Below, piece after piece: positions 1 through 64,000 of a stretch of DNA of 64,000 nt (position 1 is the stretch's first letter; each line of letters begins with the position of its first letter). The notes beneath the pieces were generated by a model. That model saw only the letters and a program-made list of their open reading frames with translations, made no database searches and was not told where the DNA came from. The stretch is from Candidatus Obscuribacter phosphatis. Lineage in GTDB: Bacteria > Cyanobacteriota > Vampirovibrionia > Obscuribacterales > Obscuribacteraceae. The translations under genes and the position numbers were made by a program. The DNA lies in NCBI GenBank assembly GCA_001899315.1, contig MOYA01000002.1, forward strand, positions 289,070 through 353,069, read 5' to 3'.

Positions 1-495
1 CTTGCTGAGATATTCGATAAAGTGGCGGCTTTACAAGCTAAAGCCAAGCTGGTTGTTATCACCGGCGGCGAGCCCTTTCGTCAAAACATAGCGCCTTTGG
101 TCGGCGGTCTTTTAGAGCGTGACTTTACCGTGCAGCTTGAGACCAATGGCACACTCTATCAAGACTTGCCCTGGTGCTCTGACTTGTTTGTGGTTTGCAG
201 CCCCAAAACACCACTTTTAAATGAGCAGCTGGCGCTGCATATCGATGCCTATAAGTATCTAATAAAAGAGGGTGAGACTGATGAAAGAGATGGTCTGCCT
301 TCTTTTTCGACCCGTCAAAGCGGCGCCCCCGGCGCTATTGCCAGACCCTTGCCCGGCAAAAGTGTCTTTGTCATGCCTCTAGACGAGCAAGACGAAGAAC
401 GTAATGTTCTCAATATCAAGGCGAGCATGAATGCCGCTCTTAAGTTTGGATATCGGCTAACATTGCAAACTCACAAATATTTGGGGCTGCGCTGA
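1..495 (+). CDS. queE: 7-carboxy-7-deazaguanine synthase (QueE), C-terminal part
   Basis: The open frame runs in from the left edge, so the start and the radical-SAM cysteine cluster are outside the window. The visible part has the glycine motif VVITGGEPFRQ, then LETNGTLY and a segment reading DLFVVCSPK, as in QueE, the radical SAM enzyme that makes 7-carboxy-7-deazaguanine for queuosine. The end, with HKYLGLR after a QTH motif, matches the family C-terminus. The stretch around residues 95-120 looks like a low-conservation insert. A SAF-domain gene follows on the same strand. Other radical SAM activating enzymes share the GGEP motif, but the tail fits QueE best. Confidence 0.85.
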   Translation, partial: LAEIFDKVAALQAKAKLVVITGGEPFRQNIAPLVGGLLERDFTVQLETNGTLYQDLPWCSDLFVVCSPKTPLLNEQLALHIDAYKYLIKEGETDERDGLPSFSTRQSGAPGAIARPLPGKSVFVMPLDEQDEERNVLNIKASMNAALKFGYRLTLQTHKYLGLR

Positions 496-574
496 ATGCT
501 GTTTGCTAAAATTAGGCAAGTCGATAAAGACGGCTTTCTTATCGTCGAGAGCAGTACCGTCGAGAGCAGTACTA

Positions 575-973
575 ATGAACACTACTGAGAACGCCAAAGA
601 GGCGCAAAAGAGATCGAAGAAGTCAGGACTCTCCTTGCTGGTTGTCCTGGGTAGTTTGCTTATTTTCATTGCTACTATTTCGATTGCATATTATGTTGGT
701 TGGTCAAGCACTTGGGACAACTACCGCAAGCAGCCGCTCATAGGCGAAGCGCCGATTCAAATTCAGCTGGTTAAGGTCGTGAAGAATATTCCGGCGGGCG
801 GCAAAATAGACTCTGACAATGTTGAAGAAGTGAGAGTGGTGATGCCCAAGGTCTATAGTGACTCATTCGGATTTGCTGCCGACTGTATGGGCGGGCGCCT
901 CAAGTGGAGTTTGCGAAGAGGCGAGTATGTCTCAAGACATGACCTTCTGCCTGAAGTGGGAGGAGATGAATGA
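575..973 (+). CDS. Membrane-anchored SAF-domain protein 1
   Basis: A 132-residue protein. A polar lysine-rich N-terminus is followed by one membrane span (about residues 19-40, LLVVLGSLLIFIATISIAYY) and an exported or periplasmic SAF-like domain of about 65 residues, with the pattern NIPAGGKIDSDNVEEVRV and a closing LRRGEYVSRHDLLPE. SAF domains occur in CpaB of Flp/Tad pili and in sialic-acid and antifreeze proteins. I chose the ATG at 575; an upstream TTG at 503 would add 24 residues across a short direct repeat (gtcgagagcagta, twice). It overlaps the next gene by ATGA, so the two are probably translationally coupled. The exact role is unknown; a pilus or envelope assembly factor is a guess. 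Confidence 0.7.
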   Translation: MNTTENAKEAQKRSKKSGLSLLVVLGSLLIFIATISIAYYVGWSSTWDNYRKQPLIGEAPIQIQLVKVVKNIPAGGKIDSDNVEEVRVVMPKVYSDSFGFAADCMGGRLKWSLRRGEYVSRHDLLPEVGGDE

Positions 974-1374
974 GCGACCAAACCGTGCAAAATATTGAGC
1001 AGGGCGCTGCCGCTGTAAAGGCTAAGACCTATAAGCCCTTTGCTTTGTACATGTTGCTTTTGCCTTTTATGGCCAGCTCGGGCTTTCTTGCTGGTAAAGA
1101 AATCGCCCAAGGCGAATACAATTCGCAGAAGATGGAAAAGATTAGCAAGCAGGTGCGCGTCGTTAAGCTAAAAGTTGATGTGCCACCGGCAGTAGTGCTA
1201 ACCGAGGCGATAGTCATGCCGGCGCAAAAGGCTGATGTAGTTTTTGAAGAAGTGGATATATTTGTTAATCGTGCCATCGGTGATGAAGTAACTAGCCTTA
1301 AGTCTATTGTCGGCAGAAAGACCAAGTATGGCTTGAATAAAGGACAAGTACTCGTGCAAAGAGATCTTGAGTAA
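970..1374 (+). CDS. Membrane-anchored SAF-domain protein 2
   Basis: A 134-residue protein with the same plan as its upstream neighbour: a short cytoplasmic start, one membrane span at about residues 25-42 and a SAF-like external domain (DVPPAVVLTEAIVMP, then SIVGRKTKYGLNKGQVLVQRDL). The start ATG overlaps the previous stop (ATGA) and follows a clear GGAGGAG ribosome site. The pair looks like an old tandem duplication that has diverged strongly. No Tad/Flp pilus genes are visible nearby, so a link to CpaB is by domain only. Confidence 0.7.
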   Translation: MSDQTVQNIEQGAAAVKAKTYKPFALYMLLLPFMASSGFLAGKEIAQGEYNSQKMEKISKQVRVVKLKVDVPPAVVLTEAIVMPAQKADVVFEEVDIFVNRAIGDEVTSLKSIVGRKTKYGLNKGQVLVQRDLE

Positions 1375-1383
1375 GGGCATATA

Positions 1384-1767
1384 TTGTGGTTTAGGCTCTA
1401 TTTCTATGCCAGTCTCACTGCTTATGCGGTGCAGTCTGTTTATTGGATACTACGCCTTCTCTTTGGTTTGAACAGCTTCTTTTGGTTTGGCTTTATTCCT
1501 TATGTCTGGCTTGGGCTTTTGCTCTGGTCGGCACTGGCTTTGCTTGCTTTATTGTTGAACGGGCATTTGAGGCGGGCAATGGCGCCTCTGGTTTTTATTT
1601 TGGGTACAGGCTTGGCTTTTGGCATCGAACAGTTGGGCGTATTGGCTGTCTTTTCCGATACTCTACCGACATACAATTTTGGTCTGCTTACCCCCTATCT
1701 AGAGCTGGCTGTGCTTTTCGGTTCGGCTTTCGCTTTATTTGTATTTGCCAAAGAGCCGTTTACTTAG
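1384..1767 (+). CDS. Small integral membrane protein
   Basis: A 127-residue, very hydrophobic protein with about four predicted membrane segments rich in Leu, Phe, Trp and Tyr. It begins at a TTG ten bases after the second SAF gene, so it is probably the third gene of the same transcript. An AAGGGC sequence lies just upstream of the TTG. No family is recognised. An overlapping frame on the same strand (1443-1874) is a shadow. Confidence 0.55.
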   Translation: MWFRLYFYASLTAYAVQSVYWILRLLFGLNSFFWFGFIPYVWLGLLLWSALALLALLLNGHLRRAMAPLVFILGTGLAFGIEQLGVLAVFSDTLPTYNFGLLTPYLELAVLFGSAFALFVFAKEPFT

Positions 1768-1845
1768 GGGCGCGGCGTTTACATTTCTTTTACGGGGTGC
1801 GGGCTAATCTAAGCCCATACCCCACCAAAATAACGCGAGTTTTCT

Positions 1846-2871
1846 ATGACCAAAGCAAGCGCCGACCTGGTTGAGACGCAGAGCAAGCGTCCGCAAGATG
1901 CACTTATCGGTACGAATGTTGAAGGCGCCAATAAGAACGGTGCTTTGCAGACAGAAGCCGATAATTTGAGGTTTGCCAAGCCCAATGGCGATAAGGAAGC
2001 GCCAAAATTGGAGACGCGGGCTGAGGTGGCCGGAATTGAAAGTTCTAAAATAGAGAACTTTAGAGTGCCCTCTGAGCAGGCAATCAAGACTTTTAAGAGC
2101 GAAAATTTGGCCATGGAGAGAATAGGGTCTGAGATCTTTAGGGACAGCTCGGCAAGGCATCTAGCTCGATTGGAATCTAAAGACGGGCAAGGCGGTATTT
2201 CTAAGGTCGATATGGAAAAGTATTTGACTGCCGCCAAGGCTTACAAAGGCGGCGACAAAGAAAGTCGTTATCCAAATGATTTCGTCAGGGCGGTCGATAC
2301 CTTGCGCCGTGGCTATGATAGTGCCGAGTTGCAGCCCTATAAAGACGAGAAGGGTAATTTCAGCAAGCAGTCTTTTGGACGCGGTATTTTTGACAGACGC
2401 GACCGTCTGGCTGAGCTTGAGAAGCAAGCGGCAGAGAAAAATATTGCTAAAGCCCCGGATAAAGCTTTAGATAAGGCTCCAGATAAAGCTTTAGATAAGG
2501 CTTTAGACAAAGCCCCGGACAAAGCCCCAGATAAAGCTCCGGACAAAGCCGGTGCAGGTTCGCTGCCGATATCTGAGCAAAACTGGAACAGCAAGGGGCT
2601 GAGAGAAGCTTCGACAATTAGAGCAGGCGAGGGACCGGCTGCCGCTGCCGACCGTATTTTGCAAGCCCTGGGTGGCGACTACTCACGCGCTCAACATAAG
2701 CAACTAACCCGCGCCTTGAAAAATCAGTATATAGATGACCATGGCGGCAAGAAAGATTCTATCTTTGGTTTGAAGGTCGGTCACAGTATGCTTGATTCGC
2801 AAGAATCGCTAAATAAAATACTGGCGCGACTGAAAGATAAAGAGCTGATTGATAAGCTCAAGGGCGGCTAA
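1846..2871 (+). CDS. Hypothetical protein with DKAP/DKAL tandem repeats
   Basis: A 341-residue hydrophilic protein without signal peptide or membrane span. The N-terminal 200 residues are charged and mostly helical. A low-complexity linker of repeated four-residue units (DKAP, DKAL) at about residues 203-235 joins a C-terminal domain of about 100 residues (from ISEQNWNSKGLREAST to the end). The C-terminal part, with GDYSRAQHKQLTRALK, looks folded. I do not recognise either domain. The gene has no strong ribosome site and is followed by a good rho-independent terminator. It may belong to a family of modular Obscuribacterales-type proteins, but that is only an impression. Confidence 0.65.
   Translation: MTKASADLVETQSKRPQDALIGTNVEGANKNGALQTEADNLRFAKPNGDKEAPKLETRAEVAGIESSKIENFRVPSEQAIKTFKSENLAMERIGSEIFRDSSARHLARLESKDGQGGISKVDMEKYLTAAKAYKGGDKESRYPNDFVRAVDTLRRGYDSAELQPYKDEKGNFSKQSFGRGIFDRRDRLAELEKQAAEKNIAKAPDKALDKAPDKALDKALDKAPDKAPDKAPDKAGAGSLPISEQNWNSKGLREASTIRAGEGPAAAADRILQALGGDYSRAQHKQLTRALKNQYIDDHGGKKDSIFGLKVGHSMLDSQESLNKILARLKDKELIDKLKGG
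2449..2551 (+). repeat. 12-bp coding tandem repeat (DKAP/DKAL)
   Basis: About eight copies of a 12-bp unit close to gataaagctcca, in frame, encode alternating DKAP and DKAL. Synonymous differences between copies (gac/gat, ccc/cca/cct) show that the array is not brand new. Its length can change by whole units without disturbing the frame. Confidence 0.85.
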
Positions 2872-2889
2872 AACTAAGTTGTCTAAAAG

Positions 2890-2911
2890 TCCCCGCAATG
2901 GGGATTTTTTT
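2890..2911 (+). terminator. Rho-independent terminator
   Basis: TCCCC (2890-2894) pairs with GGGGA (2900-2904) around a five-base loop and is followed by a run of seven T. It lies 19 bases after the stop of the DKAP-repeat gene. The remaining 220 bases up to the convergent gene at 3133 show nothing recognisable. Confidence 0.8.
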
Positions 2912-3132
2912 CTTTTTGAATTGGCTGGAAAGTGATTCAAAACTATCACGTCAGTTTCACGTGCTCGCGCTTAGATTGATAGCACAAAGAGCTGAGGCGC
3001 AAACGCAGCAAAATTGAAACCTTTTCGTGGGGAGGTAGAGATTCGCGTCCGGTAGTTCGAAAGAGCTATCGGGCTCGATTCTTTTGGTTGGCTGTCTGGA
3101 GAGCTGACTGCAGATTTTTCCTGGCTCTATTT

Positions 3133-5112
3133 TCATTCAAGCAAAGCTAGTTGCTTGTCTTTCTCCAAAAGCAGCCAGTAAAGAGGGTCGAGAATGTTTT
3201 CTCTGGGGTCTACGTGCGGTTTGGTTATTGGGTTTGCTTGCTTAAGAGGATGACCGTTATAGATAATTGCGAGGTTCTTGTCGAGCTGATCTTTGTAGTC
3301 GGCTACCAAGTCGGGTCTGCCGGCACTATCGGTCAATAGCAATAAATTAGATAAATACACGTTTTTAGCAGGCAGCGGCATCGACTTGTCGTCTTTGTCT
3401 ATGGCCCAGGCTTTCTGAAAGGCTTCCAAAGCTTTGGAAGGTTCTCTTGCTGCCTGCCAAAGTTGACCCAATGTGGCATAGTCTCTAGCTTTACCCAGAT
3501 AAACCTCATCGATGCCGTAGATTTTCTCTTTGGTGCGCAAGACTTCTTCTTGATACAGCGCTGCTTGCCTCATGTCCAAGTTCCTGCGGCAAGCTCTCAC
3601 TGTCTTCAACAGATCATCGAGATGTTCTCCTGGAGTACTTGGTACAGCATTGTCCATATCATTGACCAGGGTGAAATAGGATTGAGCCAGTGCCCAATTC
3701 TGCATGGGCTCTTGGCTGTATATATGGGCTAACTCTCGGCGGGCGTCGCGCGCTACAGCCAAGTCGCCGTCTGCAATTGCTTTCTTTTCTGCTTCTTGCA
3801 GCTTAGCTATCTCTGAGACATGATCTGCTTCACTTATGGCGCCTTCACTGGCTTCGGTTTCTGCAACTTCATGCTCTGCCTTGGTCAGTCTAGGTTCACT
3901 CTGCATTCGATTGCTTAGTGTCTCAATAAATCTATGGCAGACAAGCTCGGCTGGCTCTCTCTCTTGCACGTTTGCTGCCCCATCATGTCCTTGTGTTTCA
4001 AGTTCGGCTCTGGCGATTTTGAAGGCAACGAGGGTGTCGTCGACTCGATCGGCTCGGCGAATGTATTCTATCGTTCTCAAAAATGGGGTGTTGACGTTAT
4101 CTGTGATTGCTTGTTCTTGTAAGGCCATGCATACAACCTCGTTAATGCAATTGTGTCTGGCATATGCAGCAGTAAGGCTCCTAGCCATTGTTTCAAGAAT
4201 ATATTTTTTCGGATTGGTTTGATTGGGTCTTTCGCTTTTGCTGTTGGCGACTTGGCTAAGCGTAGATTTGAACTGATCATGAAAGGGACGAACTAGACAC
4301 CGCCATTGTTCTGCAGTCAGTTCGTTTTTTGGATCGATGTTATAGAGCGAGTTATAGACATCGGTGGTGGCTTGATTGCTGTAGGTTCTTTCATCCTCGA
4401 ACCTCGCATAAGGTATCAAATTTGCTAAGCCATTCATGGCATATTCGTGCTTCCCAAGCGAACTATAGGTTTGATAAACCTTGATGGACTGGAAAAGGCT
4501 ATTCGGGAATTGGGGCTTAATACTTAGTTGTTCTAAAAGTTGCAGATTGCCCAAGATCTTTGCCGGTGCCGATAGAAAATTGGCCTGAAAGGGAAGTAGT
4601 GCAACAAAAATGAGTGACAGCAGAACCAGCTCTTGCATAAATGGTTGCCAGAATGGCTTTTCTTCTGTTTTGAAATCCAGCTCTTCGTCTGCTGCGACAC
4701 TTATGCGTTTTTGCGACTTTTCTAAGGCTTCCCTTCTGAGGTCGTCGCCGACCTTCAATATATAGAGAACCGTCGGCACCGCGGCCACCAAAGTGTGCTT
4801 GTAGAAAACCTGACCGAGGCTGCTGTTGTGAGCGACAAGCAGGTCTTGGCTGAGCTGCCAACCTTCGTATAGACAAAAGAGAGCGGGGCTTAAGGCGACA
4901 AGGAAGCAATTGAGCAAGACTTCAACCATTCCTTTGAATGCGTAGTTTAAAGGATGGCTAAACAAGAATACGCCCGAGAATAGCACCCAAATCAGGCAAG
5001 ACTTCCAGCCTGCTGAGAGGGTGAAACCCAGACTTTTGCGCAGTCGAAGAATAAATCCGGTGTTTGCTCCAGAAATCATATTAGCCTGTTTTTTGGTAAT
5101 TCCTTTTACCAA
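3133..5112 (-). CDS. Large membrane protein with C-terminal TPR-like region
   Basis: A 659-residue protein. The N-terminal 190 residues contain three likely membrane segments (around residues 38-55, 62-84 and 160-180). The rest is soluble, alpha-helical and TPR-like, clearest from about residue 440 onward (DARRELAHIYSQEP, then ARDYATLGQLWQAAREPSKALEAFQKAW). This suggests a membrane-anchored protein-interaction scaffold. The first ATG is used; an internal ATG at residue 12 (MISGAN) is possible. It is convergent with the gene to its left. The 238 bases up to the divergent gene at 5351 must hold both promoters, but I could not name boxes with confidence. Function unknown. Confidence 0.65.
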   Translation of the reverse strand: MVKGITKKQANMISGANTGFILRLRKSLGFTLSAGWKSCLIWVLFSGVFLFSHPLNYAFKGMVEVLLNCFLVALSPALFCLYEGWQLSQDLLVAHNSSLGQVFYKHTLVAAVPTVLYILKVGDDLRREALEKSQKRISVAADEELDFKTEEKPFWQPFMQELVLLSLIFVALLPFQANFLSAPAKILGNLQLLEQLSIKPQFPNSLFQSIKVYQTYSSLGKHEYAMNGLANLIPYARFEDERTYSNQATTDVYNSLYNIDPKNELTAEQWRCLVRPFHDQFKSTLSQVANSKSERPNQTNPKKYILETMARSLTAAYARHNCINEVVCMALQEQAITDNVNTPFLRTIEYIRRADRVDDTLVAFKIARAELETQGHDGAANVQEREPAELVCHRFIETLSNRMQSEPRLTKAEHEVAETEASEGAISEADHVSEIAKLQEAEKKAIADGDLAVARDARRELAHIYSQEPMQNWALAQSYFTLVNDMDNAVPSTPGEHLDDLLKTVRACRRNLDMRQAALYQEEVLRTKEKIYGIDEVYLGKARDYATLGQLWQAAREPSKALEAFQKAWAIDKDDKSMPLPAKNVYLSNLLLLTDSAGRPDLVADYKDQLDKNLAIIYNGHPLKQANPITKPHVDPRENILDPLYWLLLEKDKQLALLE

Positions 5113-5350
5113 TATAGCCTTTATATGCTTCGAATCTCTGGGATTTTCACTGGAAAGTGTTTGGAGCAGAAGATTGTGACAATTCTAGGTCTGAATTAAT
5201 GCAATTCATGGTGATCTTACGTAGGGCGCCTACTGGGCATTCCCCGATATCTGGACTATATTGAGTCATCGACTCCAGCAACCTTTACGTGTTGCACCTT
5301 TAGCTCCCCCGCTAAGCCCCAGCTTTCTATAAGGTACGGAGATTACATCT

Positions 5351-7231
5351 GTGGTGGAATCACATAAACCAATTAAGTTTTCGCATGGAATTTCAGCCGG
5401 CTCTCTAGGCGGTGTCTCCATGGACGCAGGCGCCGATGCTTCCGATAGCACCGCCTCGACCGGTGCTCGTCACGCCCGCGGCAAGTTTCAAGCCGATTCA
5501 CTGAACGGCAGACGCGGCATACTCGAGCAGACCAACACCACAGACAACACAGCCCCTACTGGCTTGCACGGTCTGACCATTTCTGAAGGCGCCTTGAGCC
5601 CCAAGAAATCTCTCGATGATTTAGCCAAAGCCGGAGTCATTGCCGATAGCCGCAGCAAAGAAACCACCAATGTCGGCGACGGTAAGTCTGAGCCCAGACC
5701 AATAACCTCTTTTGAGAAGCCCAAAATTGAAGTAGGTTTCACTGATACACTCGAGCAACAGGGCAAAAAGCCCGACTTGATCGTCAGAGCCGACGGCAAA
5801 GTGGAAATGCTCAACAACCCTGAAATCTTGAGCTCCGGCAATGTTGTAGTCGGTCTTGAGCGTGCTCCTGGTGCTGTCAATCCTACCGAAGCCCAACAGA
5901 AGTCGGTCGGCGAACTCTATAAATATCTCGATGCCCGCATCAAAGAACAAAATCCTGCTCTAGCCGGTAAAGGCGTCGATCTCGAAAATCCGCAGGGTCT
6001 GGTTCCGGAAGAAGCCGCTGCTGCCGCCCGTCGCGCTGGTCAACGTGCCAACGTACCCGATGGTGCTGATGCTGGTTCGGTGCAGAGCGGCAACCGTTAT
6101 TCCGGCAACCGTGCCGGTGGTCGCATGAGTTCCGGTGATGTCTCCGATATGTTCCCTGGACGCGATTTCCGCTCCAGAAACGGACAAGTCGATGCTGTCG
6201 ACCTCATCAAAGATACTGTTTCCAGCTTGAACGGTTCGCGCGGCAACCACGAACACTTCGGCTATCGCCGTGGACGCGGTCACGCAGTTGGTGCCTACGG
6301 TCTCACCGCCGATCACTTCCAAAATTGGCTCGCCAATTTAGACATCGAAGCCCTCGAAGAGCAAGAGCGTAAAGGTCTTGTGCCCCCCGGCACCGCCGCC
6401 CGCATGAAGAAACTGAAAGAGCAAGTGGCTAAGGGTGAAACCCCCGATGTGCTCAAGAAGATGCGCGACACCGATCAGAACTCACTGTCTGACGCCGACA
6501 AGAAAGACATACTCGGTACTTTCGGCAAAGAAGTACAAGAGTTGGCTGCCAAAGATTTGATCAACGGCTATTCCAAGACCATTGCCGAGCAGAACCCCGG
6601 CAAAGAAGTCGACCCTGGTCAGATTGCTTTGGCGATGCACTTGGGACGCGTTCCCAATGCCGAAGACATGGCCGACAGCGGCAACAAAGACTATATGAGC
6701 GCTGCCAGAAACAAATGGCAGTTGGCTGCCGCCGCCACTCAGAGCCGTGGCGAAGGCTTCGACTGGAGCGGTGATGCCAACGGTATCGTTGCCGCTTCCC
6801 AGAACGCCGACGGTCAGCGCATGTGGACTAGATTTGCTGCATCGGTTAATGGTGGTCGTCTTGGTTGCGCCGCTTCGGTATCTGAAGTGCTGATCAATGC
6901 CGGTTATAACGTCACACCCGATGCCGGTGCCCACAACCTGGCTATGCAACTACTGCGCAAGGGCGGTGAGAAAGTACCGATCAATCAAGTCAGACCCGGC
7001 GATGTAGTCTTCGGTGGACCTGGCCGCGCCGGTGGTTCGGACCACATCGGTATTGTCGAGAGAGTAGACAGAAACGGCAATATATATGTAGGCGCCAACT
7101 CTTCCAGCCGTGGACGTTGGGTCTCCGACCAGCCCCTGATGAGCGCCTTCGGTCGCTTCGTCAGAGGCGGACAGCCTCTCTATGGTATTCGTCTGCCCGG
7201 CAGCGACACCAATAACAGCAATATGGCTTAA
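5351..7231 (+). CDS. Cell-wall hydrolase with C-terminal NlpC/P60-like (CHAP-like) domain
   Basis: A 626-residue protein. The last 130 residues carry a papain-like peptidoglycan hydrolase fold: a catalytic Cys near residue 506 in GRLGCAASVSEVL, a RPGDVVFGG strand, and a catalytic His near residue 565 in SDHIGIVERV. A middle region (about 255-330) with RGHAVGAYGLTADHFQNWL hints at a second muramidase-like module. The N-terminal 200 residues are disordered. No classical signal peptide is visible. The start is a GTG with GGAG nine bases upstream. Codon third positions are strongly C-biased compared with neighbours, which may point to high expression or a different history. Likely role: peptidoglycan cleavage. 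Confidence 0.75.
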   Translation: MVESHKPIKFSHGISAGSLGGVSMDAGADASDSTASTGARHARGKFQADSLNGRRGILEQTNTTDNTAPTGLHGLTISEGALSPKKSLDDLAKAGVIADSRSKETTNVGDGKSEPRPITSFEKPKIEVGFTDTLEQQGKKPDLIVRADGKVEMLNNPEILSSGNVVVGLERAPGAVNPTEAQQKSVGELYKYLDARIKEQNPALAGKGVDLENPQGLVPEEAAAAARRAGQRANVPDGADAGSVQSGNRYSGNRAGGRMSSGDVSDMFPGRDFRSRNGQVDAVDLIKDTVSSLNGSRGNHEHFGYRRGRGHAVGAYGLTADHFQNWLANLDIEALEEQERKGLVPPGTAARMKKLKEQVAKGETPDVLKKMRDTDQNSLSDADKKDILGTFGKEVQELAAKDLINGYSKTIAEQNPGKEVDPGQIALAMHLGRVPNAEDMADSGNKDYMSAARNKWQLAAAATQSRGEGFDWSGDANGIVAASQNADGQRMWTRFAASVNGGRLGCAASVSEVLINAGYNVTPDAGAHNLAMQLLRKGGEKVPINQVRPGDVVFGGPGRAGGSDHIGIVERVDRNGNIYVGANSSSRGRWVSDQPLMSAFGRFVRGGQPLYGIRLPGSDTNNSNMA

Positions 7232-7299
7232 GACATAGCATCAGTTGCTCTCTAAATATTGCCTTTGTGACCCTGCTAGAATGATTAGCGGGGTTGAAG

Positions 7300-8247
7300 A
7301 TGAAAGACAAGTTTCTACTTGCAACAGGGCTCAGCTGTTGTTCAATTTATTTCTCGGTTTATGCTGCATGGGCTGAAACCTGGAATGAGATGCGGTCTTA
7401 CGAAGAAAAGCATGCTCCCAATGCCGTTAGGGTGATTATCGCTACTTTCAAAGGCAAGCAGTATGCCGATGCTGACAAATTTTTGCAGATCGCTCGCAGC
7501 AATAAAGAAGATGCCGGCTATATCAAGGCGGCGGAGAGCGCGGTTGCTCTCAGTCGGCGTCAGTTTAAGCAAGCCGATGAACTAGCTAAACAGGCATTGC
7601 AAATCGACCCGCAGAATTCTCGTTTTCTAGCTCAAATGGCGCAAGTTAAGGCAAACTTGGATGACGATCAGGCTGCGGTGTCCTACTTTGTTAAAGTACC
7701 AATGGCTGCCAAGCCTAACCCTGATGCTTATATGATCGCTTGCGCCGGTCTAGACTCAATGGATGAGCTTGAGAAAGCTTATGTGGTAGCCAAGAAACTA
7801 GTCGAAATTAGCCCAGAGTCTTACCAAGGATATTGCCGTGCCGCTAGATTTGCTCGCGGGTTGGCAAAATTTTCTGAGGCCGAGAAATATGCAAGAAAGG
7901 GAGTAGAACTTGGGCCTTTGTATAAAGACGCACATTTTGTCTTGGCTGATTCTCTGTTTGGTTCGAAAAAGTGGAAAGAATGCTTGGCTGCCTGCGATAA
8001 GCTACTTGCTTTGCCCACAGCCAAAGGCACCAGAGAGGGCATTTTGGTCTTGCCGATGAAGGCACGCTGCTATGAAGGACTGGGTGACTATCAAGCGGCG
8101 GTAAAAGCCTGGACCATAGCTCTTGGTCAGTTGCCCGATCCTCGCAAGTGTCTAGCCGCTCGCGCCCAATGCTATAAGAAATTAGGCAATCTAGCCGCTG
8201 AAAGCAAAGATTTGGCTGAACTTAAGCGTCTTGATGCCGCTTATTAG
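7300..8247 (+). CDS. Secreted TPR protein
   Basis: A 315-residue protein starting with a signal peptide (MKDKFLLATGLSCCSIYFSVYA, probably cleaved after AAWA). The mature part is a chain of TPR-like helical pairs, for example QFKQADELAKQALQIDPQNSRFL, KFSEAEKYARKGVELGPLYK and DYQAAVKAWTIALGQLPDP. I use the ATG at 7300 rather than the in-frame TTG six bases earlier; GGGG lies just upstream. TPR proteins outside the cytoplasm usually scaffold envelope complexes. The partner is unknown. Confidence 0.75.
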   Translation: MKDKFLLATGLSCCSIYFSVYAAWAETWNEMRSYEEKHAPNAVRVIIATFKGKQYADADKFLQIARSNKEDAGYIKAAESAVALSRRQFKQADELAKQALQIDPQNSRFLAQMAQVKANLDDDQAAVSYFVKVPMAAKPNPDAYMIACAGLDSMDELEKAYVVAKKLVEISPESYQGYCRAARFARGLAKFSEAEKYARKGVELGPLYKDAHFVLADSLFGSKKWKECLAACDKLLALPTAKGTREGILVLPMKARCYEGLGDYQAAVKAWTIALGQLPDPRKCLAARAQCYKKLGNLAAESKDLAELKRLDAAY

Positions 8248-8255
8248 CTGGTCTT

Positions 8256-8894
8256 TTAGGTTTGCTTCTTAGTATTCCAATCGTGCAGCAGTTTTTTGAT
8301 CGGAATACTGACGCTTATCTCGGTCTGTGTGCCCGGTATGGTTATCGGTGTTTCCATGACCAGCTCTTTGTTTTTGTCATGCTTGAGATAAGTGGTGCCT
8401 TTGACGGCAAAGTTATGTTTGCCCAGAGGTGTCTTGAAACTTAAGGCAAAGCCTTGGTTGAAACTGCAGCGCAGACCATTTTTCTCTTTATCAAAAAGCG
8501 ACTGAAAGTGAATATGCTTGCCGATAATCACCGACTCTATTTCGATAAGCGGAGCCACAGGCATCTTTAGCGGTAGTTTCTTTTCTCTTTTCAGCTTTAT
8601 ATCGACTTCCAACTCAGCCGGCGGCTTGGGCTTGAGGTTGAAGACCTCGATATCGGTAAGTTCACGTGTCAGCTCGCTAATTAGGTCGGTGCCTGTTTTA
8701 AAGCCCTCTTGCAGACCTCCTTGCAAGCTTTCTTTGCTGCGACGCGCTAGCCCCGATAAAGATTGCCAGGCGCCTTCCAGGTGAAAGCGCGCCAGTTTCT
8801 GGTTTTCTGGGCAAAAAATATCCTGAAGTTTGTTCTCCAGCTCTTCTAGGGCTAGTTTAGCTGCTTTTGATGCGTCTTTGTCTGTATCGTTCAC
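8256..8894 (-). CDS. Hypothetical protein, soluble
   Basis: A 212-residue protein with a helical N-terminal half (about 1-85, containing SGLARRSKESLQGGLQEGFKTG) and a beta-rich C-terminal half (from about 90 on, many alternating hydrophobic and charged positions). No signal peptide or membrane span. It converges with the TPR gene to the left, separated by only eight bases. I do not recognise the family. Confidence 0.55.
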   Translation of the reverse strand: MNDTDKDASKAAKLALEELENKLQDIFCPENQKLARFHLEGAWQSLSGLARRSKESLQGGLQEGFKTGTDLISELTRELTDIEVFNLKPKPPAELEVDIKLKREKKLPLKMPVAPLIEIESVIIGKHIHFQSLFDKEKNGLRCSFNQGFALSFKTPLGKHNFAVKGTTYLKHDKNKELVMETPITIPGTQTEISVSIPIKKLLHDWNTKKQT

Positions 8895-8979
8895 TGGTTT
8901 AGCTGTTTCAATAAAGTCGGAAATTTGGCATTCCTGACTATATTAAGGCTAAATCTAGACCGCCGGAAGTGTCCTTAAG

Positions 8980-9237
8980 CTATTTGCGCAAAAGTCTTAC
9001 AGTGTCACGCATGGTCATATCAAGAAAAAGCAGGGCAAAGACCGTCAGAAGGGCGCCGAGCAGACCTGCCCAAAAGAAAGCAGCCACTGTTTCTATAGTC
9101 TTAACGCTGGCATCGAGTAAGTTTGTGCGACTTTGAACATCTAGGGCTGAGTAGACGCCAATCACAACAAAAGCCAGTAGGGTCGACCAGCTGTACAAAG
9201 CCGATGGCACACGCGGTTCTCTTTTGATGGTTTGCAT
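8980..9237 (-). CDS. Small two-span membrane protein
   Basis: An 85-residue protein with two membrane segments (about residues 16-33 and 50-72) and a basic C-terminus RDTVRLLRK. The ATG at 9237 is preferred over the GTG two codons upstream. No family recognised. It sits at the edge of the disturbed accessory patch that follows. Confidence 0.5.
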   Translation of the reverse strand: MQTIKREPRVPSALYSWSTLLAFVVIGVYSALDVQSRTNLLDASVKTIETVAAFFWAGLLGALLTVFALLFLDMTMRDTVRLLRK

Positions 9238-9427
9238 AAACACGCCCTTTGTTCTAGAGAGAAGACATACTAATTTCGATATTAGGGGGCGTCGGCACCA
9301 GCACCATCAACCGCAAGGTGGGTTCTTTTTTGAAACCAGTGCTGCTTTAATCTTTTATCTTGAGTTTGAGCTTGTTGTAGACCTGCAGCTCTTTGTAGAC
9401 TTCTTCCGTGACGCCCGGAAACAACTG

Positions 9428-9475
9428 CTAGGCAAGCATTTGTCCCTTGCGGAACATGCGCATCACCTCGAATCC
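9428..9475 (-). pseudogene. Possible scrap of an IS6/IS240-type transposase
   Basis: On the minus strand a 15-codon stretch reads GFEVMRMFRKGQMLA between two stop codons. It resembles the conserved tail of IS6/IS240 DDE transposases, which end a helix with a G(I/F)E-M-M-RKGQ pattern. Nothing else of the enzyme is intact. The surrounding bases, 9238-9739 (about 500), carry only short open stretches on both strands, including a minus-strand segment starting ITAIDSKRQFRISADENP. I see no full gene in this interval. The match is short, so the call is weak. Confidence 0.3.
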
Positions 9476-9739
9476 TTAGAAGAATACGGCTGAGGTAGGT
9501 TGAAGATGACCGTCAGTAGTGGATTTTCGTCTGCACTGATTCGGAACTGTCTTTTGCTGTCAATCGCGGTAATGCCGCCGGTAATACCAGAACAACGATA
9601 GAAATTTCTGATTTTGTTCAGTACATTTGCCTACCCCACATTTTGGTGTTGACCCTGACAGTTATCGTGAAAGTTGACTGGTTTCTTATCAGCCGCAAAA
9701 GGGAATAATGGGGCAATCGTAGGAGAGGTTGGCCCCTGT

Positions 9740-10429
9740 ATGGCTGATGTGGACGAGAAGAGAAGCCGCAGTCCATTGGATCGCCAAGGGCTAAAAGATC
9801 AGCCGGAAGCGCAGGCGGCGAGAGTGGCCGGGGCTGCTGATCTAAAGGCGATGCAATCGCTTAACCAAAATGCGCACAATGGTAGTGCTGGCGGCGACCA
9901 GTTAGAGAGCATACAGATAATCGCCCTGGACGATGGCGGCAAGCAAAAGGTAGTAGCTGAGCGGCAAAAGGAAGTAAAGCCGTTACCGGAGATAACGACC
10001 GAGTATTTGAGAGAGAGAGCAAAGCAGCTACCGGAAGGACCGGAAAAAGACCGCTACAGGCAATTGGTCAGAGAGCAAATGGCGGAATTGTCGCCGGAAG
10101 CAAATGCCAGAGCCGAGCGGCTGGCGCAGGTGAACGAGAGGATAAAGGCGGCGGGGCGCGACGAAGGCGGCGTACACGAGGTAATGAGGGCGGAAGTTGT
10201 TGCCAAATATTCAGGGCGAGTAGAGCACAATCAGCCGATCGAGAACACGGAAGATGGATGGTTAGCGGCCGGGCAGGCGATAGCCAGCTTGCCTATAGAG
10301 AAGCAAATGGAAGTGATAGGAGCCGGGCTGCTTGCCGGGGTCGAGCAGTACCAGCATTACGAGAGAGAGCGGGCAATAGGGCAGGTGATAGGGACGGTCC
10401 AGGGCGTAGGGCAAGTTGCAGCCCACTAA
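9740..10429 (+). CDS. Pre-toxin-like protein, C-terminus lost by frameshift
   Basis: A 229-residue, highly charged, helical protein (SPEANARAERLAQVNERIKAAG and similar) without membrane span. ATG 9740 lies downstream of an AGGAGAGG box; an in-frame TTG at 9674 is less likely. It ends in a small-residue stretch (IGQVIGTVQGVGQVAAH), the kind of Gly/Ala/Val segment that often precedes the C-terminal effector of polymorphic toxins. The stop falls just where an out-of-frame segment begins (10416-10619), followed by a small ATGA-coupled gene. I infer the N-terminal carrier of a toxin whose tip is broken. The family is not recognised. Confidence 0.5.
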   Translation: MADVDEKRSRSPLDRQGLKDQPEAQAARVAGAADLKAMQSLNQNAHNGSAGGDQLESIQIIALDDGGKQKVVAERQKEVKPLPEITTEYLRERAKQLPEGPEKDRYRQLVREQMAELSPEANARAERLAQVNERIKAAGRDEGGVHEVMRAEVVAKYSGRVEHNQPIENTEDGWLAAGQAIASLPIEKQMEVIGAGLLAGVEQYQHYERERAIGQVIGTVQGVGQVAAH

Positions 10430-10619
10430 GAGATCCGGTCCACGATTTGGTGAAGACGAAATAGAATGCAAAATTCTGCACATTGGAGTCAAAGATGGTT
10501 CGATGACTGCTGAGCAGAGAGCCGTTTTTGAAAAAGTTGGCAAGCAAGTTCGGGATTACAACGAGAACCTGCCCATGGGAAAAGCTCCTATCAAACTGAA
10601 GGTTACGGTAGTTAAATGA
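10416..10619 (+). pseudogene. Out-of-frame C-terminal toxin fragment
   Basis: The frame after the preceding stop is open for about 65 codons, from SGPRFGEDEIECKIL to the end KLKVTVVK. It has no plausible start of its own (TTG at 10416, no ribosome site). Polymorphic-toxin tips are normally about 100-150 residues, so this is probably the remnant of one, joined to its carrier by an indel near 10416-10432. Codon use changes here from GC-rich with many AGA/GAG to more AT-rich. A sequencing indel is possible but would still leave a short tip. Confidence 0.45.
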
Positions 10620-11152
10620 AAGAAAGAGAAAAACTTAAATGTGGAGTGGGTTTCTATTTGATGGCTGATCGGGCGATTCTTCCGACTGAGGCCATTACCG
10701 AGAACCGCCTAAGAGTGGACATTGAGCCGGTTACGGTTTTTGATTATCGAAATCGTGCTGAGTTTATAGCCGCTTTGGAAAAGGCTATAGCCGCTGGCAA
10801 TCCCGTAGTGCCAAATCCGACAGATGAAGAATTACAGACCTGCGGTGATGGCTTTTCAGAATTCAAAGAACCTGCCGGTCTTAAGTATTCCGGGCTTCCA
10901 ACATGGGATGAGCTTGAGAGGAAATCGATCTTAGCTTCCATTCGCTGCTATCCGTCCGGTTATCTCCTGGAAGTTTTTGACCGAGCCAATGATGGTAAAT
11001 GGAGTGAGGACACAGCATTAGAATTGCGGTTACCTGCCAATGTTGGGCTATCTGGCGTGGTCGATGCGATTCTTGATCATTTGAAGAGCCGTAAGGATAT
11101 ACCTGGCTCAGTAGTGGATTTCAACCAGTCGAAGACAGTGAAAGGTGCGTAG
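10616..11152 (+). CDS. Candidate immunity protein
   Basis: A 178-residue, acidic, cytosolic protein whose ATG overlaps the stop of the toxin fragment (ATGA). Tight coupling right behind a toxin-like C-terminus is the usual position of an immunity gene. The sequence (KYSGLPTWDELERKSILASIRCYPSGYLLEVFD in the middle) looks like a small alpha/beta immunity-type fold, but I cannot assign a named Imm family. There is no signal peptide, consistent with cytoplasmic neutralisation. The gene is intact although the toxin appears broken, as expected if it protects against siblings that keep an active toxin. Confidence 0.45.
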   Translation: MKEREKLKCGVGFYLMADRAILPTEAITENRLRVDIEPVTVFDYRNRAEFIAALEKAIAAGNPVVPNPTDEELQTCGDGFSEFKEPAGLKYSGLPTWDELERKSILASIRCYPSGYLLEVFDRANDGKWSEDTALELRLPANVGLSGVVDAILDHLKSRKDIPGSVVDFNQSKTVKGA

Positions 11153-11169
11153 GGGGCGAGTGCGGCTAT

Positions 11170-11465
11170 CGCCTTGGGAAGGAGGGTTGACCCTCCCCAC
11201 CCTGCACAGCTCAAGACTGGCGGCTTTCCCGCATCCGACTCCTACCTTAGGTCTTGACGCCAAAACGCTCCAGAGGATAGGGAAGGGTGATATGTCCCCA
11301 TGGGAGCCAGCGACCTGAAATTTTATACATGCGCTCCCAGGTGAAATGGTCATTCTGGCTTCGGTCGCGCAGCGCCTTCATCCAGATGCCAATCACTCGG
11401 AATCGAAAAGTGTGTAATGCTCACAGATTAGTTGGCACTCCGTAATAATTGAAGCGTCCAGTTAC
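11170..11465 (-). mobile_element. Decayed 3' end of a group II intron (maturase tail and domain V)
   Basis: Reading leftward from 11465, a frame gives GRFNYYGVPTNL, a stop, then ALHTFRF, RSQNDHFTWERM and WLPWGHITLPYPLERFGVKT, ending at a TAA (11247-11249). This is the C-terminus of a group II intron reverse transcriptase/maturase. Just after it, 11241-11207 reads like domain V: GAGTCGGATGCGGGAAAGCC with a GAAA-closed inner stem, but its outer stem is no longer complementary. A GC-rich hairpin at about 11177-11200 could be domain VI. The 5' part is missing and the maturase has an internal stop (11421-11423), so the element is dead. Confidence 0.75.
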
Positions 11466-11818
11466 TACTGGAGGGATCCGGGACCATAAAGTTTTCCAGA
11501 GAGTTAAAACGCCCGGCGGAAAAGGCTATAACCCAAGTGCTAATGTCACAAGCTGAGGATATAGTCAGTAGCGGAAGGTTGCTAGGCAATGGCTTGGACG
11601 CGGCAGGCAAGGTGTGAATTCTCTCGCTATTAGTCACACATTTATTCAAGCTACCGTCAGGGGCATTTCTACACATTCTCTCGCAAGAGCCTAAGCCTGA
11701 AGTTCTTTCCAGCCAGACCTGACGTTTACCGTGAACAAAAACCGGACAAAATTAAGTGATTCAGGGCGTTGAAGCGCTTCGAGATTGAGTTTTCTATTCA
11801 ATTTTCTGAGGAATTAGT
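11466..11818. other. Gene-free stretch upstream of the EF-hand gene
   Basis: About 350 bases with no supported gene. A minus-strand open frame (to 11676) has no recognisable family and is not continuous with the intron maturase. The right end must contain the promoter of the EF-hand gene; GAGGAA at 11808-11813 is its likely ribosome site. Confidence 0.4.
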
Positions 11819-12840
11819 ATGGACAGACTTGGCGCTGCTGAAACCACAAATAATGCATTTGCTTTTTCTCGTGAAGAGGATGCTTTTGCAAGTAAATTTT
11901 TAGAGCAGAAACAATTTGTCGATTGGAAAATTGTTAATCCTAAAGCAGAAGACAAGAATCAAGTATTTGAACCATCTGCCCCAGCAATAGCAGTACCAGT
12001 CGATGTAATAGTCCCTCTGCCTCAGGTAGAGAAAAAATATTGCCCTCAACCACAACAGAAGAGCCATTGCCCTCGACCAATCCGAAGGTAGAGGATTTGG
12101 GCAAATGGTTTTTGAAATTTGGTGATATTTATGACACCAGTGGCAATGGCATACTTGAAAGAGGTGAGATTGACACAGCCTTAGCCAACGCTGAGAATTC
12201 TCCTAATCAAAGAAATGACAAACTCTATCTGCAAGCTAGGGAAGAGGAAAAGCTTTATTTGGAAGTTTTGTCAAATTCCTATTCCACTGTGGCTAGTGCT
12301 CATGACGACGAATTCGGGTTTGACGATTTAGTAACCAAAAAGGATCTGGAGTCTTTCTCTAAATGGGTAGAGTTTTACGAGAACGACTTGGAACGTCTGA
12401 AGGAGGTGGCACCTGATACTTACCAGACTATAAATTTTCTTCGCAACGAGTTCAATCAGTTAGATACTGATGGCGACAGAGAAATCACTAAGCCAGAGCT
12501 TGAGCAGTATGCCGCTCGCGAGGATCTAACGGACGAACAGAGAAAAGCAGTAGACGCATTGAATAGTCCTACTTTCTATAAAATCGCCAATATCGATAAA
12601 TCAATTAGAGAGCAGTTCTTCGATGATGTCTTCAAGTTGGATAAGCTTTTCGGAATGGAGCCCTCGATTACAGTAGACAGGTATACCCGCTACATGAATA
12701 AAGCACTTCCTAAACCTTGGTCTTCCTACTTCAGTATATTTAGATCGAGGCAGATAGCGTATGGGAATGTTGACGATATGCGGATACACAAGGACGGCTT
12801 GTTCCGATTCTTTAGCTCTCCTGAGGATTTGGCTCTTTAA
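11819..12840 (+). CDS. EF-hand protein split by a -1 frameshift at an A6 tract
   Basis: Two overlapping frames form one protein. The first (from ATG 11819) is open to 12091. The second is open through 12037 to 12840 and has no convincing start of its own. They join if the ribosome or polymerase slips back one base on GAAAAAA (12031-12037), giving about 340 residues. The second part has two EF-hand calcium loops, DTSGNGILERGE (about residue 105 of the joined protein) and DTDGDREITKPE (about residue 215); the second loop has Arg where Gly is usual. Composition is more AT-rich than the core genes. A simple indel mutation or sequencing error in the homopolymer would look the same. Confidence 0.6.
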
Positions 12841-12923
12841 GTTTGTCGCCTCGAATTGATAAAGCATCCAAACGAATGTTCTGCAGGCAGAGAGACGGCA
12901 AGGCTGCTCAAATTTTGTAGAGC

Positions 12924-14867
12924 CTAGGCTAGCGTGATTTTGGGATAGAGACCCGGAATCACCCTTAAATGTCCTTCTTCGATCATTTCGTCGATTGTTT
13001 CTAAAATTGTCTCTTGTCTTCGATGCGAGCAGGCGCCGTAAAGTTTCAATTTATCGAAACCTTTCTCGGTAATTTTCTTTGATTTACTGCCCGACAAGAT
13101 GGCCGCTATTGTTGTGCGCCCTACCTGTCCTTTTAACTCGCCTACAAGTGCCATTATGGCTGCGTGCAGATTTTCACCGCGATTGACGCCTTTTGGGCTG
13201 GTGTCAACAAAACTCTTGCGTTCCACTGCTTTGCCGAGGGCACCAAAGGCGTTCTTACCGAGGGTAAAGGGCTTTTCCGCCTTTTGTCCGCTGTTTTTAT
13301 TGCCCCGGGCCGGGCTGCAGATATCGCAGCCGGTGCAGTCGCCGTTCAGAGTCTGACCAAAATAGCCCAAGATATTGCGACGCAGGCAAGTGCGAGAAAG
13401 GGCATAAGCAATCATTTTTTCAAGGCGGTCGCTGTCTAGTTCTTTGCGGCGCTTTAATATGTCTGTGTCCAGCCAGCTAATTTCTTTGATTAGCTTGACC
13501 CGACCTTGATCCATGGCGATCATGCTCAACTGGTTGAACAGGTCTAGTGTGCTTATGAGCGGACTGTCCTTGATTTCAACATTGGCCAAAATTGTTTCTC
13601 GACTATGGCTTGTGTTTTTGTTCGCCTTTAGAAAGTCATAGACTTCAAAAACCTGTTTGTCGCTTGGATACTTGTTATTGGTCAGCCAGCGCTGGGTGTA
13701 AATGTCTTTCGACTGATAGAGCAGGGTGCAAACAGCATGGTTGCCGTCTCTGCCGGCGCGACCGGCTTCTTGGTAGTAGTTTTCCAGGGTGGAGGGCATG
13801 TTGTAGTGAATGACCCGGCGAATACTTGCCTTATCCACTCCCATGCCAAAGGCATTGGTGCAGACAATTACTTTCACTTGATCTTCTTCGAATTTCTTTT
13901 GCATAGCTTTGCGCATGGGCAAAGGCATACCGGCATGGTAATAAGCTGCTTTGATGCCGGCGGCGGTGATTCGCCGCGATAGGGCTTCTGCTTCTTTGCG
14001 CGTGGCTGCATAGATTATGGCGCTGCCTGGCTCGGTTTTGTTGAAGTTTATAGCTGTGCCGTGGTCTATCTCTAGAGTTTGTTTTAGCCTTGCTATGAGA
14101 TGACGATCTTTATCGTCGGGGTTGTCGCATTTCTCGACCTCTAAAACCAGATTGGAGCGATTAAAGTCGCCCTTGACCACAGTCATATCTAGACCAAGAT
14201 TGCTGATGATGTCTGATTGGACTTTGTTGGTGGCTGTGGCGGTGAGAGCCATCACCACCGCCCGCGGTACCAAAGGCAAAAGACTTTTCAAATGGCGATA
14301 ATGCGGTCTAAAGTCATGACCCCATTGGCTGATGCAATGGGCTTCGTCGATGACCAATAAAGCCACGTCCAGTCTTTGCAATAGGTTTATAAAACGCGGT
14401 GAATCGAGTCTCTCCGGCGCAATATAGACCAGTTTGTAGCGACCACTAAGCATGCCTTCTATGCGGTCGTCTATTTCTTCGGCGTCGATTGTACTGTTTA
14501 TGAAAGTGGCGTTATTTATGCCGCGCCTTCTCAAGCCGCTAATTTGATCTTCCATTAGAGCGATCAAAGGTGAAATGACCAGGGTTAGTCCGGGCAGCAT
14601 CTGACTTGGTAGTTGGTAGCATAGCGATTTGCCATAGCCTGTGGGCAAGAGATTGAGCGTGTGCTTGCCGGCCATGGTCAGGGCTATCGATTCGGCTTGC
14701 TTTTCTCTCAGGCTAGTCAGACCAAAAAGTTTGTGCAGCACTTCTTCCTGTGTTTTCGGGACATCTTCTTTCGGTAAATTCTCTAAGGATACCGAGACCT
14801 GCGAATTGAGAGTGCCGCTGTTCATATTGATCTTTGCCCTGCTGCCTATTTTGCCTTGCGGCGCCAT
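12924..14867 (-). CDS. recQ: ATP-dependent DNA helicase RecQ family
   Basis: A 647-residue superfamily 2 helicase. Visible in order: the Q motif (FGLTSLREKQ, about 48-57), Walker A GYGKS (77-81), DEAHCISQWGHDFRP (about 172), the SF2 motif VMALTATAT, the second RecA domain with AYYHAGM, and motif VI QEAGRAGRDG. A zinc site of four Cys (CLRRNILGYFGQ, then CTGCDIC) is followed by a winged-helix-like end. There is no obvious HRDC domain. It unwinds DNA 3' to 5' in recombination and fork repair. It converges with the EF-hand gene. The start ATG has no clear ribosome site, and a second ATG lies at residue 15. Confidence 0.9.
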   Translation of the reverse strand: MAPQGKIGSRAKINMNSGTLNSQVSVSLENLPKEDVPKTQEEVLHKLFGLTSLREKQAESIALTMAGKHTLNLLPTGYGKSLCYQLPSQMLPGLTLVISPLIALMEDQISGLRRRGINNATFINSTIDAEEIDDRIEGMLSGRYKLVYIAPERLDSPRFINLLQRLDVALLVIDEAHCISQWGHDFRPHYRHLKSLLPLVPRAVVMALTATATNKVQSDIISNLGLDMTVVKGDFNRSNLVLEVEKCDNPDDKDRHLIARLKQTLEIDHGTAINFNKTEPGSAIIYAATRKEAEALSRRITAAGIKAAYYHAGMPLPMRKAMQKKFEEDQVKVIVCTNAFGMGVDKASIRRVIHYNMPSTLENYYQEAGRAGRDGNHAVCTLLYQSKDIYTQRWLTNNKYPSDKQVFEVYDFLKANKNTSHSRETILANVEIKDSPLISTLDLFNQLSMIAMDQGRVKLIKEISWLDTDILKRRKELDSDRLEKMIAYALSRTCLRRNILGYFGQTLNGDCTGCDICSPARGNKNSGQKAEKPFTLGKNAFGALGKAVERKSFVDTSPKGVNRGENLHAAIMALVGELKGQVGRTTIAAILSGSKSKKITEKGFDKLKLYGACSHRRQETILETIDEMIEEGHLRVIPGLYPKITLA

Positions 14868-14894
14868 CTGATAAGTTTAGCGGTTTTGTCGCAT

Positions 14895-14919
14895 CAAAAA
14901 ATGTGCAAGAGCACATTTT
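14895..14919 (-). terminator. Rho-independent terminator for the PPC gene
   Basis: AAAATGTGC (14898-14906) pairs perfectly with GCACATTTT (14911-14919) around a four-base loop. Read on the minus strand, the hairpin is followed by a T-run. It lies about 90 bases downstream of the PPC-domain stop and upstream of recQ, so it should separate the two units. Confidence 0.7.
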
Positions 14920-15010
14920 ATCTTTAGCTTTGCCCGGGTTAGGAAGCCTGATGAAGGTGTCGTATATGCGATTGTCTGGGTTCGCATATCTCAATTAGGC
15001 GGCAGGCTTT

Positions 15011-15430
15011 TTATTTTGCTGTGGAAAGCTTTACCGGGCTTAGTTCTTCATAACCTGATAGGTTGCAGGGGATTCTTTGAAAATCCCAATCGGGCAGTTT
15101 CATGACTACCATTTCGACAGTCGTGTAGACAAAACTGCCGGGCACGAGGTGGCCACCATAGGTGGTGCCCTTGTTGTCTGCTACGGCTAGATGAATGTGC
15201 GAGCCGGCGCTTGAGACCACGCCCGTTTGCGAGACTATTTCAAAGTGACCGCTCAATGTGGTGCTCTCTTCGTTATTGGCATAGCGCAAATTAACTTTGG
15301 TAAGCGAGCCAACCAGGCAGAGAATGACGCCGGCCTTGATATCATTTTCGGCAATCAGAGCGTCTATTTCGCTAAAGAGCTCTTGGCCGGGCTTCAGTCT
15401 CTTTACCAAAATTGTATCTGTATTGGTCAT
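15011..15430 (-). CDS. PPC-domain (DUF296) protein
   Basis: A 139-residue protein that is almost entirely one PPC (plant and prokaryote conserved) domain. It shows the family pattern of a central GSHIHLAVADNKG followed by GGHLVPGSFVYTTVEMVVMKL. Bacterial members form trimers and are often annotated as DNA-binding, though their real function is unsettled. The gene starts two bases after the stop of the 922-residue regulator upstream, so both are surely co-transcribed, which suggests a shared regulatory role. Confidence 0.85.
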   Translation of the reverse strand: MTNTDTILVKRLKPGQELFSEIDALIAENDIKAGVILCLVGSLTKVNLRYANNEESTTLSGHFEIVSQTGVVSSAGSHIHLAVADNKGTTYGGHLVPGSFVYTTVEMVVMKLPDWDFQRIPCNLSGYEELSPVKLSTAK

Positions 15431-15432
15431 CT

Positions 15433-18201
15433 TCAGGCTTCGCCTTGGCTAGACTCGGGGCTGCCGACTTTGTTATCTTGTCTGTTTTCATGCCTGTTTT
15501 CATGTTTAGATTCTTGTTTGTGCAATTCGAAACCCTTGCGGCTTACTCGCGCCTTTCTCTGCGCTTCGATGGCAAAGCCCACCATCTTTTGCCATTCAAA
15601 AGTATCACCGGGTACGCAAGCAATGCCAAAGCTATAATCCCAGTCTGAATGCCCTTCTTTCAGTTTGCCGAAATGTCTGGCGCAGATATCTGAGAAGTTG
15701 GAGACGAACATAGCGGCTAAGTTGCTGTCTAATCCGGGCATCAAAAGTGCAAAATGTTCTTCTTCAAAGTGAGTGAACCAGTCTATTGAGCGTTTGGCTT
15801 CCACGATTTCGGCCAAAGCCATATGCAGAGCCTCTTTGTCATTTATTGATAGTTGTGATGGCAATTTTCCATGTTTTCTAATTTCTAAAATGGCGATGCT
15901 GAGCGGCCACATCTGAGTGCGTGCTCTTTCAAACTCGCGCTCTATAAGCCAGATAAGAAACTCGAAACGGTAGAGTCCGGTGCGAGTATCATGCAGTTTT
16001 GCCGAAAAATCATCGGCTTGTTGTTTGTTGTAAGCCCATTTTGTAGTCAGGCGAGCGGCTATATCTTCAACATCCATGCCGTCATTCGAGATATTGACCA
16101 TACCGGCCTGCACCAGCCGATAGAGAGCATGCAGCCAGACATGTTTTGGTAAGTCAGCTAGTTCCACGGCATCAGTAACAATCGGGCTTTCGCAAAGGGC
16201 GATAAAGAGTTCCCAGATGCAGTCTTCCCACTCAATTCCGCGCCCTTCCAGTCTGGCTCTAAATTCGTCCTTGTCAGAACAAAATTCTTTGGGCATTAGG
16301 GCTGAATACATAGTCAAACCAAGCGATTTGAGATATTTGTTTTCGTCAAACAAAGTGGCTGCTTCTAGTAGAAAGCTTTGAAAGCGCACTTTCAGTGTTA
16401 TCTGGGGGGCGCGTTGCTCGGGTAGAAAGCGAAACCAGCCTTCTTCCTGAATAATGAAGTCGTAAAGCACTTCCAGACCGCTGTCTTTCAAAGAGCTGGC
16501 ATGGACCGGCTTACCTGCATCAAAATAGATAGACATTATGCCGTCTTTGCCGCTAACTTCTAAGACGCCGGTGTTGTCGTTTAGGGCAATTGTCTGCAAG
16601 AGCCCGAGGCTGGGCATGGTCTTGAGATTGCCTTCAAATATTAGGGTTTCGCGGTGACGCCTTTCTTGTTGGGCAGCATAGCCCACCGGCGGGCCATTCA
16701 CCCGGTGTTCGTTGCGCTTGTCAACTTCGAACGGTTCGGAGCTGGCGCCGAAGCTTCCACTGGCGCGGCTGGCTGAATTTGGGACTGACGGCTTGGCAGA
16801 AGATGGAAAATCGGAGCCCGTAAATTCAGGCTTACCAAGTAGGTCAAATTGGCTGGCGGCGGGCGTTTCGGGGCTGTAGCCAGCGGAGGCTTGGGCTTTT
16901 GCTTGAAATTCTTTTGGGCGATTTTGGTCCTGTAAATCAACCGATATCGGTTGATTTACAAAGCTACCACTTGACGAGTTTGAATTGATTGTATCGAAGC
17001 TGCCGCCCATGGTGAAAGGGTCTTGCCCCTTTTGGTCAAAGTCGCTGGCCGCCATATTCAAATTCATGTTCAAGTTGAGGTTGGCATTCATGCCGGCCAG
17101 GGCACTGGCGCCGAAAGCTTGGGGTTTGGTTTGCAGAGCGCGCCAGAGGTCTTTGATATGGCGCAGCACCTCTTGGGCGTCGACTGTATGAATGATTAGC
17201 TTTTCGCCCCGTCCGCCGCTTTCGGTGGATGGTTCGATGGTAAAAGTCATTTCCCCTGTATCTTTGTGGCAGACTGCCGACACAAGCAAAGATAGGGTGC
17301 CGCTAAAGCCAAGTGAAGTGAGGTAAAAGGTCTTGCCTGGCTTGCTTGCCGCCCTTTGCATCATTTCTTGAATGTTGTCCGAATCGGGAAAGGCTTTGAT
17401 GCGATGCATCGTTTGGTTGTTTTGCGGTGCCAGTTTTGCCTTTTTGAGCTTTTCGAAGGCGACGCGCTCTTCGGTTGTCAGGTTGTACAGCTGACCTTGG
17501 TCGAGAAACATGTCAAAGATGTCTGAGCGTTCCAGCTTCGACTTCTTCAAGGCTTCGCTGAATTTCTCAAGAGCTTTGAGATAGGCTTGGCGGGCAAGGT
17601 TCTTCTGACCGGCTGATTGTTCAAAAAAGGCTTGCATAGTAAATACCCGGGCCGCCAATAGTTCGGGAGGATGTGGCAAAGAGCTCATAAGTCCCTGCAG
17701 TTCTTCCATTAAGCTGCGGCAGCGGGCTAATCTTCCTGCTGCTTCGGACGCCAGGGCTGAAGCCGCCAACTGTCTGGCTCTTTGCAGATTTGAGAAGATC
17801 GAGTCGATGATTAGCTCAGCGGCTGGAATGTCCGCGCCGACAAGTTCTTTGCGAATCATAAGGGACTGATCGAACATGCGGTCGTGGCGGCTGGTGTTTT
17901 CATGCCGACTGAGGGGGTTAAACTCTGAAAGTTCGACCAATTCATCGGAAAGCTTGAGGAAGAAATGATCGTCTTTGGGGCTCACTGTCTTGAGTGTGGC
18001 TAGCAAGATTTCATCAGAAGCTTTGAAATTGCCGCTGAGCGAGAGAGCCTTGATCAGGTTGCAAGCTGTTTCATAACCATTGGCAGTTAGTTCGGGGTTT
18101 TGGCCCAGGCGGGCTTTGAGTTGATTATAGGCTTCTGAAAGGCGGTTATCTTTGATTAGTTGAGCTATGCGGTCATAATCAAAATTGCTGGTACTTTGCA
18201 A
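15433..18201 (-). CDS. TPR-PATAN(DUF4388)-degenerate GGDEF regulator
   Basis: A 922-residue cytosolic protein. It has a helical TPR-like N-terminal region (about 1-220), a long disordered Ser/Pro/Asn-rich linker (about 380-500), a PATAN/DUF4388 domain (about 515-625, with GVLEVSGKDGIMSIYFDAGKPVHA split by the linker to YDFIIQEEGWFRF), and a GGDEF-like domain (about 740-900, beginning DTRTGLYRFEFL). The catalytic GGDEF signature is replaced by HFEEEHF near residue 814, so it should not make c-di-GMP and may bind a ligand or partner instead. A 30-bp perfect palindrome lies inside the linker coding region. It is the first gene of an operon with the PPC gene. Confidence 0.8.
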   Translation of the reverse strand: MQSTSNFDYDRIAQLIKDNRLSEAYNQLKARLGQNPELTANGYETACNLIKALSLSGNFKASDEILLATLKTVSPKDDHFFLKLSDELVELSEFNPLSRHENTSRHDRMFDQSLMIRKELVGADIPAAELIIDSIFSNLQRARQLAASALASEAAGRLARCRSLMEELQGLMSSLPHPPELLAARVFTMQAFFEQSAGQKNLARQAYLKALEKFSEALKKSKLERSDIFDMFLDQGQLYNLTTEERVAFEKLKKAKLAPQNNQTMHRIKAFPDSDNIQEMMQRAASKPGKTFYLTSLGFSGTLSLLVSAVCHKDTGEMTFTIEPSTESGGRGEKLIIHTVDAQEVLRHIKDLWRALQTKPQAFGASALAGMNANLNLNMNLNMAASDFDQKGQDPFTMGGSFDTINSNSSSGSFVNQPISVDLQDQNRPKEFQAKAQASAGYSPETPAASQFDLLGKPEFTGSDFPSSAKPSVPNSASRASGSFGASSEPFEVDKRNEHRVNGPPVGYAAQQERRHRETLIFEGNLKTMPSLGLLQTIALNDNTGVLEVSGKDGIMSIYFDAGKPVHASSLKDSGLEVLYDFIIQEEGWFRFLPEQRAPQITLKVRFQSFLLEAATLFDENKYLKSLGLTMYSALMPKEFCSDKDEFRARLEGRGIEWEDCIWELFIALCESPIVTDAVELADLPKHVWLHALYRLVQAGMVNISNDGMDVEDIAARLTTKWAYNKQQADDFSAKLHDTRTGLYRFEFLIWLIEREFERARTQMWPLSIAILEIRKHGKLPSQLSINDKEALHMALAEIVEAKRSIDWFTHFEEEHFALLMPGLDSNLAAMFVSNFSDICARHFGKLKEGHSDWDYSFGIACVPGDTFEWQKMVGFAIEAQRKARVSRKGFELHKQESKHENRHENRQDNKVGSPESSQGEA
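16931..16960. repeat. 30-bp perfect palindrome, copy 1 (core ACCGATATCGGT)
   Basis: A perfect 30-bp palindrome starting TGTAAATCAACCGAT, centred between 16945 and 16946, inside the linker-coding part of the 922-residue regulator. It is in frame and encodes VNQPISVDL. It shares a 12-bp core with two other sites at 33935 and 45095. Confidence 0.9.
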
Positions 18202-18418
18202 GCTTTGCCTTCCTTAGCTGTCTGCCCGTAGCCATATATCTTTCATTAGTCATACCCTACCCCAGCCTCGATCATGTTAATCTGTTTAATCTTGACTCCA
18301 TCTGTTTCTATCTAAGATAAGCCGTGTTACCTCTAGGCGCTTGGGCTGATAATGCTTATGTGAAGGTATCGTGGGTGATGGCGTCTTCACCAGAGCGAAA
18401 TGCAAGTGCGCAATACAA

Positions 18419-18466
18419 GAGCCAAATTCGAGAGCCAAATTCGAGAGCCAAATTCGAGAGCCAAAT
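18419..18466 (+). repeat. 13-bp direct repeats abutting a start codon
   Basis: Nearly four copies of gagccaaattcga stand head to tail; the last runs into the ATG of the following TPR gene. No ribosome site is visible between the repeat and the start. The rest of the 267-base gap (18202-18468) to the divergent regulator gene shows nothing clear, though it must contain both promoters. Confidence 0.85.
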
Positions 18467-18468
18467 GA

Positions 18469-20415
18469 ATGAAAAAGGTTGTGTCTGGTGATTTAGCTAT
18501 GGCTCTACTGAAATCGCAAAAGACAGTCGGCTTGAGGGTAGCGGCTGGCTCAAATACTAGCTCAAATACTAGCGTTAATAGGCTTACCCGTGACCTTCTG
18601 GCTTTGTTTTTGCTTTTGGTTTTGGGTTGTTTGTGCTGGCAGACAAAAGCTTTGGCTGTCCAGCTCGACGGAGCCGACTTGCAGTTTCGAGAGGCTCTGC
18701 AGGCTTACGAAAAGAACCCATCGGATCATCGCTGTGTTTATAACCTGGCTGCGCTCACTAGTCGGCTCGGCGATAGAGAGCAGGCGCTGCCTCTATTTGA
18801 AAAAGCTGTACAGCTCGATGGTGATGATTTCTATTCACATCTTGGACTTTGTCAGTCATTGGCGATTGAGTATCTTCTCGATAAGAAAGACGGAGTGGCT
18901 CAGGCTCTTCAGTCTGAGCAAACATGGAACCGTGTTTTGAATGAATTGACGATTGCCGAGACTTTGCTGTGGCAAGATCGGCGCCTAAGTGGCGAGCGCA
19001 GGCTGGAAGCCTTGATCTTGCTTTGCAAGACTGAGATGCAGTTGCACCAGTTTGACAAAGTCTTGTCTCTTTTGCAGAAGGTGCGGGCCCAAGAGCAGTC
19101 TTTTGGGGATGGCTCATATAGTGAACTAAAAGAATTTGAGTTGCTTTGTCGCTTTGCCGCCATAAGCGAAAGTAAGGCAGGAACTAGCCCAGAGAGTCAG
19201 GCAAAGCTTTATGCGAAATCTGATGCAAAATCTTATGCAAAGTCTAATGCCGAATTCTATACCAAATCATATTTAGATCCCGGCAGTCATTCTAAGAAAG
19301 AGATTGATTCTTTGGCGGCGCTGGCTATTGAGATTTTGAGCGCTGATAGAAAGATCAGGAGTGCTGAAACCTTGCGTGTGGTTTTGGGCGGTATAGTGCC
19401 TTTGGTCAATCAACAGCAAAATCAAGATCAATTGTTGGCGCAGCTGCAAGCGAAAAGTAAAGAGCGGCCGGGCCTCGGGCGACGCGAAGCAGAAACTAAA
19501 AGCAGAACAGAAACTAAAAGCAGAACAGAAACTAAAAGCAGAGCAGAAACTAAAAGCAGAGCAGAAACTAAAAGCAGAACAGAAACTAAAAGCAGAACAG
19601 AAACTAAAAGCAGAGCAGAAACTAAAAGCAGAGCAGAAACGAAAAGCAGAGCAGAAACTAAAAGCAGTGCTAAATCTCAATCTCAATCTCAATCGGCCGC
19701 CCCTTATGCCAAGCTTCTTGCTCTGGCGGCGAGGCAAATCGAGCGTAGTTTTCCAGATGACGCTTCTCTCTGGTTATTGCTCGCCCGCCTTGAAGATACA
19801 GCTGCCGAGAAGCACTACAGGCGCGCTTTGGCTCTCAAGAAAGAAAGTTTGGCGGCAAATCTCGGTCTGACTTTGGTACTTAGCAGACGCAACCTATCGT
19901 CCGCCCGTGCTCAACTCAAGAGCTTTGAAAAGATCCTGGCTGCTCGCGAACCCGGACCCGAAGTCGTAATTGCCGGAAAGGCAACCTCTATGGCTCTTTC
20001 TCTCTTGCCTAAAGCTAAAGCTAATTCTAAGTTCTCTTTCGGGGCTGGTACTACCAGCAGTGGCGCTGCCTTTGCCGTGCCTCTAAAGATAGTTCGGCTT
20101 GATTGCGGTTGCAGCCTCGGTGCTGCTCTTTTGCAATTGAGTCAAAGAAGTGATTTGGGCTATATTGGTCTGCAGGCTCGGCAGGGTGGACGCGGTTTGC
20201 TTATTTTTACCGTGCCAAAGGCGGCTCTTGGCTTTTCCCAATATAAGGGGCAAGACCTGGAAATTTCGGCGCTAGTGCCTGGAAAATCGGGGTTTAGGCG
20301 CATTGCTGATTTCTCAGAATTGGCAGATTCCATACTTACTTTTGAGGCGGCTTTCTATCTGCCTGCGCTTGAATTGGGCAATGCTGACTTTCCGTCTTTG
20401 CCCCTGGCTATATAA
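18469..20415 (+). CDS. Exported or membrane-anchored TPR protein with ETKSR repeats
   Basis: A 648-residue protein. A hydrophobic segment (about 43-62, LLALFLLLVLGCLCW) acts as signal anchor or late signal peptide. TPR pairs follow (NPSDHRCVYNLAALTSRLGD, REQALPLFEKAVQLDGDDF). Then comes a low-complexity zone with YAKS units and ten six-residue units (AETKSR or TETKSR, 341-400). More TPR-like helices follow, then a C-terminal beta-rich domain of about 125 residues. Neither end domain has a family I know. The ATG at 18469 is used; an ATG four bases earlier is out of frame. The array is strongly basic, which may matter for binding anionic polymers. Function unknown. Confidence 0.65.
   Translation: MKKVVSGDLAMALLKSQKTVGLRVAAGSNTSSNTSVNRLTRDLLALFLLLVLGCLCWQTKALAVQLDGADLQFREALQAYEKNPSDHRCVYNLAALTSRLGDREQALPLFEKAVQLDGDDFYSHLGLCQSLAIEYLLDKKDGVAQALQSEQTWNRVLNELTIAETLLWQDRRLSGERRLEALILLCKTEMQLHQFDKVLSLLQKVRAQEQSFGDGSYSELKEFELLCRFAAISESKAGTSPESQAKLYAKSDAKSYAKSNAEFYTKSYLDPGSHSKKEIDSLAALAIEILSADRKIRSAETLRVVLGGIVPLVNQQQNQDQLLAQLQAKSKERPGLGRREAETKSRTETKSRTETKSRAETKSRAETKSRTETKSRTETKSRAETKSRAETKSRAETKSSAKSQSQSQSAAPYAKLLALAARQIERSFPDDASLWLLLARLEDTAAEKHYRRALALKKESLAANLGLTLVLSRRNLSSARAQLKSFEKILAAREPGPEVVIAGKATSMALSLLPKAKANSKFSFGAGTTSSGAAFAVPLKIVRLDCGCSLGAALLQLSQRSDLGYIGLQARQGGRGLLIFTVPKAALGFSQYKGQDLEISALVPGKSGFRRIADFSELADSILTFEAAFYLPALELGNADFPSLPLAI
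19489..19668 (+). repeat. 18-bp coding tandem repeat, ten copies
   Basis: Ten exactly spaced 18-bp units (such as gcagaaactaaaagcaga) encode AETKSR or TETKSR. The order of A and T versions is A-T-T-A-A-T-T-A-A-A, so a 72-bp block of four units appears to be itself duplicated. Copies are nearly identical at the DNA level, which points to recent slippage or unequal exchange. Confidence 0.95.
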
Positions 20416-20527
20416 AGCTTATTTGATTTATATCTCAAACAGCCTCTGGCTTTGTAAACTTTACCTTTAGCTGGCTGGTCTTTTGCCGCCGGAAACCAAC
20501 GGGCTGTGTGGGAGGTTGAAGATTTCT

Positions 20528-21043
20528 GTGGGTCGCCTTAAGACAATCAACTTTAAGCGCTGGATAGACGAGAATCGTCATTTGCTCAAACCGCCTGTCG
20601 GCAATAAGCTTGTTTGGGAAGACCGCGAATTTATCGTCATGGTCGTCGGCGGACCCAATAAAAGAACCGATTATCATGTCAATGGCGGTGAAGAGTTCTT
20701 TTATCAGGTGGAAGGCAATATGACCCTGAAAGTCTATGACGAAGGGTGTTTGCAAGATGTACCGATAAACGAAGGCGAGATTTTTCTTTTGCCGCCCGGT
20801 GTGCCCCATAGCCCACAGAGACCTGAGGGGACTGTCGGTTTAGTGATCGAGAAGAAAAGAGAAGAGGGCGAACTGGACGGTTTTGTCTGGTTCTGTCAAG
20901 GTTGTGGAGAGAAGCTCTATGACGAGTATTTTCATCTCACCAATATAGTCACTCAGTTTCCTCCCATATTCGAACGCTTTTATGCCTCGGACGAAAACAC
21001 CACTTGCAAAAAGTGCGGGCTGAAAATGACCAAGCCTAATTAA
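20528..21043 (+). CDS. 3-hydroxyanthranilate 3,4-dioxygenase
   Basis: A 171-residue cupin enzyme (HAAO/NbaC type) that opens 3-hydroxyanthranilate to 2-amino-3-carboxymuconate semialdehyde (ACMS). The core DYHVNGGEEFFYQVEGNM supplies the metal-binding His and Glu, and LPPGVPHSPQRP supplies the second His. The bacterial C-terminal rubredoxin-like iron site is present as CQGCGE and CKKCG. I start at the GTG at 20528, which gives the usual family N-terminus (INFKRWIDENRHLLKPPVGNKL); a TTG at 20483 would add 15 atypical residues. GGGAGG lies 12 bases upstream. It is the first gene of the kynurenine cluster; the ACMSD gene that consumes its product follows 17 bases later. Confidence 0.93.
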   Translation: MGRLKTINFKRWIDENRHLLKPPVGNKLVWEDREFIVMVVGGPNKRTDYHVNGGEEFFYQVEGNMTLKVYDEGCLQDVPINEGEIFLLPPGVPHSPQRPEGTVGLVIEKKREEGELDGFVWFCQGCGEKLYDEYFHLTNIVTQFPPIFERFYASDENTTCKKCGLKMTKPN

Positions 21044-21060
21044 TTGGTCTAGAGCTAAAG

Positions 21061-22083
21061 ATGCCAAAGCAGAAGATGCCCAAAATAGATATTCATACCC
21101 ATCTATTGCCGCAAGATTTGCCTGATTGGAAATCGCAGTTCGGCTATGGCGGCTTTATCAAGCTTGAGACTTTGCCCTGTTGCAAACGGGCTCGTATGGT
21201 CAGAGACGACGGCAAATTTTTTCGCGAAGTGGAAGAGAATCTCTGGTCGGCACAGGCTCGCCTGGCTGATATGGCAAGAACCGGAGTAGATAAGCAGGTG
21301 CTTTCCACTGTACCTGTCATGTTCAATTATTGGGCTGGAGCGAAAGATACGCTTGCCTTGGCTAAGTATTTGAATGACCATCTCGCCTCGGTTGTGCACG
21401 AGCATCCAGAGCGCTTTTATGGTCTTGGTACCGTGCCTTTGCAAGATACCGAACTGGCTTGTCTAGAACTCGAGCGCATCATGAAAGAGCTTAGGCTGAG
21501 CGGGGTGCAGATTGCCAGCAATGTGGGCGAAGCCAATCTTTCAGATGAACGGTTCTTTCCTTTCTTTCAAGAATGTGAGCGTCTTGGTGCTGCGGTTTTT
21601 GTCCATCCTTGGTATATGATGGGCGAAGATAACATGCAGAAATACTGGCTGCCTTGGCTGGTGGGCATGCCCGCTGAAGGCGCTCGCGCTATAGCCAGTA
21701 TGATTTTCGGCGGCATCTTTGAGCGTTTACCCAAGTTAAGAGTTGCCTTCGCCCATGGTGGCGGTTCCTTTCCCTTCACTTGGGGGCGTCTAGAGCATGG
21801 CTTCCAGGCCCGTCCAGATCTTTGCGCAGTAGATAATCCCTATCCACCCAGTCGTTATTTAGGCCGCTTTTGGGTTGATTCTTTGGTGCATGATAGGAAA
21901 GCCCTGCAACATGTGATCGATTTGGTCGGCGCCGAGCGTGTTTGTTTGGGCAGCGACTATCCCTTCCCTTTGGGTGAAAATGAGCCCGGCAGCTTGATTG
22001 AAAGTACAGTCGGCGACGGCATCAAAGAGACTGTTCTATATAAAAGTGCCAAGCTCTTTCTTGGTTTAAGCGACAGAGATTGA
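21061..22083 (+). CDS. 2-amino-3-carboxymuconate-6-semialdehyde decarboxylase (ACMSD)
   Basis: A 340-residue amidohydrolase-fold enzyme that decarboxylates the product of the preceding dioxygenase. Zinc ligands are visible in order: HTHLLP at the start (IDIHTHLLPQDLPDW), VHPWYMMG, AHGGGSFPFTWGR and GSDYPFPLG. By removing ACMS before it can cyclise to quinolinate, it pulls flux from NAD synthesis toward catabolism through aminomuconate. Length and motifs are normal for the family. Confidence 0.93.
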   Translation: MPKQKMPKIDIHTHLLPQDLPDWKSQFGYGGFIKLETLPCCKRARMVRDDGKFFREVEENLWSAQARLADMARTGVDKQVLSTVPVMFNYWAGAKDTLALAKYLNDHLASVVHEHPERFYGLGTVPLQDTELACLELERIMKELRLSGVQIASNVGEANLSDERFFPFFQECERLGAAVFVHPWYMMGEDNMQKYWLPWLVGMPAEGARAIASMIFGGIFERLPKLRVAFAHGGGSFPFTWGRLEHGFQARPDLCAVDNPYPPSRYLGRFWVDSLVHDRKALQHVIDLVGAERVCLGSDYPFPLGENEPGSLIESTVGDGIKETVLYKSAKLFLGLSDRD

Positions 22084-22182
22084 AATTGAGAAGATATTGA
22101 AATAGAGAAGAAATTGAAAGTAAGTAGAGAGTGGCGATTGACTGATTTTGAAAATAGAGTTTGCAATGCGAGGAGCGATTGA

Positions 22183-23499
22183 ATGAGTGCTAGCTGTCAG
22201 ACCGTAACCTATAAATCAGATCTCGATTTTGCCCGCTCTATGGACGCGCAAGATGAGCTAGCCGGCTTTCGCGACGAGTTTATTTTTCCGCGCAAATTGA
22301 CCGGACAAAACGGTGAAAGTTGCGTTTATCTAGCCGGCAATTCGCTTGGACTGGAACCCAAGAAAGCCCGCGACTATATCATGGAAGAGTTGGATGATTG
22401 GGCCGACTACGGCGTGGAAGGACATTTTCATGCCCGCCATCCCTGGATGCCCTATCATGAATTCGTCACCGAAGCCTCTGCCAGACTGGTCGGCGCCTTG
22501 CCGTCTGAAGTGGTGGTGATGAATACTCTCACGGTCAATTTGCATCTGATGATGGTTTCTTTTTATAGACCGCAAGGCAAGCGAGTAAAAATTGCAATTG
22601 AGAAGGGTGCCTTTCCTTCAGATCAATATGCTTGTCAGTCGCAGTTGAAGTTTCATGGTTATGATGCGGCTGAGCATTTAATTGAGTTTTCGCCGCGCCC
22701 GGGCGAAGACACATTGCGCACCGAAGACATGCTTGCCGTAATCGACGAGCACAAAGACGAATTGGCGCTTGTGGTCTTGGGCGATGTCAATTATCTCACC
22801 GGGCAGGCTTTTGATGTGGCCACCTTGGCGGCGCGCTGTCGCGAGCATGGCATTTTGTTCGGGCTCAATTTGGCTCATGGTGCCGGCAATTTGCTTTTGC
22901 AATTGAACAAATGGCAGGTAGATTTTGCTGTCTGGTGTTCCTACAAATATCTCAACGCCGGTCCCGGTGGCCTCGCCGGCTGCTTTGTGCATCAAAAGCA
23001 CGGGCAGTCTTTCGACCTGCCGCGTTTTGCCGGGTGGTGGGGGCATAACAAAGCCAATCGCTTTAAAATGCCTGATCAATTCGAACCCATGGTCGGCGCC
23101 GAAGGTTGGCAGTTGTCTAATCCGCCAATTTTTCAGCTGGCTGCCCTGCGCGCTTCACTCGATATATTCGACCGTGCCACCATGCCAAAGTTACGGGCTA
23201 AGGGCGATCTGTTGACCGGTTACTTGGAATATCTTTTGAATGAAATCAAAGATAGTGTCGAGAGCAAGCGCCCCGGCTATCTTTCGATTATCACACCCAG
23301 TGCGCCTGCCGAGCGCGGCTCGCAGCTTAGTCTGCGTTTTCAAGGCGGACGAGGCATCTTGGAGCGTTTCAAGGAAGCCGGCGTGGTCTGTGATTTTAGA
23401 GAGCCTGATGTGATTAGAGCTACCCCGGCACCGCTCTATACCAGTTTTGAAGACGTTTATCGCTTTGCCCAAGTGGTCAAGCAATTTGCCGAAGTTTAG
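22183..23499 (+). CDS. kynU: Kynureninase
   Basis: A 438-residue PLP enzyme that splits 3-hydroxykynurenine (or kynurenine) into 3-hydroxyanthranilate (anthranilate) and alanine. Visible landmarks are YLAGNSLGLEPK near the start, HPWMPYHEF, and the PLP lysine in WCSYKYLNAGPGG, followed by FAGWWGH. A GAGGAG ribosome site precedes the ATG. It lies between the ACMSD and monooxygenase genes, same strand, with 12 bases to the next gene. The 99-base gap before it contains short near-repeats of attgagaag and attgaaa. Confidence 0.95.
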   Translation: MSASCQTVTYKSDLDFARSMDAQDELAGFRDEFIFPRKLTGQNGESCVYLAGNSLGLEPKKARDYIMEELDDWADYGVEGHFHARHPWMPYHEFVTEASARLVGALPSEVVVMNTLTVNLHLMMVSFYRPQGKRVKIAIEKGAFPSDQYACQSQLKFHGYDAAEHLIEFSPRPGEDTLRTEDMLAVIDEHKDELALVVLGDVNYLTGQAFDVATLAARCREHGILFGLNLAHGAGNLLLQLNKWQVDFAVWCSYKYLNAGPGGLAGCFVHQKHGQSFDLPRFAGWWGHNKANRFKMPDQFEPMVGAEGWQLSNPPIFQLAALRASLDIFDRATMPKLRAKGDLLTGYLEYLLNEIKDSVESKRPGYLSIITPSAPAERGSQLSLRFQGGRGILERFKEAGVVCDFREPDVIRATPAPLYTSFEDVYRFAQVVKQFAEV

Positions 23500-23511
23500 A
23501 GGAGTAAAGCT

Positions 23512-24987
23512 ATGTCTGGTGAAGTAAAAGGTAGCATCGAAGCTCTGCCCGAGAAGGCGGAAGTGGCTCTGGTCGGCGCCGGTTTGGTCGGCTCGCTCTT
23601 GGCTATTTTGCTTGCTAAGCGTGGTTTTCAGGTCGATGTTTTTGAAAGAAGACCTGATATGCGCAAAGAGACTATATCGGCAGGACGTTCCATCAACTTG
23701 GCTATTTCCACCCGTGGTATTCGCGCCTTGGCCAGAGCCGGCATGGACGCCAGCGTTCTCAGTCAGGCTGTGCAGATGCGTGGGCGCATGATCCACCCCA
23801 AACTAAGTGATGGCGTGGCGGGCGAACTGTTTTTTCAGCCCTATGGCAAAGACGACAGTGAGTGTATCAATTCTATTTCGCGGGCAACCCTCAACAAACT
23901 GCTCATGGACCGAGCCGAAGCGACAGGCAAGGTGCGCATTTATTTTAAGCAGAAAGCCGAGGGCATTGATTTTGGAGGCAATAGACTGATGCTGGAAGAT
24001 GACCATGGCACAAGAGCGGCAGTGCTTGCCGACATTGTCATTGGTACAGATGGTTCGGCTTCTCGTCTGCGTGACGAGATGATGAAGCGTCAGGGCTATA
24101 AGACTACAGTTTCAAGACTCGATTACGGCTACAAAGAGCTGGTCATTCCCCCCACCGCCGGTGGTGGCTTCGCCATGGAACGCAATGCTCTGCATATCTG
24201 GCCGCGTGGCAACTTTATGCTCATCGCCTTGCCTAACTTTGAAGGCAGCTTTACTTGCACTCTCTTTCTGCCCTTCGAAGGTCCGGTCAGCTTTGCCAAA
24301 TTGACCGATAAGGCGGCGGTGGCAGACTTCTTCCAGAAAGAATTCCCCGATGCCGTGCCCTTGATTGAAAATCTAGTCGAGACCTTTTTTGAGAATCCGA
24401 CCGGACATATGGACACGGTCAAGAGCGGTCCCTGGAATGTAGGTGGCTCGGCTATGCTTCTTGGTGACGCTGCCCATGCCATCGTGCCCTTTTATGGGCA
24501 AGGGGCCAACTGCGGTTTTGAAGACCTGACTGTTTTGGACGATTGTCTGCAAGAGCACCTCGACCAGGGCGGCAGTCTTGATATAGATAGCCACGCTAAC
24601 TCTAACTGGAAGAAAATTTTTGACGAGCTATACAGCCGGCGCAAAGTCAATTGCGATGCCATTGCCGATATGGCGGTCGAGAACTTCACCGAGATGCGCG
24701 ACAAGGTGGCCGATCCTCGCTTTATTATGCTTAAGGCTGTCGAGAAGCATCTTGAGATAAGCCTCAAGGGTCTCTACCGCTCTAGATATTCCCTGGTCTC
24801 ATTCAGCAATGCACCATATAAAGTGGCGCTCGATGTGGGTGTGATTAGTGATGAAATTTTGACGCCGCTTTGCAAAGACATTGAAAAGCCGGAAGACATA
24901 GATTTGAAAGCGGTGGAAGTATTGGTGAAGGAGAAGTTGACACCACTTCTCAAGGACTTGCCTGCCCTGAGCGAGAGTCTGGCTTAA
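23512..24987 (+). CDS. kmo: Kynurenine 3-monooxygenase
   Basis: A 491-residue FAD-dependent hydroxylase converting L-kynurenine to 3-hydroxykynurenine with NADPH and oxygen. The FAD fold starts with VALVGAGLVGSLLAILLAKRG. The family fingerprint SAGRSINLAISTRG and the second FAD motif LLGDAAHAIVPFYGQGANCGFED are both present. The C-terminal 90 residues form the helical end typical of KMO. A GGAG ribosome site lies before the ATG. With the three upstream genes it gives kynurenine to ACMS in the window; tryptophan dioxygenase, kynurenine formamidase and quinolinate phosphoribosyltransferase are absent here. Confidence 0.95.
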   Translation: MSGEVKGSIEALPEKAEVALVGAGLVGSLLAILLAKRGFQVDVFERRPDMRKETISAGRSINLAISTRGIRALARAGMDASVLSQAVQMRGRMIHPKLSDGVAGELFFQPYGKDDSECINSISRATLNKLLMDRAEATGKVRIYFKQKAEGIDFGGNRLMLEDDHGTRAAVLADIVIGTDGSASRLRDEMMKRQGYKTTVSRLDYGYKELVIPPTAGGGFAMERNALHIWPRGNFMLIALPNFEGSFTCTLFLPFEGPVSFAKLTDKAAVADFFQKEFPDAVPLIENLVETFFENPTGHMDTVKSGPWNVGGSAMLLGDAAHAIVPFYGQGANCGFEDLTVLDDCLQEHLDQGGSLDIDSHANSNWKKIFDELYSRRKVNCDAIADMAVENFTEMRDKVADPRFIMLKAVEKHLEISLKGLYRSRYSLVSFSNAPYKVALDVGVISDEILTPLCKDIEKPEDIDLKAVEVLVKEKLTPLLKDLPALSESLA

Positions 24988-25103
24988 CCCCTCGATTCTG
25001 ATAAATAAAACTCTGCTTTTTTCTTGCGGCGGCAAAAGCCCATGCTTGGCTGATCTTGCATTTTCTATTGCTTGCTTAAGTAAGACCAGGCATTAATATA
25101 GCA

Positions 25104-25766
25104 TTGCTTCCGCAATGCATTTTGCCTAGAGAGTCGGCGTGTTTGATTTTTAAGAGAGCGAAACTGCATGGTGCAGTTGGCTTGGTTTTATGTATTTGTC
25201 TGCTTGTTATTGCCACTAGTTTAGAAGCCCAGGCCAGGGGACGAAAAGCAAACAAGCGCAAGCCGGTGCAGTTTGCCGGTAAAGTGATAGCCGTCAGCGA
25301 TGGCGATACTATTAAGGTCTTGCGCGATAAAGTACCACAGACAGTGCGGCTCACTTTTGTCGATTGTCCTGAGAAGAGGCAGGCTTTTGGTAGCGCTGCC
25401 CGAGAATATACTGCAGCACTTTGCTTCAACCGCACCGTGCAGGTGCGTGAGCTGGGCAAAGACAGATACAATCGCAGTTTAGGCGAGGTGGTCTTGCCCG
25501 ACAAGCGAGTGCTTAACTATGAGCTGGTGCGCAGCGGCTATGCTTGGTGGTATGAACAGTTTGCACCAAAGGCGGTGAACTATCAAATGGCGCAAGCCCT
25601 AGCGCGCCAGAAACGGCTGGGGCTCTGGCGCGAGAATAGTCCGACACCGCCTTGGCAATTTAGAAAGCTGGCAGGGCGCAACCAGAAATTGGCCAGCTTG
25701 GATGGCGGAGCCAATATTTCAAGAAGAAGTCTGGTGGCAGCAACTATTCAAAAGGGCGACGACTAG
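25104..25766 (+). CDS. Secreted thermonuclease-like (SNase) protein
   Basis: A 220-residue protein with an N-terminal hydrophobic signal (about residues 23-43, GAVGLVLCICLLVIATSL) and an SNase domain (FAGKVIAVSDGDTIKVL, RLTFVDCPEKR, then GKDRYNRSLGEVV). The Asp, Arg and Glu positions used by staphylococcal nuclease for calcium and phosphate binding appear conserved. It should cleave DNA or RNA outside the cytoplasm. The start is a TTG, with possible later starts. A pair of near-identical 16-base units (tttctttgtttctaga) follows the gene at about 25797-25830. Confidence 0.85.
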   Translation: MLPQCILPRESACLIFKRAKLHGAVGLVLCICLLVIATSLEAQARGRKANKRKPVQFAGKVIAVSDGDTIKVLRDKVPQTVRLTFVDCPEKRQAFGSAAREYTAALCFNRTVQVRELGKDRYNRSLGEVVLPDKRVLNYELVRSGYAWWYEQFAPKAVNYQMAQALARQKRLGLWRENSPTPPWQFRKLAGRNQKLASLDGGANISRRSLVAATIQKGDD

Positions 25767-25822
25767 GGCAATAAAGACTTTCTTTGCTTTTGATTTTCTT
25801 TGTTTCTAGAGTTTCTTTGTTT

Positions 25823-26995
25823 CTAGATTTTCTTTACCCCTAGGTATATCTGGCTGTTCAAAAAGCCGCGGTCTTCCCAGTCTGATTTTTCCAGCTTTTG
25901 CCAAGCAAGTGGGTTTGGCGAGGTGGCGGGCTCACTACTAGGCATAGTTGGCATGTTTTCCACATTTAGGCTGCCGGCAGTGTCGAGCATACTGCGCAAT
26001 AAGAGCACGCCACCCGGTTTGAGTAGCTTGGCAGCAGCGGCTAAGATCTTTATTTGGTCAGCCTTTTCTAGATAGTCTAAGTCGTTAGACAGATTAATCA
26101 AGTCATAGCTTGCTTCTTCTTGCCGGGCCAGGGTTTTTGCTAGACCGTTTTGAATATGTATGAAGTTCAGATCAAAGTCTTGTGGCCTTACCGGCACGGT
26201 CAGCCAGGGGGCGCAATCGATTTCAGAGCCGAGACTGCGATAGCGACCGGCAAGCATTTGTTGTAAATATGGGTTGCTTGTGGCGGCAAAGTTTTTGAAA
26301 GCCCAATACAGGCGTTCGCTGAGATAGGTAGAGAGCGCCTTTTCTTGGGCGAAGTACCTGGCTAGAGGCGTATCGCCAAAGAGCAGAAAGCAAGCATCTT
26401 GATTGAAAACTGTGTCGAGGGCATCGTCTAGATTATGCTTTAGGGGTGAATTTGGTCCGAGCAAGCGGGCTTGCCAGGCTGGAACATCGAGATTGAGTAG
26501 GTTTTGCCAGGACTTTTTGTGAATTTTGAAATGCTCGCGCAGGGTCGGCAAAAGAGCTTCAAAACGACCGCAGAGATCTGGACCATTGAGCGCTACATAG
26601 TCTAGGGGACCGAGTATTTCTTCGGGCAACTCTAGTTCATCAAAGAGACATTGTAGGCTGCGCTTTCTCATTTTGGCGTCCATGGGTAGGTGACCTAAAA
26701 GCTTTAGTCTTTTTGATGGAAAGGCATCTTGCAGAAGATAGAGCTTGATCTTTGTCAGAGCCAGATTGCTCAAGTTTTGGTCGACAACAGTCAATTTGCT
26801 CAGTGGCACTACCGTTGAGACATAAGCCGCCGTGCAGCCAGCCGACGCGGTAGTCAGAACAGTTTGCCGCCCTTGTCGTTCCGAGAGTATTTTTGCCTCT
26901 ATTTGTGCGTCTTCACGCATTTGCCCAAAGCGCAGCGGAAGAGTCTTGATGTGATTGCTCTCAGCGCAATGCTCAGCTATCTGTATGTTTAACAT
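25823..26995 (-). CDS. DUF3419 / BtaA-like 3-amino-3-carboxypropyl transferase
   Basis: A 390-residue SAM-dependent enzyme of the DUF3419 family, whose known member BtaA transfers the aminocarboxypropyl group of SAM to diacylglycerol for betaine lipid synthesis. Landmarks are TTASAGCTAAYVS near residue 50, LTVVDQNLSNLALTKIKL, and a C-terminal methyltransferase-like half with YDLINLSNDLDYL and KPGGVLLLRS. I start at the ATG at 26995, which has a GGAGG ribosome site eight bases upstream; the longer frame to 27085 lacks one. A BtaB-type N-methyltransferase is not adjacent, so the betaine lipid role is uncertain. Confidence 0.75.
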   Translation of the reverse strand: MLNIQIAEHCAESNHIKTLPLRFGQMREDAQIEAKILSERQGRQTVLTTASAGCTAAYVSTVVPLSKLTVVDQNLSNLALTKIKLYLLQDAFPSKRLKLLGHLPMDAKMRKRSLQCLFDELELPEEILGPLDYVALNGPDLCGRFEALLPTLREHFKIHKKSWQNLLNLDVPAWQARLLGPNSPLKHNLDDALDTVFNQDACFLLFGDTPLARYFAQEKALSTYLSERLYWAFKNFAATSNPYLQQMLAGRYRSLGSEIDCAPWLTVPVRPQDFDLNFIHIQNGLAKTLARQEEASYDLINLSNDLDYLEKADQIKILAAAAKLLKPGGVLLLRSMLDTAGSLNVENMPTMPSSEPATSPNPLAWQKLEKSDWEDRGFLNSQIYLGVKKI

Positions 26996-27142
26996 ACATG
27001 CCGCCTCCGATAGAAAAATAGATAGATAATTAGATAGACAGAAGAGTTGGAAAAGAGAATAAGAGATGCCTTTATCCGCCTTCATTTGAGGCGGTGACTT
27101 GCTTTATTGTCGGGCTGGGGATGAGTTGACGGTTGACCGGCA

Positions 27143-27164
27143 CAAACAGTTTGTAAACTGTTTG
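27143..27164. repeat. Inverted repeat between two minus-strand genes
   Basis: CAAACAGTTT and AAACTGTTTG flank a two-base centre, giving a perfect 10-bp stem. It lies downstream of the esterase gene and upstream of the BtaA-like gene. There is no T-run, so it is a poor terminator. It could be an operator. Its sequence is unlike the ACCGATATCGGT palindromes. Confidence 0.6.
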
Positions 27165-27201
27165 GATCTTAATTGGACGAAATTTTGAGCTATTTGATTG
27201 G

Positions 27202-28218
27202 TTAGTAGCCGGTCGTTAGTATCTGGTATTTCTTGGCTTGCAGCGCCGTAATCACTGCTGTATGGTTTTCCGGCACCTTGATGAGAGTGTCTTTTCTATT
27301 TGTGTTTCGATGCCATAGTGTAAAGAAGGCGCGGCTTTGTTGTTCTCTTTTTCCGCGCCAGTCGCTACTGAGAATCATCGTCAGCGCAGGCAATTTAGCT
27401 CTTTCTTGCCAAGTCAGATTTTGCAACTTTGACAAAAGCGAGAGCTTTGCGGTTCCGGCGTTTTCGCCGAAGGCTTCTTTTAGCTCGTCGGTCAGTTTTG
27501 ATATCTCTAGAGCCGGTGGATCGATCAAAACTATTTCTTTGATTCTAGCCTCTGCAAGTCTTGGCTTCGCCTGTGGCGAAAGCACCCAGGCGGCTACTAT
27601 TTGAGCCCCGGCCGAATGACCGAATAAGACTATTTTGCTCTTTTTATAGCGCTCTAGTTTGACCAGAAAGTTTATTGCCCGATTGCAGTCTTCTATCTGG
27701 GCTGGGTATTTGAAGCGTGGCGCCAATCTATAGTTGATGCTGGCATAGTCTTGCCTGGCACCGATCAGGCTCTTGGCCAGCTTGGCGCCATAAAGTCGGT
27801 CTGCTTTATCGCCACTTTTCCAGGCCCCGCCATGTGCGCATATTATTAAGTCTGGACTAACTGTGTTTGAGCTTACTGGGTTTGGATGAACTGGGTTTGA
27901 GCTTACTGGGTTCGAGCTTACTGGGTTTGTATTATCTGTGTTTGTTAGTGCTGGTGCTGCCTCTATGCTTGTAGGGCTGGCGCTGTACAGATCTAGCTCT
28001 AGAGGCTGTGGACCATAGGCTAAGGTGCGGCAGGTGGGCTCGGGCTCTGCTTGCTGCTCTAGCTTGGCTGCTTCAACCGGGCGGCAGGCTAAAGTATAAC
28101 TGGCGCCACAAATAAAGGTGCAAGCAAAAACGCCGACTAAACTATAGATAAACGCGCAGGCTAGAAACCGCAAGGTCGCCTGATTGGAGATTTCTATGGC
28201 TTCAGCCTTATTCGCCAA
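27202..28218 (-). CDS. Exported alpha/beta hydrolase (esterase-lipase type)
   Basis: A 338-residue protein. A hydrophobic N-terminal segment (about 17-39) suggests export or anchoring. The hydrolase domain starts near residue 125 with the oxyanion motif HGGAWKSGDK, then YRLAPRFKYPAQIEDC and the nucleophile motif FGHSAGAQ. A late His near the C-terminus (PENHTAVITAL) completes the triad. This is the hormone-sensitive-lipase / kynurenine-formamidase-like superfamily, so a distant link to the kynurenine cluster 2 kb away is possible but not shown. A five-residue repeat (NPVSS) sits before the domain. It starts at a TTG overlapping the stop of the M23 peptidase gene by 11 bases. Confidence 0.75.
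   Translation of the reverse strand: MANKAEAIEISNQATLRFLACAFIYSLVGVFACTFICGASYTLACRPVEAAKLEQQAEPEPTCRTLAYGPQPLELDLYSASPTSIEAAPALTNTDNTNPVSSNPVSSNPVHPNPVSSNTVSPDLIICAHGGAWKSGDKADRLYGAKLAKSLIGARQDYASINYRLAPRFKYPAQIEDCNRAINFLVKLERYKKSKIVLFGHSAGAQIVAAWVLSPQAKPRLAEARIKEIVLIDPPALEISKLTDELKEAFGENAGTAKLSLLSKLQNLTWQERAKLPALTMILSSDWRGKREQQSRAFFTLWHRNTNRKDTLIKVPENHTAVITALQAKKYQILTTGY
27856..27931 (-). repeat. 15-bp coding tandem repeat (NPVSS)
   Basis: About five copies of a 15-bp unit close to gagcttactgggttt (plus-strand reading) encode NPVSS variants in the linker between the signal region and the esterase domain. Copies differ by a few bases. Confidence 0.8.
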
Positions 28219-29455
28219 AGTCTACGACATGTCCTTCTTTGACGAGTTCTTGTTGGTGTTTGCCCGCCAGAGGGCTTTTGTCTAGGGTCTGGGGAAGACC
28301 CTTATCGTCGGCATCGAGACATTTTTTTAGGTCGTTGAAAGTGCCTGTCAGTTCAAATTGGTCGAAGACATAGGGTATGCCGTCTGAACCCAAGGTACCT
28401 GCTGCATCTGTTATATGAAAGTGTAAGTGGGGACCGGTGGTGTTGCCTGAATTGCCCAAGGTGGCGATGTGTTCGCCTCTTTTGACGGTTTGACCAATTT
28501 TTACTTTGGGGCTGTTTCGCAAGAGATGGGCGTAGAAAGAATAGAATACTTGCCCTTGCTCGTTATGTTTGACTGTGATTGTGTTGCCGCCGGGAAAGTC
28601 TATATTGCCCGATGGTTTGAACTGGGGTTGATTCTCAAACTGGTCCACCACGCCGACCACTACTCCGTCCGCTACGGCATAGATGGGCTTGCCGTAACAA
28701 GTGGCGGATTCCATACTTGTCACCGGTTTTTTTGTGGTGTAGTTGTCGGCGCTCAATTGCACCCAGTCTATGGCGAAGCGCTGGGCGCAGAGTAGCTGGT
28801 TATTGATAGGGAAAAGGGCTCTGCGGTGACCAATAAGGCTGGCATAGCCGCCAATAGCCAGCCAACCTTTACCTCTCAGGGGTGGGCTGATGACAATGGC
28901 GGCACCGCCTGTGGTGAGGGGGGCGGTCTCTATGATTTTCGCAACCGGCTTTTCATCTTTGGCACCTAAGACCGGTGCTCTGTAAGATATTTTTTGCCTA
29001 AAGCTAAGATCTTCCGCCGCCAGCGCCTTTTCCAATTCGACATTGATAAAGACGATAACACTAGCCCCTGGACGCAGTTCGTTGGCAACAGACTTCTTAT
29101 CTGGATTGAGTATTTTGCCCTTTAAATCTGCATCTTTGAGATTGAGAACGGTTTCTTCTTTGTTCTTTTGATGGGCAAGCACATCTATCTGATCTAGCTT
29201 GATTGTATGCCCGCTGAAGTTGGTGATTTTCAATTCCCACAGCCAGTTGTACTTGCCGTCGCTGCCTCTAAATTGCCGGGGTTTGGTGGTGGTACTGGTC
29301 AAGAGTTCAGTCCAGGGTACCGGTTTGGTCGCCTTAGCAATGTCAGACTGCAAAGAATCGGCAGAAGCCTCTTCGGCAAGGCTCGCTGGCGGTGCCAACA
29401 AGTTGAGAGAGAGGGCGGTTGCTGCCGAAATAGCTATTTGATAGGCGAGTTTCAT
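28208..29455 (-). CDS. Secreted M23 family peptidase
   Basis: A 415-residue protein with a signal peptide (MKLAYQIAISAATALSLNLL, cleavage probably after SLAEE or ASLA). A beta-rich middle is followed by a C-terminal M23 (LytM-type) domain with the zinc ligands in GKPIYAVADGVV (degenerate first motif) and GPHLHFHI, plus FYAHL. The first ligand motif, normally HxG...D, is hard to recognise, so activity is not certain. Enzymes of this class cut peptidoglycan cross-links. I chose the ATG at 29455 over the longer frame to 29494. It is transcribed first, with the esterase overlapping its end. Confidence 0.85.
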   Translation of the reverse strand: MKLAYQIAISAATALSLNLLAPPASLAEEASADSLQSDIAKATKPVPWTELLTSTTTKPRQFRGSDGKYNWLWELKITNFSGHTIKLDQIDVLAHQKNKEETVLNLKDADLKGKILNPDKKSVANELRPGASVIVFINVELEKALAAEDLSFRQKISYRAPVLGAKDEKPVAKIIETAPLTTGGAAIVISPPLRGKGWLAIGGYASLIGHRRALFPINNQLLCAQRFAIDWVQLSADNYTTKKPVTSMESATCYGKPIYAVADGVVVGVVDQFENQPQFKPSGNIDFPGGNTITVKHNEQGQVFYSFYAHLLRNSPKVKIGQTVKRGEHIATLGNSGNTTGPHLHFHITDAAGTLGSDGIPYVFDQFELTGTFNDLKKCLDADDKGLPQTLDKSPLAGKHQQELVKEGHVVDFGE

Positions 29456-29536
29456 CTGTCTTCTTTCGAGCGGGGAGAAGAATAGATGATACACCCTTGA
29501 AAATTTGCCGCACCTTGGCTTTCGCCCTATGAGAGG

Positions 29537-30337
29537 CTATTGTGCTTGGTCAGCCGGGACCAATGTATTTAGTATTTGCTTGAGCTCGGCTTTGTGCATC
29601 AGATAGGCATCTCTTTTGGCTGTGGTCAGAGAGAGTTCCATGACCATTGTGCCTTTGTGGGTTTCATAAGGAATGAAGGCGCCGATGAAATGACGCAGGA
29701 CTTTGCCGTCTTCGCTATTGACGAACTTGCCCTCTATCTGAACTGCGGCTTGCCCCTTGACCCAGATGAGGGTGGCGTGGTCGAGGTGGAAGAAGGATTT
29801 TTCATCTGCTTTTAGTGGTCTTTTGGCGATGCTGTATTGATTTCTGCCGACTGTAGCCGGTCCAAGAAACTCGGCAAGCTTGACTATTGAGTCGGCAAAA
29901 AGAATCGGGCTGGCGGTGCGGAAGCGATAGCGGTTTACCAGGGCGATTAGCTCTTTGCGGGTGGTTTCGCTGAGCGCTAGGCTGGAGAGCCTGACGGTAA
30001 GACGTGTGGCAGGGTCGCCAGCTAGTTCGAACTGTGCTCGGCGGTAGAGCTTTGAAGCGTAGCTGTTTTCTTGCCAGAGGCGGTGTAGATGAATTGTCTT
30101 GACCGGACCTAGAGGAAGATTGTGGGCAACTAGGTTTTTTTCGCTTTTCTTCTTTTCGAAACAGTTGCTATAGGCTGAGATGAGCTGCACGGCACTGGCT
30201 AGTTCTTGCTTGGGTGTGACCGGCGGTAGGTCGGCAAAGACGACCTGTTTTTCTTGGGCGGCTGAGCTATGCATGGTGAGCGGCGGCGGCGTAAGCGGCA
30301 GCGTTGCAGGCGGCATGACCACAGAGGCATTGTTCAT
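29537..30337 (-). CDS. Hypothetical protein
   Basis: A 266-residue soluble protein with a Pro-rich, probably disordered N-terminus (first 25 residues) and a mixed alpha/beta body. The C-terminal half has alternating hydrophobic strands (ATLIWVKGQAAVQIEGKF, GAFIPYETHKGTMVMELSL). I do not recognise it. It is on the same strand as the RlpA-like gene upstream and the M23 gene downstream, so an envelope link is possible by context. Confidence 0.55.
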   Translation of the reverse strand: MNNASVVMPPATLPLTPPPLTMHSSAAQEKQVVFADLPPVTPKQELASAVQLISAYSNCFEKKKSEKNLVAHNLPLGPVKTIHLHRLWQENSYASKLYRRAQFELAGDPATRLTVRLSSLALSETTRKELIALVNRYRFRTASPILFADSIVKLAEFLGPATVGRNQYSIAKRPLKADEKSFFHLDHATLIWVKGQAAVQIEGKFVNSEDGKVLRHFIGAFIPYETHKGTMVMELSLTTAKRDAYLMHKAELKQILNTLVPADQAQ

Positions 30338-30488
30338 TCTAGAAAACCCGGTAGTAAGAGGAGTGGTCTATATAGTGACGGCGGCGAGGTGAGATCTTCG
30401 TGAAAGTGCCAGAGCTTAGAATCGAGAATTTCGTGAAAGCTCCGGGGCTCAGTATTGAGTTTTTGGACTTTCTTTTTAACTTGTTGAT

Positions 30489-31049
30489 TTACTTGGGACG
30501 GCAGACTTTGACATCGGTCAAGCCACCATTGCCGAGGAACCGACGAAAGGTTTCACTTTCTACATCGACCACTCGCTTCAGTCGCGGGTGCGGCCCCATG
30601 TCGTTCACTCGGGCGGCAAAACTCTTGCCGGTGTTCACATCTTGAACAAAGACGGTGAAGGGCTTCTCTCTCTGGTTGTCGTAGTTTGGAAGCGCCACTG
30701 TCGGCACACCTCTGCGCAGAATCTCTGTGGAAGCGGTGGGTTTGCCGTAGAGTCCATCGCCTTTGCCGTAGTGCGATGCCACGCCCTGGACGCATTCGCC
30801 GGGGGCGAGTGAGTGGTATCTGTTTTTGTTAGCATCGGCGCTTTGATTTTTGCCGCTGCCTTCATCGATGGTCAAATTAGGCAGAGGATAGCCTTTGACT
30901 CTATCTGAATCTGGCTTGAAGTCTATCTTCTTAGAGTCACTTTTAGAGTTGGGGTCATAGGCTTCGATGTTGAGCATTTTCTCGGCGACCTTAAAGTCTT
31001 GATCGCCGGGTTTCTTTACTTCGTTGAAATTGAAGGCGCGTTCGGCCAT
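30489..31049 (-). CDS. RlpA-like double-psi beta-barrel protein
   Basis: A 186-residue protein. The C-terminal 95 residues form an RlpA-like domain: GVASHYGKGDGLYGKPTAS, then VPTVALPNYD, VFVQDVNTGKSFAARVNDMGP and VVDVESETFRRF. RlpA proteins bind or cleave glycan strands that lack stem peptides. No signal peptide is visible, and the N-terminal 90 residues are charged and disordered, which is unusual for a cell-wall enzyme and resembles the leaderless hydrolase at 5351. The ATG at 31049 has an ideal AAGGAG site eight bases upstream. Confidence 0.8.
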   Translation of the reverse strand: MAERAFNFNEVKKPGDQDFKVAEKMLNIEAYDPNSKSDSKKIDFKPDSDRVKGYPLPNLTIDEGSGKNQSADANKNRYHSLAPGECVQGVASHYGKGDGLYGKPTASTEILRRGVPTVALPNYDNQREKPFTVFVQDVNTGKSFAARVNDMGPHPRLKRVVDVESETFRRFLGNGGLTDVKVCRPK

Positions 31050-31402
31050 GCACTGTCTCCTTCTAAGACAACGCACATAGAAAAACTCTGCTGCCTAGAG
31101 GGCGGGCAGACTAATCGTTGTGGGGTGGGTGAATTTTGAGGTGGGTAATGAGGCTGGATGGGTGAATTCGGTGAGGTGGGTAGTGAGGCTAGAGGGGTGA
31201 ATGCCTGAAATTGAGATTTATGCCCTTATTTTGCATATTGCATGTAAGCAATTTGTGAATTGAAACAGATAAGCCAAAATACAAAAGCCCCAAAAGAAAA
31301 GCCCCAAAACAAAAGCGATTTGTCGTTGGACAAATCGCTCATCAAGTCAAAAGGAGCTTGGCTTTCTATTTAAATAGATACCCCCGCTAGCTGCCATTTA
31401 AA
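31050..31402. other. Gene-free stretch with imperfect repeats and a terminator
   Basis: About 350 bases without a gene. At 31122-31205 a unit of about 36 bases, built on gtgggtgaattt and gaggtgggtaatgaggct, is repeated about twice. At 31281-31312 the 13-base motif caaaagccccaaaa recurs. The right part holds the hairpin described as terminator at 31304-31338. Confidence 0.6.
31304..31338 (-). terminator. Rho-independent terminator
   Basis: GCGATTTGTC (31315-31324) pairs perfectly with GACAAATCGC (31329-31338) around GTTG. On the minus strand it is followed by TTTTGTTTT. It ends transcription of the gene at 31403-32086. Confidence 0.8.
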
Positions 31403-32086
31403 CTAACGATTTACATAGACTTTGAACTTGTGCATGGGCTGTTGCTGAAAAGCTGGATGGGAGGCGTCTTGCATGGCACGTCCAGGAAATTGTCCGCCCT
31501 GTGCGCCGTAGCTTTGTCCTAAGCTCTGCCCGTAGCTTTGTCCATAGCTTGGACTCATGTTTTGTCCATAACCAGCTCCGAGGTTTTGTCCGTAGTGTTG
31601 TCCATAGCTTTGTCCATAAGCTTGGCTTGCTGCTTGTGGGTAGCCTTGTCCGAAGCTTTGCCCTAGCTGACCAGGAAATTGGCCGACTGCTTGTCCGGCT
31701 GGTTCTCCGAATTGTTGACCTGCCCCGCCTTGTGCAGGCGCTCCTGCCGATGCCTCAAGGGCGTTGCCAGAGGGCGCCTCACCGGCGGCTTCTTGTCCAG
31801 CTTCTTGTCCGGAGAGTCCCATTTTGTTTATGTCTTCTTCTTGGCGGCCTGGCTCGACTCCTGACCAATCCATGACAAAAGGAATGACCATGACTGTGAA
31901 AACAATCAAGGCAATCACTATTGGCGTGAAGGTGCGCGGTGGTACCTTTGTTAGGGGTCTGGGTCCAAAGAGTCCTGGGCTTTGTCCCGATTGCATGCCC
32001 TGGCTCCAAGATGCAGATTGGTCCGGATGTCCACCAAAGTTTGAACCGCCGTCGCTTCCGCCTCCACCGGCGAAGTTATGTCCCAT
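31403..32086 (-). CDS. Single-span protein with prion-like GQSYGQ tail
   Basis: A 227-residue protein: a Gly/Ser-rich N-terminus of about 50 residues, one membrane span (about 55-72, PIVIALIVFTVMVIPFVM), then an Ala/Gly/Glu stretch and a long Gly-Gln-Tyr-Ser region with repeated GQSYGQ-like units (about 140-205). The Tyr/Gly/Gln composition resembles sequences that phase-separate or form amyloid-like surface material. The C-terminus (KFKVYVNR) is short and basic. No family is recognised. Which side of the membrane the tail lies on cannot be told from sequence alone. Confidence 0.65.
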   Translation of the reverse strand: MGHNFAGGGGSDGGSNFGGHPDQSASWSQGMQSGQSPGLFGPRPLTKVPPRTFTPIVIALIVFTVMVIPFVMDWSGVEPGRQEEDINKMGLSGQEAGQEAAGEAPSGNALEASAGAPAQGGAGQQFGEPAGQAVGQFPGQLGQSFGQGYPQAASQAYGQSYGQHYGQNLGAGYGQNMSPSYGQSYGQSLGQSYGAQGGQFPGRAMQDASHPAFQQQPMHKFKVYVNR

Positions 32087-32267
32087 GCTCTATCCTTGCT
32101 TGATATTTGATTTGTGCCGCCTGCCGACCCTATGTTAGCTTCTGCCTGCGGAATAACCAAGAGTTACAGTGGGAATATCACCAGTCAATTAATTTTTGCC
32201 GACTGAATCTCGCTAGAAGACCTAGCTAAAGCACGAGCTTCAGAGCTGGATTTTTGCCTAGGCCAGA

Positions 32268-32915
32268 CTAGCTGAAGGTTGGCAATGATAGAATGCGGTC
32301 TGCTTTGCCTTTGCATTCTTCAATTAACTCAGCATTGGGCAGGTCCGTGCTCTCTACTTTCGCGATAGCGGCAGCTTCGCTTTTTCCTCCGGCTTTATGC
32401 CTGGCAAGCAGCCTCTCTTTGGTGACTGACTGGTCTGACTCTAGATACCAGACTTCATCTAGATAATCGCCTACTTCGCGCCAAGGCTCTATGTCGAGCA
32501 AGAGATAATTGCCTTCGACAATGACGATTTTGTGTGCAGGCTCAATGAAAACACCGTCTTCTGTCGGTTCTTCTATAGTGCGGTCGAAGGTCGGCCAGCC
32601 GACCCTCCGGTTTGCCTCTTGTATCTCTTCGAGCTTATCAAGAAAGGCGTCCGCATCGAAAGTGGCTGGAATGCCCTTAAGCTCCCAAAGACCCATCTTC
32701 ATCAGGTCATCATTTCGTCTATGAAAACCATCCATCGGAGCCACAACGGCTATGCCTGGACTAAGCTCGTCAATCATATCTTTCAAAAGTCGAGCTACTG
32801 TACTTTTCCCGGCAGCCGGAGCGCCGGCAAGACCAATTATGTATCTGTATGTGCCGCCCTCGCTTTTGGTGAGAAGCTCGTTGGCTAGATCTTTGATGAT
32901 GCTCAATGTAGTCAT
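32268..32915 (-). CDS. Nucleoside/nucleotide kinase-family protein (uridine kinase / FrcK-like)
   Basis: A 215-residue P-loop kinase. Walker A is GAPAAGKST near residue 30, followed by APMDGFHRRND with the substrate-binding Asp-Gly-Phe-His, then PATFDADAFLDKL and a second Asp region FDRTIEEP. The end has VEGNYLLLDIEPW, typical of the pantothenate/uridine kinase-like group often labelled nucleoside/nucleotide kinase or fructose transport kinase. The substrate cannot be told. The gap of 181 bases to the left-hand gene's start shows nothing clear. Confidence 0.85.
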   Translation of the reverse strand: MTTLSIIKDLANELLTKSEGGTYRYIIGLAGAPAAGKSTVARLLKDMIDELSPGIAVVAPMDGFHRRNDDLMKMGLWELKGIPATFDADAFLDKLEEIQEANRRVGWPTFDRTIEEPTEDGVFIEPAHKIVIVEGNYLLLDIEPWREVGDYLDEVWYLESDQSVTKERLLARHKAGGKSEAAAIAKVESTDLPNAELIEECKGKADRILSLPTFS

Positions 32916-32998
32916 AAGAGCAACATTGTAGTCATAAGGGGCGCATTTTTCCAGCCATTTGAAAAGAGCCAGGCTTGCAATGACTCGAAGCTTACAAA

Positions 32999-33205
32999 TT
33001 ACTTTATTGGCACATGAAAGAAATCGCCTGGATTGGTTGAAAGAAGAGTATGCAAGGGCACCTTGTTATAATTGGCTATCTGCATAGCAAATAGAGCGAA
33101 GCTATCACCTTTTGCAGGTTTACCGCTTTTGAGCTCATAGATGACCTTGAGCAGATTGATGGCATTTGTTCGCAGCGTAACAATGACCATGGTGTCTTCA
33201 TTCAT
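32999..33205 (-). CDS. Small hypothetical protein
   Basis: A 68-residue frame with ATG and a weak GAGAG sequence upstream. The sequence (LLKVIYELKSGKPAKGDSFALF and so on) looks protein-like, possibly the tail of a larger decayed gene. No family recognised. Confidence 0.3.
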   Translation of the reverse strand: MNEDTMVIVTLRTNAINLLKVIYELKSGKPAKGDSFALFAMQIANYNKVPLHTLLSTNPGDFFHVPIK

Positions 33206-34058
33206 GGCTTGATTTCTCTCATGTCGGCTTTTAGCAAGAAAATCGGCAGTTGATGCTTTTCAATGATTATCTTGATAGAGCGTGAATCGTAGGTGAAGGT
33301 TGTATGAAGGTAAGGTGAAGTGGAGTAAGGAAACCAGCTTGTCTTTTTTCTCTTTTGTCACCGAGCAGCGTGGACTTAATTGCTTCAGCGATACTAATAG
33401 TGGGAGAAATTAGCTTTTGAATCTTGAATCAAAGAAATGTCGAAACTATGGCGAACAGAAGCGTCATAATTTGAGGCATTTAGGTTTAAGGTGGAAATGG
33501 TTCCGATTGCAGTCGTAATGGAGCCGGCAAACGACTCCATTGAGCCTTCCTTGAATGCTGAAACTCTGCAGTTCAAATCTTCGATGTCTATTCAAGGAAG
33601 CTGATGATTATGCAATCCCTAGCCAACAAGATAGGGTCGTGTAGAGCCAGAGCTCCATTCTCCAAGCTTTGGTCGCGGAATAGTCGGCTGAATTAGCGCT
33701 TCCTTTGGATAAATCTGACTGTAGTCGTTCTTGTGATTCAATTACCTTGACTGTACCAATTTCCTTTGTCGCGAACAGGCTATGGTATCTATTCATTTGA
33801 TGCCCTCATCGCTTAGTGCCAAGCTGAATGTCACGAAGCATGCATAAACCTCTCCTTTTGGTAGCGCGATGGGTTGATTTGTTGATTTAGCCGACGGGGC
33901 TCAGAAAGTAAATTCAATGAATTTGGTTCAGGTGTAAATTGGACCGATATCGGTCCAATTTATAGGCAAGTTGTTTTTTAATTTTTTTTCTTCCTCAAAT
34001 TTTGAACTTTTTGGCTCGAAATTACGTTTATCAAATTGAACGAGCTGAGGAGAGCGCC
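33206..34058. other. Long gene-poor stretch upstream of the transposase-derived gene
   Basis: About 850 bases with no convincing gene. Two short minus-strand frames (33394-33576 and 33608-33796) have no family, no good ribosome site and are not in one frame. The right part is T-rich and contains the 28-bp palindrome at 33935. Decay of an older gene is possible but not shown. Confidence 0.4.
33935..33962. repeat. 28-bp perfect palindrome, copy 2 (core ACCGATATCGGT)
   Basis: A perfect 28-bp palindrome beginning TAAATTGGACCGAT, centred between 33948 and 33949. It is the only intergenic copy of the three and lies about 97 bases upstream of the ATG of the transposase-derived gene, where an operator could sit. 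Confidence 0.9.
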
Positions 34059-35180
34059 ATGAGTGACGATAGAAATTGCCAGTCCAGGAAAATGGACATG
34101 TTCGAGCCCGCTTACCAGGAGACTAGGCAGCTATTGCTGTCAGAGTTTAGTGAGCGATTCCCCAGTGATGAAAGCTGCTGGTCTAGCCTTGTTCAAGACT
34201 TCGCGGCTTGTGGCAGGCTTCGATGTCGTTGGTGTGGTGCTGAAAAGGTTGAAGTGCAGCAAGATTCAAGAACCCTAAGCTGTAGTGAGTGCAATAAGAA
34301 AAGTTCGATAACTGCTGGAACTTTCTTTCATGGCATCAAGAAAGTCAGAGCGTGGTTCTTTGCGATTTGGATTGTAGAGAGAGAGTTTTATGTGAGTTCG
34401 AAGTGGTTTGCACAAGCAATTGGTATATCGCAATCTTCTGCTCTCCATATTCTTAAATCTACTCTTTATTTGATCGAGGAAAATTCGGGTGTCTTCGAGA
34501 ATGTCGGATTTGGTCTTGGTGAATTTCGACTGTTTTTCAGGAAGCGCTCCGTGCTTACTCCTGCCTTGGTTAGACCTTCTTGCGAACTTCAAGAGGGTGC
34601 AGGTGACCCAACAAATCATGAGAATTACACAAGTAACTCAGATGGTTCATGGGTTGATGTGACTGCCTCTGAAGAGGACTCTGTTCGCGGGGCTGTCATT
34701 TCAGCGCTAAGGAAAGGTAGCAGAAGTCTAGATGAAATCAAAAGTATAACTAAGCACAGTAGCAGTGATGTTCTAGCAGCAATCACAGATCTGGAGCTTG
34801 ACGGTGAGATCTCTGCAATCGCTGGCAACAGATTCCAGCTGTGCCAGAAAGTGGAATCAGGACTACTTAGTCTCAAAGAGGAAGTGATGCGTAAGCAATC
34901 TGAAGATTCAAAGTCCATTTTCAACGCAGCCGCCCTTTTCAGCAGGCTATCTTTAGGAATTGTACGAGGTGTTAGTCGAAAGTACCTGAGTCTGTATCTT
35001 GGCTTCGCCAACAGTTTGGCGGCACGGGATGTGGTCTCTGCATTCATGACTATGTGTATAGAGAGCCCGTATATTGGTTCTAAACGGCTAAGGGCATATG
35101 CAAGTGCTGCTATTCTTCCGATTAGGCTGAGTGAACCGTACCTATCTGATTTTCAGGATGAGGTTTCTCAGGCATTTTAG
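34059..35180 (+). CDS. Transposase-derived zinc-ribbon protein fused to a winged-helix domain
   Basis: A 373-residue protein. Residues about 53-85 form a zinc ribbon (CRWCG and CSECNK), followed by TAGTFFHGIKKVRAWFFAIW and a helix-turn-helix (about 105-135, WFAQAIGISQSSALHILKS). This is the N-terminal layout of IS1595/ISXO2-type transposases. The DDE catalytic core that should follow is absent. Instead there is a DprA-type winged helix (about 205-260, VRGAVISALRKGSRSLDEI) and a helical C-terminus of about 100 residues. I infer a domesticated DNA-binding protein. The ATG at 34059 has GAGGAG upstream; an upstream TTG (34002) would add 19 residues. No terminal inverted repeats were seen around it. 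Confidence 0.65.
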   Translation: MSDDRNCQSRKMDMFEPAYQETRQLLLSEFSERFPSDESCWSSLVQDFAACGRLRCRWCGAEKVEVQQDSRTLSCSECNKKSSITAGTFFHGIKKVRAWFFAIWIVEREFYVSSKWFAQAIGISQSSALHILKSTLYLIEENSGVFENVGFGLGEFRLFFRKRSVLTPALVRPSCELQEGAGDPTNHENYTSNSDGSWVDVTASEEDSVRGAVISALRKGSRSLDEIKSITKHSSSDVLAAITDLELDGEISAIAGNRFQLCQKVESGLLSLKEEVMRKQSEDSKSIFNAAALFSRLSLGIVRGVSRKYLSLYLGFANSLAARDVVSAFMTMCIESPYIGSKRLRAYASAAILPIRLSEPYLSDFQDEVSQAF

Positions 35181-35421
35181 GTAGGCTAGATTCGCGTTTT
35201 TGTACTTGCAAGGCAAGTTTTTGTTGAAGCAGTCCGAGGCCTCCTTCTAAATTTTGATTGAACGCGATGCCTCTCCTTTCTGAAGGAAATGGTCGTGGTC
35301 CTTTGGAATTGTAGAAGAGTGCATAATTCCGTAATGGTGTCTTTCAGAGTCTGGCATGTGCATTCGCATAGCTCATCGCTAGTTGAATGCACATGCCTTG
35401 CCTAACTGGGTTCAGAAAAGA

Positions 35422-35465
35422 AGAAGAGGAGGAAGCTATTCAGCGCTTCCTCCTCTTCTCTTTGA
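35422..35465. terminator. Strong hairpin, likely bidirectional terminator
   Basis: AGAAGAGGAGGAAGC (35422-35436) pairs perfectly with GCTTCCTCCTCTTCT (35445-35459). The minus-strand side is followed by TTTTCT and the plus side by CTCTTTG. It lies between the convergent transposase-derived gene and yceI-like gene. The rest of the 338-base gap shows nothing else. Confidence 0.75.
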
Positions 35466-35518
35466 TTGACAAATTGTATCTCACTATTTGCCGTTGGTCT
35501 GGCAAACAGTTGACTCTA

Positions 35519-36193
35519 TTATTTCTCCGCCTTCTTGCCGGCTTCGATTTCGAGGGTTATGGCTACATCGTCTGAGATTACAGTGCCGCCGTTGTCCATC
35601 ACTTTGTTGTAGGTGATACCAAAGTCTTTGCGTTGAATTTTGGTGGTTGCGGAAGCGGCAATCTTTGTGTTGCCCCACGGATCTTTCACTTCTTTGCTGG
35701 GTCCGTCAACAGTTAAGACCACTTCTTTGGTGACTCCCTTGATAGTGAGATCGCCTGTGATGGCGAGTTTGCCTTTACCCAAAGACTTCACTTTCTTAGA
35801 TTTGAATGTCATTTTGGGAAACTTTTCAGTATCGAAGAAGTCGGCGCCGCGAAGGTGTTCGTCGCGACCCTTGTCACCAGTGTTGACGGTGGTGGTGTCT
35901 ATGGTGGCATCGACTTTGATGCTGTTGGGATTCTTGCCGTCGTACTCGACTGTGCCGGCGACATTGTTGAATGTGCCTTTGACATTGGAAATCATCAAGT
36001 GTTTGACTGCGAAACCGGCATCTGAATGCGAAGAGTCAATGTTCCAGACATTCGCACTGGTCGCACCGGCAGCTTGCACAGCATTGTCTGCGATGGTAAC
36101 TGTAGTGCCCAGCGCAAGCAGCGCGCTGAGTGAGAAGACAGAGCTGATTGCGAAAGTTGAGTTGAGGTTTAGGGGTTTGAAGGCGGATTTCAT
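35519..36193 (-). CDS. YceI-family lipid-binding periplasmic protein
   Basis: A 224-residue protein with a signal peptide (from MKSAFKPLNLN, with SVFSLSALLALGTTVTI) followed by a complete YceI lipocalin-like barrel: WNIDSSHSDAGFAVKHLMISNVKG, DEHLRGADFFDTEKFP and the late KDFGITYNKVMDNGG. YceI proteins bind long isoprenoids such as polyprenyl chains. The ATG at 36193 has AGGAG six bases upstream and is preferred over the longer frame to 36211. The T-rich 200 bases upstream probably hold its promoter. Confidence 0.9.
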   Translation of the reverse strand: MKSAFKPLNLNSTFAISSVFSLSALLALGTTVTIADNAVQAAGATSANVWNIDSSHSDAGFAVKHLMISNVKGTFNNVAGTVEYDGKNPNSIKVDATIDTTTVNTGDKGRDEHLRGADFFDTEKFPKMTFKSKKVKSLGKGKLAITGDLTIKGVTKEVVLTVDGPSKEVKDPWGNTKIAASATTKIQRKDFGITYNKVMDNGGTVISDDVAITLEIEAGKKAEK

Positions 36194-36395
36194 TGGGTTC
36201 TCCTGGTGCATTTTTACTGAGTTTTGTTCGTTTTTTGATGGCTTTTGATTAGTCTTTAGCTTAGTTTTGGTGTGTTTGTTACTGCTATCTGATTCGTTTG
36301 TTTCTGACTTTTGATTTGGTACTTACTTGAATAAAGTTCCGTTTTTATCGGCTCAGAGTTCGCTTGCTGGTGCAATTCAATTGGGTTTCGTTTGG

Positions 36396-36812
36396 CTATT
36401 CGGGTGTGTGCTCTGGTCTTTTGCCCTTGCTGGTCAATCTGTCCAAGATAAGAGGATGGACCAAGCTTCTGAACTCCAAAGGCGCCATCGAGTTGACCAC
36501 CACTTTTGTGGCGCCCTCTTTCATTGCTTGTAATTCGGTTTGGGTTTCAGGTTGCGAACTTAGGCAGAAGACGAATGGAATGCCTTGAAGTTCCTCGTCA
36601 AGCTTTAGCTCGTAGAGAAAGCTGAAGCCATCTCCGTCAAGCATTTCAAGCGGTGAAACAATCAGCTCTGGAAGGTTTTTCTGAGCCAAGAAAAGAGCCA
36701 CAGACATCGCTCTTGCCGTGACAATTTGGTAATCAAGTGGTTCGAGTGCCTCTCGAACTAAGTTGGTTGTAGCTTCAGCTGTGCCTGCTACCAGTATTTT
36801 TGGGGTTTCCAT
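36396..36812 (-). CDS. Pseudo-receiver (REC-like) protein
   Basis: A 138-residue single-domain protein with the receiver fold pattern: KILVAGTAEATTNLVREAL at the start, PELIVSPLEMLDGDGFSFLYEL in the middle and PFVFCLSSQPETQTELQAM near the switch. The phospho-acceptor Asp, expected in IVSPLEM, is Ser, and the conserved Lys near ATKVVVNSMAP is missing, so it should not be phosphorylated in the usual way. It probably acts by protein contact. It is divergent from the aldo/keto reductase gene. Confidence 0.75.
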   Translation of the reverse strand: METPKILVAGTAEATTNLVREALEPLDYQIVTARAMSVALFLAQKNLPELIVSPLEMLDGDGFSFLYELKLDEELQGIPFVFCLSSQPETQTELQAMKEGATKVVVNSMAPLEFRSLVHPLILDRLTSKGKRPEHTPE

Positions 36813-36888
36813 TAACTAAGTTTTGCCTCTAATGCAAACTTGCCTTGATTCGCGTTAGTCTAGCGCACATTCTAGGGAGAAATGAACT

Positions 36889-37788
36889 ATGGAAAAGCGC
36901 ATACTTGGCAAGACCGGCATGGAAGTAAGCGTGCTTGGCTTTGGTGCTGCTGAGATAGGCTACGAAGGCGCCACCCAGGCGACAGTGGACCGGCTCATGC
37001 AGGAAGCGCTGGACGCTGGTCTCAATGCGGTCGATACAGCTGAATGCTATTTGACAAGCGAGGAAATGCTCGGCCAGTCAGTGAGTCATAGGCGCTCAGA
37101 GTTCTTTCTATTTACAAAGTGCGGACATGAAGGAACCTTTTACAATCCGGCCTGGAGTAAGCCTGAGATAAAGGCTAGCCTGGATAGAAGTTTGCGTCGT
37201 CTCAAGACCGATTATGTAGATCTTTTGCAATTGCACAGTTGCAGCAAGGAGGTGCTCGAGAAAGGCGAAGTGGTGGAAGCCCTTCTTGAATTGAAGCAGT
37301 CGGGAAAGGTGCGGTTTATTGGTTATAGCGGTGATGGAGTAGATGCTCGATATGCAGTTGAGATGGATGTGTTTGAGACTCTTCAGACCTCTCTTTCTAT
37401 CTTTGACCAAGAGTGTATCGATCTGACTTTGCCCCTTGCTAGAGAAAAAGGTATGGGTGTCATTGCTAAGCGTCCGATTGGTAACGCGGTTTGGCGCTTC
37501 CCCTCCCGTCCTGATAATAGCTACGTGGTCGAGTACTGGGAGCGCATGAGGGCTCTGGGTTACGACTTCTTGGATGGAAGCTCGGAGTCTATCGGAGCAA
37601 GAGCGCTTCGCTTTACTTATTCGGTGCCGGGTGTGCACACCATGATCGTTGGAACCAAGGTTCCGGGGCGCTGGCGTTCGAATGCCTTGCTTCTCGAGAA
37701 GGGTCCGCTCAGTCAGTCGGAAATGGATGCCATTCGTGAGCAATGGTTGCAGGTATCGAAAGGGAAGAACTGGGTAGGACAGGTATAA
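36889..37788 (+). CDS. Aldo/keto reductase
   Basis: A 299-residue NAD(P)H-dependent oxidoreductase. The catalytic tetrad is visible: Asp and Tyr in NAVDTAECYLTSEEMLG, Lys in LFTKCGHEG and His in LLQLHSCS. The start EKRILGKTGMEVSVLGFGAAEIG is typical. A GGGAG site precedes the ATG. It lies 30 bases upstream of the nickel transporter gene, same strand, so it may share its transcript, though a role in hydrogen metabolism is not evident. Confidence 0.92.
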   Translation: MEKRILGKTGMEVSVLGFGAAEIGYEGATQATVDRLMQEALDAGLNAVDTAECYLTSEEMLGQSVSHRRSEFFLFTKCGHEGTFYNPAWSKPEIKASLDRSLRRLKTDYVDLLQLHSCSKEVLEKGEVVEALLELKQSGKVRFIGYSGDGVDARYAVEMDVFETLQTSLSIFDQECIDLTLPLAREKGMGVIAKRPIGNAVWRFPSRPDNSYVVEYWERMRALGYDFLDGSSESIGARALRFTYSVPGVHTMIVGTKVPGRWRSNALLLEKGPLSQSEMDAIREQWLQVSKGKNWVGQV

Positions 37789-37818
37789 AGCCCCATCCAT
37801 GGTTTCAGTTCGGTAAAT

Positions 37819-38556
37819 ATGACATCGGCTTTGCTCTTGTTTAATGCGCTTTTGTTGGGGTTCCGCCACGGTGTTGATTGGGATCATATTGCCGCTATCG
37901 TCGATATTATTGGTTCCGAGAAGAGAGTGGGCGTCGAAACAGTTTTGCAGGAAAGTTCAAGGGCAATAAGAGCGCCTATGTTTTATGCTCTTGGGCATGG
38001 GCTTGTGGTGGTTTTTCTTGGCATCATTGCTCTTTGTTTCGCCACAATCTTGCCGGCGTGGGTCGACCCCTTGATGGAGCGATGTGTCGGGCTGACTTTG
38101 CTTGGTTTGGGGCTTTTCGTAGTTTACCGATCTCTTTGGACAAGCAGCGCTGAACACCATATTGAAAGCCGCGGAGCCCTGCTTTTCGACTTGGTCAATG
38201 ATCGGCTCGGTCCTTTTGCGGTGCCAAGAAACGGTTTGCTGGCGGCATTCTTAATTGGTGTCATTCACGGGATCGGGGCCGAGACCGGTTCGCAGGTATT
38301 GATACTGACGGCGGTGGCAGGGCAAGGGGCTCTTGTGACCGGTGTCTTTATGCTTCTTTCCTTTGTGCTTGGTCTCTTGCTCTGTAACTTGCTGGTGGCG
38401 GCGCTTGGATATTGTGGTTTTGCTGCGGCTTTACGTTCGAAGGTGTTTTCTAAAGTCTTTGGGTTGGCAACCGGCTTTGTGGGGATTTATGTCGGGCTTG
38501 CTTTTCTATTTGGAAATGAAAGTGGGCTGCCTGATTTGCAGAGGATATTTGGCTGA
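37819..38556 (+). CDS. Nickel/cobalt transporter (NiCoT-like)
   Basis: A 245-residue membrane protein with about six to seven spans. The first helix carries GFRHGVDWDHIAAI, a variant of the NiCoT signature (HAxDADHI) that binds the metal, and a later helix has LIGVIHGIGAETGS. It is shorter than typical NiCoT permeases (about 330 residues). Its place directly before hypB points to nickel import for hydrogenase assembly. It is followed by hypB after 85 bases. Confidence 0.85.
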   Translation: MTSALLLFNALLLGFRHGVDWDHIAAIVDIIGSEKRVGVETVLQESSRAIRAPMFYALGHGLVVVFLGIIALCFATILPAWVDPLMERCVGLTLLGLGLFVVYRSLWTSSAEHHIESRGALLFDLVNDRLGPFAVPRNGLLAAFLIGVIHGIGAETGSQVLILTAVAGQGALVTGVFMLLSFVLGLLLCNLLVAALGYCGFAAALRSKVFSKVFGLATGFVGIYVGLAFLFGNESGLPDLQRIFG

Positions 38557-38641
38557 AGTCAAAATTTTATTTTCGGTAAGTGACTTGGGTCAAGCTAAGA
38601 TTAGATAGAGCAAGCGAGTGCAGGAGTAAAGGTATAAAGCT

Positions 38642-39739
38642 ATGTGTACCGAATGTGGTTGTGGGCTTCCGGGGGAGCCAAAGTTCAGCGGCGGGAAAAA
38701 GTCCCAGCACGACCACGAGCATGCGCATGAACATGAACATGAACATGAACATGGGCATGAACACACTCACGCTCATGAGCATACACACGAACATACACAT
38801 GAACATGAACATACTCATGAACATGAGCCTGGGTGCATGCATTCGCATTCGCACAAACATTCACATTCACATACGCATTCTCATGACCCCGAGCACTCGC
38901 ATGACCATGACCACGCCCACGAGCACGCGCATGACCACGACCACGACCACGAGCATGCGCACGACCACTCGCATGACCATGACCACGCCCATGACCACGA
39001 CCACGAGCATGCCCACGAGCACGAGCACAAGAACACCGTCGTGGCTGTGCATAAGAGCATCATGAACGCCAATAATCTGCAGGCGGCTCGCAACAGAGGC
39101 TTCTTTGCCGGCAGTCGTGTACTGGCTGTCAATGTCCTTTCTTCACCAGGCGCCGGTAAGACCAAGCTACTGACTGAGGCAATCAAGATGCTCAGTCAGA
39201 AGGAAGTTGACGGTAAGACATTGAAGTGCGGCGTTGTGGTCGGTGACCTTGAGACGGACAATGATGCTGTCCGCCTGCGTCAGTCCGGTGCCCCAGTGGT
39301 GCAGATATCTACGGGCACGCTTTGTCATCTTGATGCTGCCATGCTCGCGCGCTCTCTGTCTGAATTGTCGGCTGATCCGACGCAACTCGATATTCTTTTT
39401 ATTGAGAACGTCGGTAATTTGGTTTGTCCGGCTACTTTTGACCTCGGTGAGGGGCTTCGCATCACGGTTCTTTCAGCCGGCGAAGGTGAAGATAAGCCGC
39501 TCAAGTACCCGCCTGCCTTCCATTTTGCCGACTTGGTCGTCTTAAGTAAGGCGGATCTTGCCGAGGCTTGCGAGTTTGATCGCGAGCTGGCTCTCAACAA
39601 TATCCGTTCGCTCAAGCCGGAAGTGGAGATTGTCGAAGTTTCGGCAAAGACCGGAGCCGGTTTGGATGTCTTTTGTGAGAAGCTAGTCGAGCGCTTTCTT
39701 TCGCTCAAGCAGCAAAGTGCACTGGGCTTATTGCTTTAG
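38642..39739 (+). CDS. hypB: Hydrogenase nickel-insertion GTPase HypB with very long His-rich arm
   Basis: A 365-residue protein. It begins with the metal-binding motif MCTECGCG. Residues about 22-131 are a His arm of mostly HxH dipeptides with about 50 histidines (HDHEHAHEHEH, then DHDHDHEHAHDH). The GTPase domain follows: Walker A SSPGAGKT near residue 168, switch-region GDLETDNDAVRL and base-recognition KADL. HypB loads nickel into the large subunit together with HypA. His arms are known in HypB and store nickel, but this one is at the long end. The DNA of the arm is a chain of CAT/CAC plus GAN codons, prone to slippage. Confidence 0.97.
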   Translation: MCTECGCGLPGEPKFSGGKKSQHDHEHAHEHEHEHEHGHEHTHAHEHTHEHTHEHEHTHEHEPGCMHSHSHKHSHSHTHSHDPEHSHDHDHAHEHAHDHDHDHEHAHDHSHDHDHAHDHDHEHAHEHEHKNTVVAVHKSIMNANNLQAARNRGFFAGSRVLAVNVLSSPGAGKTKLLTEAIKMLSQKEVDGKTLKCGVVVGDLETDNDAVRLRQSGAPVVQISTGTLCHLDAAMLARSLSELSADPTQLDILFIENVGNLVCPATFDLGEGLRITVLSAGEGEDKPLKYPPAFHFADLVVLSKADLAEACEFDRELALNNIRSLKPEVEIVEVSAKTGAGLDVFCEKLVERFLSLKQQSALGLLL

Positions 39740-39772
39740 TAGAGAGCTGGAAAGTGCTGGAAAGATTTAGAA

Positions 39773-40129
39773 ATGCATGAACTTTCGATTGCTCTGAGCT
39801 TGATTGAACTGGCTCGCGCCGAGCTTAAAAAGAATGGCGGCAGCAAGGTTCTTGCCCTGAATGTCAAGCTGGGACCTCTAAGTGGTGTTGTAAAAGAAGC
39901 TTTGCTTGCTGCATACGATTTGGCTGTTAGCGAGAGCGATATGAGCGCGGCGGTTCTAAATGTGGAAGATGTACCTGTTACGGTTTTTTGTTCAGAATGC
40001 AAGAAGATTTCTACGCTCTCTGGAAACTTTGGTGGAAGCTTGCGTTTTGTTTGCGGTTACTGTGGCCAAGCTACAGGCGATGTGCGCAGCGGCGCCGATC
40101 TAGATCTGGTCTCGATGGAGATAGACTAG
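39773..40129 (+). CDS. hypA: Hydrogenase nickel metallochaperone HypA
   Basis: A 118-residue protein starting MHELSIALS; the second-residue His is the nickel ligand of the family. The zinc site is formed by two pairs, CSEC and CGYC. It delivers nickel with HypB to the large subunit. It follows hypB by 33 bases. Confidence 0.95.
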   Translation: MHELSIALSLIELARAELKKNGGSKVLALNVKLGPLSGVVKEALLAAYDLAVSESDMSAAVLNVEDVPVTVFCSECKKISTLSGNFGGSLRFVCGYCGQATGDVRSGADLDLVSMEID

Positions 40130-40168
40130 CTTGTTTTGACGTATATTTTGCGCTTATTTGGTTTGTAC

Positions 40169-40197
40169 TTGCTTGGTTTGGAATCGGGTACTATTAA
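40169..40197 (+). promoter_or_regulatory. Possible sigma-70-type promoter before hypC
   Basis: TTGCTT (40169-40174) and TATTAA (40192-40197) are separated by 17 bases, in the 134-base gap between hypA and hypC. This gap is wider than the others in the hyp cluster, so a second promoter for hypCDEF is plausible. Matches to consensus are partial. Confidence 0.35.
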
Positions 40198-40263
40198 ATA
40201 AGCTCGCTTCCTTTTTAATTAGTTCTTTTTTTCTTGCTTGCTTTCTTTCTCGGGAGTTCGATT

Positions 40264-40539
40264 GTGTGTTTAGCCATCCCCGGTAGAGTTGAATCTTTCG
40301 TAGATGCAGAGCGGCGTATGGCTCTTGCCGACATCTCGGGTGTCAAGCGTGAGATAAGTGTAGATCTCTTGCGCGGCGAGGGGGCTCAGGTAGAAATTGG
40401 TGATTGGGTGCTCATACATGTGGGTTTCGCCATGAGCAAAATAAGCGAAAAACAGGCGCGCGAACAGTTGGAAGTCTTGGCTATGTTGGGTGAAGCGGTG
40501 GCGGCTGCCGAAGAGGCGCGCGGGTACGGTCAGTCATGA
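40264..40539 (+). CDS. hypC: Hydrogenase maturation factor HypC
   Basis: A 91-residue protein. I start at the GTG at 40264 (GGGAG just upstream) because HypC must begin with Met-Cys: MCLAIPGRV is the exact family start, and this Cys binds the iron cyanide unit. The longer frame to 40234 would bury it. It works with HypD to build Fe(CN)2CO. The stop overlaps the hypD start (ATGA). Confidence 0.95.
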   Translation: MCLAIPGRVESFVDAERRMALADISGVKREISVDLLRGEGAQVEIGDWVLIHVGFAMSKISEKQAREQLEVLAMLGEAVAAAEEARGYGQS

Positions 40540-41669
40540 AGTTTGTCGATGAGTTCCGCGATCCCGAGTTGATTAAGTCGACGGTCGGTGAAATCGAGTC
40601 TCTTATGCAAGGGCGCAGTTACAGAGTCATGGAGGTCTGCGGCGGGCACACTCATTCGATTTACAGATTCGGCTTGGAGCAGTTGCTGCCCTCTAGTCTG
40701 GAGTTTATTCATGGGCCGGGCTGTCCGGTTTGTATTCTGCCCATGGACCGCGTAGATGAAGGTCTGAAGCTAGCGGCGCAGAAGAATGTGATTTTAGCTG
40801 CCTACGGCGACATGATGAGAGTGCCTGGGCATTCGGGCAGCGCTTTAGAGCTGAAGGCGAGCGGGCTCGATATTCGAATGGTTTATTCGCCGCTTGATGC
40901 CTTAAAGATAGCGGTAGATAATCCCCAAAGTCAGGTGGTTTTCTTTGCTATCGGCTTTGAGACAACGGCACCGGCCACGGCTCTCACCGTGCTCAAAGCC
41001 CAAGAATTAGGGCTCAGTAATTTTACTGTTTTTGTCAATCATGTTACTGTCATTCCGCCCATGCGAGCGGTTCTTGATGATCCCGATCTCAAAATCGACG
41101 GTTTCATTGGTCCTGGTCACGTTGCCACCGTCATTGGTGCTTGTGCTTATGACGAAATAGCTAGAGACTATAAGAAACCGGTTGTGGTCTCTGGCTTTGA
41201 ACCCCTCGACATTTTGCAGTCTCTGGTGTTGCTGCTTAGACAGCTCAATAATGGTGAAGCTCGGGTTGAGAACCAATACGCGCGGGTGGTGCCCTGGGCG
41301 CCCAATGCCACTGCTTCGACTGTGCTTGCCAAAGTCTTTGAATTGCGACCCACTTTCGAATGGCGCGGGCTTGGTGCGATTTTACAGTCGGCTGTCAAAC
41401 TTAGAGCGCAGTTCAGTCAATACGATGCCGAAGTACGGTTCGCCGAAGTTTTGGCAAATCATCGCATCGATCTAGAAAAAGATCGAATCGAGCGAGGTCG
41501 AGGTCCATCGACCCCTTGCGGTGAAGTTCTGAAAGGCTTGATCAAGCCAAATCAATGCGCTCTCTTTGGTAAAGAGTGTCGACCGGAAAAGCCGCTTGGT
41601 GCTTTGATGGTCTCTTCAGAGGGGGCTTGTGCTGCTCATTTTAACTATGCGCACGAGAGAATCGATTGA
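40536..41669 (+). CDS. hypD: Hydrogenase maturation factor HypD
   Basis: A 377-residue protein with the family Cys motifs CGGHTHSIYRFG, GPGCPVCILP and GFIGPGHVATVIGA, and a C-terminal FeS site (TPCGEVLKGLIKPNQCALFGKEC). It carries the Fe(CN)2CO precursor in complex with HypC. It overlaps hypC by four bases. Confidence 0.97.
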   Translation: MKFVDEFRDPELIKSTVGEIESLMQGRSYRVMEVCGGHTHSIYRFGLEQLLPSSLEFIHGPGCPVCILPMDRVDEGLKLAAQKNVILAAYGDMMRVPGHSGSALELKASGLDIRMVYSPLDALKIAVDNPQSQVVFFAIGFETTAPATALTVLKAQELGLSNFTVFVNHVTVIPPMRAVLDDPDLKIDGFIGPGHVATVIGACAYDEIARDYKKPVVVSGFEPLDILQSLVLLLRQLNNGEARVENQYARVVPWAPNATASTVLAKVFELRPTFEWRGLGAILQSAVKLRAQFSQYDAEVRFAEVLANHRIDLEKDRIERGRGPSTPCGEVLKGLIKPNQCALFGKECRPEKPLGALMVSSEGACAAHFNYAHERID

Positions 41670-41773
41670 ATTCGCTGAATTTACTCAAGAGATTGAAATG
41701 ACCGAAGAGAGCGAGTTGATTAGACAAATTGATGAGACTGAAGAATTTTGCTGCTGCTGCTTGGAGGAAAGCC

Positions 41774-42802
41774 GTGCCCATAAGCTTCAAAGATGAACGC
41801 ATCGAATTAGCGCACGGCTCGGGTGGCTTAGCAGGACGTCGTCTGATCGAGGGTTTGATAGCTCCCTATTTCCAAAACGATTTGCTTTCTAAATTGAGCG
41901 ATGCCGCTGTCTTTCCTGTCCAAGCCGGTCGCATGGCTATGACCGCCGATAGCTTTGTGGTGAAACCTCTCAGGTTTCCAGGTGGCAGTATCGGCTCACT
42001 GGCGGTGCACGGTACAGTCAATGATCTCGCCGTCTCGGGTGCTCGCCCTCTTTATATTTTGGCTAACTTAATCATCGAAGCTGGTTTGTCAGTTGCCATA
42101 TTGCAGGAAGAACTTGCCGCCATGGCTCAGGCAGCTTCTGAAAGCGGAGTGCTCATCGTCGGCGGCGATACCAAGGTGGTCGAACATGGCAAAGCCGACG
42201 GGCTTTATATAAGCACTGCCGGAGTCGGCGTTGTCGAAGCACCCCGAGCCCTATCGGCTGAAGCCGTCTCTATTGGCGACAAGGTGATTTTAAGCGGCGC
42301 CATAGGTGATCATGGCATTACCGTGCTTTTGGCCAGAGGCGAGTTAGATCTGTCCGCCGATATCAAATCAGATAGTCGCTCGGTCTGGCCCCTGGTCAAA
42401 GCTTTGCTTGAAGCCTGTCCTCAAGCTCTGCGCTGGATGCGAGATCCTACAAGGGGCGGCGTCTCAGCATCACTGAACGAGCTTGCCGCTGATTGCGGCT
42501 ACAGCATTGTTCTAGAGGAAGAGTCCTTACCGGTCGATAGAGCGGTGCGCGGTGCCTGTGAAGTTTTGGGACTGGATGTACTGCATGTGGCCAATGAAGG
42601 ACAGTTTTTGGCTATTGTTGACGCCGCCTCGGCAGAGATTGCTCTTGCGGCGCTTAAGTCGACCCCTGGGGGTTCTAGGGCTTGCATTGTCGGCGAGGTG
42701 GTTGAGACTAAGAAGTCACCCAGGCTCTTGGTGCGCACCCCTTACGGCGCCAGTCGGGTAGTCGATATGTTGGTCGGCGATCAGTTGCCGCGCATTTGTT
42801 AA
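41774..42802 (+). CDS. hypE: Hydrogenase maturation factor HypE
   Basis: A 342-residue PurM-like enzyme that dehydrates a C-terminal thiocarbamate to cyanide for the active-site iron. The start ELAHGSGG and the end PRIC with the catalytic terminal Cys are diagnostic. I use the GTG at 41774, which has GGAGG six bases upstream; the longer frame to 41729 lacks a good site. Other landmarks: GTVNDLAVSGARP and RDPTRGGVSASLNELA. Confidence 0.97.
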   Translation: MPISFKDERIELAHGSGGLAGRRLIEGLIAPYFQNDLLSKLSDAAVFPVQAGRMAMTADSFVVKPLRFPGGSIGSLAVHGTVNDLAVSGARPLYILANLIIEAGLSVAILQEELAAMAQAASESGVLIVGGDTKVVEHGKADGLYISTAGVGVVEAPRALSAEAVSIGDKVILSGAIGDHGITVLLARGELDLSADIKSDSRSVWPLVKALLEACPQALRWMRDPTRGGVSASLNELAADCGYSIVLEEESLPVDRAVRGACEVLGLDVLHVANEGQFLAIVDAASAEIALAALKSTPGGSRACIVGEVVETKKSPRLLVRTPYGASRVVDMLVGDQLPRIC

Positions 42803-42805
42803 CCA

Positions 42806-45445
42806 ATGGCAAGCCACCGCTGTGTCAATGTGAGGGTGAAAGGTATTGTTCAGGGGGTGGGTTTTCGCCCTTTCGTCTACGTTCTTGCCACAAAGTATAA
42901 GCTGACTGGCTTTGTACTCAATGACACAATGGGCGTCGAAATCGAGCTTTGCGGACCCGCCGACGACATTGATTGCTTTCTTTCCGACCTCAAAGTCAAG
43001 TTGCCAGCGGCTGCCAGAATTGACGAAGTAACATTGCAAGAAATTGATGCGGATTCGACAAGCAGAACCTATACATCTTTTGAGATTGCCGAAAGCCGCC
43101 AGCTTGGCGGAAATATTGCTACCCGCATATCTCCCGATTTGGCAGTTTGTCGAGATTGTCTGAGCGATTTGTTCGAAGGAGACGGGCACGGGGCTTTAGA
43201 AACCTATTTGGAGAATTTTTCAGAGATTTTTGCGGCTGGCTTTATAGAGGTCCGTGCAGACGCAGGTTTTGCAGATAAAAGCTCTGCAAATACAGGCTCT
43301 GCAGATACCGGCTGTGCAGATATTGGCTCTGTAAATCCACACTCTGCAAGTACAGGCTCTGCAGATATAGGCTCTGCAGATATAGGCTCTGCAGATATTG
43401 GCTCTGTAGATATTGGCTCTGTAGATACGGGGCACACCAAAGGGCTCTCGGCTTTAGACGCAAGCTCTTCCGCCCCGGAGAACGCCTATCATCACTATCC
43501 CTATGTCAATTGCACAAACTGTGGACCTCGCTTTTCCATTATCAAAGCTCTTCCTTACGATCGTCCATTTACCACTATGTCAGCGTTTCCCATGTGTGCT
43601 GCTTGTTCTTCCAGCTATCAAAACCCGCTAGATAGAAGATTCCATGCCCAGCCGGTCGCTTGCAATCAGTGCGGACCTAGTTATTTTTTGACTGATCCAA
43701 AGCTCTCCAACGGTTCAACAATCGGTTCAACAATTGCTAGAGGCGATGAAGCCATTAGGCGGGCGGTAGAGGCACTTAACGATGGCTTGATTTTGGCTAT
43801 CAAGGGCATAGGCGGCTATCATCTCGCCCTCGATGCCAGCAATAAGAACGCTCTTATCGCCTTGCGCGAACGTAAGTATCGTCGATCCAAGCCCTTCGCC
43901 ATAATGGTGCCCGATCTTGCTTCAGCTCGCCGACTCGCATGTCTTGACGAAGAGGGGCAAAAATTGCTTGCTGCAGTTGCGCGCCCCATTGTTATCGCAC
44001 CAGCAAAGACCGAGAGCAGTTTAGCGCCATTTCTGCACTTGATCAGCCCAGACAATCTTGATATCGGCTTACTATTGCCGTACACCCCTTTGCACTATTT
44101 GCTGTTTGCTGCTGGTGCACCTGCAGCAATGGTATTCACAAGTGCCAATATTTCGGGCGAACCGATTGCTTATCTTGATGAAGACGCCTATGCCGATTTG
44201 CAGGGTCTAGCCGATCTTTTCTTGATCGGTGAAAGACCAATTCAGAGACGCATCGATGACTCTGTTGTGTCGGTGGTCGGCAAAGAACCTCTCATGGTCC
44301 GCCGCTCTCGAGGCTATGCACCTGATGCTGTTGCCAGATTACCTAGAGAGCAAGACTTCATTTTGGCGCTGGGCGGCGATTTGAAGAACACGGTCTCTTT
44401 GTCTGTCGGCGGGCAAGTCTTCATGAGTCAGTATGTTGGCGACTTGGAGCACTCTTCTTGCTTTGATGCTTTTGAAGAGACGATTGCGGATCTTCTCTCA
44501 ATGTACAAAGTGCCGAGGTCTAACCTGGTGGTGGCATACGATCTTCATCCCAACTACAGATCATCTCGTAACCGAGATAGCATCGAGGCTTCTAGGTTTA
44601 TAGGAGTACAGCATCACCGCGCCCATATTGCTTCTGTTTTGGCTGAGCACAATAAGATGGACGAATTGGTCTTGGGCTTGGCTATGGACGGAACCGGCTA
44701 TGGTGATGATCAGGCAATTTGGGGCGGAGAAGTTTTTCTAGGGTCGGTGCGCTCGGGTTTTGAGCGGATTTGCCATCTTGATTATGCTCTATTGCCGGGT
44801 GGTGATGCCGCCGCTCGCTTCCCGCAGCAAGCTCTGGCTGGTTATCTAGATGAAAAGACCAGAAATGCCCTAATGAGCGAATCCTTTTTTCAATTTGATG
44901 AACACTATTCAAATGCAGTGAAAATGATCGAAAAGAATTTGAGGGTATTCAAGAGTTCTTCGATGGGTCGTCTCTTTGACGCCGTTGCCGCCCTTTGTGG
45001 CTTTGTTGGCGAGGTGCAATTTGAGGCGCAAGCTGCCATCTGGCTTGAACATCAGGCTCGTGGGCAGTTGAAAAAAATTGGCGAAATTGACAGGTCAAAA
45101 TTGGACCGATATCGGTTCAATTTTGAGGGTGAAACGCTTGACTTCAAATTTGCCCTCTCGGCTGTGGTCGAAGATCGCCTGAACGGCGTCAAGCCCGGCG
45201 CTGTGGCGCTTTCCTTCCATTTGGCATTGGCCGTGTCCTTGGCTGACGCCCTAGAAGCATTGTCTTTTGCTCATCAAGTCAGGATAGTTGCCGCCTCAGG
45301 CGGCGTGATGCAGAACAGTCTTTTGTCCGACTTTCTACGAGATGAATTGTCAAGGCGAGGGCTGGCTTTGTTGCTCAATAGAGCGGTCCCGCCAAACGAT
45401 GGTGGTTTATCTCTTGGCCAGGTTGCCTTGGCAAGTTTCAGCTAA
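42806..45445 (+). CDS. hypF: Carbamoyltransferase HypF with repeat insertion
   Basis: An 879-residue protein, longer than the usual 750 or so. Order: acylphosphatase domain (1-90, GIVQGVGFRPFV), first zinc pair CRDC near residue 115, an insertion of about 100 residues containing twelve five-residue repeats, then CTNCGPRFSI (near 236), CAAC and CNQC, a YrdC-like domain (about 310-480) and a Kae1/carbamoyltransferase domain with HHRAHIASVLAEH and GGVMQNSLL. It makes thiocarbamate on HypE from carbamoyl phosphate and ATP. The insert splits the zinc-finger module but leaves all cysteines. A near-perfect 32-bp palindrome lies within its coding sequence at 45095. Confidence 0.95.
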   Translation: MASHRCVNVRVKGIVQGVGFRPFVYVLATKYKLTGFVLNDTMGVEIELCGPADDIDCFLSDLKVKLPAAARIDEVTLQEIDADSTSRTYTSFEIAESRQLGGNIATRISPDLAVCRDCLSDLFEGDGHGALETYLENFSEIFAAGFIEVRADAGFADKSSANTGSADTGCADIGSVNPHSASTGSADIGSADIGSADIGSVDIGSVDTGHTKGLSALDASSSAPENAYHHYPYVNCTNCGPRFSIIKALPYDRPFTTMSAFPMCAACSSSYQNPLDRRFHAQPVACNQCGPSYFLTDPKLSNGSTIGSTIARGDEAIRRAVEALNDGLILAIKGIGGYHLALDASNKNALIALRERKYRRSKPFAIMVPDLASARRLACLDEEGQKLLAAVARPIVIAPAKTESSLAPFLHLISPDNLDIGLLLPYTPLHYLLFAAGAPAAMVFTSANISGEPIAYLDEDAYADLQGLADLFLIGERPIQRRIDDSVVSVVGKEPLMVRRSRGYAPDAVARLPREQDFILALGGDLKNTVSLSVGGQVFMSQYVGDLEHSSCFDAFEETIADLLSMYKVPRSNLVVAYDLHPNYRSSRNRDSIEASRFIGVQHHRAHIASVLAEHNKMDELVLGLAMDGTGYGDDQAIWGGEVFLGSVRSGFERICHLDYALLPGGDAAARFPQQALAGYLDEKTRNALMSESFFQFDEHYSNAVKMIEKNLRVFKSSSMGRLFDAVAALCGFVGEVQFEAQAAIWLEHQARGQLKKIGEIDRSKLDRYRFNFEGETLDFKFALSAVVEDRLNGVKPGAVALSFHLALAVSLADALEALSFAHQVRIVAASGGVMQNSLLSDFLRDELSRRGLALLLNRAVPPNDGGLSLGQVALASFS
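43256..43435 (+). repeat. 15-bp coding tandem repeat inside hypF (ADIGS)
   Basis: Twelve 15-bp units close to gcagatataggctct encode ADAGF, ADKSS, ANTGS, ADTGC, ADIGS, VNPHS, ASTGS, then ADIGS three times, VDIGS and VDTGH. The middle copies are nearly identical, the edge copies diverged, as in an array growing from its centre. The units partly fit the pentapeptide-repeat pattern A(D/N)(L/I)xx. Confidence 0.92.
45095..45126. repeat. 32-bp palindrome, copy 3 (core ACCGATATCGGT)
   Basis: A 32-bp palindrome with one mismatched pair (G at 45104 opposite T at 45117), starting TCAAAATTGGACCGAT, centred between 45110 and 45111 inside hypF. Its left half matches copy 2 at AAATTGGACCGAT. The reading frame passes through it as KLDRYRFNF. 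Confidence 0.9.
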
Positions 45446-45470
45446 TTCCGTCTGGCTTATTTGCCTATTT

Positions 45471-45542
45471 GGTTAATTGCTTTGAGTTGGTTAATTGCTT
45501 TCAGTTGGTTATTTGCTTTCAGTTGGTTATTTGCTATGAGTT
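45471..45542. repeat. 18-bp tandem repeat between hypF and the DUF1641 gene
   Basis: Four copies of an 18-bp unit close to ggttaattgctttgagtt follow the hypF stop. They fill most of the 112-base gap between two convergent genes, where a terminator would be expected; no clear terminator hairpin is seen. Confidence 0.9.
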
Positions 45543-45557
45543 CTTCATTTGCTCTTC

Positions 45558-46364
45558 TTACTTGCTTTGCTTGCTCGCTTCAATACTTATTCTTTCTTGT
45601 TCAGATAGCTCGCGACCAAGCTTCTTTGCAAATCCCAGGGCAAAGCGCAAAGTTGTTTGAATGTCGGGATCATTTAGGGCTCTAAACAGATCAAAAATCC
45701 CAATGCGTTTACCTGGTTGCTTGGCCTCAATCGAAGATTGCACTGCGATTTTCGCTACCCTGTCTACGAGTTCGACACTTTCCTTGCCAAAAATTTCTGA
45801 TGCCAGCAAGTTTTGCATCTGCGGTGACTGAATAATCTGAGTCAGTTGAAAGGCGGTGTTGCGAAGAGTGGGAAGGTCGATAGCCTTGATTTGTGCTTCA
45901 AGGCTGTCGCCGGATGAGGCCGCTGCCGCGCGCAGCTTTTGCAAGAGACCGTTCAAATTGTCTGCGTATTCTGGTCCGCGTCTTAGTGCTTGCAGAACCA
46001 TGGTCACTAAATCTGACACTTCATCTAAATGATTGAGTAGTTCCAAAATAGAATCGGCTGTATTTTCATCTAAGATTTTTTCTTCCAGCATTAACAGACT
46101 TTTTGATCTAGAAATTCGCTCTAGTCTGCGAACCGTTTGAGCTAGTTCTTCCAGTCCGCCTTGGTGGCTAAGATCTCTTACCTTACTCACTAAACCATTT
46201 ATGTTGTCTGCGTATTCCGGTCCGCGTTTCAGACCTTCACCAACTAGATCCAACAGAGCTAATACTTCATCAAGTCGATCTAGTAAGCGACTGAGATTCT
46301 GCGATGTCGCTGCATCTTGCAGCTTTTCTTTCACACAGACGAGTGTTGAATCGGACCTCGACAT
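45558..46364 (-). CDS. DUF1641-like protein with duplicated helical units
   Basis: A 268-residue helical protein. It contains a repeated unit, GLKRGPEYADNINGLVSKVRDL near residue 35 and ALRRGPEYADNLNGLLQKLRAA near residue 125, and a C-terminal segment (GIFDLFRALNDPDIQTTLRFALGFAKKLG) typical of DUF1641. DUF1641 proteins have no settled function and are often encoded near redox enzymes. It is divergent from the hydrogenase structural genes, with 190 bases between, so shared control is likely. Confidence 0.75.
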   Translation of the reverse strand: MSRSDSTLVCVKEKLQDAATSQNLSRLLDRLDEVLALLDLVGEGLKRGPEYADNINGLVSKVRDLSHQGGLEELAQTVRRLERISRSKSLLMLEEKILDENTADSILELLNHLDEVSDLVTMVLQALRRGPEYADNLNGLLQKLRAAAASSGDSLEAQIKAIDLPTLRNTAFQLTQIIQSPQMQNLLASEIFGKESVELVDRVAKIAVQSSIEAKQPGKRIGIFDLFRALNDPDIQTTLRFALGFAKKLGRELSEQERISIEASKQSK

Positions 46365-46520
46365 CTTTTATTTCCTTCAAAATTTCATGTGGCGATTTCT
46401 CTACTATAGCCAAATTTCGCTGCAAAAAGATCTTCTCGCCGAGCGCAAAGAGAGTAAGCTGGTAGTATGTTTTTTTTCTGAAAAAAGGGCATTCAAAAAG
46501 GGGTTTCCTCAAATTTAATA

Positions 46521-46536
46521 CTTACCCAAAGGTAAG
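46521..46536 (+). promoter_or_regulatory. Small hairpin just before the hydrogenase ribosome site
   Basis: CTTACC and GGTAAG pair around CAAA, four bases before the GGGAGG site of the small-subunit gene. It could affect translation or mRNA stability. The upstream 150 bases are A/T-rich with long A and T runs; no clear promoter boxes. Confidence 0.35.
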
Positions 46537-46554
46537 AAAAGCGGGAGGTTTGGA

Positions 46555-47523
46555 ATGGCGACTCTGGTTTGGCTTCACGGTGGAGCCTGCAACGGCAATA
46601 CGCAGTCGTTCTTGAATGCTGAAGAACCGACCATTGTCGATCTTGTCACTGACTTTGGTATCGAGATTCTATATCACCACTCTTGCATTCCACTTATGGG
46701 TGAGCAAGCTAAGGAAACTTTGCAGAAAATTCTTGCCGCTGGTGGACCAGATATTTTTGTCTTTGAAGGCAGCGTTATTCAAGGACCGAAAGGTACCGGG
46801 CGCTATGATATTTTTCTTGATCGACCGATGAAAGATTGGGTGGCTGATTTTGCCGCCTCGGCCACATTCACAGTGGCTATAGGCGATTGTGCCTGCTGGG
46901 GTGGCATTCCAGCTACCAAGCCAAATCCCACTGATTCTATTGGTTTGCAGTATCTCAAGGGTGCCAAGGGTGGCTTCCTCGGTTCTGAATATAGATCAAA
47001 AGCTGGTCTGCCTGTGATTAATATTCCCGGCTGTCCGGCTCACCCTGATTGGGTGACGCAGATTTTGGTGGCGGTTGCCACCGGCCGTGGTGCCGATGTG
47101 GCGCTTGATGATCTGCAAAGACCTCAGACTTTCTTCAAGACCTTTACCCAGACCGGCTGCACTCGCGTTCAATATTTCGAATGGAAAGAACCGGTGGAAG
47201 AATTTGGTCAAGGTACTAGAAAGGGCTGTTTGTTTTATGAGCAGGGTTGTCGCGGTCCGCTCACTCATTCACCCTGCAATCGTATTTTGTGGAACCGCCA
47301 GTCTTCAAAAACAAGAGCCGGCATGCCCTGCATTGGCTGTACCGAACCGCAGTTCCCTCATAACGATCTAGAGGTCGGAACTGTTTTCAAAACGCAAAAA
47401 GTTTTTGGTGTCATACCTAAGGAAGTGCCGGAAGGAACCGATGCTCTCAGCTATTCGGTGCATGCGGCTGTGGCTCGTGCCGCCAGCCCAAAATGGGCTA
47501 AAGAAGACATGTTTGTAATCTAA
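46555..47523 (+). CDS. hhyS: [NiFe] hydrogenase small subunit, group 1h type
   Basis: A 322-residue FeS electron-transfer subunit. The start LVWLHGGACNGNTQSFLNAEEP is the group 1h form, in which the usual CxxC of the proximal cluster is reduced to one Cys and an Asp (in VTDFGIEIL) is the known replacement ligand. Other cluster motifs: IGDCACWGGIPA, PGCPAHPDW, YEQGCRGPLTHSPCNRILWNRQ and GMPCIGCTEPQFP. There is no Tat signal, so the enzyme is cytosolic or membrane-associated on the inside. Group 1h enzymes oxidise hydrogen at very low, even atmospheric, levels and tolerate oxygen. The segment YHHSCIPLMGEQ differs from the WHPSLG form I expect. Confidence 0.92.
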   Translation: MATLVWLHGGACNGNTQSFLNAEEPTIVDLVTDFGIEILYHHSCIPLMGEQAKETLQKILAAGGPDIFVFEGSVIQGPKGTGRYDIFLDRPMKDWVADFAASATFTVAIGDCACWGGIPATKPNPTDSIGLQYLKGAKGGFLGSEYRSKAGLPVINIPGCPAHPDWVTQILVAVATGRGADVALDDLQRPQTFFKTFTQTGCTRVQYFEWKEPVEEFGQGTRKGCLFYEQGCRGPLTHSPCNRILWNRQSSKTRAGMPCIGCTEPQFPHNDLEVGTVFKTQKVFGVIPKEVPEGTDALSYSVHAAVARAASPKWAKEDMFVI

Positions 47524-47577
47524 CCTAAACGGCAAAAGTTTAAGAACAAATTGTTCGCAGTCTAAATTGGAGGACTC

Positions 47578-49194
47578 ATGGGACAGCAAGTAACTCTCGA
47601 TGTCGGCGCCGTCGGCCGCATAGAAGGAGACCTTGATGTGAAGGTCATGCTCGAAGACGGCGTGGTTGTCGATGCCTGGACCGAAGCAGCAATGTTTAGG
47701 GGTTTCGAGCTGATATTGAAAGGCAAAGATCCGCAAGCCGGCTTGATTGTTACTCCGCGTATTTGTGGTATCTGCGGCGGCAGCCATCTTTATAAATCAG
47801 TTTATGCTTTAGATACTGCCTGGAAAACCCATGTTCCGCCTAATGCCACTTTGATTCGCAATATCGCTCAGGCATCCGAGACATTGCAGAGTATTCCGCG
47901 CTGGTTTTATGCACTTTTTGCCATCGACTTTGTGCATCAGCCTTTTTCTAAAAGCAAATATTTTGACGAAGTGGTGAAGCGTTTCTCGCCCTTTGTCGGC
48001 ACCAGTTATGAGCCGGCTGTGCAGACTTCTGCCAAGCCTGTAGAAATTTATGCACTCTTTGGCGGGCAGTGGCCCCATTCCAGCTTTATGATTCCGGGCG
48101 GTGTCATGTGCGCCCCTGGTCTTTCGGAAGTGACCCGCGCCCATTCTTTGCTTGAATATTGGCGCACCAATTGGTTGGAGCCCATTTGGCTTGGCTGTTC
48201 AGTGGAGCGCTGGCTAGAGAACAAGAGCTTTGAAGATGTCTTAGCCTGGATTGATGAGTCCGAAAGTCATGCTAATTCTGATTGCGCTCTCTTTATCAAG
48301 TTTTGCATTGATAACGGCCTCGATAAAATTGGTGCCTGGGATGCCAATTATCTTTCTACAGGAACTTATTTCAACGAGCATCTCTATCAAAGACCGACAA
48401 TCGATAGCCGCAATAGTGCCTTGATTGCCAGGTCGGGTGTTTTTGACGGTAAAGAGTTTCATGACTTTGACCAAGCCCGAGTGAAAGAAGACCATACCCA
48501 TTCCTTCTACAAGGGCTCGGCTATGTTGCATCCTTTTGACGGTGTCACCGAGCCGCTCGACCCGCTTGATGGTCGCAAGCAAGATAAGTACTCTTGGGCC
48601 AAGTCGCCGCGTTACGATATACCGGGCAAGGGCTTTTCACCAATGGAAGTAGGTCCACTCTCTCGCCAGGTTATGGCGGGGCGTCCGGATGCTGCCCCCT
48701 GGCAAGACTATGATCCGCTCTTTCTTGATTGCGTCAAAAAGAAAGGCAATAGCGTCATGGTGCGTGTGCTTGCACGCATGCACGAGGCGCCTAAGCTCTA
48801 TCTTAGAGTTAAAGACTGGCTCTCTAAGGTCGATCTGCACGACAAGTTTTATATCAAGCCGGAAGAACTTCCCGAAGGCAAGGGCTTTGGCTCTACCGAA
48901 GCGGCTCGCGGTGCCCTCAGTGATTGGATATCTATCAAGGACGGCAAGATTGATAATTATCAGGTCGTCACCCCGACTGCCTGGAATATTGGTCCGCGTG
49001 ATTCGAAGGGGCAGAACGGTCCTATTGAAAATAGCTTGATTGGTACAGAAATCAAGAATCAACATGATCCGCTTGAGATTGGTGTAATTGCCAGGAGCTA
49101 TGATTCTTGCCTCGTTTGTACCGTACACTGCTACGATAAGAAGACCAACAAAGAACTGGCTAGTTATAAGGTTGGTCCACAGATGGGTCGCTAA
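47578..49194 (+). CDS. hhyL: [NiFe] hydrogenase large subunit, group 1h type
   Basis: A 538-residue catalytic subunit. The four Cys ligands of the NiFe site are in RICGICGGSH (Cys 63 and 66) and DSCLVCTVH (Cys 511 and 514). The C-terminal tail of 21 residues after His 517 is the extension that the maturation protease removes once nickel is in. The second motif has Ser instead of the common Pro (DPCxxC), which I believe is usual in group 1h. A GGAGG site precedes the ATG, 54 bases after the small subunit. Confidence 0.95.
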   Translation: MGQQVTLDVGAVGRIEGDLDVKVMLEDGVVVDAWTEAAMFRGFELILKGKDPQAGLIVTPRICGICGGSHLYKSVYALDTAWKTHVPPNATLIRNIAQASETLQSIPRWFYALFAIDFVHQPFSKSKYFDEVVKRFSPFVGTSYEPAVQTSAKPVEIYALFGGQWPHSSFMIPGGVMCAPGLSEVTRAHSLLEYWRTNWLEPIWLGCSVERWLENKSFEDVLAWIDESESHANSDCALFIKFCIDNGLDKIGAWDANYLSTGTYFNEHLYQRPTIDSRNSALIARSGVFDGKEFHDFDQARVKEDHTHSFYKGSAMLHPFDGVTEPLDPLDGRKQDKYSWAKSPRYDIPGKGFSPMEVGPLSRQVMAGRPDAAPWQDYDPLFLDCVKKKGNSVMVRVLARMHEAPKLYLRVKDWLSKVDLHDKFYIKPEELPEGKGFGSTEAARGALSDWISIKDGKIDNYQVVTPTAWNIGPRDSKGQNGPIENSLIGTEIKNQHDPLEIGVIARSYDSCLVCTVHCYDKKTNKELASYKVGPQMGR

Positions 49195-49198
49195 TTAG

Positions 49199-50107
49199 TT
49201 GGACAAAGTGAAAGATGTACTTGTAATCGGCTGCGGCAATTTGCTGCGCGGCGATGATGGTGTCGGCCCGATCTTGGTGCGTCGTCTTTTCGAACTTGGC
49301 ATTCCCAGTCGCATGCGTTTGGCCGATGGCGGCACCGCCGGTATGGACGTGGCTTTTGCCATGGAAGGCGCTAGCGAAGTGGTTCTTGTCGATGCTTGTC
49401 GCAGCGGCGGTAAGGCCGGTGAGCTTTATGAATTGCCCGGTGAAGCGGTCGAAACGCCGCCCCTAACCGGCATCAATATGCACGCCTTTCGTTTTGATCA
49501 TGCCATTGCTTTTGGGCGCTGGCTTTTGAAAGAGCGTTATCCCAAGAAAGTGACGGTCTTCCTGATTGAAGCCGCTCAGTTCGAGCCCGGTGCTCCTTTG
49601 AGTGAGCCGGTGGCAGCGTCTATGGAAGACTTGGCTCGTCTGCTTTTGCAAAGATATGGCGATGCTTCGCTGCAAGCTGTTGGCAGCCAGGCTGGCACTG
49701 AGTCGATACAAGAGCAAGCGCCGGAGCCAACACGAGAGCCTACGCAAGAACCTACACAAGATCTTGCCCAAGCTCCTAAGCAAGATCCCAGCACAGACTC
49801 TCATTCAGAAACAGAGCCGGAAGCCAGCGTCGAGTTTACCGGCAAGGGGTATTTGGTCATTCCAGTACACCTGGCAAATCGCTATTTCCCCGGTGATAGT
49901 TTGGTGGCGCTGATGCGCGATTCCAGGCTCTTTCTTTTGCCGATTCGCAATCAGGCTTCGGGCGGCTTGCTTATGAAACACCGCAACAGCAAAGGTGATC
50001 GCAGTGTCTTTATTGATGAAGTAACCAGGGGGCGGGCAATCAAAGGCGTATTCAAGGCTGTCTGGCACGAAGCCGACGCCGCACTAGTGGTGGAAACAAA
50101 TGTCTGA
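49199..50107 (+). CDS. Hydrogenase maturation protease with C-terminal extension
   Basis: A 302-residue protein. Residues 1-155 are a HybD/HyaD-type endopeptidase (LVIGCGNLLRGDDGVGPILV, VLVDACRSGG, then HAFRFDHA with the third metal ligand). A Glu/Pro/Thr/Gln linker with EPTREPTQEPTQ units (about 175-200) leads to a C-terminal domain of about 90 residues (KGYLVIPVHLANRYFPGDSL, LFLLPIRNQASGGLLMKHR) that I do not know by name. It cuts the tail of the large subunit. The frame starts at TTG 49199; GTG at 49208 is an alternative. The fusion suggests the extra domain recognises or positions the hydrogenase. Confidence 0.88.
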   Translation: MDKVKDVLVIGCGNLLRGDDGVGPILVRRLFELGIPSRMRLADGGTAGMDVAFAMEGASEVVLVDACRSGGKAGELYELPGEAVETPPLTGINMHAFRFDHAIAFGRWLLKERYPKKVTVFLIEAAQFEPGAPLSEPVAASMEDLARLLLQRYGDASLQAVGSQAGTESIQEQAPEPTREPTQEPTQDLAQAPKQDPSTDSHSETEPEASVEFTGKGYLVIPVHLANRYFPGDSLVALMRDSRLFLLPIRNQASGGLLMKHRNSKGDRSVFIDEVTRGRAIKGVFKAVWHEADAALVVETNV

Positions 50108-51377
50108 GGATAGCTATCTGTTGTTGGGTTTGGCTGATGGACCGGCGCAGGCTTTGCTCTTGCCTGAACTATCTGAACTGTCAGAACTATCTGAGGCAGA
50201 TCGTCTTTCCTTGAGAGATTTTGTGCAGGGCAAGGGCAGCGAAGATTTTGAAGAGTATTTTCAAAGCAGTGCTTTAGCACCGACTCTGCGTTTCTATAAA
50301 TTGGCTTTGGACGGTGATTTTGCTGCTGCTATTAAAGCCTTAGATAACACTTGGGCCGCCGCAATTGTTGCTTACAATACTTTTGTGCTAGACGATTCGG
50401 CTTTGTCGCAAGCGCCGCATCAATGGAAAGAGATGCCCGAGCTTTTGCAGCAGCTGGCGGCGGCAGTGGCTTTTTATCAGACCGGTATATCTAGCGGGCT
50501 TTGCACCCAGAGCCATGCCGCTGCTTTAAAATCTAAAGAGCAGAGTGCCCTTGCTGCTGCTTATCTGCTTGTGGCACGGGGGCATTTCTTGGCTGGCCAA
50601 GGCGAGCTGGCGGAAAGTCTTGAGAGTTTCGACCGCGCTTTTGAGCTAGCCTCTAAACTTTCGCCTTTGTTTGCGGCGCGAATTTATCATGATGCTGCTT
50701 CTTATCTGATGCAGGCTGGTTTTGAAAAGTCTATTGAATATTTGGAGCAAGCTCATGCTGTACTCGATGGCACAGCCTTCGTCAAGATGAAAGCTACTTT
50801 GTCGCTAGATTTAGGTATTGCATACCAGTCATTTGCCCTCAGTGCGAGGGTGAGACTCTTGAAGGCAATTGATTCTTATCAAAGGGCTTTGCTCTACTTT
50901 AGAAAAGAGAACCATCCTGCCCAGTATGGTCTTGCTCAGATGAATCTCGGCATTGTCTATATGTCGATGCCAATGAACGAAGAAGCAGAGCGTGTTAGAC
51001 CGGCTATAGCCGTGCAGGCACTGCGCGAGGCCCTTAAGGTCTTTGACCGTGAGCGCGATCAACTGATGTGGTCGAGTGCCACCCTCAATCTTGCTAATGC
51101 CTTGCAACATGTGCCTAGCACCCACAACAAAGATAATCTGATTGAGGCTGTCGCTCTTTATCAAGAAATTTTGGCGGTGCGGCGCCAGGAAGACGATGCC
51201 CTGGCTTTCGCCCGTGTGCACGCCAACTTAGGCAATGCCCTCGCTCATCTTGGTGCTTTTGCGCAGGCTCGGCAATCGCTTGATGCGGCCAGGGCAATTT
51301 TTGAAGAGAAGGGTGAGGGCGATAGCGCCGAAGCCGTCTTAACTATAATGAGAGAAATGGAAGAAGCTAGAAAATGA
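50100..51377 (+). CDS. TPR protein of the hydrogenase cluster
   Basis: A 425-residue helical TPR protein without signal peptide. Clear units include QGELAESLESFDRAFELASKLSP, IDSYQRALLYFRKENHPAQYGLAQMNLG and VALYQEILAVRRQEDDALAFARVHANLG. The N-terminus has a nine-base repeat coding LSE units. It overlaps the protease gene by eight bases, so it is tightly coupled. Large TPR proteins accompany group 1h hydrogenases in other bacteria as far as I recall, probably as assembly scaffolds. Confidence 0.8.
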   Translation: MSEDSYLLLGLADGPAQALLLPELSELSELSEADRLSLRDFVQGKGSEDFEEYFQSSALAPTLRFYKLALDGDFAAAIKALDNTWAAAIVAYNTFVLDDSALSQAPHQWKEMPELLQQLAAAVAFYQTGISSGLCTQSHAAALKSKEQSALAAAYLLVARGHFLAGQGELAESLESFDRAFELASKLSPLFAARIYHDAASYLMQAGFEKSIEYLEQAHAVLDGTAFVKMKATLSLDLGIAYQSFALSARVRLLKAIDSYQRALLYFRKENHPAQYGLAQMNLGIVYMSMPMNEEAERVRPAIAVQALREALKVFDRERDQLMWSSATLNLANALQHVPSTHNKDNLIEAVALYQEILAVRRQEDDALAFARVHANLGNALAHLGAFAQARQSLDAARAIFEEKGEGDSAEAVLTIMREMEEARK

Positions 51378-51406
51378 TAGTGGTGAACTAGGATTGGTGG
51401 CATAAC

Positions 51407-51769
51407 TTGGAACTCTATGAGAAGCGACTCTTTGAAGAAGTCTTGAATCTTGCCGTATCTCAGTTTTGTGAGCGCGTCACTCAGCGCCTACAGGGCGGCG
51501 ACCGAGCGCTGGCTGTTTTGCGTGAAAACCCAGAAGCAGACGGCGTTTGGCTCAGTCAATATACTGCTAATTTCTTTCAAGACAATTTGCTGGACAATAC
51601 CGCCGGTGCTCTCTTTATACTTTCTGCCCTAGAGAGGCAAAAGTTGTCCATCCAGTTTCAAGGCACCGCCGGTGATGCTATGCAGGTGGCGGCGCGCCAG
51701 GTTTTTTCGGCTTTGCTGTTGCGCAAAGCGATAGAGTCTATAGAATCTAGCCTGGCTTTTGGAGGTTGA
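51407..51769 (+). CDS. Small helical protein of the hydrogenase cluster
   Basis: A 120-residue helical protein with no cysteines suited for FeS and no membrane span. It starts at TTG 51407 and overlaps the next gene by four bases. I know no family name; position suggests an assembly factor. Confidence 0.6.
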   Translation: MELYEKRLFEEVLNLAVSQFCERVTQRLQGGDRALAVLRENPEADGVWLSQYTANFFQDNLLDNTAGALFILSALERQKLSIQFQGTAGDAMQVAARQVFSALLLRKAIESIESSLAFGG

Positions 51770-52599
51770 CTGTGTCTGAATCGGAAGTGTTGGCTAAGCT
51801 GGCTGCAGATGTCGATAGTGCTTTGGCGGCTGCACAAGATCTTGACGAAGAAACAAAGAAGAAAGTTTTGAAGTTGAAAGAAGCGCTTGAGGCTTTTCAC
51901 AAAGAAGGACTGGTAACCTTGGTGAGAGCAGTGAAAGCCGACGAGCGGGGCAAAGAGCTGCTTTTGCAGGCTATGGAAGAGCCTTCTGTTTATGCTCTTT
52001 TTTCGATGCACGGAATAATCAAACCATCACTGAGAGCGCGTGTTGTCGAAGTGCTTGAACAGGTAAAGCCTTATCTAAGTTCGCACGGCGGCGACATCGA
52101 ATTGGTGGACGTAGAAGAAGACGTCGTATTTGTGCGCTTGCACGGGGCTTGTGCCGGATGTTCGATGAGCGCCCAGACTCTGCGCGACGCGGTGGAGGAG
52201 ACCATGAGAACTCGTCTGCCTCAGATCAAACGGGTAGAGCAAGTGACCGACATGGCTGTGTCCGGCTTCCTTTCGATAGATCAAGATAAGGGCTGGGTGG
52301 AAGGTCCTTTGCTTGAGACTATAGCTGAAACAATGAATGATGGGGCTGTTTATTCGATGTTGCAAGAAAGTGTTTTGCTTATGCAGTCTGAGGGCAAGCT
52401 CTTCGCTTTTCGTAATGCTTGCCCTCATATGGGTTTGCCCCTAGATGGCGGCAAAGTGGAAGGTGAAACAATCACTTGTCCTTTTCATGGTTTTAAGTTT
52501 TTGCGCAGCACCGGCGAATGTCTGACCGCCCCTGAGGTGCAGCTTGAGCCCTTCCCTCTTAAAATTGTGGAAGGTCGTATTTGGGTGCGTCCCCAGTGA
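51766..52599 (+). CDS. hhyE: NifU-like / Rieske iron-sulfur protein (HhyE-like)
   Basis: A 277-residue two-module protein. After a helical N-terminus comes a NifU C-terminal-type domain (about 85-160) with the CAGCSM cluster motif near residue 128. The last 100 residues are a Rieske-type [2Fe-2S] domain with CPHMGLPLDGG near 218 and CPFHGFKF near 238, giving the two Cys and two His ligands. Proteins of this layout (HhyE, HucE) are needed for hydrogenase function in mycobacteria and are thought to pass electrons toward quinone. The overlap with the preceding gene is GTGA-like. Confidence 0.82.
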   Translation: MTVSESEVLAKLAADVDSALAAAQDLDEETKKKVLKLKEALEAFHKEGLVTLVRAVKADERGKELLLQAMEEPSVYALFSMHGIIKPSLRARVVEVLEQVKPYLSSHGGDIELVDVEEDVVFVRLHGACAGCSMSAQTLRDAVEETMRTRLPQIKRVEQVTDMAVSGFLSIDQDKGWVEGPLLETIAETMNDGAVYSMLQESVLLMQSEGKLFAFRNACPHMGLPLDGGKVEGETITCPFHGFKFLRSTGECLTAPEVQLEPFPLKIVEGRIWVRPQ

Positions 52600-53744
52600 C
52601 CGCTTTCTCTCAAAACTCTTTCTCGCAAAAATCTTTTTCGCCGAGCTCTTTGCGCTGGTATGGTGCCGCACCCAGTGCCGACCGCAATTTCAGCATGGCT
52701 CTGCCCGATGCGCAAGCTCGTCGCGGACAGCTCTATTGTCCCCGCGGTGTTTATTTTGATGATGATTATTTGCTTGTCTGCGATTCAGGCAATCACCGTC
52801 TGCTAGTCTGGAAGATAGGGGATGACCTTCCTCAGAGCCACAGTGAAGCCGATTTTGTCATTGGGCAGCCCGACTTTGAGAGTGAGGGACCGAAGCTCTT
52901 GCATTTGCCCACCGGTGTGACCATGCACCAGGGCATGCTGCTTGTCGCCGATGCCTGGCATCACCGCATCTTAGTTTGGTCTAGGTTGCCGGATAATGGA
53001 CAGCCCCCCGACTTTGTCATCGGGCAAGATAGTCTTGAGCAGTCACAGCCTAATCGTGGTGCTACCGTATCTGATAGCAGTCTTTACTGGCCCTATGGTC
53101 TAGCTTTTGTGGAAGACCGGCTTTATATAGCCGATACAGGCAATCGTCGGGTGGTCTATCTAGATCATTTCAGCAAGCTTAGCAAGCGTGATTTTTCGCA
53201 GAGAATAAAATTTGATGGTCTCTTGGGTCAGGATAGTTTCGCCTGTGCCGAAGAAAATCGCGGCGCCATAGGTGCTGCCAGCTTTCGCTGGGCTCATGAT
53301 ATTTGCGCATCGAGCGAGACTTTATTTGTTGCCGATGCCGGGAATCATAGGGTCTTGGGCTTTCCTCGGCGGCAGTCAGATGATTGTGCCGCCAGCTTGG
53401 TGCTTGGCCAGCGCGATTTTGTCAGCTGGGAAGAATTTCCTTATAGACCGCAATCGCCTTCGGTCTTGCGTTTTCCTTATGGCGTCAGTTATGACGATGG
53501 TGTCTTGGCTGTGGCTGACACCGCCAACAATCGGGTGCTGCTCTTTGAGAATCTGCCCAGTCAGGGTGCTGCTTTGCCGGCTCAAGCTGTCATTGGTCAG
53601 CCCGATTTTGCCAAGAACGGTGAGAATAATTGGAAGGAAGTAACCGACAAAAGTCTTTGCTGGCCCTATGGACTGCACTTGCACAAAGGCAAATTGGCTA
53701 TAGCTGATTCGGGAAACAACCGCGTACTCGTATTCTCGATATAA
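52596..53744 (+). CDS. NHL-repeat beta-propeller protein
   Basis: A 382-residue protein with six NHL blades, each ending in a motif such as DSGNHRLLVW, DAWHHRILVW, DTGNRRVVYL, DAGNHRVLGF, DTANNRVLLF and DSGNNRVLVF, enough for a closed six-blade propeller. No signal peptide, so it is cytosolic like the hydrogenase. The GTG at 52596 overlaps the upstream TGA stop and is preferred; an earlier GTG at 52581 is possible. NHL proteins recur in group 1h operons and probably bind other subunits. Confidence 0.85.
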   Translation: MTAFSQNSFSQKSFSPSSLRWYGAAPSADRNFSMALPDAQARRGQLYCPRGVYFDDDYLLVCDSGNHRLLVWKIGDDLPQSHSEADFVIGQPDFESEGPKLLHLPTGVTMHQGMLLVADAWHHRILVWSRLPDNGQPPDFVIGQDSLEQSQPNRGATVSDSSLYWPYGLAFVEDRLYIADTGNRRVVYLDHFSKLSKRDFSQRIKFDGLLGQDSFACAEENRGAIGAASFRWAHDICASSETLFVADAGNHRVLGFPRRQSDDCAASLVLGQRDFVSWEEFPYRPQSPSVLRFPYGVSYDDGVLAVADTANNRVLLFENLPSQGAALPAQAVIGQPDFAKNGENNWKEVTDKSLCWPYGLHLHKGKLAIADSGNNRVLVFSI

Positions 53745-53798
53745 GCGCTTGTTTCAAACGCTTTTCCGGTGGGTAAATAATCGCTTTAGGGTCCAGTT

Positions 53799-54812
53799 TT
53801 GGATTTCTTGATGAGTCATACATCCGGCGAGTTTCTTAAACCAGATCTAGCGGCCTTGCAGGCCGCTTCCGATGACATCTCCTTTGCCGGTGCTTCAGGC
53901 GGTTCAGGTGGTCTTGAGCTTGTCACCGGTTTGTTTGGGCAGAAACTAGTGGCCGGTAAATATGAAGTGCTCAATTTCCTTGCCTCCGGCGGTAGTGGCA
54001 CCCTTTATGTTGCCCGCAATTTAGTGACAGGCGAGACTGTCGCCTTGAAAGTTCTTGAGACTGATTGCTCCGGTCGTGGTCGCGGTCATATGCCCGATGG
54101 GCGACTAATTGCTCGCTTCTTGAAAGAAGGACGTACCTTAGCCATGCTTTCTCATCCTGGTGTAGTGAAAGTGTTAGATAGCGGCTTTGACCTCGGCATC
54201 AACAAGTATTATTTGGTGCAACGTTTTTTGCCTGGTGAAACTGTAGAAGCTTATCTGGAGCGCAACGTCGAATCTCCAGCCTCTTTTGTTTTGGAATTTC
54301 TCTGGCAGCTCGGTTCGGCCCTTAGTTATTGCCATTCGATGGGTGTGGTGCACCGCGATATAAAGCCAGCCAATATAATGATGCAGCCTCATCTAAAGGG
54401 AAAGTTCGTCTATACTCTCGTGGACTTTGGTCTAGCCCGTTATGAGCGGGGGAATTTCAGCTTCCTCACCCGCTCTCGTGAGGTGTTGGGCTCTCACTTT
54501 TATATGAGTCCCGAACAGTGCTTATCAGAGACTATAGACGAGCGCAGCGATATTTATTCTTTGGCTCTGGTTGCATATGAGTTGCTCACCGGGCGAAAAG
54601 CCGCTAGTACCGGCAGCCCTCTTAATGTGCTCATGTCCCATGTCAACGGTCTCAATCTGCCTGAGTCTCTTTCTGACCCTAAAAATGAACTATCAGAGCG
54701 GCTCTATAAAATCATCCTCAAAGCAGCCTCTAGGCGCTCAGAAGACCGTTATCAGAGTCTAGACGAGCTCTTGGTGGAGTTGCCCAGACCTGAGTGGCGA
54801 GAGTGGAAGTAA
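53799..54812 (+). CDS. Ser/Thr protein kinase
   Basis: A 337-residue Hanks-type kinase, soluble, without a membrane span or sensor domain. Landmarks: Gly loop ASGGSGTLYVARN, Lys in VALKVLE near residue 82, catalytic loop MGVVHRDIKPANIMM near 183, VDFGLARYE near 208 and SHFYMSPEQCLS. All catalytic residues are present. It lies 54 bases after the NHL gene on the same strand, so it may be the last gene of the hydrogenase operon and could control it by phosphorylation. The start is either TTG 53799 (AGGG seven bases upstream) or ATG 53811. Confidence 0.92.
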   Translation: MDFLMSHTSGEFLKPDLAALQAASDDISFAGASGGSGGLELVTGLFGQKLVAGKYEVLNFLASGGSGTLYVARNLVTGETVALKVLETDCSGRGRGHMPDGRLIARFLKEGRTLAMLSHPGVVKVLDSGFDLGINKYYLVQRFLPGETVEAYLERNVESPASFVLEFLWQLGSALSYCHSMGVVHRDIKPANIMMQPHLKGKFVYTLVDFGLARYERGNFSFLTRSREVLGSHFYMSPEQCLSETIDERSDIYSLALVAYELLTGRKAASTGSPLNVLMSHVNGLNLPESLSDPKNELSERLYKIILKAASRRSEDRYQSLDELLVELPRPEWREWK

Positions 54813-55036
54813 TCTCAATCTGAGTTTGAATTAAACATACAATCAAGCTTGAGTCCAATCACCTTTCTTTGCATTGGCAGTCTGCTAGAGAAATTTGGAT
54901 GCTTTCGGCCAATTGATTAGTCGTTTGGTTTGCTTTGAGTAATCATCCATTTGTACGACTGAATTCAGTCTATAGGGTAATTCCAGTTAGATTGTTTCCT
55001 TAGTATTCTTTGGCAAGGTGGTTGCAAGGGTGATTT

Positions 55037-55495
55037 ATGGAAGCCGAAAAAGATTGTGTATGTACTGGTAGTAGACCTTGGTTTCGGACTGTTGCCGCTA
55101 ATTTCAGTCATCCTGTCAGGCTGATTGCATATGCGCGCAGTGAATCTGAAACTAAGTGTCTTGAGCAGTTTGACCGAATCGATGAGTTCTGTAATTCTAA
55201 TAATTTCGAGTTGGTTGGACGATTTCGAGATATAGCTTCAGTGCCTGGTGTAGGTCTGCATCAGGCTATCCAACAACTTAGTCATGCAAACGGAATTGTG
55301 GCGGTAGATCTTGATCGCTTCGTTCACCATCACCAAGATCGTTTGCTCGACTTGAAACCACTTTTGCATCAGTTCTTCTGCTCTGGCACTCGCTTCCTAG
55401 TCACTATCAAGGAAGGCGTCAATACTCAGTCGGCGGCTGGGCAGAAGGCCGCTTTGGAAGTTATGGACAGTCTGAAAGATCCCTTGGAAGACTAG
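55037..55495 (+). CDS. Resolvase-like (serine recombinase N-domain) protein
   Basis: A 152-residue protein resembling the catalytic domain of serine recombinases: IAYARSESETKCLEQFDRIDEFC at the start (compare YARVSxxxQ), then FELVGRFRDIAS and IVAVDLDRFVHHHQDRL (compare the VxxLDRLxR segment). The DNA-binding part that should follow is absent, so it is probably not an active recombinase. A short single-domain relative with a regulatory or unknown role is more likely. The 224 bases before it hold nothing recognisable except its ribosome site. Confidence 0.55.
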   Translation: MEAEKDCVCTGSRPWFRTVAANFSHPVRLIAYARSESETKCLEQFDRIDEFCNSNNFELVGRFRDIASVPGVGLHQAIQQLSHANGIVAVDLDRFVHHHQDRLLDLKPLLHQFFCSGTRFLVTIKEGVNTQSAAGQKAALEVMDSLKDPLED

Positions 55496-55530
55496 GATAA
55501 AGAATTGGCAGCCTTAAGCATGGCAGATGC

Positions 55531-55570
55531 GCTTTATTATCGCTGCTTTTCAAAGCAGCGATAATAAAGC
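55531..55570. terminator. Long perfect hairpin, likely bidirectional terminator
   Basis: A 19-bp perfect inverted repeat (GCTTTATTATCGCTGCTTT, 55531-55549, with its complement at 55552-55570) around a two-base centre, between two convergent genes. A and T runs near the ends are weak, so termination is not assured. Confidence 0.6.
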
Positions 55571-55589
55571 ATAATTCACAATTTAAATG

Positions 55590-56201
55590 CTAATGGTGGC
55601 TCGTCTGCCCTAGGCTGGCCACTGCTCTTTTCACATACTTCTTGTCCGATTCCCAGGCTTTGGGCAGGAAACCAACCAAACTAAGCAAGTGTTCTTTGCC
55701 TTGCATAGCCATTTCATCATCAGAGAAAGAACCGGCAGCCAGACCCATGCCTTTAAATGTCAGACCTTTCTCGTCGCCCACTTCGCCCCGATAAAGCTTG
55801 AGCCAAGAAGTAACGCAATTGCCAAAAGTCTTTTCGTCTTTGAAGCGGGCTCGCTTCATTTTTGCTTCCAGTGAAAGAGCATAAAAATAATGCACGTCCA
55901 CATCTTTAGGAGCAAGCGCCATAGCCCTTTCCATCTGGCTGACGGCCCGGTCTACGTCTCTATGGCGCAAGGCTTGTTGGGCTTTCAAAATAAGAATGCG
56001 GGGGCTTTCAAATTCTTCAGAGGTGATATCGTCGTACTCGCGCATCACTGCTTTGGCTTCGGTCTTACTGGCGTTCTGGTTGGTGCTTGAGCCGGCATTT
56101 TGACTCAAAGCCGGCTGTTCTGTTGCAGCAGAAATAAAGACAAGATTCCCCGCCATTAAGAATGACACTGCCCATATTTTGCCAACTGGTCTAACTTTCA
56201 A
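55590..56201 (-). CDS. Exported TPR-like protein
   Basis: A 203-residue protein with a signal sequence (KVRPVGKIWAVSFLMAGNLVF, then ISAATEQPALS) and a TPR-like body (LKAQQALRHRDVDRAVSQME, then LAPKDVDVHYFYAL). I start at the TTG at 56201, which follows AGAGAGG eight bases upstream; the longer frame to 56255 runs into a repeat and lacks a site. It is the last gene of the molybdopterin operon direction, but its role there is unclear. Confidence 0.6.
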   Translation of the reverse strand: MKVRPVGKIWAVSFLMAGNLVFISAATEQPALSQNAGSSTNQNASKTEAKAVMREYDDITSEEFESPRILILKAQQALRHRDVDRAVSQMERAMALAPKDVDVHYFYALSLEAKMKRARFKDEKTFGNCVTSWLKLYRGEVGDEKGLTFKGMGLAAGSFSDDEMAMQGKEHLLSLVGFLPKAWESDKKYVKRAVASLGQTSHH

Positions 56202-56232
56202 AAATCTAGCCTCTCTGCGGAAAATTGCGGTA

Positions 56233-56282
56233 TCTAAGTTTCCAAAGTTCTCCAAAATTCTCCAAAGTTCTCCAGAATTCTT
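56233..56282 (-). repeat. GGAGAA-bearing short tandem repeat upstream of a start
   Basis: On the minus strand, units of about 11-12 bases (ggagaactttg, ggagaattttg, ggagaactttg) stand in tandem 35-75 bases upstream of the TPR-like gene's likely TTG. Each unit contains a Shine-Dalgarno-like GGAGAA. Confidence 0.8.
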
Positions 56283-56288
56283 TAGGGA

Positions 56289-57572
56289 CTACCAGTTGAG
56301 AATTTGTGCTTTCACTTCAGCGCCTTCCGGTGCGTATTCAAGCTCTTGGGCAAAATGAATGAGGGCATCGGCTTTGACCAAGCCGGTCAGCATGTGCGAA
56401 TCTTGCCCTCTTGTGGGTGTAGCCAGATAGGGCGGTTTCCAGGTTTGGTCTTGTTCGCTCGGGCTGCTGTCGTTTGCAGCCAGATTGGCTCTGACAAAAT
56501 CTAGGCGTCCGGCTTTTTTCTTGAGAGCTGCTTGCAGACGGGCTGATACTACATGCGGTGCGGCGCTCTTTTCGCCTTGCAAAATCTTTAGCGCCGGTTT
56601 GACAAATAATTCAAAAGTAACCAGGGCTGAAACAGGATTGCCGGGCAGACCAAAGATAAACTTGCCGCCGGGCGCCACTGCAAAATACACTGGTTTACCT
56701 GGCTTGATTGCCACCTTCCAAAAAACTGTTCTTACGCCTTTTTCTTCCAGCGACACTTTTACATAATCACGGTCGCCCATAGAAACACCGCCCAGGGTGA
56801 TGATCACGTCGCTTGTCTCAAGCGCCTTTTGCAAAGTTGCATCAACACTCTCGCGGTCATCGTTTGTGTGCAGGCACGAAACCAAGCTGTTGCCAGTCGC
56901 GCCGCTCTGTTTGTGGAAGTGCATGCCGGTTAGGCAGGCTCTGATTGCATAAGAATTTGAATTGTAAATTTGGCTGTCAGAAAGTTCTTGCCCTGGTTCT
57001 TTTAATTCATCACCGGTAGAAACTATGGCGATGCGCGGCTGTTTATAACAGTTTATTTGGGCTTTGCCGACCGTGGCTGCTAGTCCAAGCGCAGGTGGGG
57101 TGAGCTTGACTCCGGCATCGAGCACGGTCTGGTCTTTTTCCATTTCTTCGCCGGTCATGCGAATATTTTCGCCTATGCGGGCTCGGCAATTGACTGTTAC
57201 TACTCCGGCTTCTTCTTCTTGGCAAAACTCGCGCATCACCACTGCTTCTACCGCATCGGGCACAACTGCCCCGGTCATGATTTTTATGCACTGCCCGCTC
57301 TTTAGTTCGCTGAGGCAGTTGGTGTCACCGGCAGACACAGTATCAATTAACTTGAGTGTGCGCGGCGTTTTGTCACAGTCTTGCAGGTCGTCTACGATGA
57401 CGCCATAGCCGTCCACCGCCGAATTGTTGAAACGAGGCAAGTCAAAGGGGGCTTTTAGCGGCTCAGCCAATACACGAAAAGCCGCTTGATCGAGCGGCAC
57501 AAGCTCGGTTTTCGGCTTTTCTTTGCCGCATTCTTGCAAGATCAGCTTTAGCGCTTCATCATAGGTGAGCAA
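56289..57572 (-). CDS. moeA: Molybdopterin molybdenumtransferase MoeA
   Basis: A 427-residue enzyme that inserts molybdate into adenylylated molybdopterin. Landmarks: FDLPRFNNSAVDGYGV near the start, GAVVPDAVEAVVMRE, IAIVSTGDEL, then TLGGVSMGDRDYVK and IFGLPGNPVSALVTFELFV. I start at the TTG at 57572: AAGGAG (57587-57582) sits nine bases upstream and overlaps the stop of the preceding gene, and translation begins LLTYDEALKLILQ. The longer ATG frame (57638) would overlap the upstream gene by 53 bases. Confidence 0.93.
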   Translation of the reverse strand: MLTYDEALKLILQECGKEKPKTELVPLDQAAFRVLAEPLKAPFDLPRFNNSAVDGYGVIVDDLQDCDKTPRTLKLIDTVSAGDTNCLSELKSGQCIKIMTGAVVPDAVEAVVMREFCQEEEAGVVTVNCRARIGENIRMTGEEMEKDQTVLDAGVKLTPPALGLAATVGKAQINCYKQPRIAIVSTGDELKEPGQELSDSQIYNSNSYAIRACLTGMHFHKQSGATGNSLVSCLHTNDDRESVDATLQKALETSDVIITLGGVSMGDRDYVKVSLEEKGVRTVFWKVAIKPGKPVYFAVAPGGKFIFGLPGNPVSALVTFELFVKPALKILQGEKSAAPHVVSARLQAALKKKAGRLDFVRANLAANDSSPSEQDQTWKPPYLATPTRGQDSHMLTGLVKADALIHFAQELEYAPEGAEVKAQILNW

Positions 57573-57585
57573 GGTGGTTCTCTCC

Positions 57586-58566
57586 TTACTTTTTGCCGTG
57601 GGCGCTGCTGTGTTCATGCGTTTTGTGTTTATGTCCATGGCCTTCCATCATTTTGAAGGCATGCTTAATTACCGGAAAGAGAACCTTGAGACCGTCTTGC
57701 ACCGCCTGCGGTGCACCGGGCAGGCTGATGATGATGGTGCGATCTCTTTGCCCGGCAACGGCTCGGCTCAGCATAGAAAAAGAATTACGCTCTTGTCCAT
57801 AGGCGCGCAGGGCTTCCGCTATACCCGGCAGTTCTCTTTCAATCAGTCTTGAGAGAGCCTCTGGTGTTCTGTCTCTCGGTCCCAAACCAGTACCACCGGT
57901 TGTGATCAGCAGATCGGCTTTCAGTTCGTCGCAAATGCGGCGGGCGGCGGGCACAATTTCGGCTTCGTCATCGGCCAAAATAGTGTATTCCACCACTTCA
58001 AAGCCTTCTGCGGCAAGGGCGCTGGTGAGCAGTTTGCCCGATATGTCTTCGCCCTTGCCTCTAGATAGGCTGTCAGACAGCGTCAGAACCGCTGCCTTTT
58101 GCTTGCTTTCTTTCTCGCCTTTGCCGGTGGTTTCGTCGCCGTCATGGGCGGCATAATCACTTTTGCCGCCGCGTTTTTCTTCTAGGGTGACTTGCTCTAT
58201 AAGCATCAAATCGTCGACCATTTTAGCCATGTCATAAATAGTCAAAGCCGCCACCGAGGCTGCAGTCAGAGCTTCCATCTCGACCCCGGTTTTATAGATG
58301 GCTTTGACCGTCACTTTGATGACGATGCAGTCTTCGTCCAGGTTGAATTCCACCCCGACATAGTCGACCGGCAGTGGATGGCAATAAGGAATAATCTGGC
58401 TGGTGTTTTTGGCTGCTTGAATAGCGGCTACTTTCGCCACTTCCAACGGGTTGCCTTTGGGTAAAGTATGGTTCTTGATTTGTTCGATGGTAGAAGGGCT
58501 CACCCGCAAAACAGCCTTGGCTAAGGCTGTTCTTAGTGTGCTTACTTTCTGGGAAATATCCCGCAT
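57586..58566 (-). CDS. moaC-mogA: MoaC-MogA fusion (cyclic pyranopterin synthase / molybdopterin adenylyltransferase)
   Basis: A 326-residue fusion. Residues 1-135 are MoaC: RTALAKAVLRVSP, then IPYCHPLPVDYVGV and KTGVEMEALTAASVAAL. A charged linker (GKSDYAAHDGDETTGKGEKES) leads to a MogA/MoaB domain (about 165-310) with LTLSDSLSRGKGEDISG, LITTGGTGLGPRDRTPEA and ISLPGAPQAVQDGL. MoaC completes cyclic pyranopterin formation with MoaA. The MogA part adenylylates molybdopterin for MoeA. The MoaC N-terminus lacks the usual first 10-15 residues. The end is His-rich (GHGHKHKTHEH). Fusions of this kind are known in several phyla. Confidence 0.92.
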   Translation of the reverse strand: MRDISQKVSTLRTALAKAVLRVSPSTIEQIKNHTLPKGNPLEVAKVAAIQAAKNTSQIIPYCHPLPVDYVGVEFNLDEDCIVIKVTVKAIYKTGVEMEALTAASVAALTIYDMAKMVDDLMLIEQVTLEEKRGGKSDYAAHDGDETTGKGEKESKQKAAVLTLSDSLSRGKGEDISGKLLTSALAAEGFEVVEYTILADDEAEIVPAARRICDELKADLLITTGGTGLGPRDRTPEALSRLIERELPGIAEALRAYGQERNSFSMLSRAVAGQRDRTIIISLPGAPQAVQDGLKVLFPVIKHAFKMMEGHGHKHKTHEHSSAHGKK

Positions 58567-58571
58567 GGCGC

Positions 58572-59621
58572 TTAGCCTCCTATCTCTATCATCGAGCGAT
58601 TGTCCCGGGCGGCAATTTCTTCCGCCGGTGGGTGTGCTTCCGGCTTTCCGGCAAGACAGCCCCTGATCATACCCCGAAGCTCTTCATCGGAGGCGTTTTG
58701 CCTCATGGCATCGCGAAGATTTATTTCGGCTGGGTAGAAAAGACAGCTTTTCATTGAGCCGTCGCTGGTCAGTCGCAGTCGGTTGCAACTAGAGCAAAAG
58801 CTCTCGCTCATCGAGGTGATGAAGCTCAAACTGCCGCCCCCGGCTAATTCGAAGTCGCGTGCCACATCGCCTGCTTCTTGCTTGGCGGGGCTTAGCTGAA
58901 AATGCTTATCTAGAGTGGTTTTCATCTCTTTGAAGGTGACCACTTTGTCTATTTGCCAATCGTTATCTTTGAATGGCATAAACTCGATGAAACGCACATT
59001 TATCTTGTGCTCAGAGGCAAAGGCGGCAAAGTCGAGTATTTCATCGTCGTTGAAGCCGGCTATTACCACCATGTTCAACTTCAGCTTGCTAAAGCCGGCG
59101 GCAATCGCCTCGTGCAGTCCGGCTTTGACAGCCTCAAAACAAGACAGCCTGGTGATTTGTTCAAATCTTTCGGGCTTGAAGCTATCTAAGCTGATATTGA
59201 TGTGGCTCAAGCCCTTTTCTTTCAAAAGTGCCGCCTGCCCAGCCAGCAAAGTGGCATTAGTGGTCATGGCCAGGTCTTTCAAACCTGTAGTATTCAGCCC
59301 TGATTTATTTAGCCCGGATTTATTTAGCCTTGATTTATTTAGCCCTGACTCTCTAAGCCTGGCTAGTCTGGCGACCAGCTCTGGAAAGTCGCGCCTGAGC
59401 ATGGGTTCGCCGCCGGTCAGTCTAATCTTATTGACGCCCATGCCGACAAAGATTGCGGCGAGCCTTTCTATTTCTTCAAAACTAAGTAACTCTTCTCGCT
59501 TCTTCCACTGTAAGCCCTCTGAGGGCATGCAATAGCGGCATCTCAAGTTGCAGCGATCGGTGACCGAAATGCGCAAATATGTATGCAGTCTGCCAAAAGA
59601 ATCGATCAGGGGCATACTCAA
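58572..59621 (-). CDS. moaA: GTP 3',8-cyclase MoaA with repeat insertion
   Basis: A 349-residue radical SAM enzyme, first step of molybdopterin synthesis. The SAM cluster Cys are 24, 28 and 31 (CNLRCRYC). The second cluster is formed by CSSCNRLRLTSDGSMKSC near residue 275. The C-terminus ends in the needed Gly-Gly (IEIGG). An insertion of about 20 residues with LNKSG repeats lies near residues 88-110, after the GGEPMLRRD motif. It overlaps the moaE stop region by four bases. Confidence 0.95.
   Translation of the reverse strand: MSMPLIDSFGRLHTYLRISVTDRCNLRCRYCMPSEGLQWKKREELLSFEEIERLAAIFVGMGVNKIRLTGGEPMLRRDFPELVARLARLRESGLNKSRLNKSGLNKSGLNTTGLKDLAMTTNATLLAGQAALLKEKGLSHINISLDSFKPERFEQITRLSCFEAVKAGLHEAIAAGFSKLKLNMVVIAGFNDDEILDFAAFASEHKINVRFIEFMPFKDNDWQIDKVVTFKEMKTTLDKHFQLSPAKQEAGDVARDFELAGGGSLSFITSMSESFCSSCNRLRLTSDGSMKSCLFYPAEINLRDAMRQNASDEELRGMIRGCLAGKPEAHPPAEEIAARDNRSMIEIGG
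59294..59358 (-). repeat. 15-bp coding tandem repeat inside moaA (LNKSG)
   Basis: Four to five copies of a 15-bp unit close to agccctgatttattt (plus-strand reading) encode LNKSG variants. They insert between two conserved radical SAM motifs without breaking the frame. Confidence 0.85.
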
Positions 59622-60079
59622 ACCGAGACTTCTCCGTGCTCATGCTTGGCATTGTGTCCATGATGACTGCAGTTCACCCATTCATGGCTGCCGTCCAGAT
59701 AATGCTCTTTCTTCCAAATCGGCAATCTGTGCTTGATTTCGTCGATTAGATAGCGACAACCGGCAAAAGCCTCGCCCCTGTGACCGGTGCTTACGCCGAC
59801 AAATACTGCCACATCTCCAACATTTAGATGACCGGTGCGGTGCACGCAGACTATGCGGCTCAAGCCAAATTTGAAAACTGCTTCGGTCATGATGCGCTCG
59901 GCTTCGGCGCTGGCTAGGCTTTCGCAGGCTTCATAAAAGAGTGATTTGACTGCTTTGCCTTCGTTATGATTGCGCACAACCCCTTCAAAGACCAAAATGG
60001 CACCGTCTTCAGCTGTGCCTAGTTTCTCTTTGAGAGTACTAGAGTCAATCTCTTTGTCGGTAATTGAAAAGCTAATCAT
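59618..60079 (-). CDS. moaE: Molybdopterin synthase catalytic subunit MoaE
   Basis: A 153-residue protein with the family motifs FEGVVRNHNEGKAV, HRTGHLNVGDVAVFVGVSTGHRGEAF and the catalytic Lys pair in IWKKEHYLDGSHEWV. It adds sulfur to cyclic pyranopterin with MoaD. The C-terminus overlaps the moaA start. Confidence 0.95.
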   Translation of the reverse strand: MISFSITDKEIDSSTLKEKLGTAEDGAILVFEGVVRNHNEGKAVKSLFYEACESLASAEAERIMTEAVFKFGLSRIVCVHRTGHLNVGDVAVFVGVSTGHRGEAFAGCRYLIDEIKHRLPIWKKEHYLDGSHEWVNCSHHGHNAKHEHGEVSV

Positions 60080-60112
60080 TTATTTTAGTTGCTCTCTCCG
60101 TCTCTCTTTGGT

Positions 60113-60355
60113 CTAGCCGCCGGCGACCGGAGGCACGAGTACGACTTCCGACCCATCTTTGAGTTGTTCTTGCCAATCGCAAAAGCTGTTGTTGACTGCG
60201 GCGCGCAGTGCTTCTCTGGGCAGACTAAAATGGTAAAGCCCTTTCAGCTCATCAAAAAGCTCCACCAGGTTAGAGGCGTTTGTTTTGAGGTCTTCCCAAT
60301 CTTTGCCGGTTTCTTCCCTGAGCATGGCGAAGTACCGAATTTTAATGGTTTTCAC
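60113..60355 (-). CDS. moaD: Molybdopterin synthase sulfur carrier subunit MoaD
   Basis: An 80-residue ubiquitin-like protein starting KTIKIRYFAMLREETGKDWE and ending PPVAGG, the Gly-Gly tail that is thiocarboxylated. I start at the GTG at 60355 (GAGAGGG eight bases upstream); a GTG at 60376 would add seven residues. It is the first gene of the moaD-moaE-moaA-moaC/mogA-moeA unit. Confidence 0.93.
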   Translation of the reverse strand: MKTIKIRYFAMLREETGKDWEDLKTNASNLVELFDELKGLYHFSLPREALRAAVNNSFCDWQEQLKDGSEVVLVPPVAGG

Positions 60356-60431
60356 TGTGCAGTCCCTCTCAGGCACAATGATATTACTCTAGCTAAAATA
60401 AGATATTTAAGGATTCTTAGCCTCAGGATAC

Positions 60432-61148
60432 TTATTGGCGGAAGAACTGCAAGGGCGCCCCGGGCCTGCCGATGAACACTTGTTTTTTGAAACCATAGTG
60501 TTTGATTACTTCTACCGCTTGCTTGGCGGCATTTTCATCACTGCCAAAGTCGAGCATCCATTCATCACCGTTCTGGCCTTGCACTACTTTCCAGCTGTTT
60601 TGCACTTTCTCGGCTTTTACTTCGCCGAGATAAACCGGCAAGCTGTCTTCTGGTACTTTCATTTCTTTGACTAAGCTTTCGGGAATGCCCTGCGGCGCCT
60701 GATTGTCAATCAGAAAATATTTCATCGAATTGCTTTTGCCGCAGCGGCAGTATTTATTAAAACCATAGCCTTTGATGGTCATCAAAGCCTGTTCGGCGGC
60801 TTCGCCTTTATCGCCAAAATCGAGCAACCAAGTCGGTTTTTCGCCCACCGATCCAAAAATGTAGAAGCGGCCGTTTTGTTTTTGCAAATAAAGCTTGGAA
60901 GGGTCGAACTCAATACAATTCTCTTTGAAAGAAAGCCCGTCATGATCAAGCTGCGGCACCATGGCTTGCAGATTGATATAAGGCAATTGCACTTGCTCTT
61001 CTATTCCGCCCTGCAGGGTTTCGCCTTGGGCAAGGGGCAGCATAAGCGCATTAAAAGCAGAAAATAGTAAGGCAAATAGCCCTAGGTGTTGCCACTGCTT
61101 GTGGTGGCGTGGGTTTCTTGCGATTGGTCTATTTAGAGCTTGTTTCAT
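60432..61148 (-). CDS. Exported protein with internal duplication
   Basis: A 238-residue protein with a signal peptide (GLFALLFSAFNALMLPLAQG, residues about 23-42). Two copies of a unit are visible: WLLDFGDKGEAAEQALMTIKGYGFNKYCRCG (about 106-136, read as two parts) and WMLDFGSDENAAKQAVEVI with HYGFKKQVFIG (about 197-227). Each ends near a short aromatic KYFL or LQFF. I know no family name. It is separated from moaD by 76 bases and shares the strand. Confidence 0.7.
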   Translation of the reverse strand: MKQALNRPIARNPRHHKQWQHLGLFALLFSAFNALMLPLAQGETLQGGIEEQVQLPYINLQAMVPQLDHDGLSFKENCIEFDPSKLYLQKQNGRFYIFGSVGEKPTWLLDFGDKGEAAEQALMTIKGYGFNKYCRCGKSNSMKYFLIDNQAPQGIPESLVKEMKVPEDSLPVYLGEVKAEKVQNSWKVVQGQNGDEWMLDFGSDENAAKQAVEVIKHYGFKKQVFIGRPGAPLQFFRQ

Positions 61149-61207
61149 TGTATTAGAATAGCAGCCGGCTGTATAAATATCGGCATAAACGTAGTAATTT
61201 ATATAGC

Positions 61208-63334
61208 ATGACTGAACAAACTACAACCCAAAGAAAGCAGGCGGCTTACGGCGCTTGGCTATCGCCTATTTCGGCTGCCGACGTGGCGGCGGGCTCTTTG
61301 AAATTAAGCCAACCTTTGTACGGGGCAGACGGCAAAACCCTTTACTGGCTTGAGGGGCGCCCCCAAGAAGGCGGTCGACAAGTGCTTGTCAGGCGCGGGG
61401 CTGATGGCCGAGTCGCCGATGTCAACGCCGCCCCGTTCAGTGTGCGCACCTTGGTGCATGAATATGGCGGTGGTGCTTATACAGTTGGTTTTGACAAGGG
61501 TAAAGACCGAGTCTTCGCTGTCGGCATGGCCGACCAACAAATCTATGAGATTGCTGGAAGTGGCGAAAAGGCTGACTTTCAGGCGGTAACCGGGGCAAAG
61601 GGCATGCGTTTTGCCGACCTGGTTTTCGACCCCAGGCAGGGCGGCTTGATTGCCGTTGTGGAAGATCATACCGGCGTCGATTTGACTGATGCGCCCGGTT
61701 TGGAGGGTCTCGCCTGCGAGCCCATAAATTATCTGGCTTCGATTGCCGTGCCAAACCGGGCCGAAGCTGGTGAGCAAAAAACAGCTGTGCCGGGCAGCCA
61801 ATTGGCAGAGCCGATGATGCTCACTTGTGGCTACGACTTTTTCTCTACCCCGCGCTTTAGCAAAGACGGCAAAAAGCTTGCTTATATGGCTTGGAAGCAT
61901 CCCAATATGCCTTGGGACGAAAGCGTTCTTTTCATAGCCGAAGTCGGTGCAGACGGCTCCATCACCAATCATCGCAAAGTGCTTGGTGGGGCTGATGTTT
62001 CAGTCTTTCAACCCCAATGGGGAGCGGACGGCACGCTCTATTTTGTGGCCGACCAGAGTGGTTATTGGCAGCTTTATGCCCTTAAAGATTTCTACGAGCT
62101 TGAACCGGTGCCGGTTTTGGGGCCTGAAGCCAGTGCCGAGGGCGTCGCACTCGATTTGTTGAGACGAAGCGAATGCGGTTTGCCGATGTGGGTCTTCGGG
62201 CAGTCTACCTATGCCGTTCTTGAAGACTGCCTGGTGGTCGCTTACAACCATCATGGCATCTGGCGTTTGGTGCGTATCGAGCCGGCTTTCGAAGGCGAAG
62301 ACATGCTTGGTTATGTAAGCAAGTCGCGAGTGTTTGCCATTGAGGCTCCGTACACCGAGTTTGCCTATCTGACAGGCGGCGACAAGCGGGTTTGTATGCT
62401 GGCCGGCTCGGCACAGATTGCCAACAGCGTGGTGGAGTACGACCTAGAGCGGGCTGTCTTTCAGACCATAAAGTCCGGAGCGGCCGGTCTGCCGCCAAGC
62501 GGCTATCTTTCCAGTCCAGAGGTGATTGAGTTTCCCACCGAGGCAGGCAAAACCGCCTTTGCTTTCTACTATCCTCCGGTCAATCAAGACTTTGATGCAC
62601 CTACAGGCAGCCTGCCGCCTCTGATTGTCAAATGTCACGGTGGGCCGACCGGTTGTGCCTCTAGTTTGTTTTCGCTGGCGGTGCAATACTGGACCTCGAG
62701 AGGTTTCGCCTTTGTTGACGTCAACTATGGCGGCAGCACCGGCTTTGGGCGCGAATATAGAAAACGACTCAATCAAAATTGGGGCGTAGTCGATGTGCAA
62801 GATGCCTGTAATGCCGTGAAATATCTCACTGCCGCCGGCAAGGCCGACCGGCAAGCTGTGGCCATATCGGGGGGCAGTGCCGGCGGTTTCACTGTGCTTG
62901 CTGCTCTTACTTTCACCGATGTATTCAAAGCTGGTGCCAGTCATTACGGTATAGGCGATCTTGAAGCCTTACTGCGTGATACCCACAAATTTGAGAGTCG
63001 CTATTTGGATAATTTGGTGGGAGCTTATCCATTTAGCAAAGCGGTTTATCAATCTCGCTCGCCCATCAATCACATTGATAAGCTTGCTTGTCCGGTCATT
63101 TTCTTTCAGGGGCTGGAAGATAAAGTCGTACCGCCCAACCAAGCCGAAGCCATGGTCAAAGCGCTAAAGGCAAAAGGTATCCCTACTGTATATATTGCTT
63201 ATGAAGGCGAGCAGCATGGCTTTCGAAAAGCCGAAAACATAATCTATACGCTTGAATCAGAACTTGGTTTCTTTCTTAAGGTATTCAAGATAGAGCATCA
63301 ACATAAAATTGCTGAACTGCCTGCCTTTGCCTGA
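61208..63334 (+). CDS. S9 family peptidase (prolyl oligopeptidase type)
   Basis: A 708-residue cytosolic serine peptidase. The N-terminal two thirds form a beta-propeller (ADGKTLYWLEGRPQEGGRQ, then LVHEYGGGAYTV). The C-terminal catalytic domain has HGGPTGCASSLFSLAVQYW, VDVNYGGSTGFGREYR, nucleophile Ser near residue 556 in ISGGSAGGFT, Asp near 637 in GLEDKVVPP and His near 670 in EGEQHGFRKAENI. It cleaves peptides, probably of acylaminoacyl- or dipeptidyl-peptidase type. It is divergent from the exported protein gene with 59 bases between. Confidence 0.92.
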   Translation: MTEQTTTQRKQAAYGAWLSPISAADVAAGSLKLSQPLYGADGKTLYWLEGRPQEGGRQVLVRRGADGRVADVNAAPFSVRTLVHEYGGGAYTVGFDKGKDRVFAVGMADQQIYEIAGSGEKADFQAVTGAKGMRFADLVFDPRQGGLIAVVEDHTGVDLTDAPGLEGLACEPINYLASIAVPNRAEAGEQKTAVPGSQLAEPMMLTCGYDFFSTPRFSKDGKKLAYMAWKHPNMPWDESVLFIAEVGADGSITNHRKVLGGADVSVFQPQWGADGTLYFVADQSGYWQLYALKDFYELEPVPVLGPEASAEGVALDLLRRSECGLPMWVFGQSTYAVLEDCLVVAYNHHGIWRLVRIEPAFEGEDMLGYVSKSRVFAIEAPYTEFAYLTGGDKRVCMLAGSAQIANSVVEYDLERAVFQTIKSGAAGLPPSGYLSSPEVIEFPTEAGKTAFAFYYPPVNQDFDAPTGSLPPLIVKCHGGPTGCASSLFSLAVQYWTSRGFAFVDVNYGGSTGFGREYRKRLNQNWGVVDVQDACNAVKYLTAAGKADRQAVAISGGSAGGFTVLAALTFTDVFKAGASHYGIGDLEALLRDTHKFESRYLDNLVGAYPFSKAVYQSRSPINHIDKLACPVIFFQGLEDKVVPPNQAEAMVKALKAKGIPTVYIAYEGEQHGFRKAENIIYTLESELGFFLKVFKIEHQHKIAELPAFA

Positions 63335-63380
63335 TTTGGGCTCTTTACAGATAATTTAATTGTCAATAGAGAAGATTCAC

Positions 63381-63408
63381 TTGCCATTCTCTCAAGTGTG
63401 GCTAGAAT
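63381..63408 (+). promoter_or_regulatory. Sigma-70-type promoter before the ferredoxin gene
   Basis: TTGCCA (63381-63386) and TAGAAT (63403-63408) are 16 bases apart. They lie upstream of, and partly overlap, the extended frame that begins at 63398, which argues for a start further downstream. Confidence 0.5.
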
Positions 63409-63442
63409 AACGCCATGCGGTCGTACTTTAGGAATCACAGCG

Positions 63443-63802
63443 GTGCCTCATTCTAGTTTCAGCAAAAACCATAAGCCCGGCGGTAAATGCAAAAAGAAAG
63501 AGCGCACCCGGCTCTTGGTCTGCACCGAGGGAAAGCACTGCTCAAGGCTAGATTCTGAAGATGTGCTGAAAGTCTTGCGCAAGACCATTGAAAAATGTGA
63601 GCTCGATAATATATTGAAAGTGAAGAAGTCGGACTGTCTGGGGCTCTGCAAGCATGGTCCGGTGGTTTCGGTGGAGAGCCATGGCGTTTGCTATGGCGGT
63701 GTTACAGAGGCTGACTGCAAAGATATTATCGAAAGACATGTGGAAAAATCTAAGCCAATCAAGCGTCTGCACATACATAAGAAAGGCAAGAAAAGGAAGT
63801 AA
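63443..63802 (+). CDS. Thioredoxin-like [2Fe-2S] ferredoxin domain protein
   Basis: A 119-residue protein with the four Cys pattern of thioredoxin-like ferredoxins: RLLVCTEGKHCSR and later KSDCLGLCKHGPVVSV. The N- and C-termini are Lys-rich (KCKKKERTR; HKKGKKRK). These domains are related to the 24-kDa NuoE-type subunit. I start at GTG 63443 because the -10 box of a likely promoter overlaps the alternative GTG at 63398. AGGA lies ten bases upstream. The partner is unknown. Confidence 0.78.
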   Translation: MPHSSFSKNHKPGGKCKKKERTRLLVCTEGKHCSRLDSEDVLKVLRKTIEKCELDNILKVKKSDCLGLCKHGPVVSVESHGVCYGGVTEADCKDIIERHVEKSKPIKRLHIHKKGKKRK

Positions 63803-63870
63803 GCTGTCGCGTTTGCTCTGAAAGTGCGGTAAATTAGTCTCTGGTTGGTATTTGAATAGCGGGAGGCTAT

Positions 63871-64000
63871 ATGGCTAACGAGCCCGGTGCTGAAGTCAAA
63901 CCTGTTGAACCCTTGTTTACTCGGGTGATATCTGATTTGCGCAAAAGCAGACCGCAGTTGGCTGAGGCTTTGCAGGCTAATTCGGCTGTTCTGGAAAGAG
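63871..64000 (+). CDS. Start of a further gene, cut by the window end
   Basis: ATG with a good GGGAGG site seven bases upstream opens a frame that is still open at the right edge (43 codons; starts MANEPGAEVKPVEPLFTRVI). Too short to assign. Confidence 0.6.
   Translation, partial: MANEPGAEVKPVEPLFTRVISDLRKSRPQLAEALQANSAVLER

Follow-up and report, generated by a model that had tools for sequence, protein, structure and literature searches.

Transposase-derived proteins with a DprA-type winged helix, a shared competence-type promoter and private local palindromes in an Obscuribacterales genome

The 64-kb stretch of DNA analysed here (the window) contains a gene whose product joins the two ends of an IS1595-type transposase to a winged helix of the DprA type. 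The gene is preceded by a ribosome-binding site, a promoter and a palindrome that is its putative operator, and two further palindromes lie at some distance on either side (Table 1). The original prediction for this locus was a domesticated regulator with a perfect 28-bp palindrome about 97 bases before its start; the palindrome is indeed perfect and lies about 96 bases before the ATG. The prediction had overlooked 18 paralogs of the gene, the competence-type promoter and the local satellite palindromes.

Table 1 Features of the window associated with the transposase-derived gene.
Feature	Position	Strand	Basis or remark
IS1595-front/DprA-winged-helix/IS1595-tail gene, 373 aa	34059..35180	+	ORF, Pfam, sister-species ortholog
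IS1595-type zinc ribbon and helix-turn-helix, codons 28-142	34140..34484	+	HHalign to L196, E=1.5e-14
DprA-type winged helix, codons 203-257	34665..34829	+	Pfam; aligned with C-terminus of the genome's own DprA
Tail with G-x-SRKYL-x-LYL motif, codons 285-345, IS1595 transposase C-terminal remnant	34911..35093	+	HHalign
Purine-rich ribosome-binding site GAGGAGAG, before window gene	34047..34054	+	Sequence
Promoter TTGAACTTTTTGGCTCGAAATTACGTTT, before window gene	34002..34029	+	36 strict-form occurrences in genome
28-bp perfect palindrome TAAATTGGACCGATATCGGTCCAATTTA, putative operator, before promoter	33935..33962	.	Sequence; same arms at sister-species ortholog
Satellite palindrome TGTAAATCAACCGATATCGGTTGATTTACA, in 922-aa ORF, 17 kb from window gene	16931..16960	.	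Conserved at homologous place in sister species
Satellite palindrome TCAAAATTGGACCGATATCGGTTCAATTTTGA, with window gene's arms, in 879-aa ORF, 11 kb from gene	45095..45126	.	Core conserved in sister species

The predicted IS1595-type zinc ribbon and helix-turn-helix were borne out by profile comparison, in which the family profile matched the front of L196, a relative's transposase, at 98.3% in HHalign (E-value as in Table 1); L196 is a genuine IS1595 transposase and passes both IS1595 Pfam models. The front of the window protein itself is too diverged to find a Pfam match; Zn_ribbon_IS1595 gave weak matches in family members L203 and L207, and the cysteines C56, C59, C75 and C78 of the zinc ribbon are conserved across the family. 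Residues 203-257 match DprA_WH above the Pfam cut-off (E=4e-7), and this winged helix occupies the place of the DDE region, as had been proposed: the profile search found no DDE core, and none of the 38 family members matched DDE_Tnp_IS1595 at E≤0.01. The helical tail, previously taken to be unique, is not, because it aligns with residues 265-321 of L196 as a second, collinear domain (9.2 bits in HHalign), which identifies the catalytic middle as the part that was replaced; in one member the tail also gave a match to positions 123-146 of DDE_Tnp_IS1595 at E=0.18. Pfam detected in the family proteins neither the Rossmann-fold DNA-binding core of DprA (PF02481), for which the genome has a separate dprA gene, nor any HUH family. 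The window gene is not flanked by insertion-sequence terminal inverted repeats, in agreement with the earlier observation. Searches of Pfam, NCBIfam, PADLOC and PHROGs named the winged helix alone or returned nothing useful for the full protein. An AlphaFold model built from a shallow 10-row alignment was of low confidence (mean pLDDT 56), and a fold search with this model yielded nothing below E=0.001. The gene is 79% identical to its sister-species ortholog, and the substitution rates (dN 0.111, dS 0.840, dN/dS 0.13) indicate that it is under purifying selection. Judged by its domain make-up, the window protein is a domesticated, catalysis-free derivative of an IS1595 transposase, whose catalytic middle has given way to a linker plus a DprA-type winged helix.

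The genome (5.49 Mb, Obscuribacterales) encodes 19 paralogs of this family, the window gene included, most of them 30-50% identical over their best-matching stretch. For 18 of the 19, the reciprocal best hit in the sister species G002 is a single gene with 65-80% identity. The exception, L031 (C2:688822-690032), is broken by about 1.1 kb of Ns adjoining a repeated IS-like sequence; the apparent disruption is an assembly gap and thus cannot be read as a true gene disruption. The sequence next to this gap recurs at a second run of Ns, the one preceding paralog L033, and is probably an unresolved IS copy. DprA_WH is present in all 38 aligned family proteins. Family matches (E≤1e-10) were retrieved from 41 of the 53 genomes of the order, of which 40 belong to the bacterial family that includes the window's genome (50 genomes in total) and one lies outside it (2.7e-11). 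When genome contigs were searched with a profile of a 16-member alignment, the sister-species MAG was the sole find. To our knowledge, the host organism is uncultured.

All 19 paralogs share the promoter TTGAACTTTTT-N-CGT close before their start, as an exact copy in 17 cases and as a near variant in two. Genome-wide, there are 36 copies of the strict form, compared with 0 for the reversed control, and they precede 17 family genes, comEC, comM, radC, dnaE, the gene for an ECF sigma factor, nine genes for AbiEi-like wHTH proteins, and 5 others; the version before dprA deviates from the family promoter by one base. The promoter was also found in two further genera, in G007 ahead of comM and dnaE and in G008 ahead of a ComF-like gene, so assigned by reading its sequence. 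Control patterns gave counts in other genomes that were low but not always zero. This gene content suggests that the genes under TTGAACTTTTT-N-CGT form a competence-type regulon. The promoter's shape, together with a sigma factor gene behind the same promoter, indicates that an ECF sigma factor is probably its reader.

The core of the palindromes, ACCGATATCGGT, has 3 exact copies in the window and 78 in the 5.5 Mb genome, versus 0 for the reversed control. A palindrome stands before the promoter in 15 of the 19 paralogs; most of these have the core ACCGATATCGGT, some have variant cores, and some are short or imperfect. The four paralogs in which a strong palindrome is missing all belong to one subclade. 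The arms of the 15 putative operators are 82.5% self-complementary (37% with shuffled partners), the arms of different paralogs share 33%, and the sister-species orthologs keep the arms of their own paralog. Where both positions of an arm pair differ between the two species, 11 of 14 pairs are still paired; this is equally compatible with binding by a dimer, with palindrome correction and with a constraint on a hairpin or cruciform.

The palindromes also occur as satellites away from the genes, and these tend to resemble the putative operator of their own neighbourhood. Nineteen of the 38 satellite clusters on contigs C1 and C2 lie no more than 25 kb from one of nine genes with the same core, against an expectation of 4.3 (P=4e-9); the remaining 19 have no gene of the same core within that distance. 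Positions 7-14 of the satellites match the local gene's putative operator at 5.8 of 8 positions, compared with 3.7 when genes were permuted (P≤5e-5), and in 21 of 36 cases the local gene is the best or tied arm match. Of the two satellites in the window, the one at 16931 has arms unlike those of the window gene's putative operator. We wrote down, before fetching the regions, the prediction that the variant-core paralogs L032, L034, L037 and L039 would own local variant copies. Two 34-bp variant-core copies were found at +19 kb from L032 and one variant-core copy at -22.5 kb from L034, as predicted. For L037, whose gene lies near 113 kb of C4, the prediction failed, no second copy of its palindrome being present in the 120-kb stretch at C4 52-172 kb; the arms of the nearest sites are those of L036, and the site at C4:135180 agrees with L036 rather than L037. 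The L039 copy at -19 kb (C2) was known before the prediction and is not a new test, so the score is 2 of 3 unseen cases. An unvalidated ORF call places over half of the mapped sites, 69 in all, inside ORFs and several more between convergent genes, some of the latter with A/T-tract arms. Tandem arrays of 4-5 palindromes with a period of about 40-57 bp were observed at L141 (C1:478761-478993), L043 (C1:2873774-2874000), L145 (C2:680586-680777) and L150 (C3:741649-741780).

Of 47 homologous places in G002, identified by aligning the flanks with the site masked, 43 keep the core, which at the flank rate has a chance probability of about 1e-47; this is a rough figure, as sites within one tandem array are not independent. 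The four cores that are not kept comprise two near a contig end, one in a tandem array and one possible chance variant. Intragenic cores are likewise conserved, and the positions of the palindromes are common to the two species. Beyond this species pair, the pattern is likewise private and local in another genus, G007: a palindrome precedes the promoter at all four genes, and satellites that share their core type lie no more than about 20 kb away. A site also precedes family genes in G003, G017 and G022. All ten genes of G008 are preceded by palindromes of 30-64 bp, and this genome holds 11 exact core sites; since it has genes and palindromes but few core sites, satellites are not universal. 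The co-occurrence of protein and palindrome proposed in the original prediction is also seen across the order: at least three exact cores are found in 28 of 41 genomes with the protein and in 0 of 12 without it (Fisher P=2e-5, a statistic that ignores kinship). G044, with 17 family matches and 0 ACCGATATCGGT sites, presumably uses other cores.

A transposase-derived protein paired with the palindrome is the part of the original prediction that stood. A single regulator acting on one genome-wide element was rejected, as the family has 19 members whose palindromes are private and local to each paralog. The position of the palindromes, their co-occurrence with the protein and the matching of arms strongly support a protein-palindrome pairing, and from these we infer binding. 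What is read directly from the DNA comprises the family, its domain make-up, the shared promoter, the private palindromes, their local clustering and their conservation; the timing of expression, contact with DprA and an effect on recombination are what we infer beyond that.

The competence-type promoter, the DprA-type winged helix and the local range of the palindromes together point to an action on nearby DNA during transformation. We therefore favour, at slightly under even odds (a probability of about 0.45), the reading that palindrome-paired family proteins locally control the handling of DNA during transformation via DprA. An ECF sigma factor would switch on the family genes together with the DNA-uptake genes, and each family protein would then bind its own palindrome, both at its own promoter and at satellites within about 25 kb. 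The common core would be read by the zinc ribbon and helix-turn-helix of the transposase front, and the private arms by residues that vary among paralogs. In a competent cell, the winged helix would recruit or antagonise DprA/RecA at the palindromes, such that strand exchange between the chromosome and incoming DNA would be controlled locally, being either promoted or blocked. The winged helix of Helicobacter pylori DprA does not bind DNA and mediates self-interaction (PMC4489622), making recruitment through the winged helix of the family plausible. A more specific and more tentative extension, which we consider possible but would not expect to prove right, is that the system gives individual loci an address code in natural transformation. 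A genome would hold many such loci, each with a competence-expressed, transposase-derived protein and a private set of palindromes within transformation-tract distance, and exchange with incoming DNA would be steered or blocked at each of them, for self-protection from replacement or for locus-specific pairing. Such protection would accord with the idea that transformation serves as a weapon against selfish DNA (PMC4774983), and locus-specific pairing would be compatible too.

Several other explanations account for parts of this pattern. The family proteins might be local transcription factors that regulate themselves at their own palindromes, with satellites as operators of neighbouring genes and the shared sigma factor as the sole link to competence. 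The helix-turn-helix front, the local arm matching and the palindromes situated just upstream of the promoter in 15 of the 19 paralogs agree with this, but in the ORF call above most mapped sites fall within ORFs or between convergent genes and not ahead of promoters, intragenic cores show conservation as well, and there are tandem arrays of 4-5 sites; we regard it as unlikely, though less so than the alternatives below. We find it less probable that the proteins structure the chromosome, with dimers bridging operator and satellites and folding 20-50 kb, perhaps during competence, in the manner of the regions marked by Noc, MatP or SlmA. Sites in and between genes, their range of about 25 kb, their strong conservation and the tandem arrays are all consistent with such folding, as is the self-interaction of the H. 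pylori winged helix (PMC4489622). Against it, G008 has genes and operators but few core sites, and each gene and its neighbourhood have one private code, a feature that nucleoid markers are not known to have.

Less probable again is an origin and role resembling the RAYT-REPIN system, in which hairpin palindromes were once spread by an ancestral transposase, the proteins are its remnant partners and the satellites are old local copies. Each gene does have its specific palindrome population and a palindrome beside it, and the arms change sequence while retaining complementarity (the kept double changes above, and perfect palindromes of up to 64 bp in G008). However, the proteins have neither an HUH motif nor a DDE core, the sites are local and few, and their identical positions in two species show no movement. 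A role of the palindromes chiefly as RNA hairpins or transcription terminators, with an incidental link to the family, was considered and rejected as very improbable: several sites between convergent genes and the A/T-tract arms speak for it, whereas the sites within ORFs, the match of arms to the local paralog, a core conserved beyond what a hairpin needs and the lack of a T-run behind the G008 palindromes speak against it. A normal transposase whose DDE core has diverged would explain the IS1595 front and tail, but the profile searches refute it, and the DprA winged helix in the middle of 38 of 38 proteins, the missing terminal inverted repeats and the 18 orthologous pairs defined by reciprocal best hits in two species speak against it; we give it practically no credence.

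Among known systems, RAYT (TnpA-REP) with its REPINs operates most similarly, although the family proteins lack the HUH nuclease with its catalytic tyrosine: a domesticated transposase relative has its own gene-associated palindromes, one of them beside the gene, and is inherited vertically (PMC8266576, PMC3116915). The present family differs in being derived from IS1595 rather than HUH transposases, in having lost the catalytic middle, in its many paralogs per genome and its competence-type promoter, and in having a small number of sites, which stay within about 25 kb and keep their positions. Relative to the IS1595 (ISXO2-like) transposases, with which zinc ribbon, helix-turn-helix and C-terminal end align through L196, it has gained a DprA winged helix and lacks the DDE core and terminal inverted repeats. 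With DprA (Smf) it shares the C-terminal winged helix of that protein and, but for one base, the promoter, but it has a transposase front and no Rossmann core. DNA uptake sequences (DUS/USS) are likewise over-represented short motifs in genomes with a competence-type regulon and are located in genes and between convergent genes; they number about a thousand or more copies per genome, a very high frequency not reached by the 78 copies here, whose arms are private and whose spread is local to one gene each. The chromosome markers Noc, MatP and SlmA have scattered conserved palindromes in and between genes, but there one protein marks large regions, while here each gene neighbourhood has its own code. 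Text searches of the literature, with subscription papers mostly outside their reach, found no comparable system. What appears new, in that no described system was found with it, is a large set of paralogous, putatively DNA-binding proteins that have a competence-type promoter in common and a palindrome code each, confined to the chromosomal neighbourhood of the gene.

If the family acts on transformation, DNA exchange would be controlled locus by locus, offering a testable case of gene conflict or cooperation with natural transformation. The analysis also suggests a promoter and a sigma factor for the competence genes of non-photosynthetic cyanobacteria. In three genera, this promoter also precedes genes for small secreted Spy/LTXXQ-like or similar proteins (L060, L252, L262, L272 and L275), and with such envelope-protein genes the regulon may exceed competence. 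In G008, the promoter also precedes a gene for a Vsr-like endonuclease, as read from its sequence (L259). Many non-family promoters of the regulon, those of L059, L063, L070 and L124-L126 among them, have a TTAAT-like element on the upstream side of the -35, some 20 bases ahead of TTGAAC. The nine AbiEi-like wHTH genes (L044, L046, L056, L063, L069, L072, L124, L125 and L126) constitute a second family under this promoter, and where the promoter surroundings were examined, four of the nine have a palindrome of their own nearby, with an AAGAA(A)TTT-like arm.
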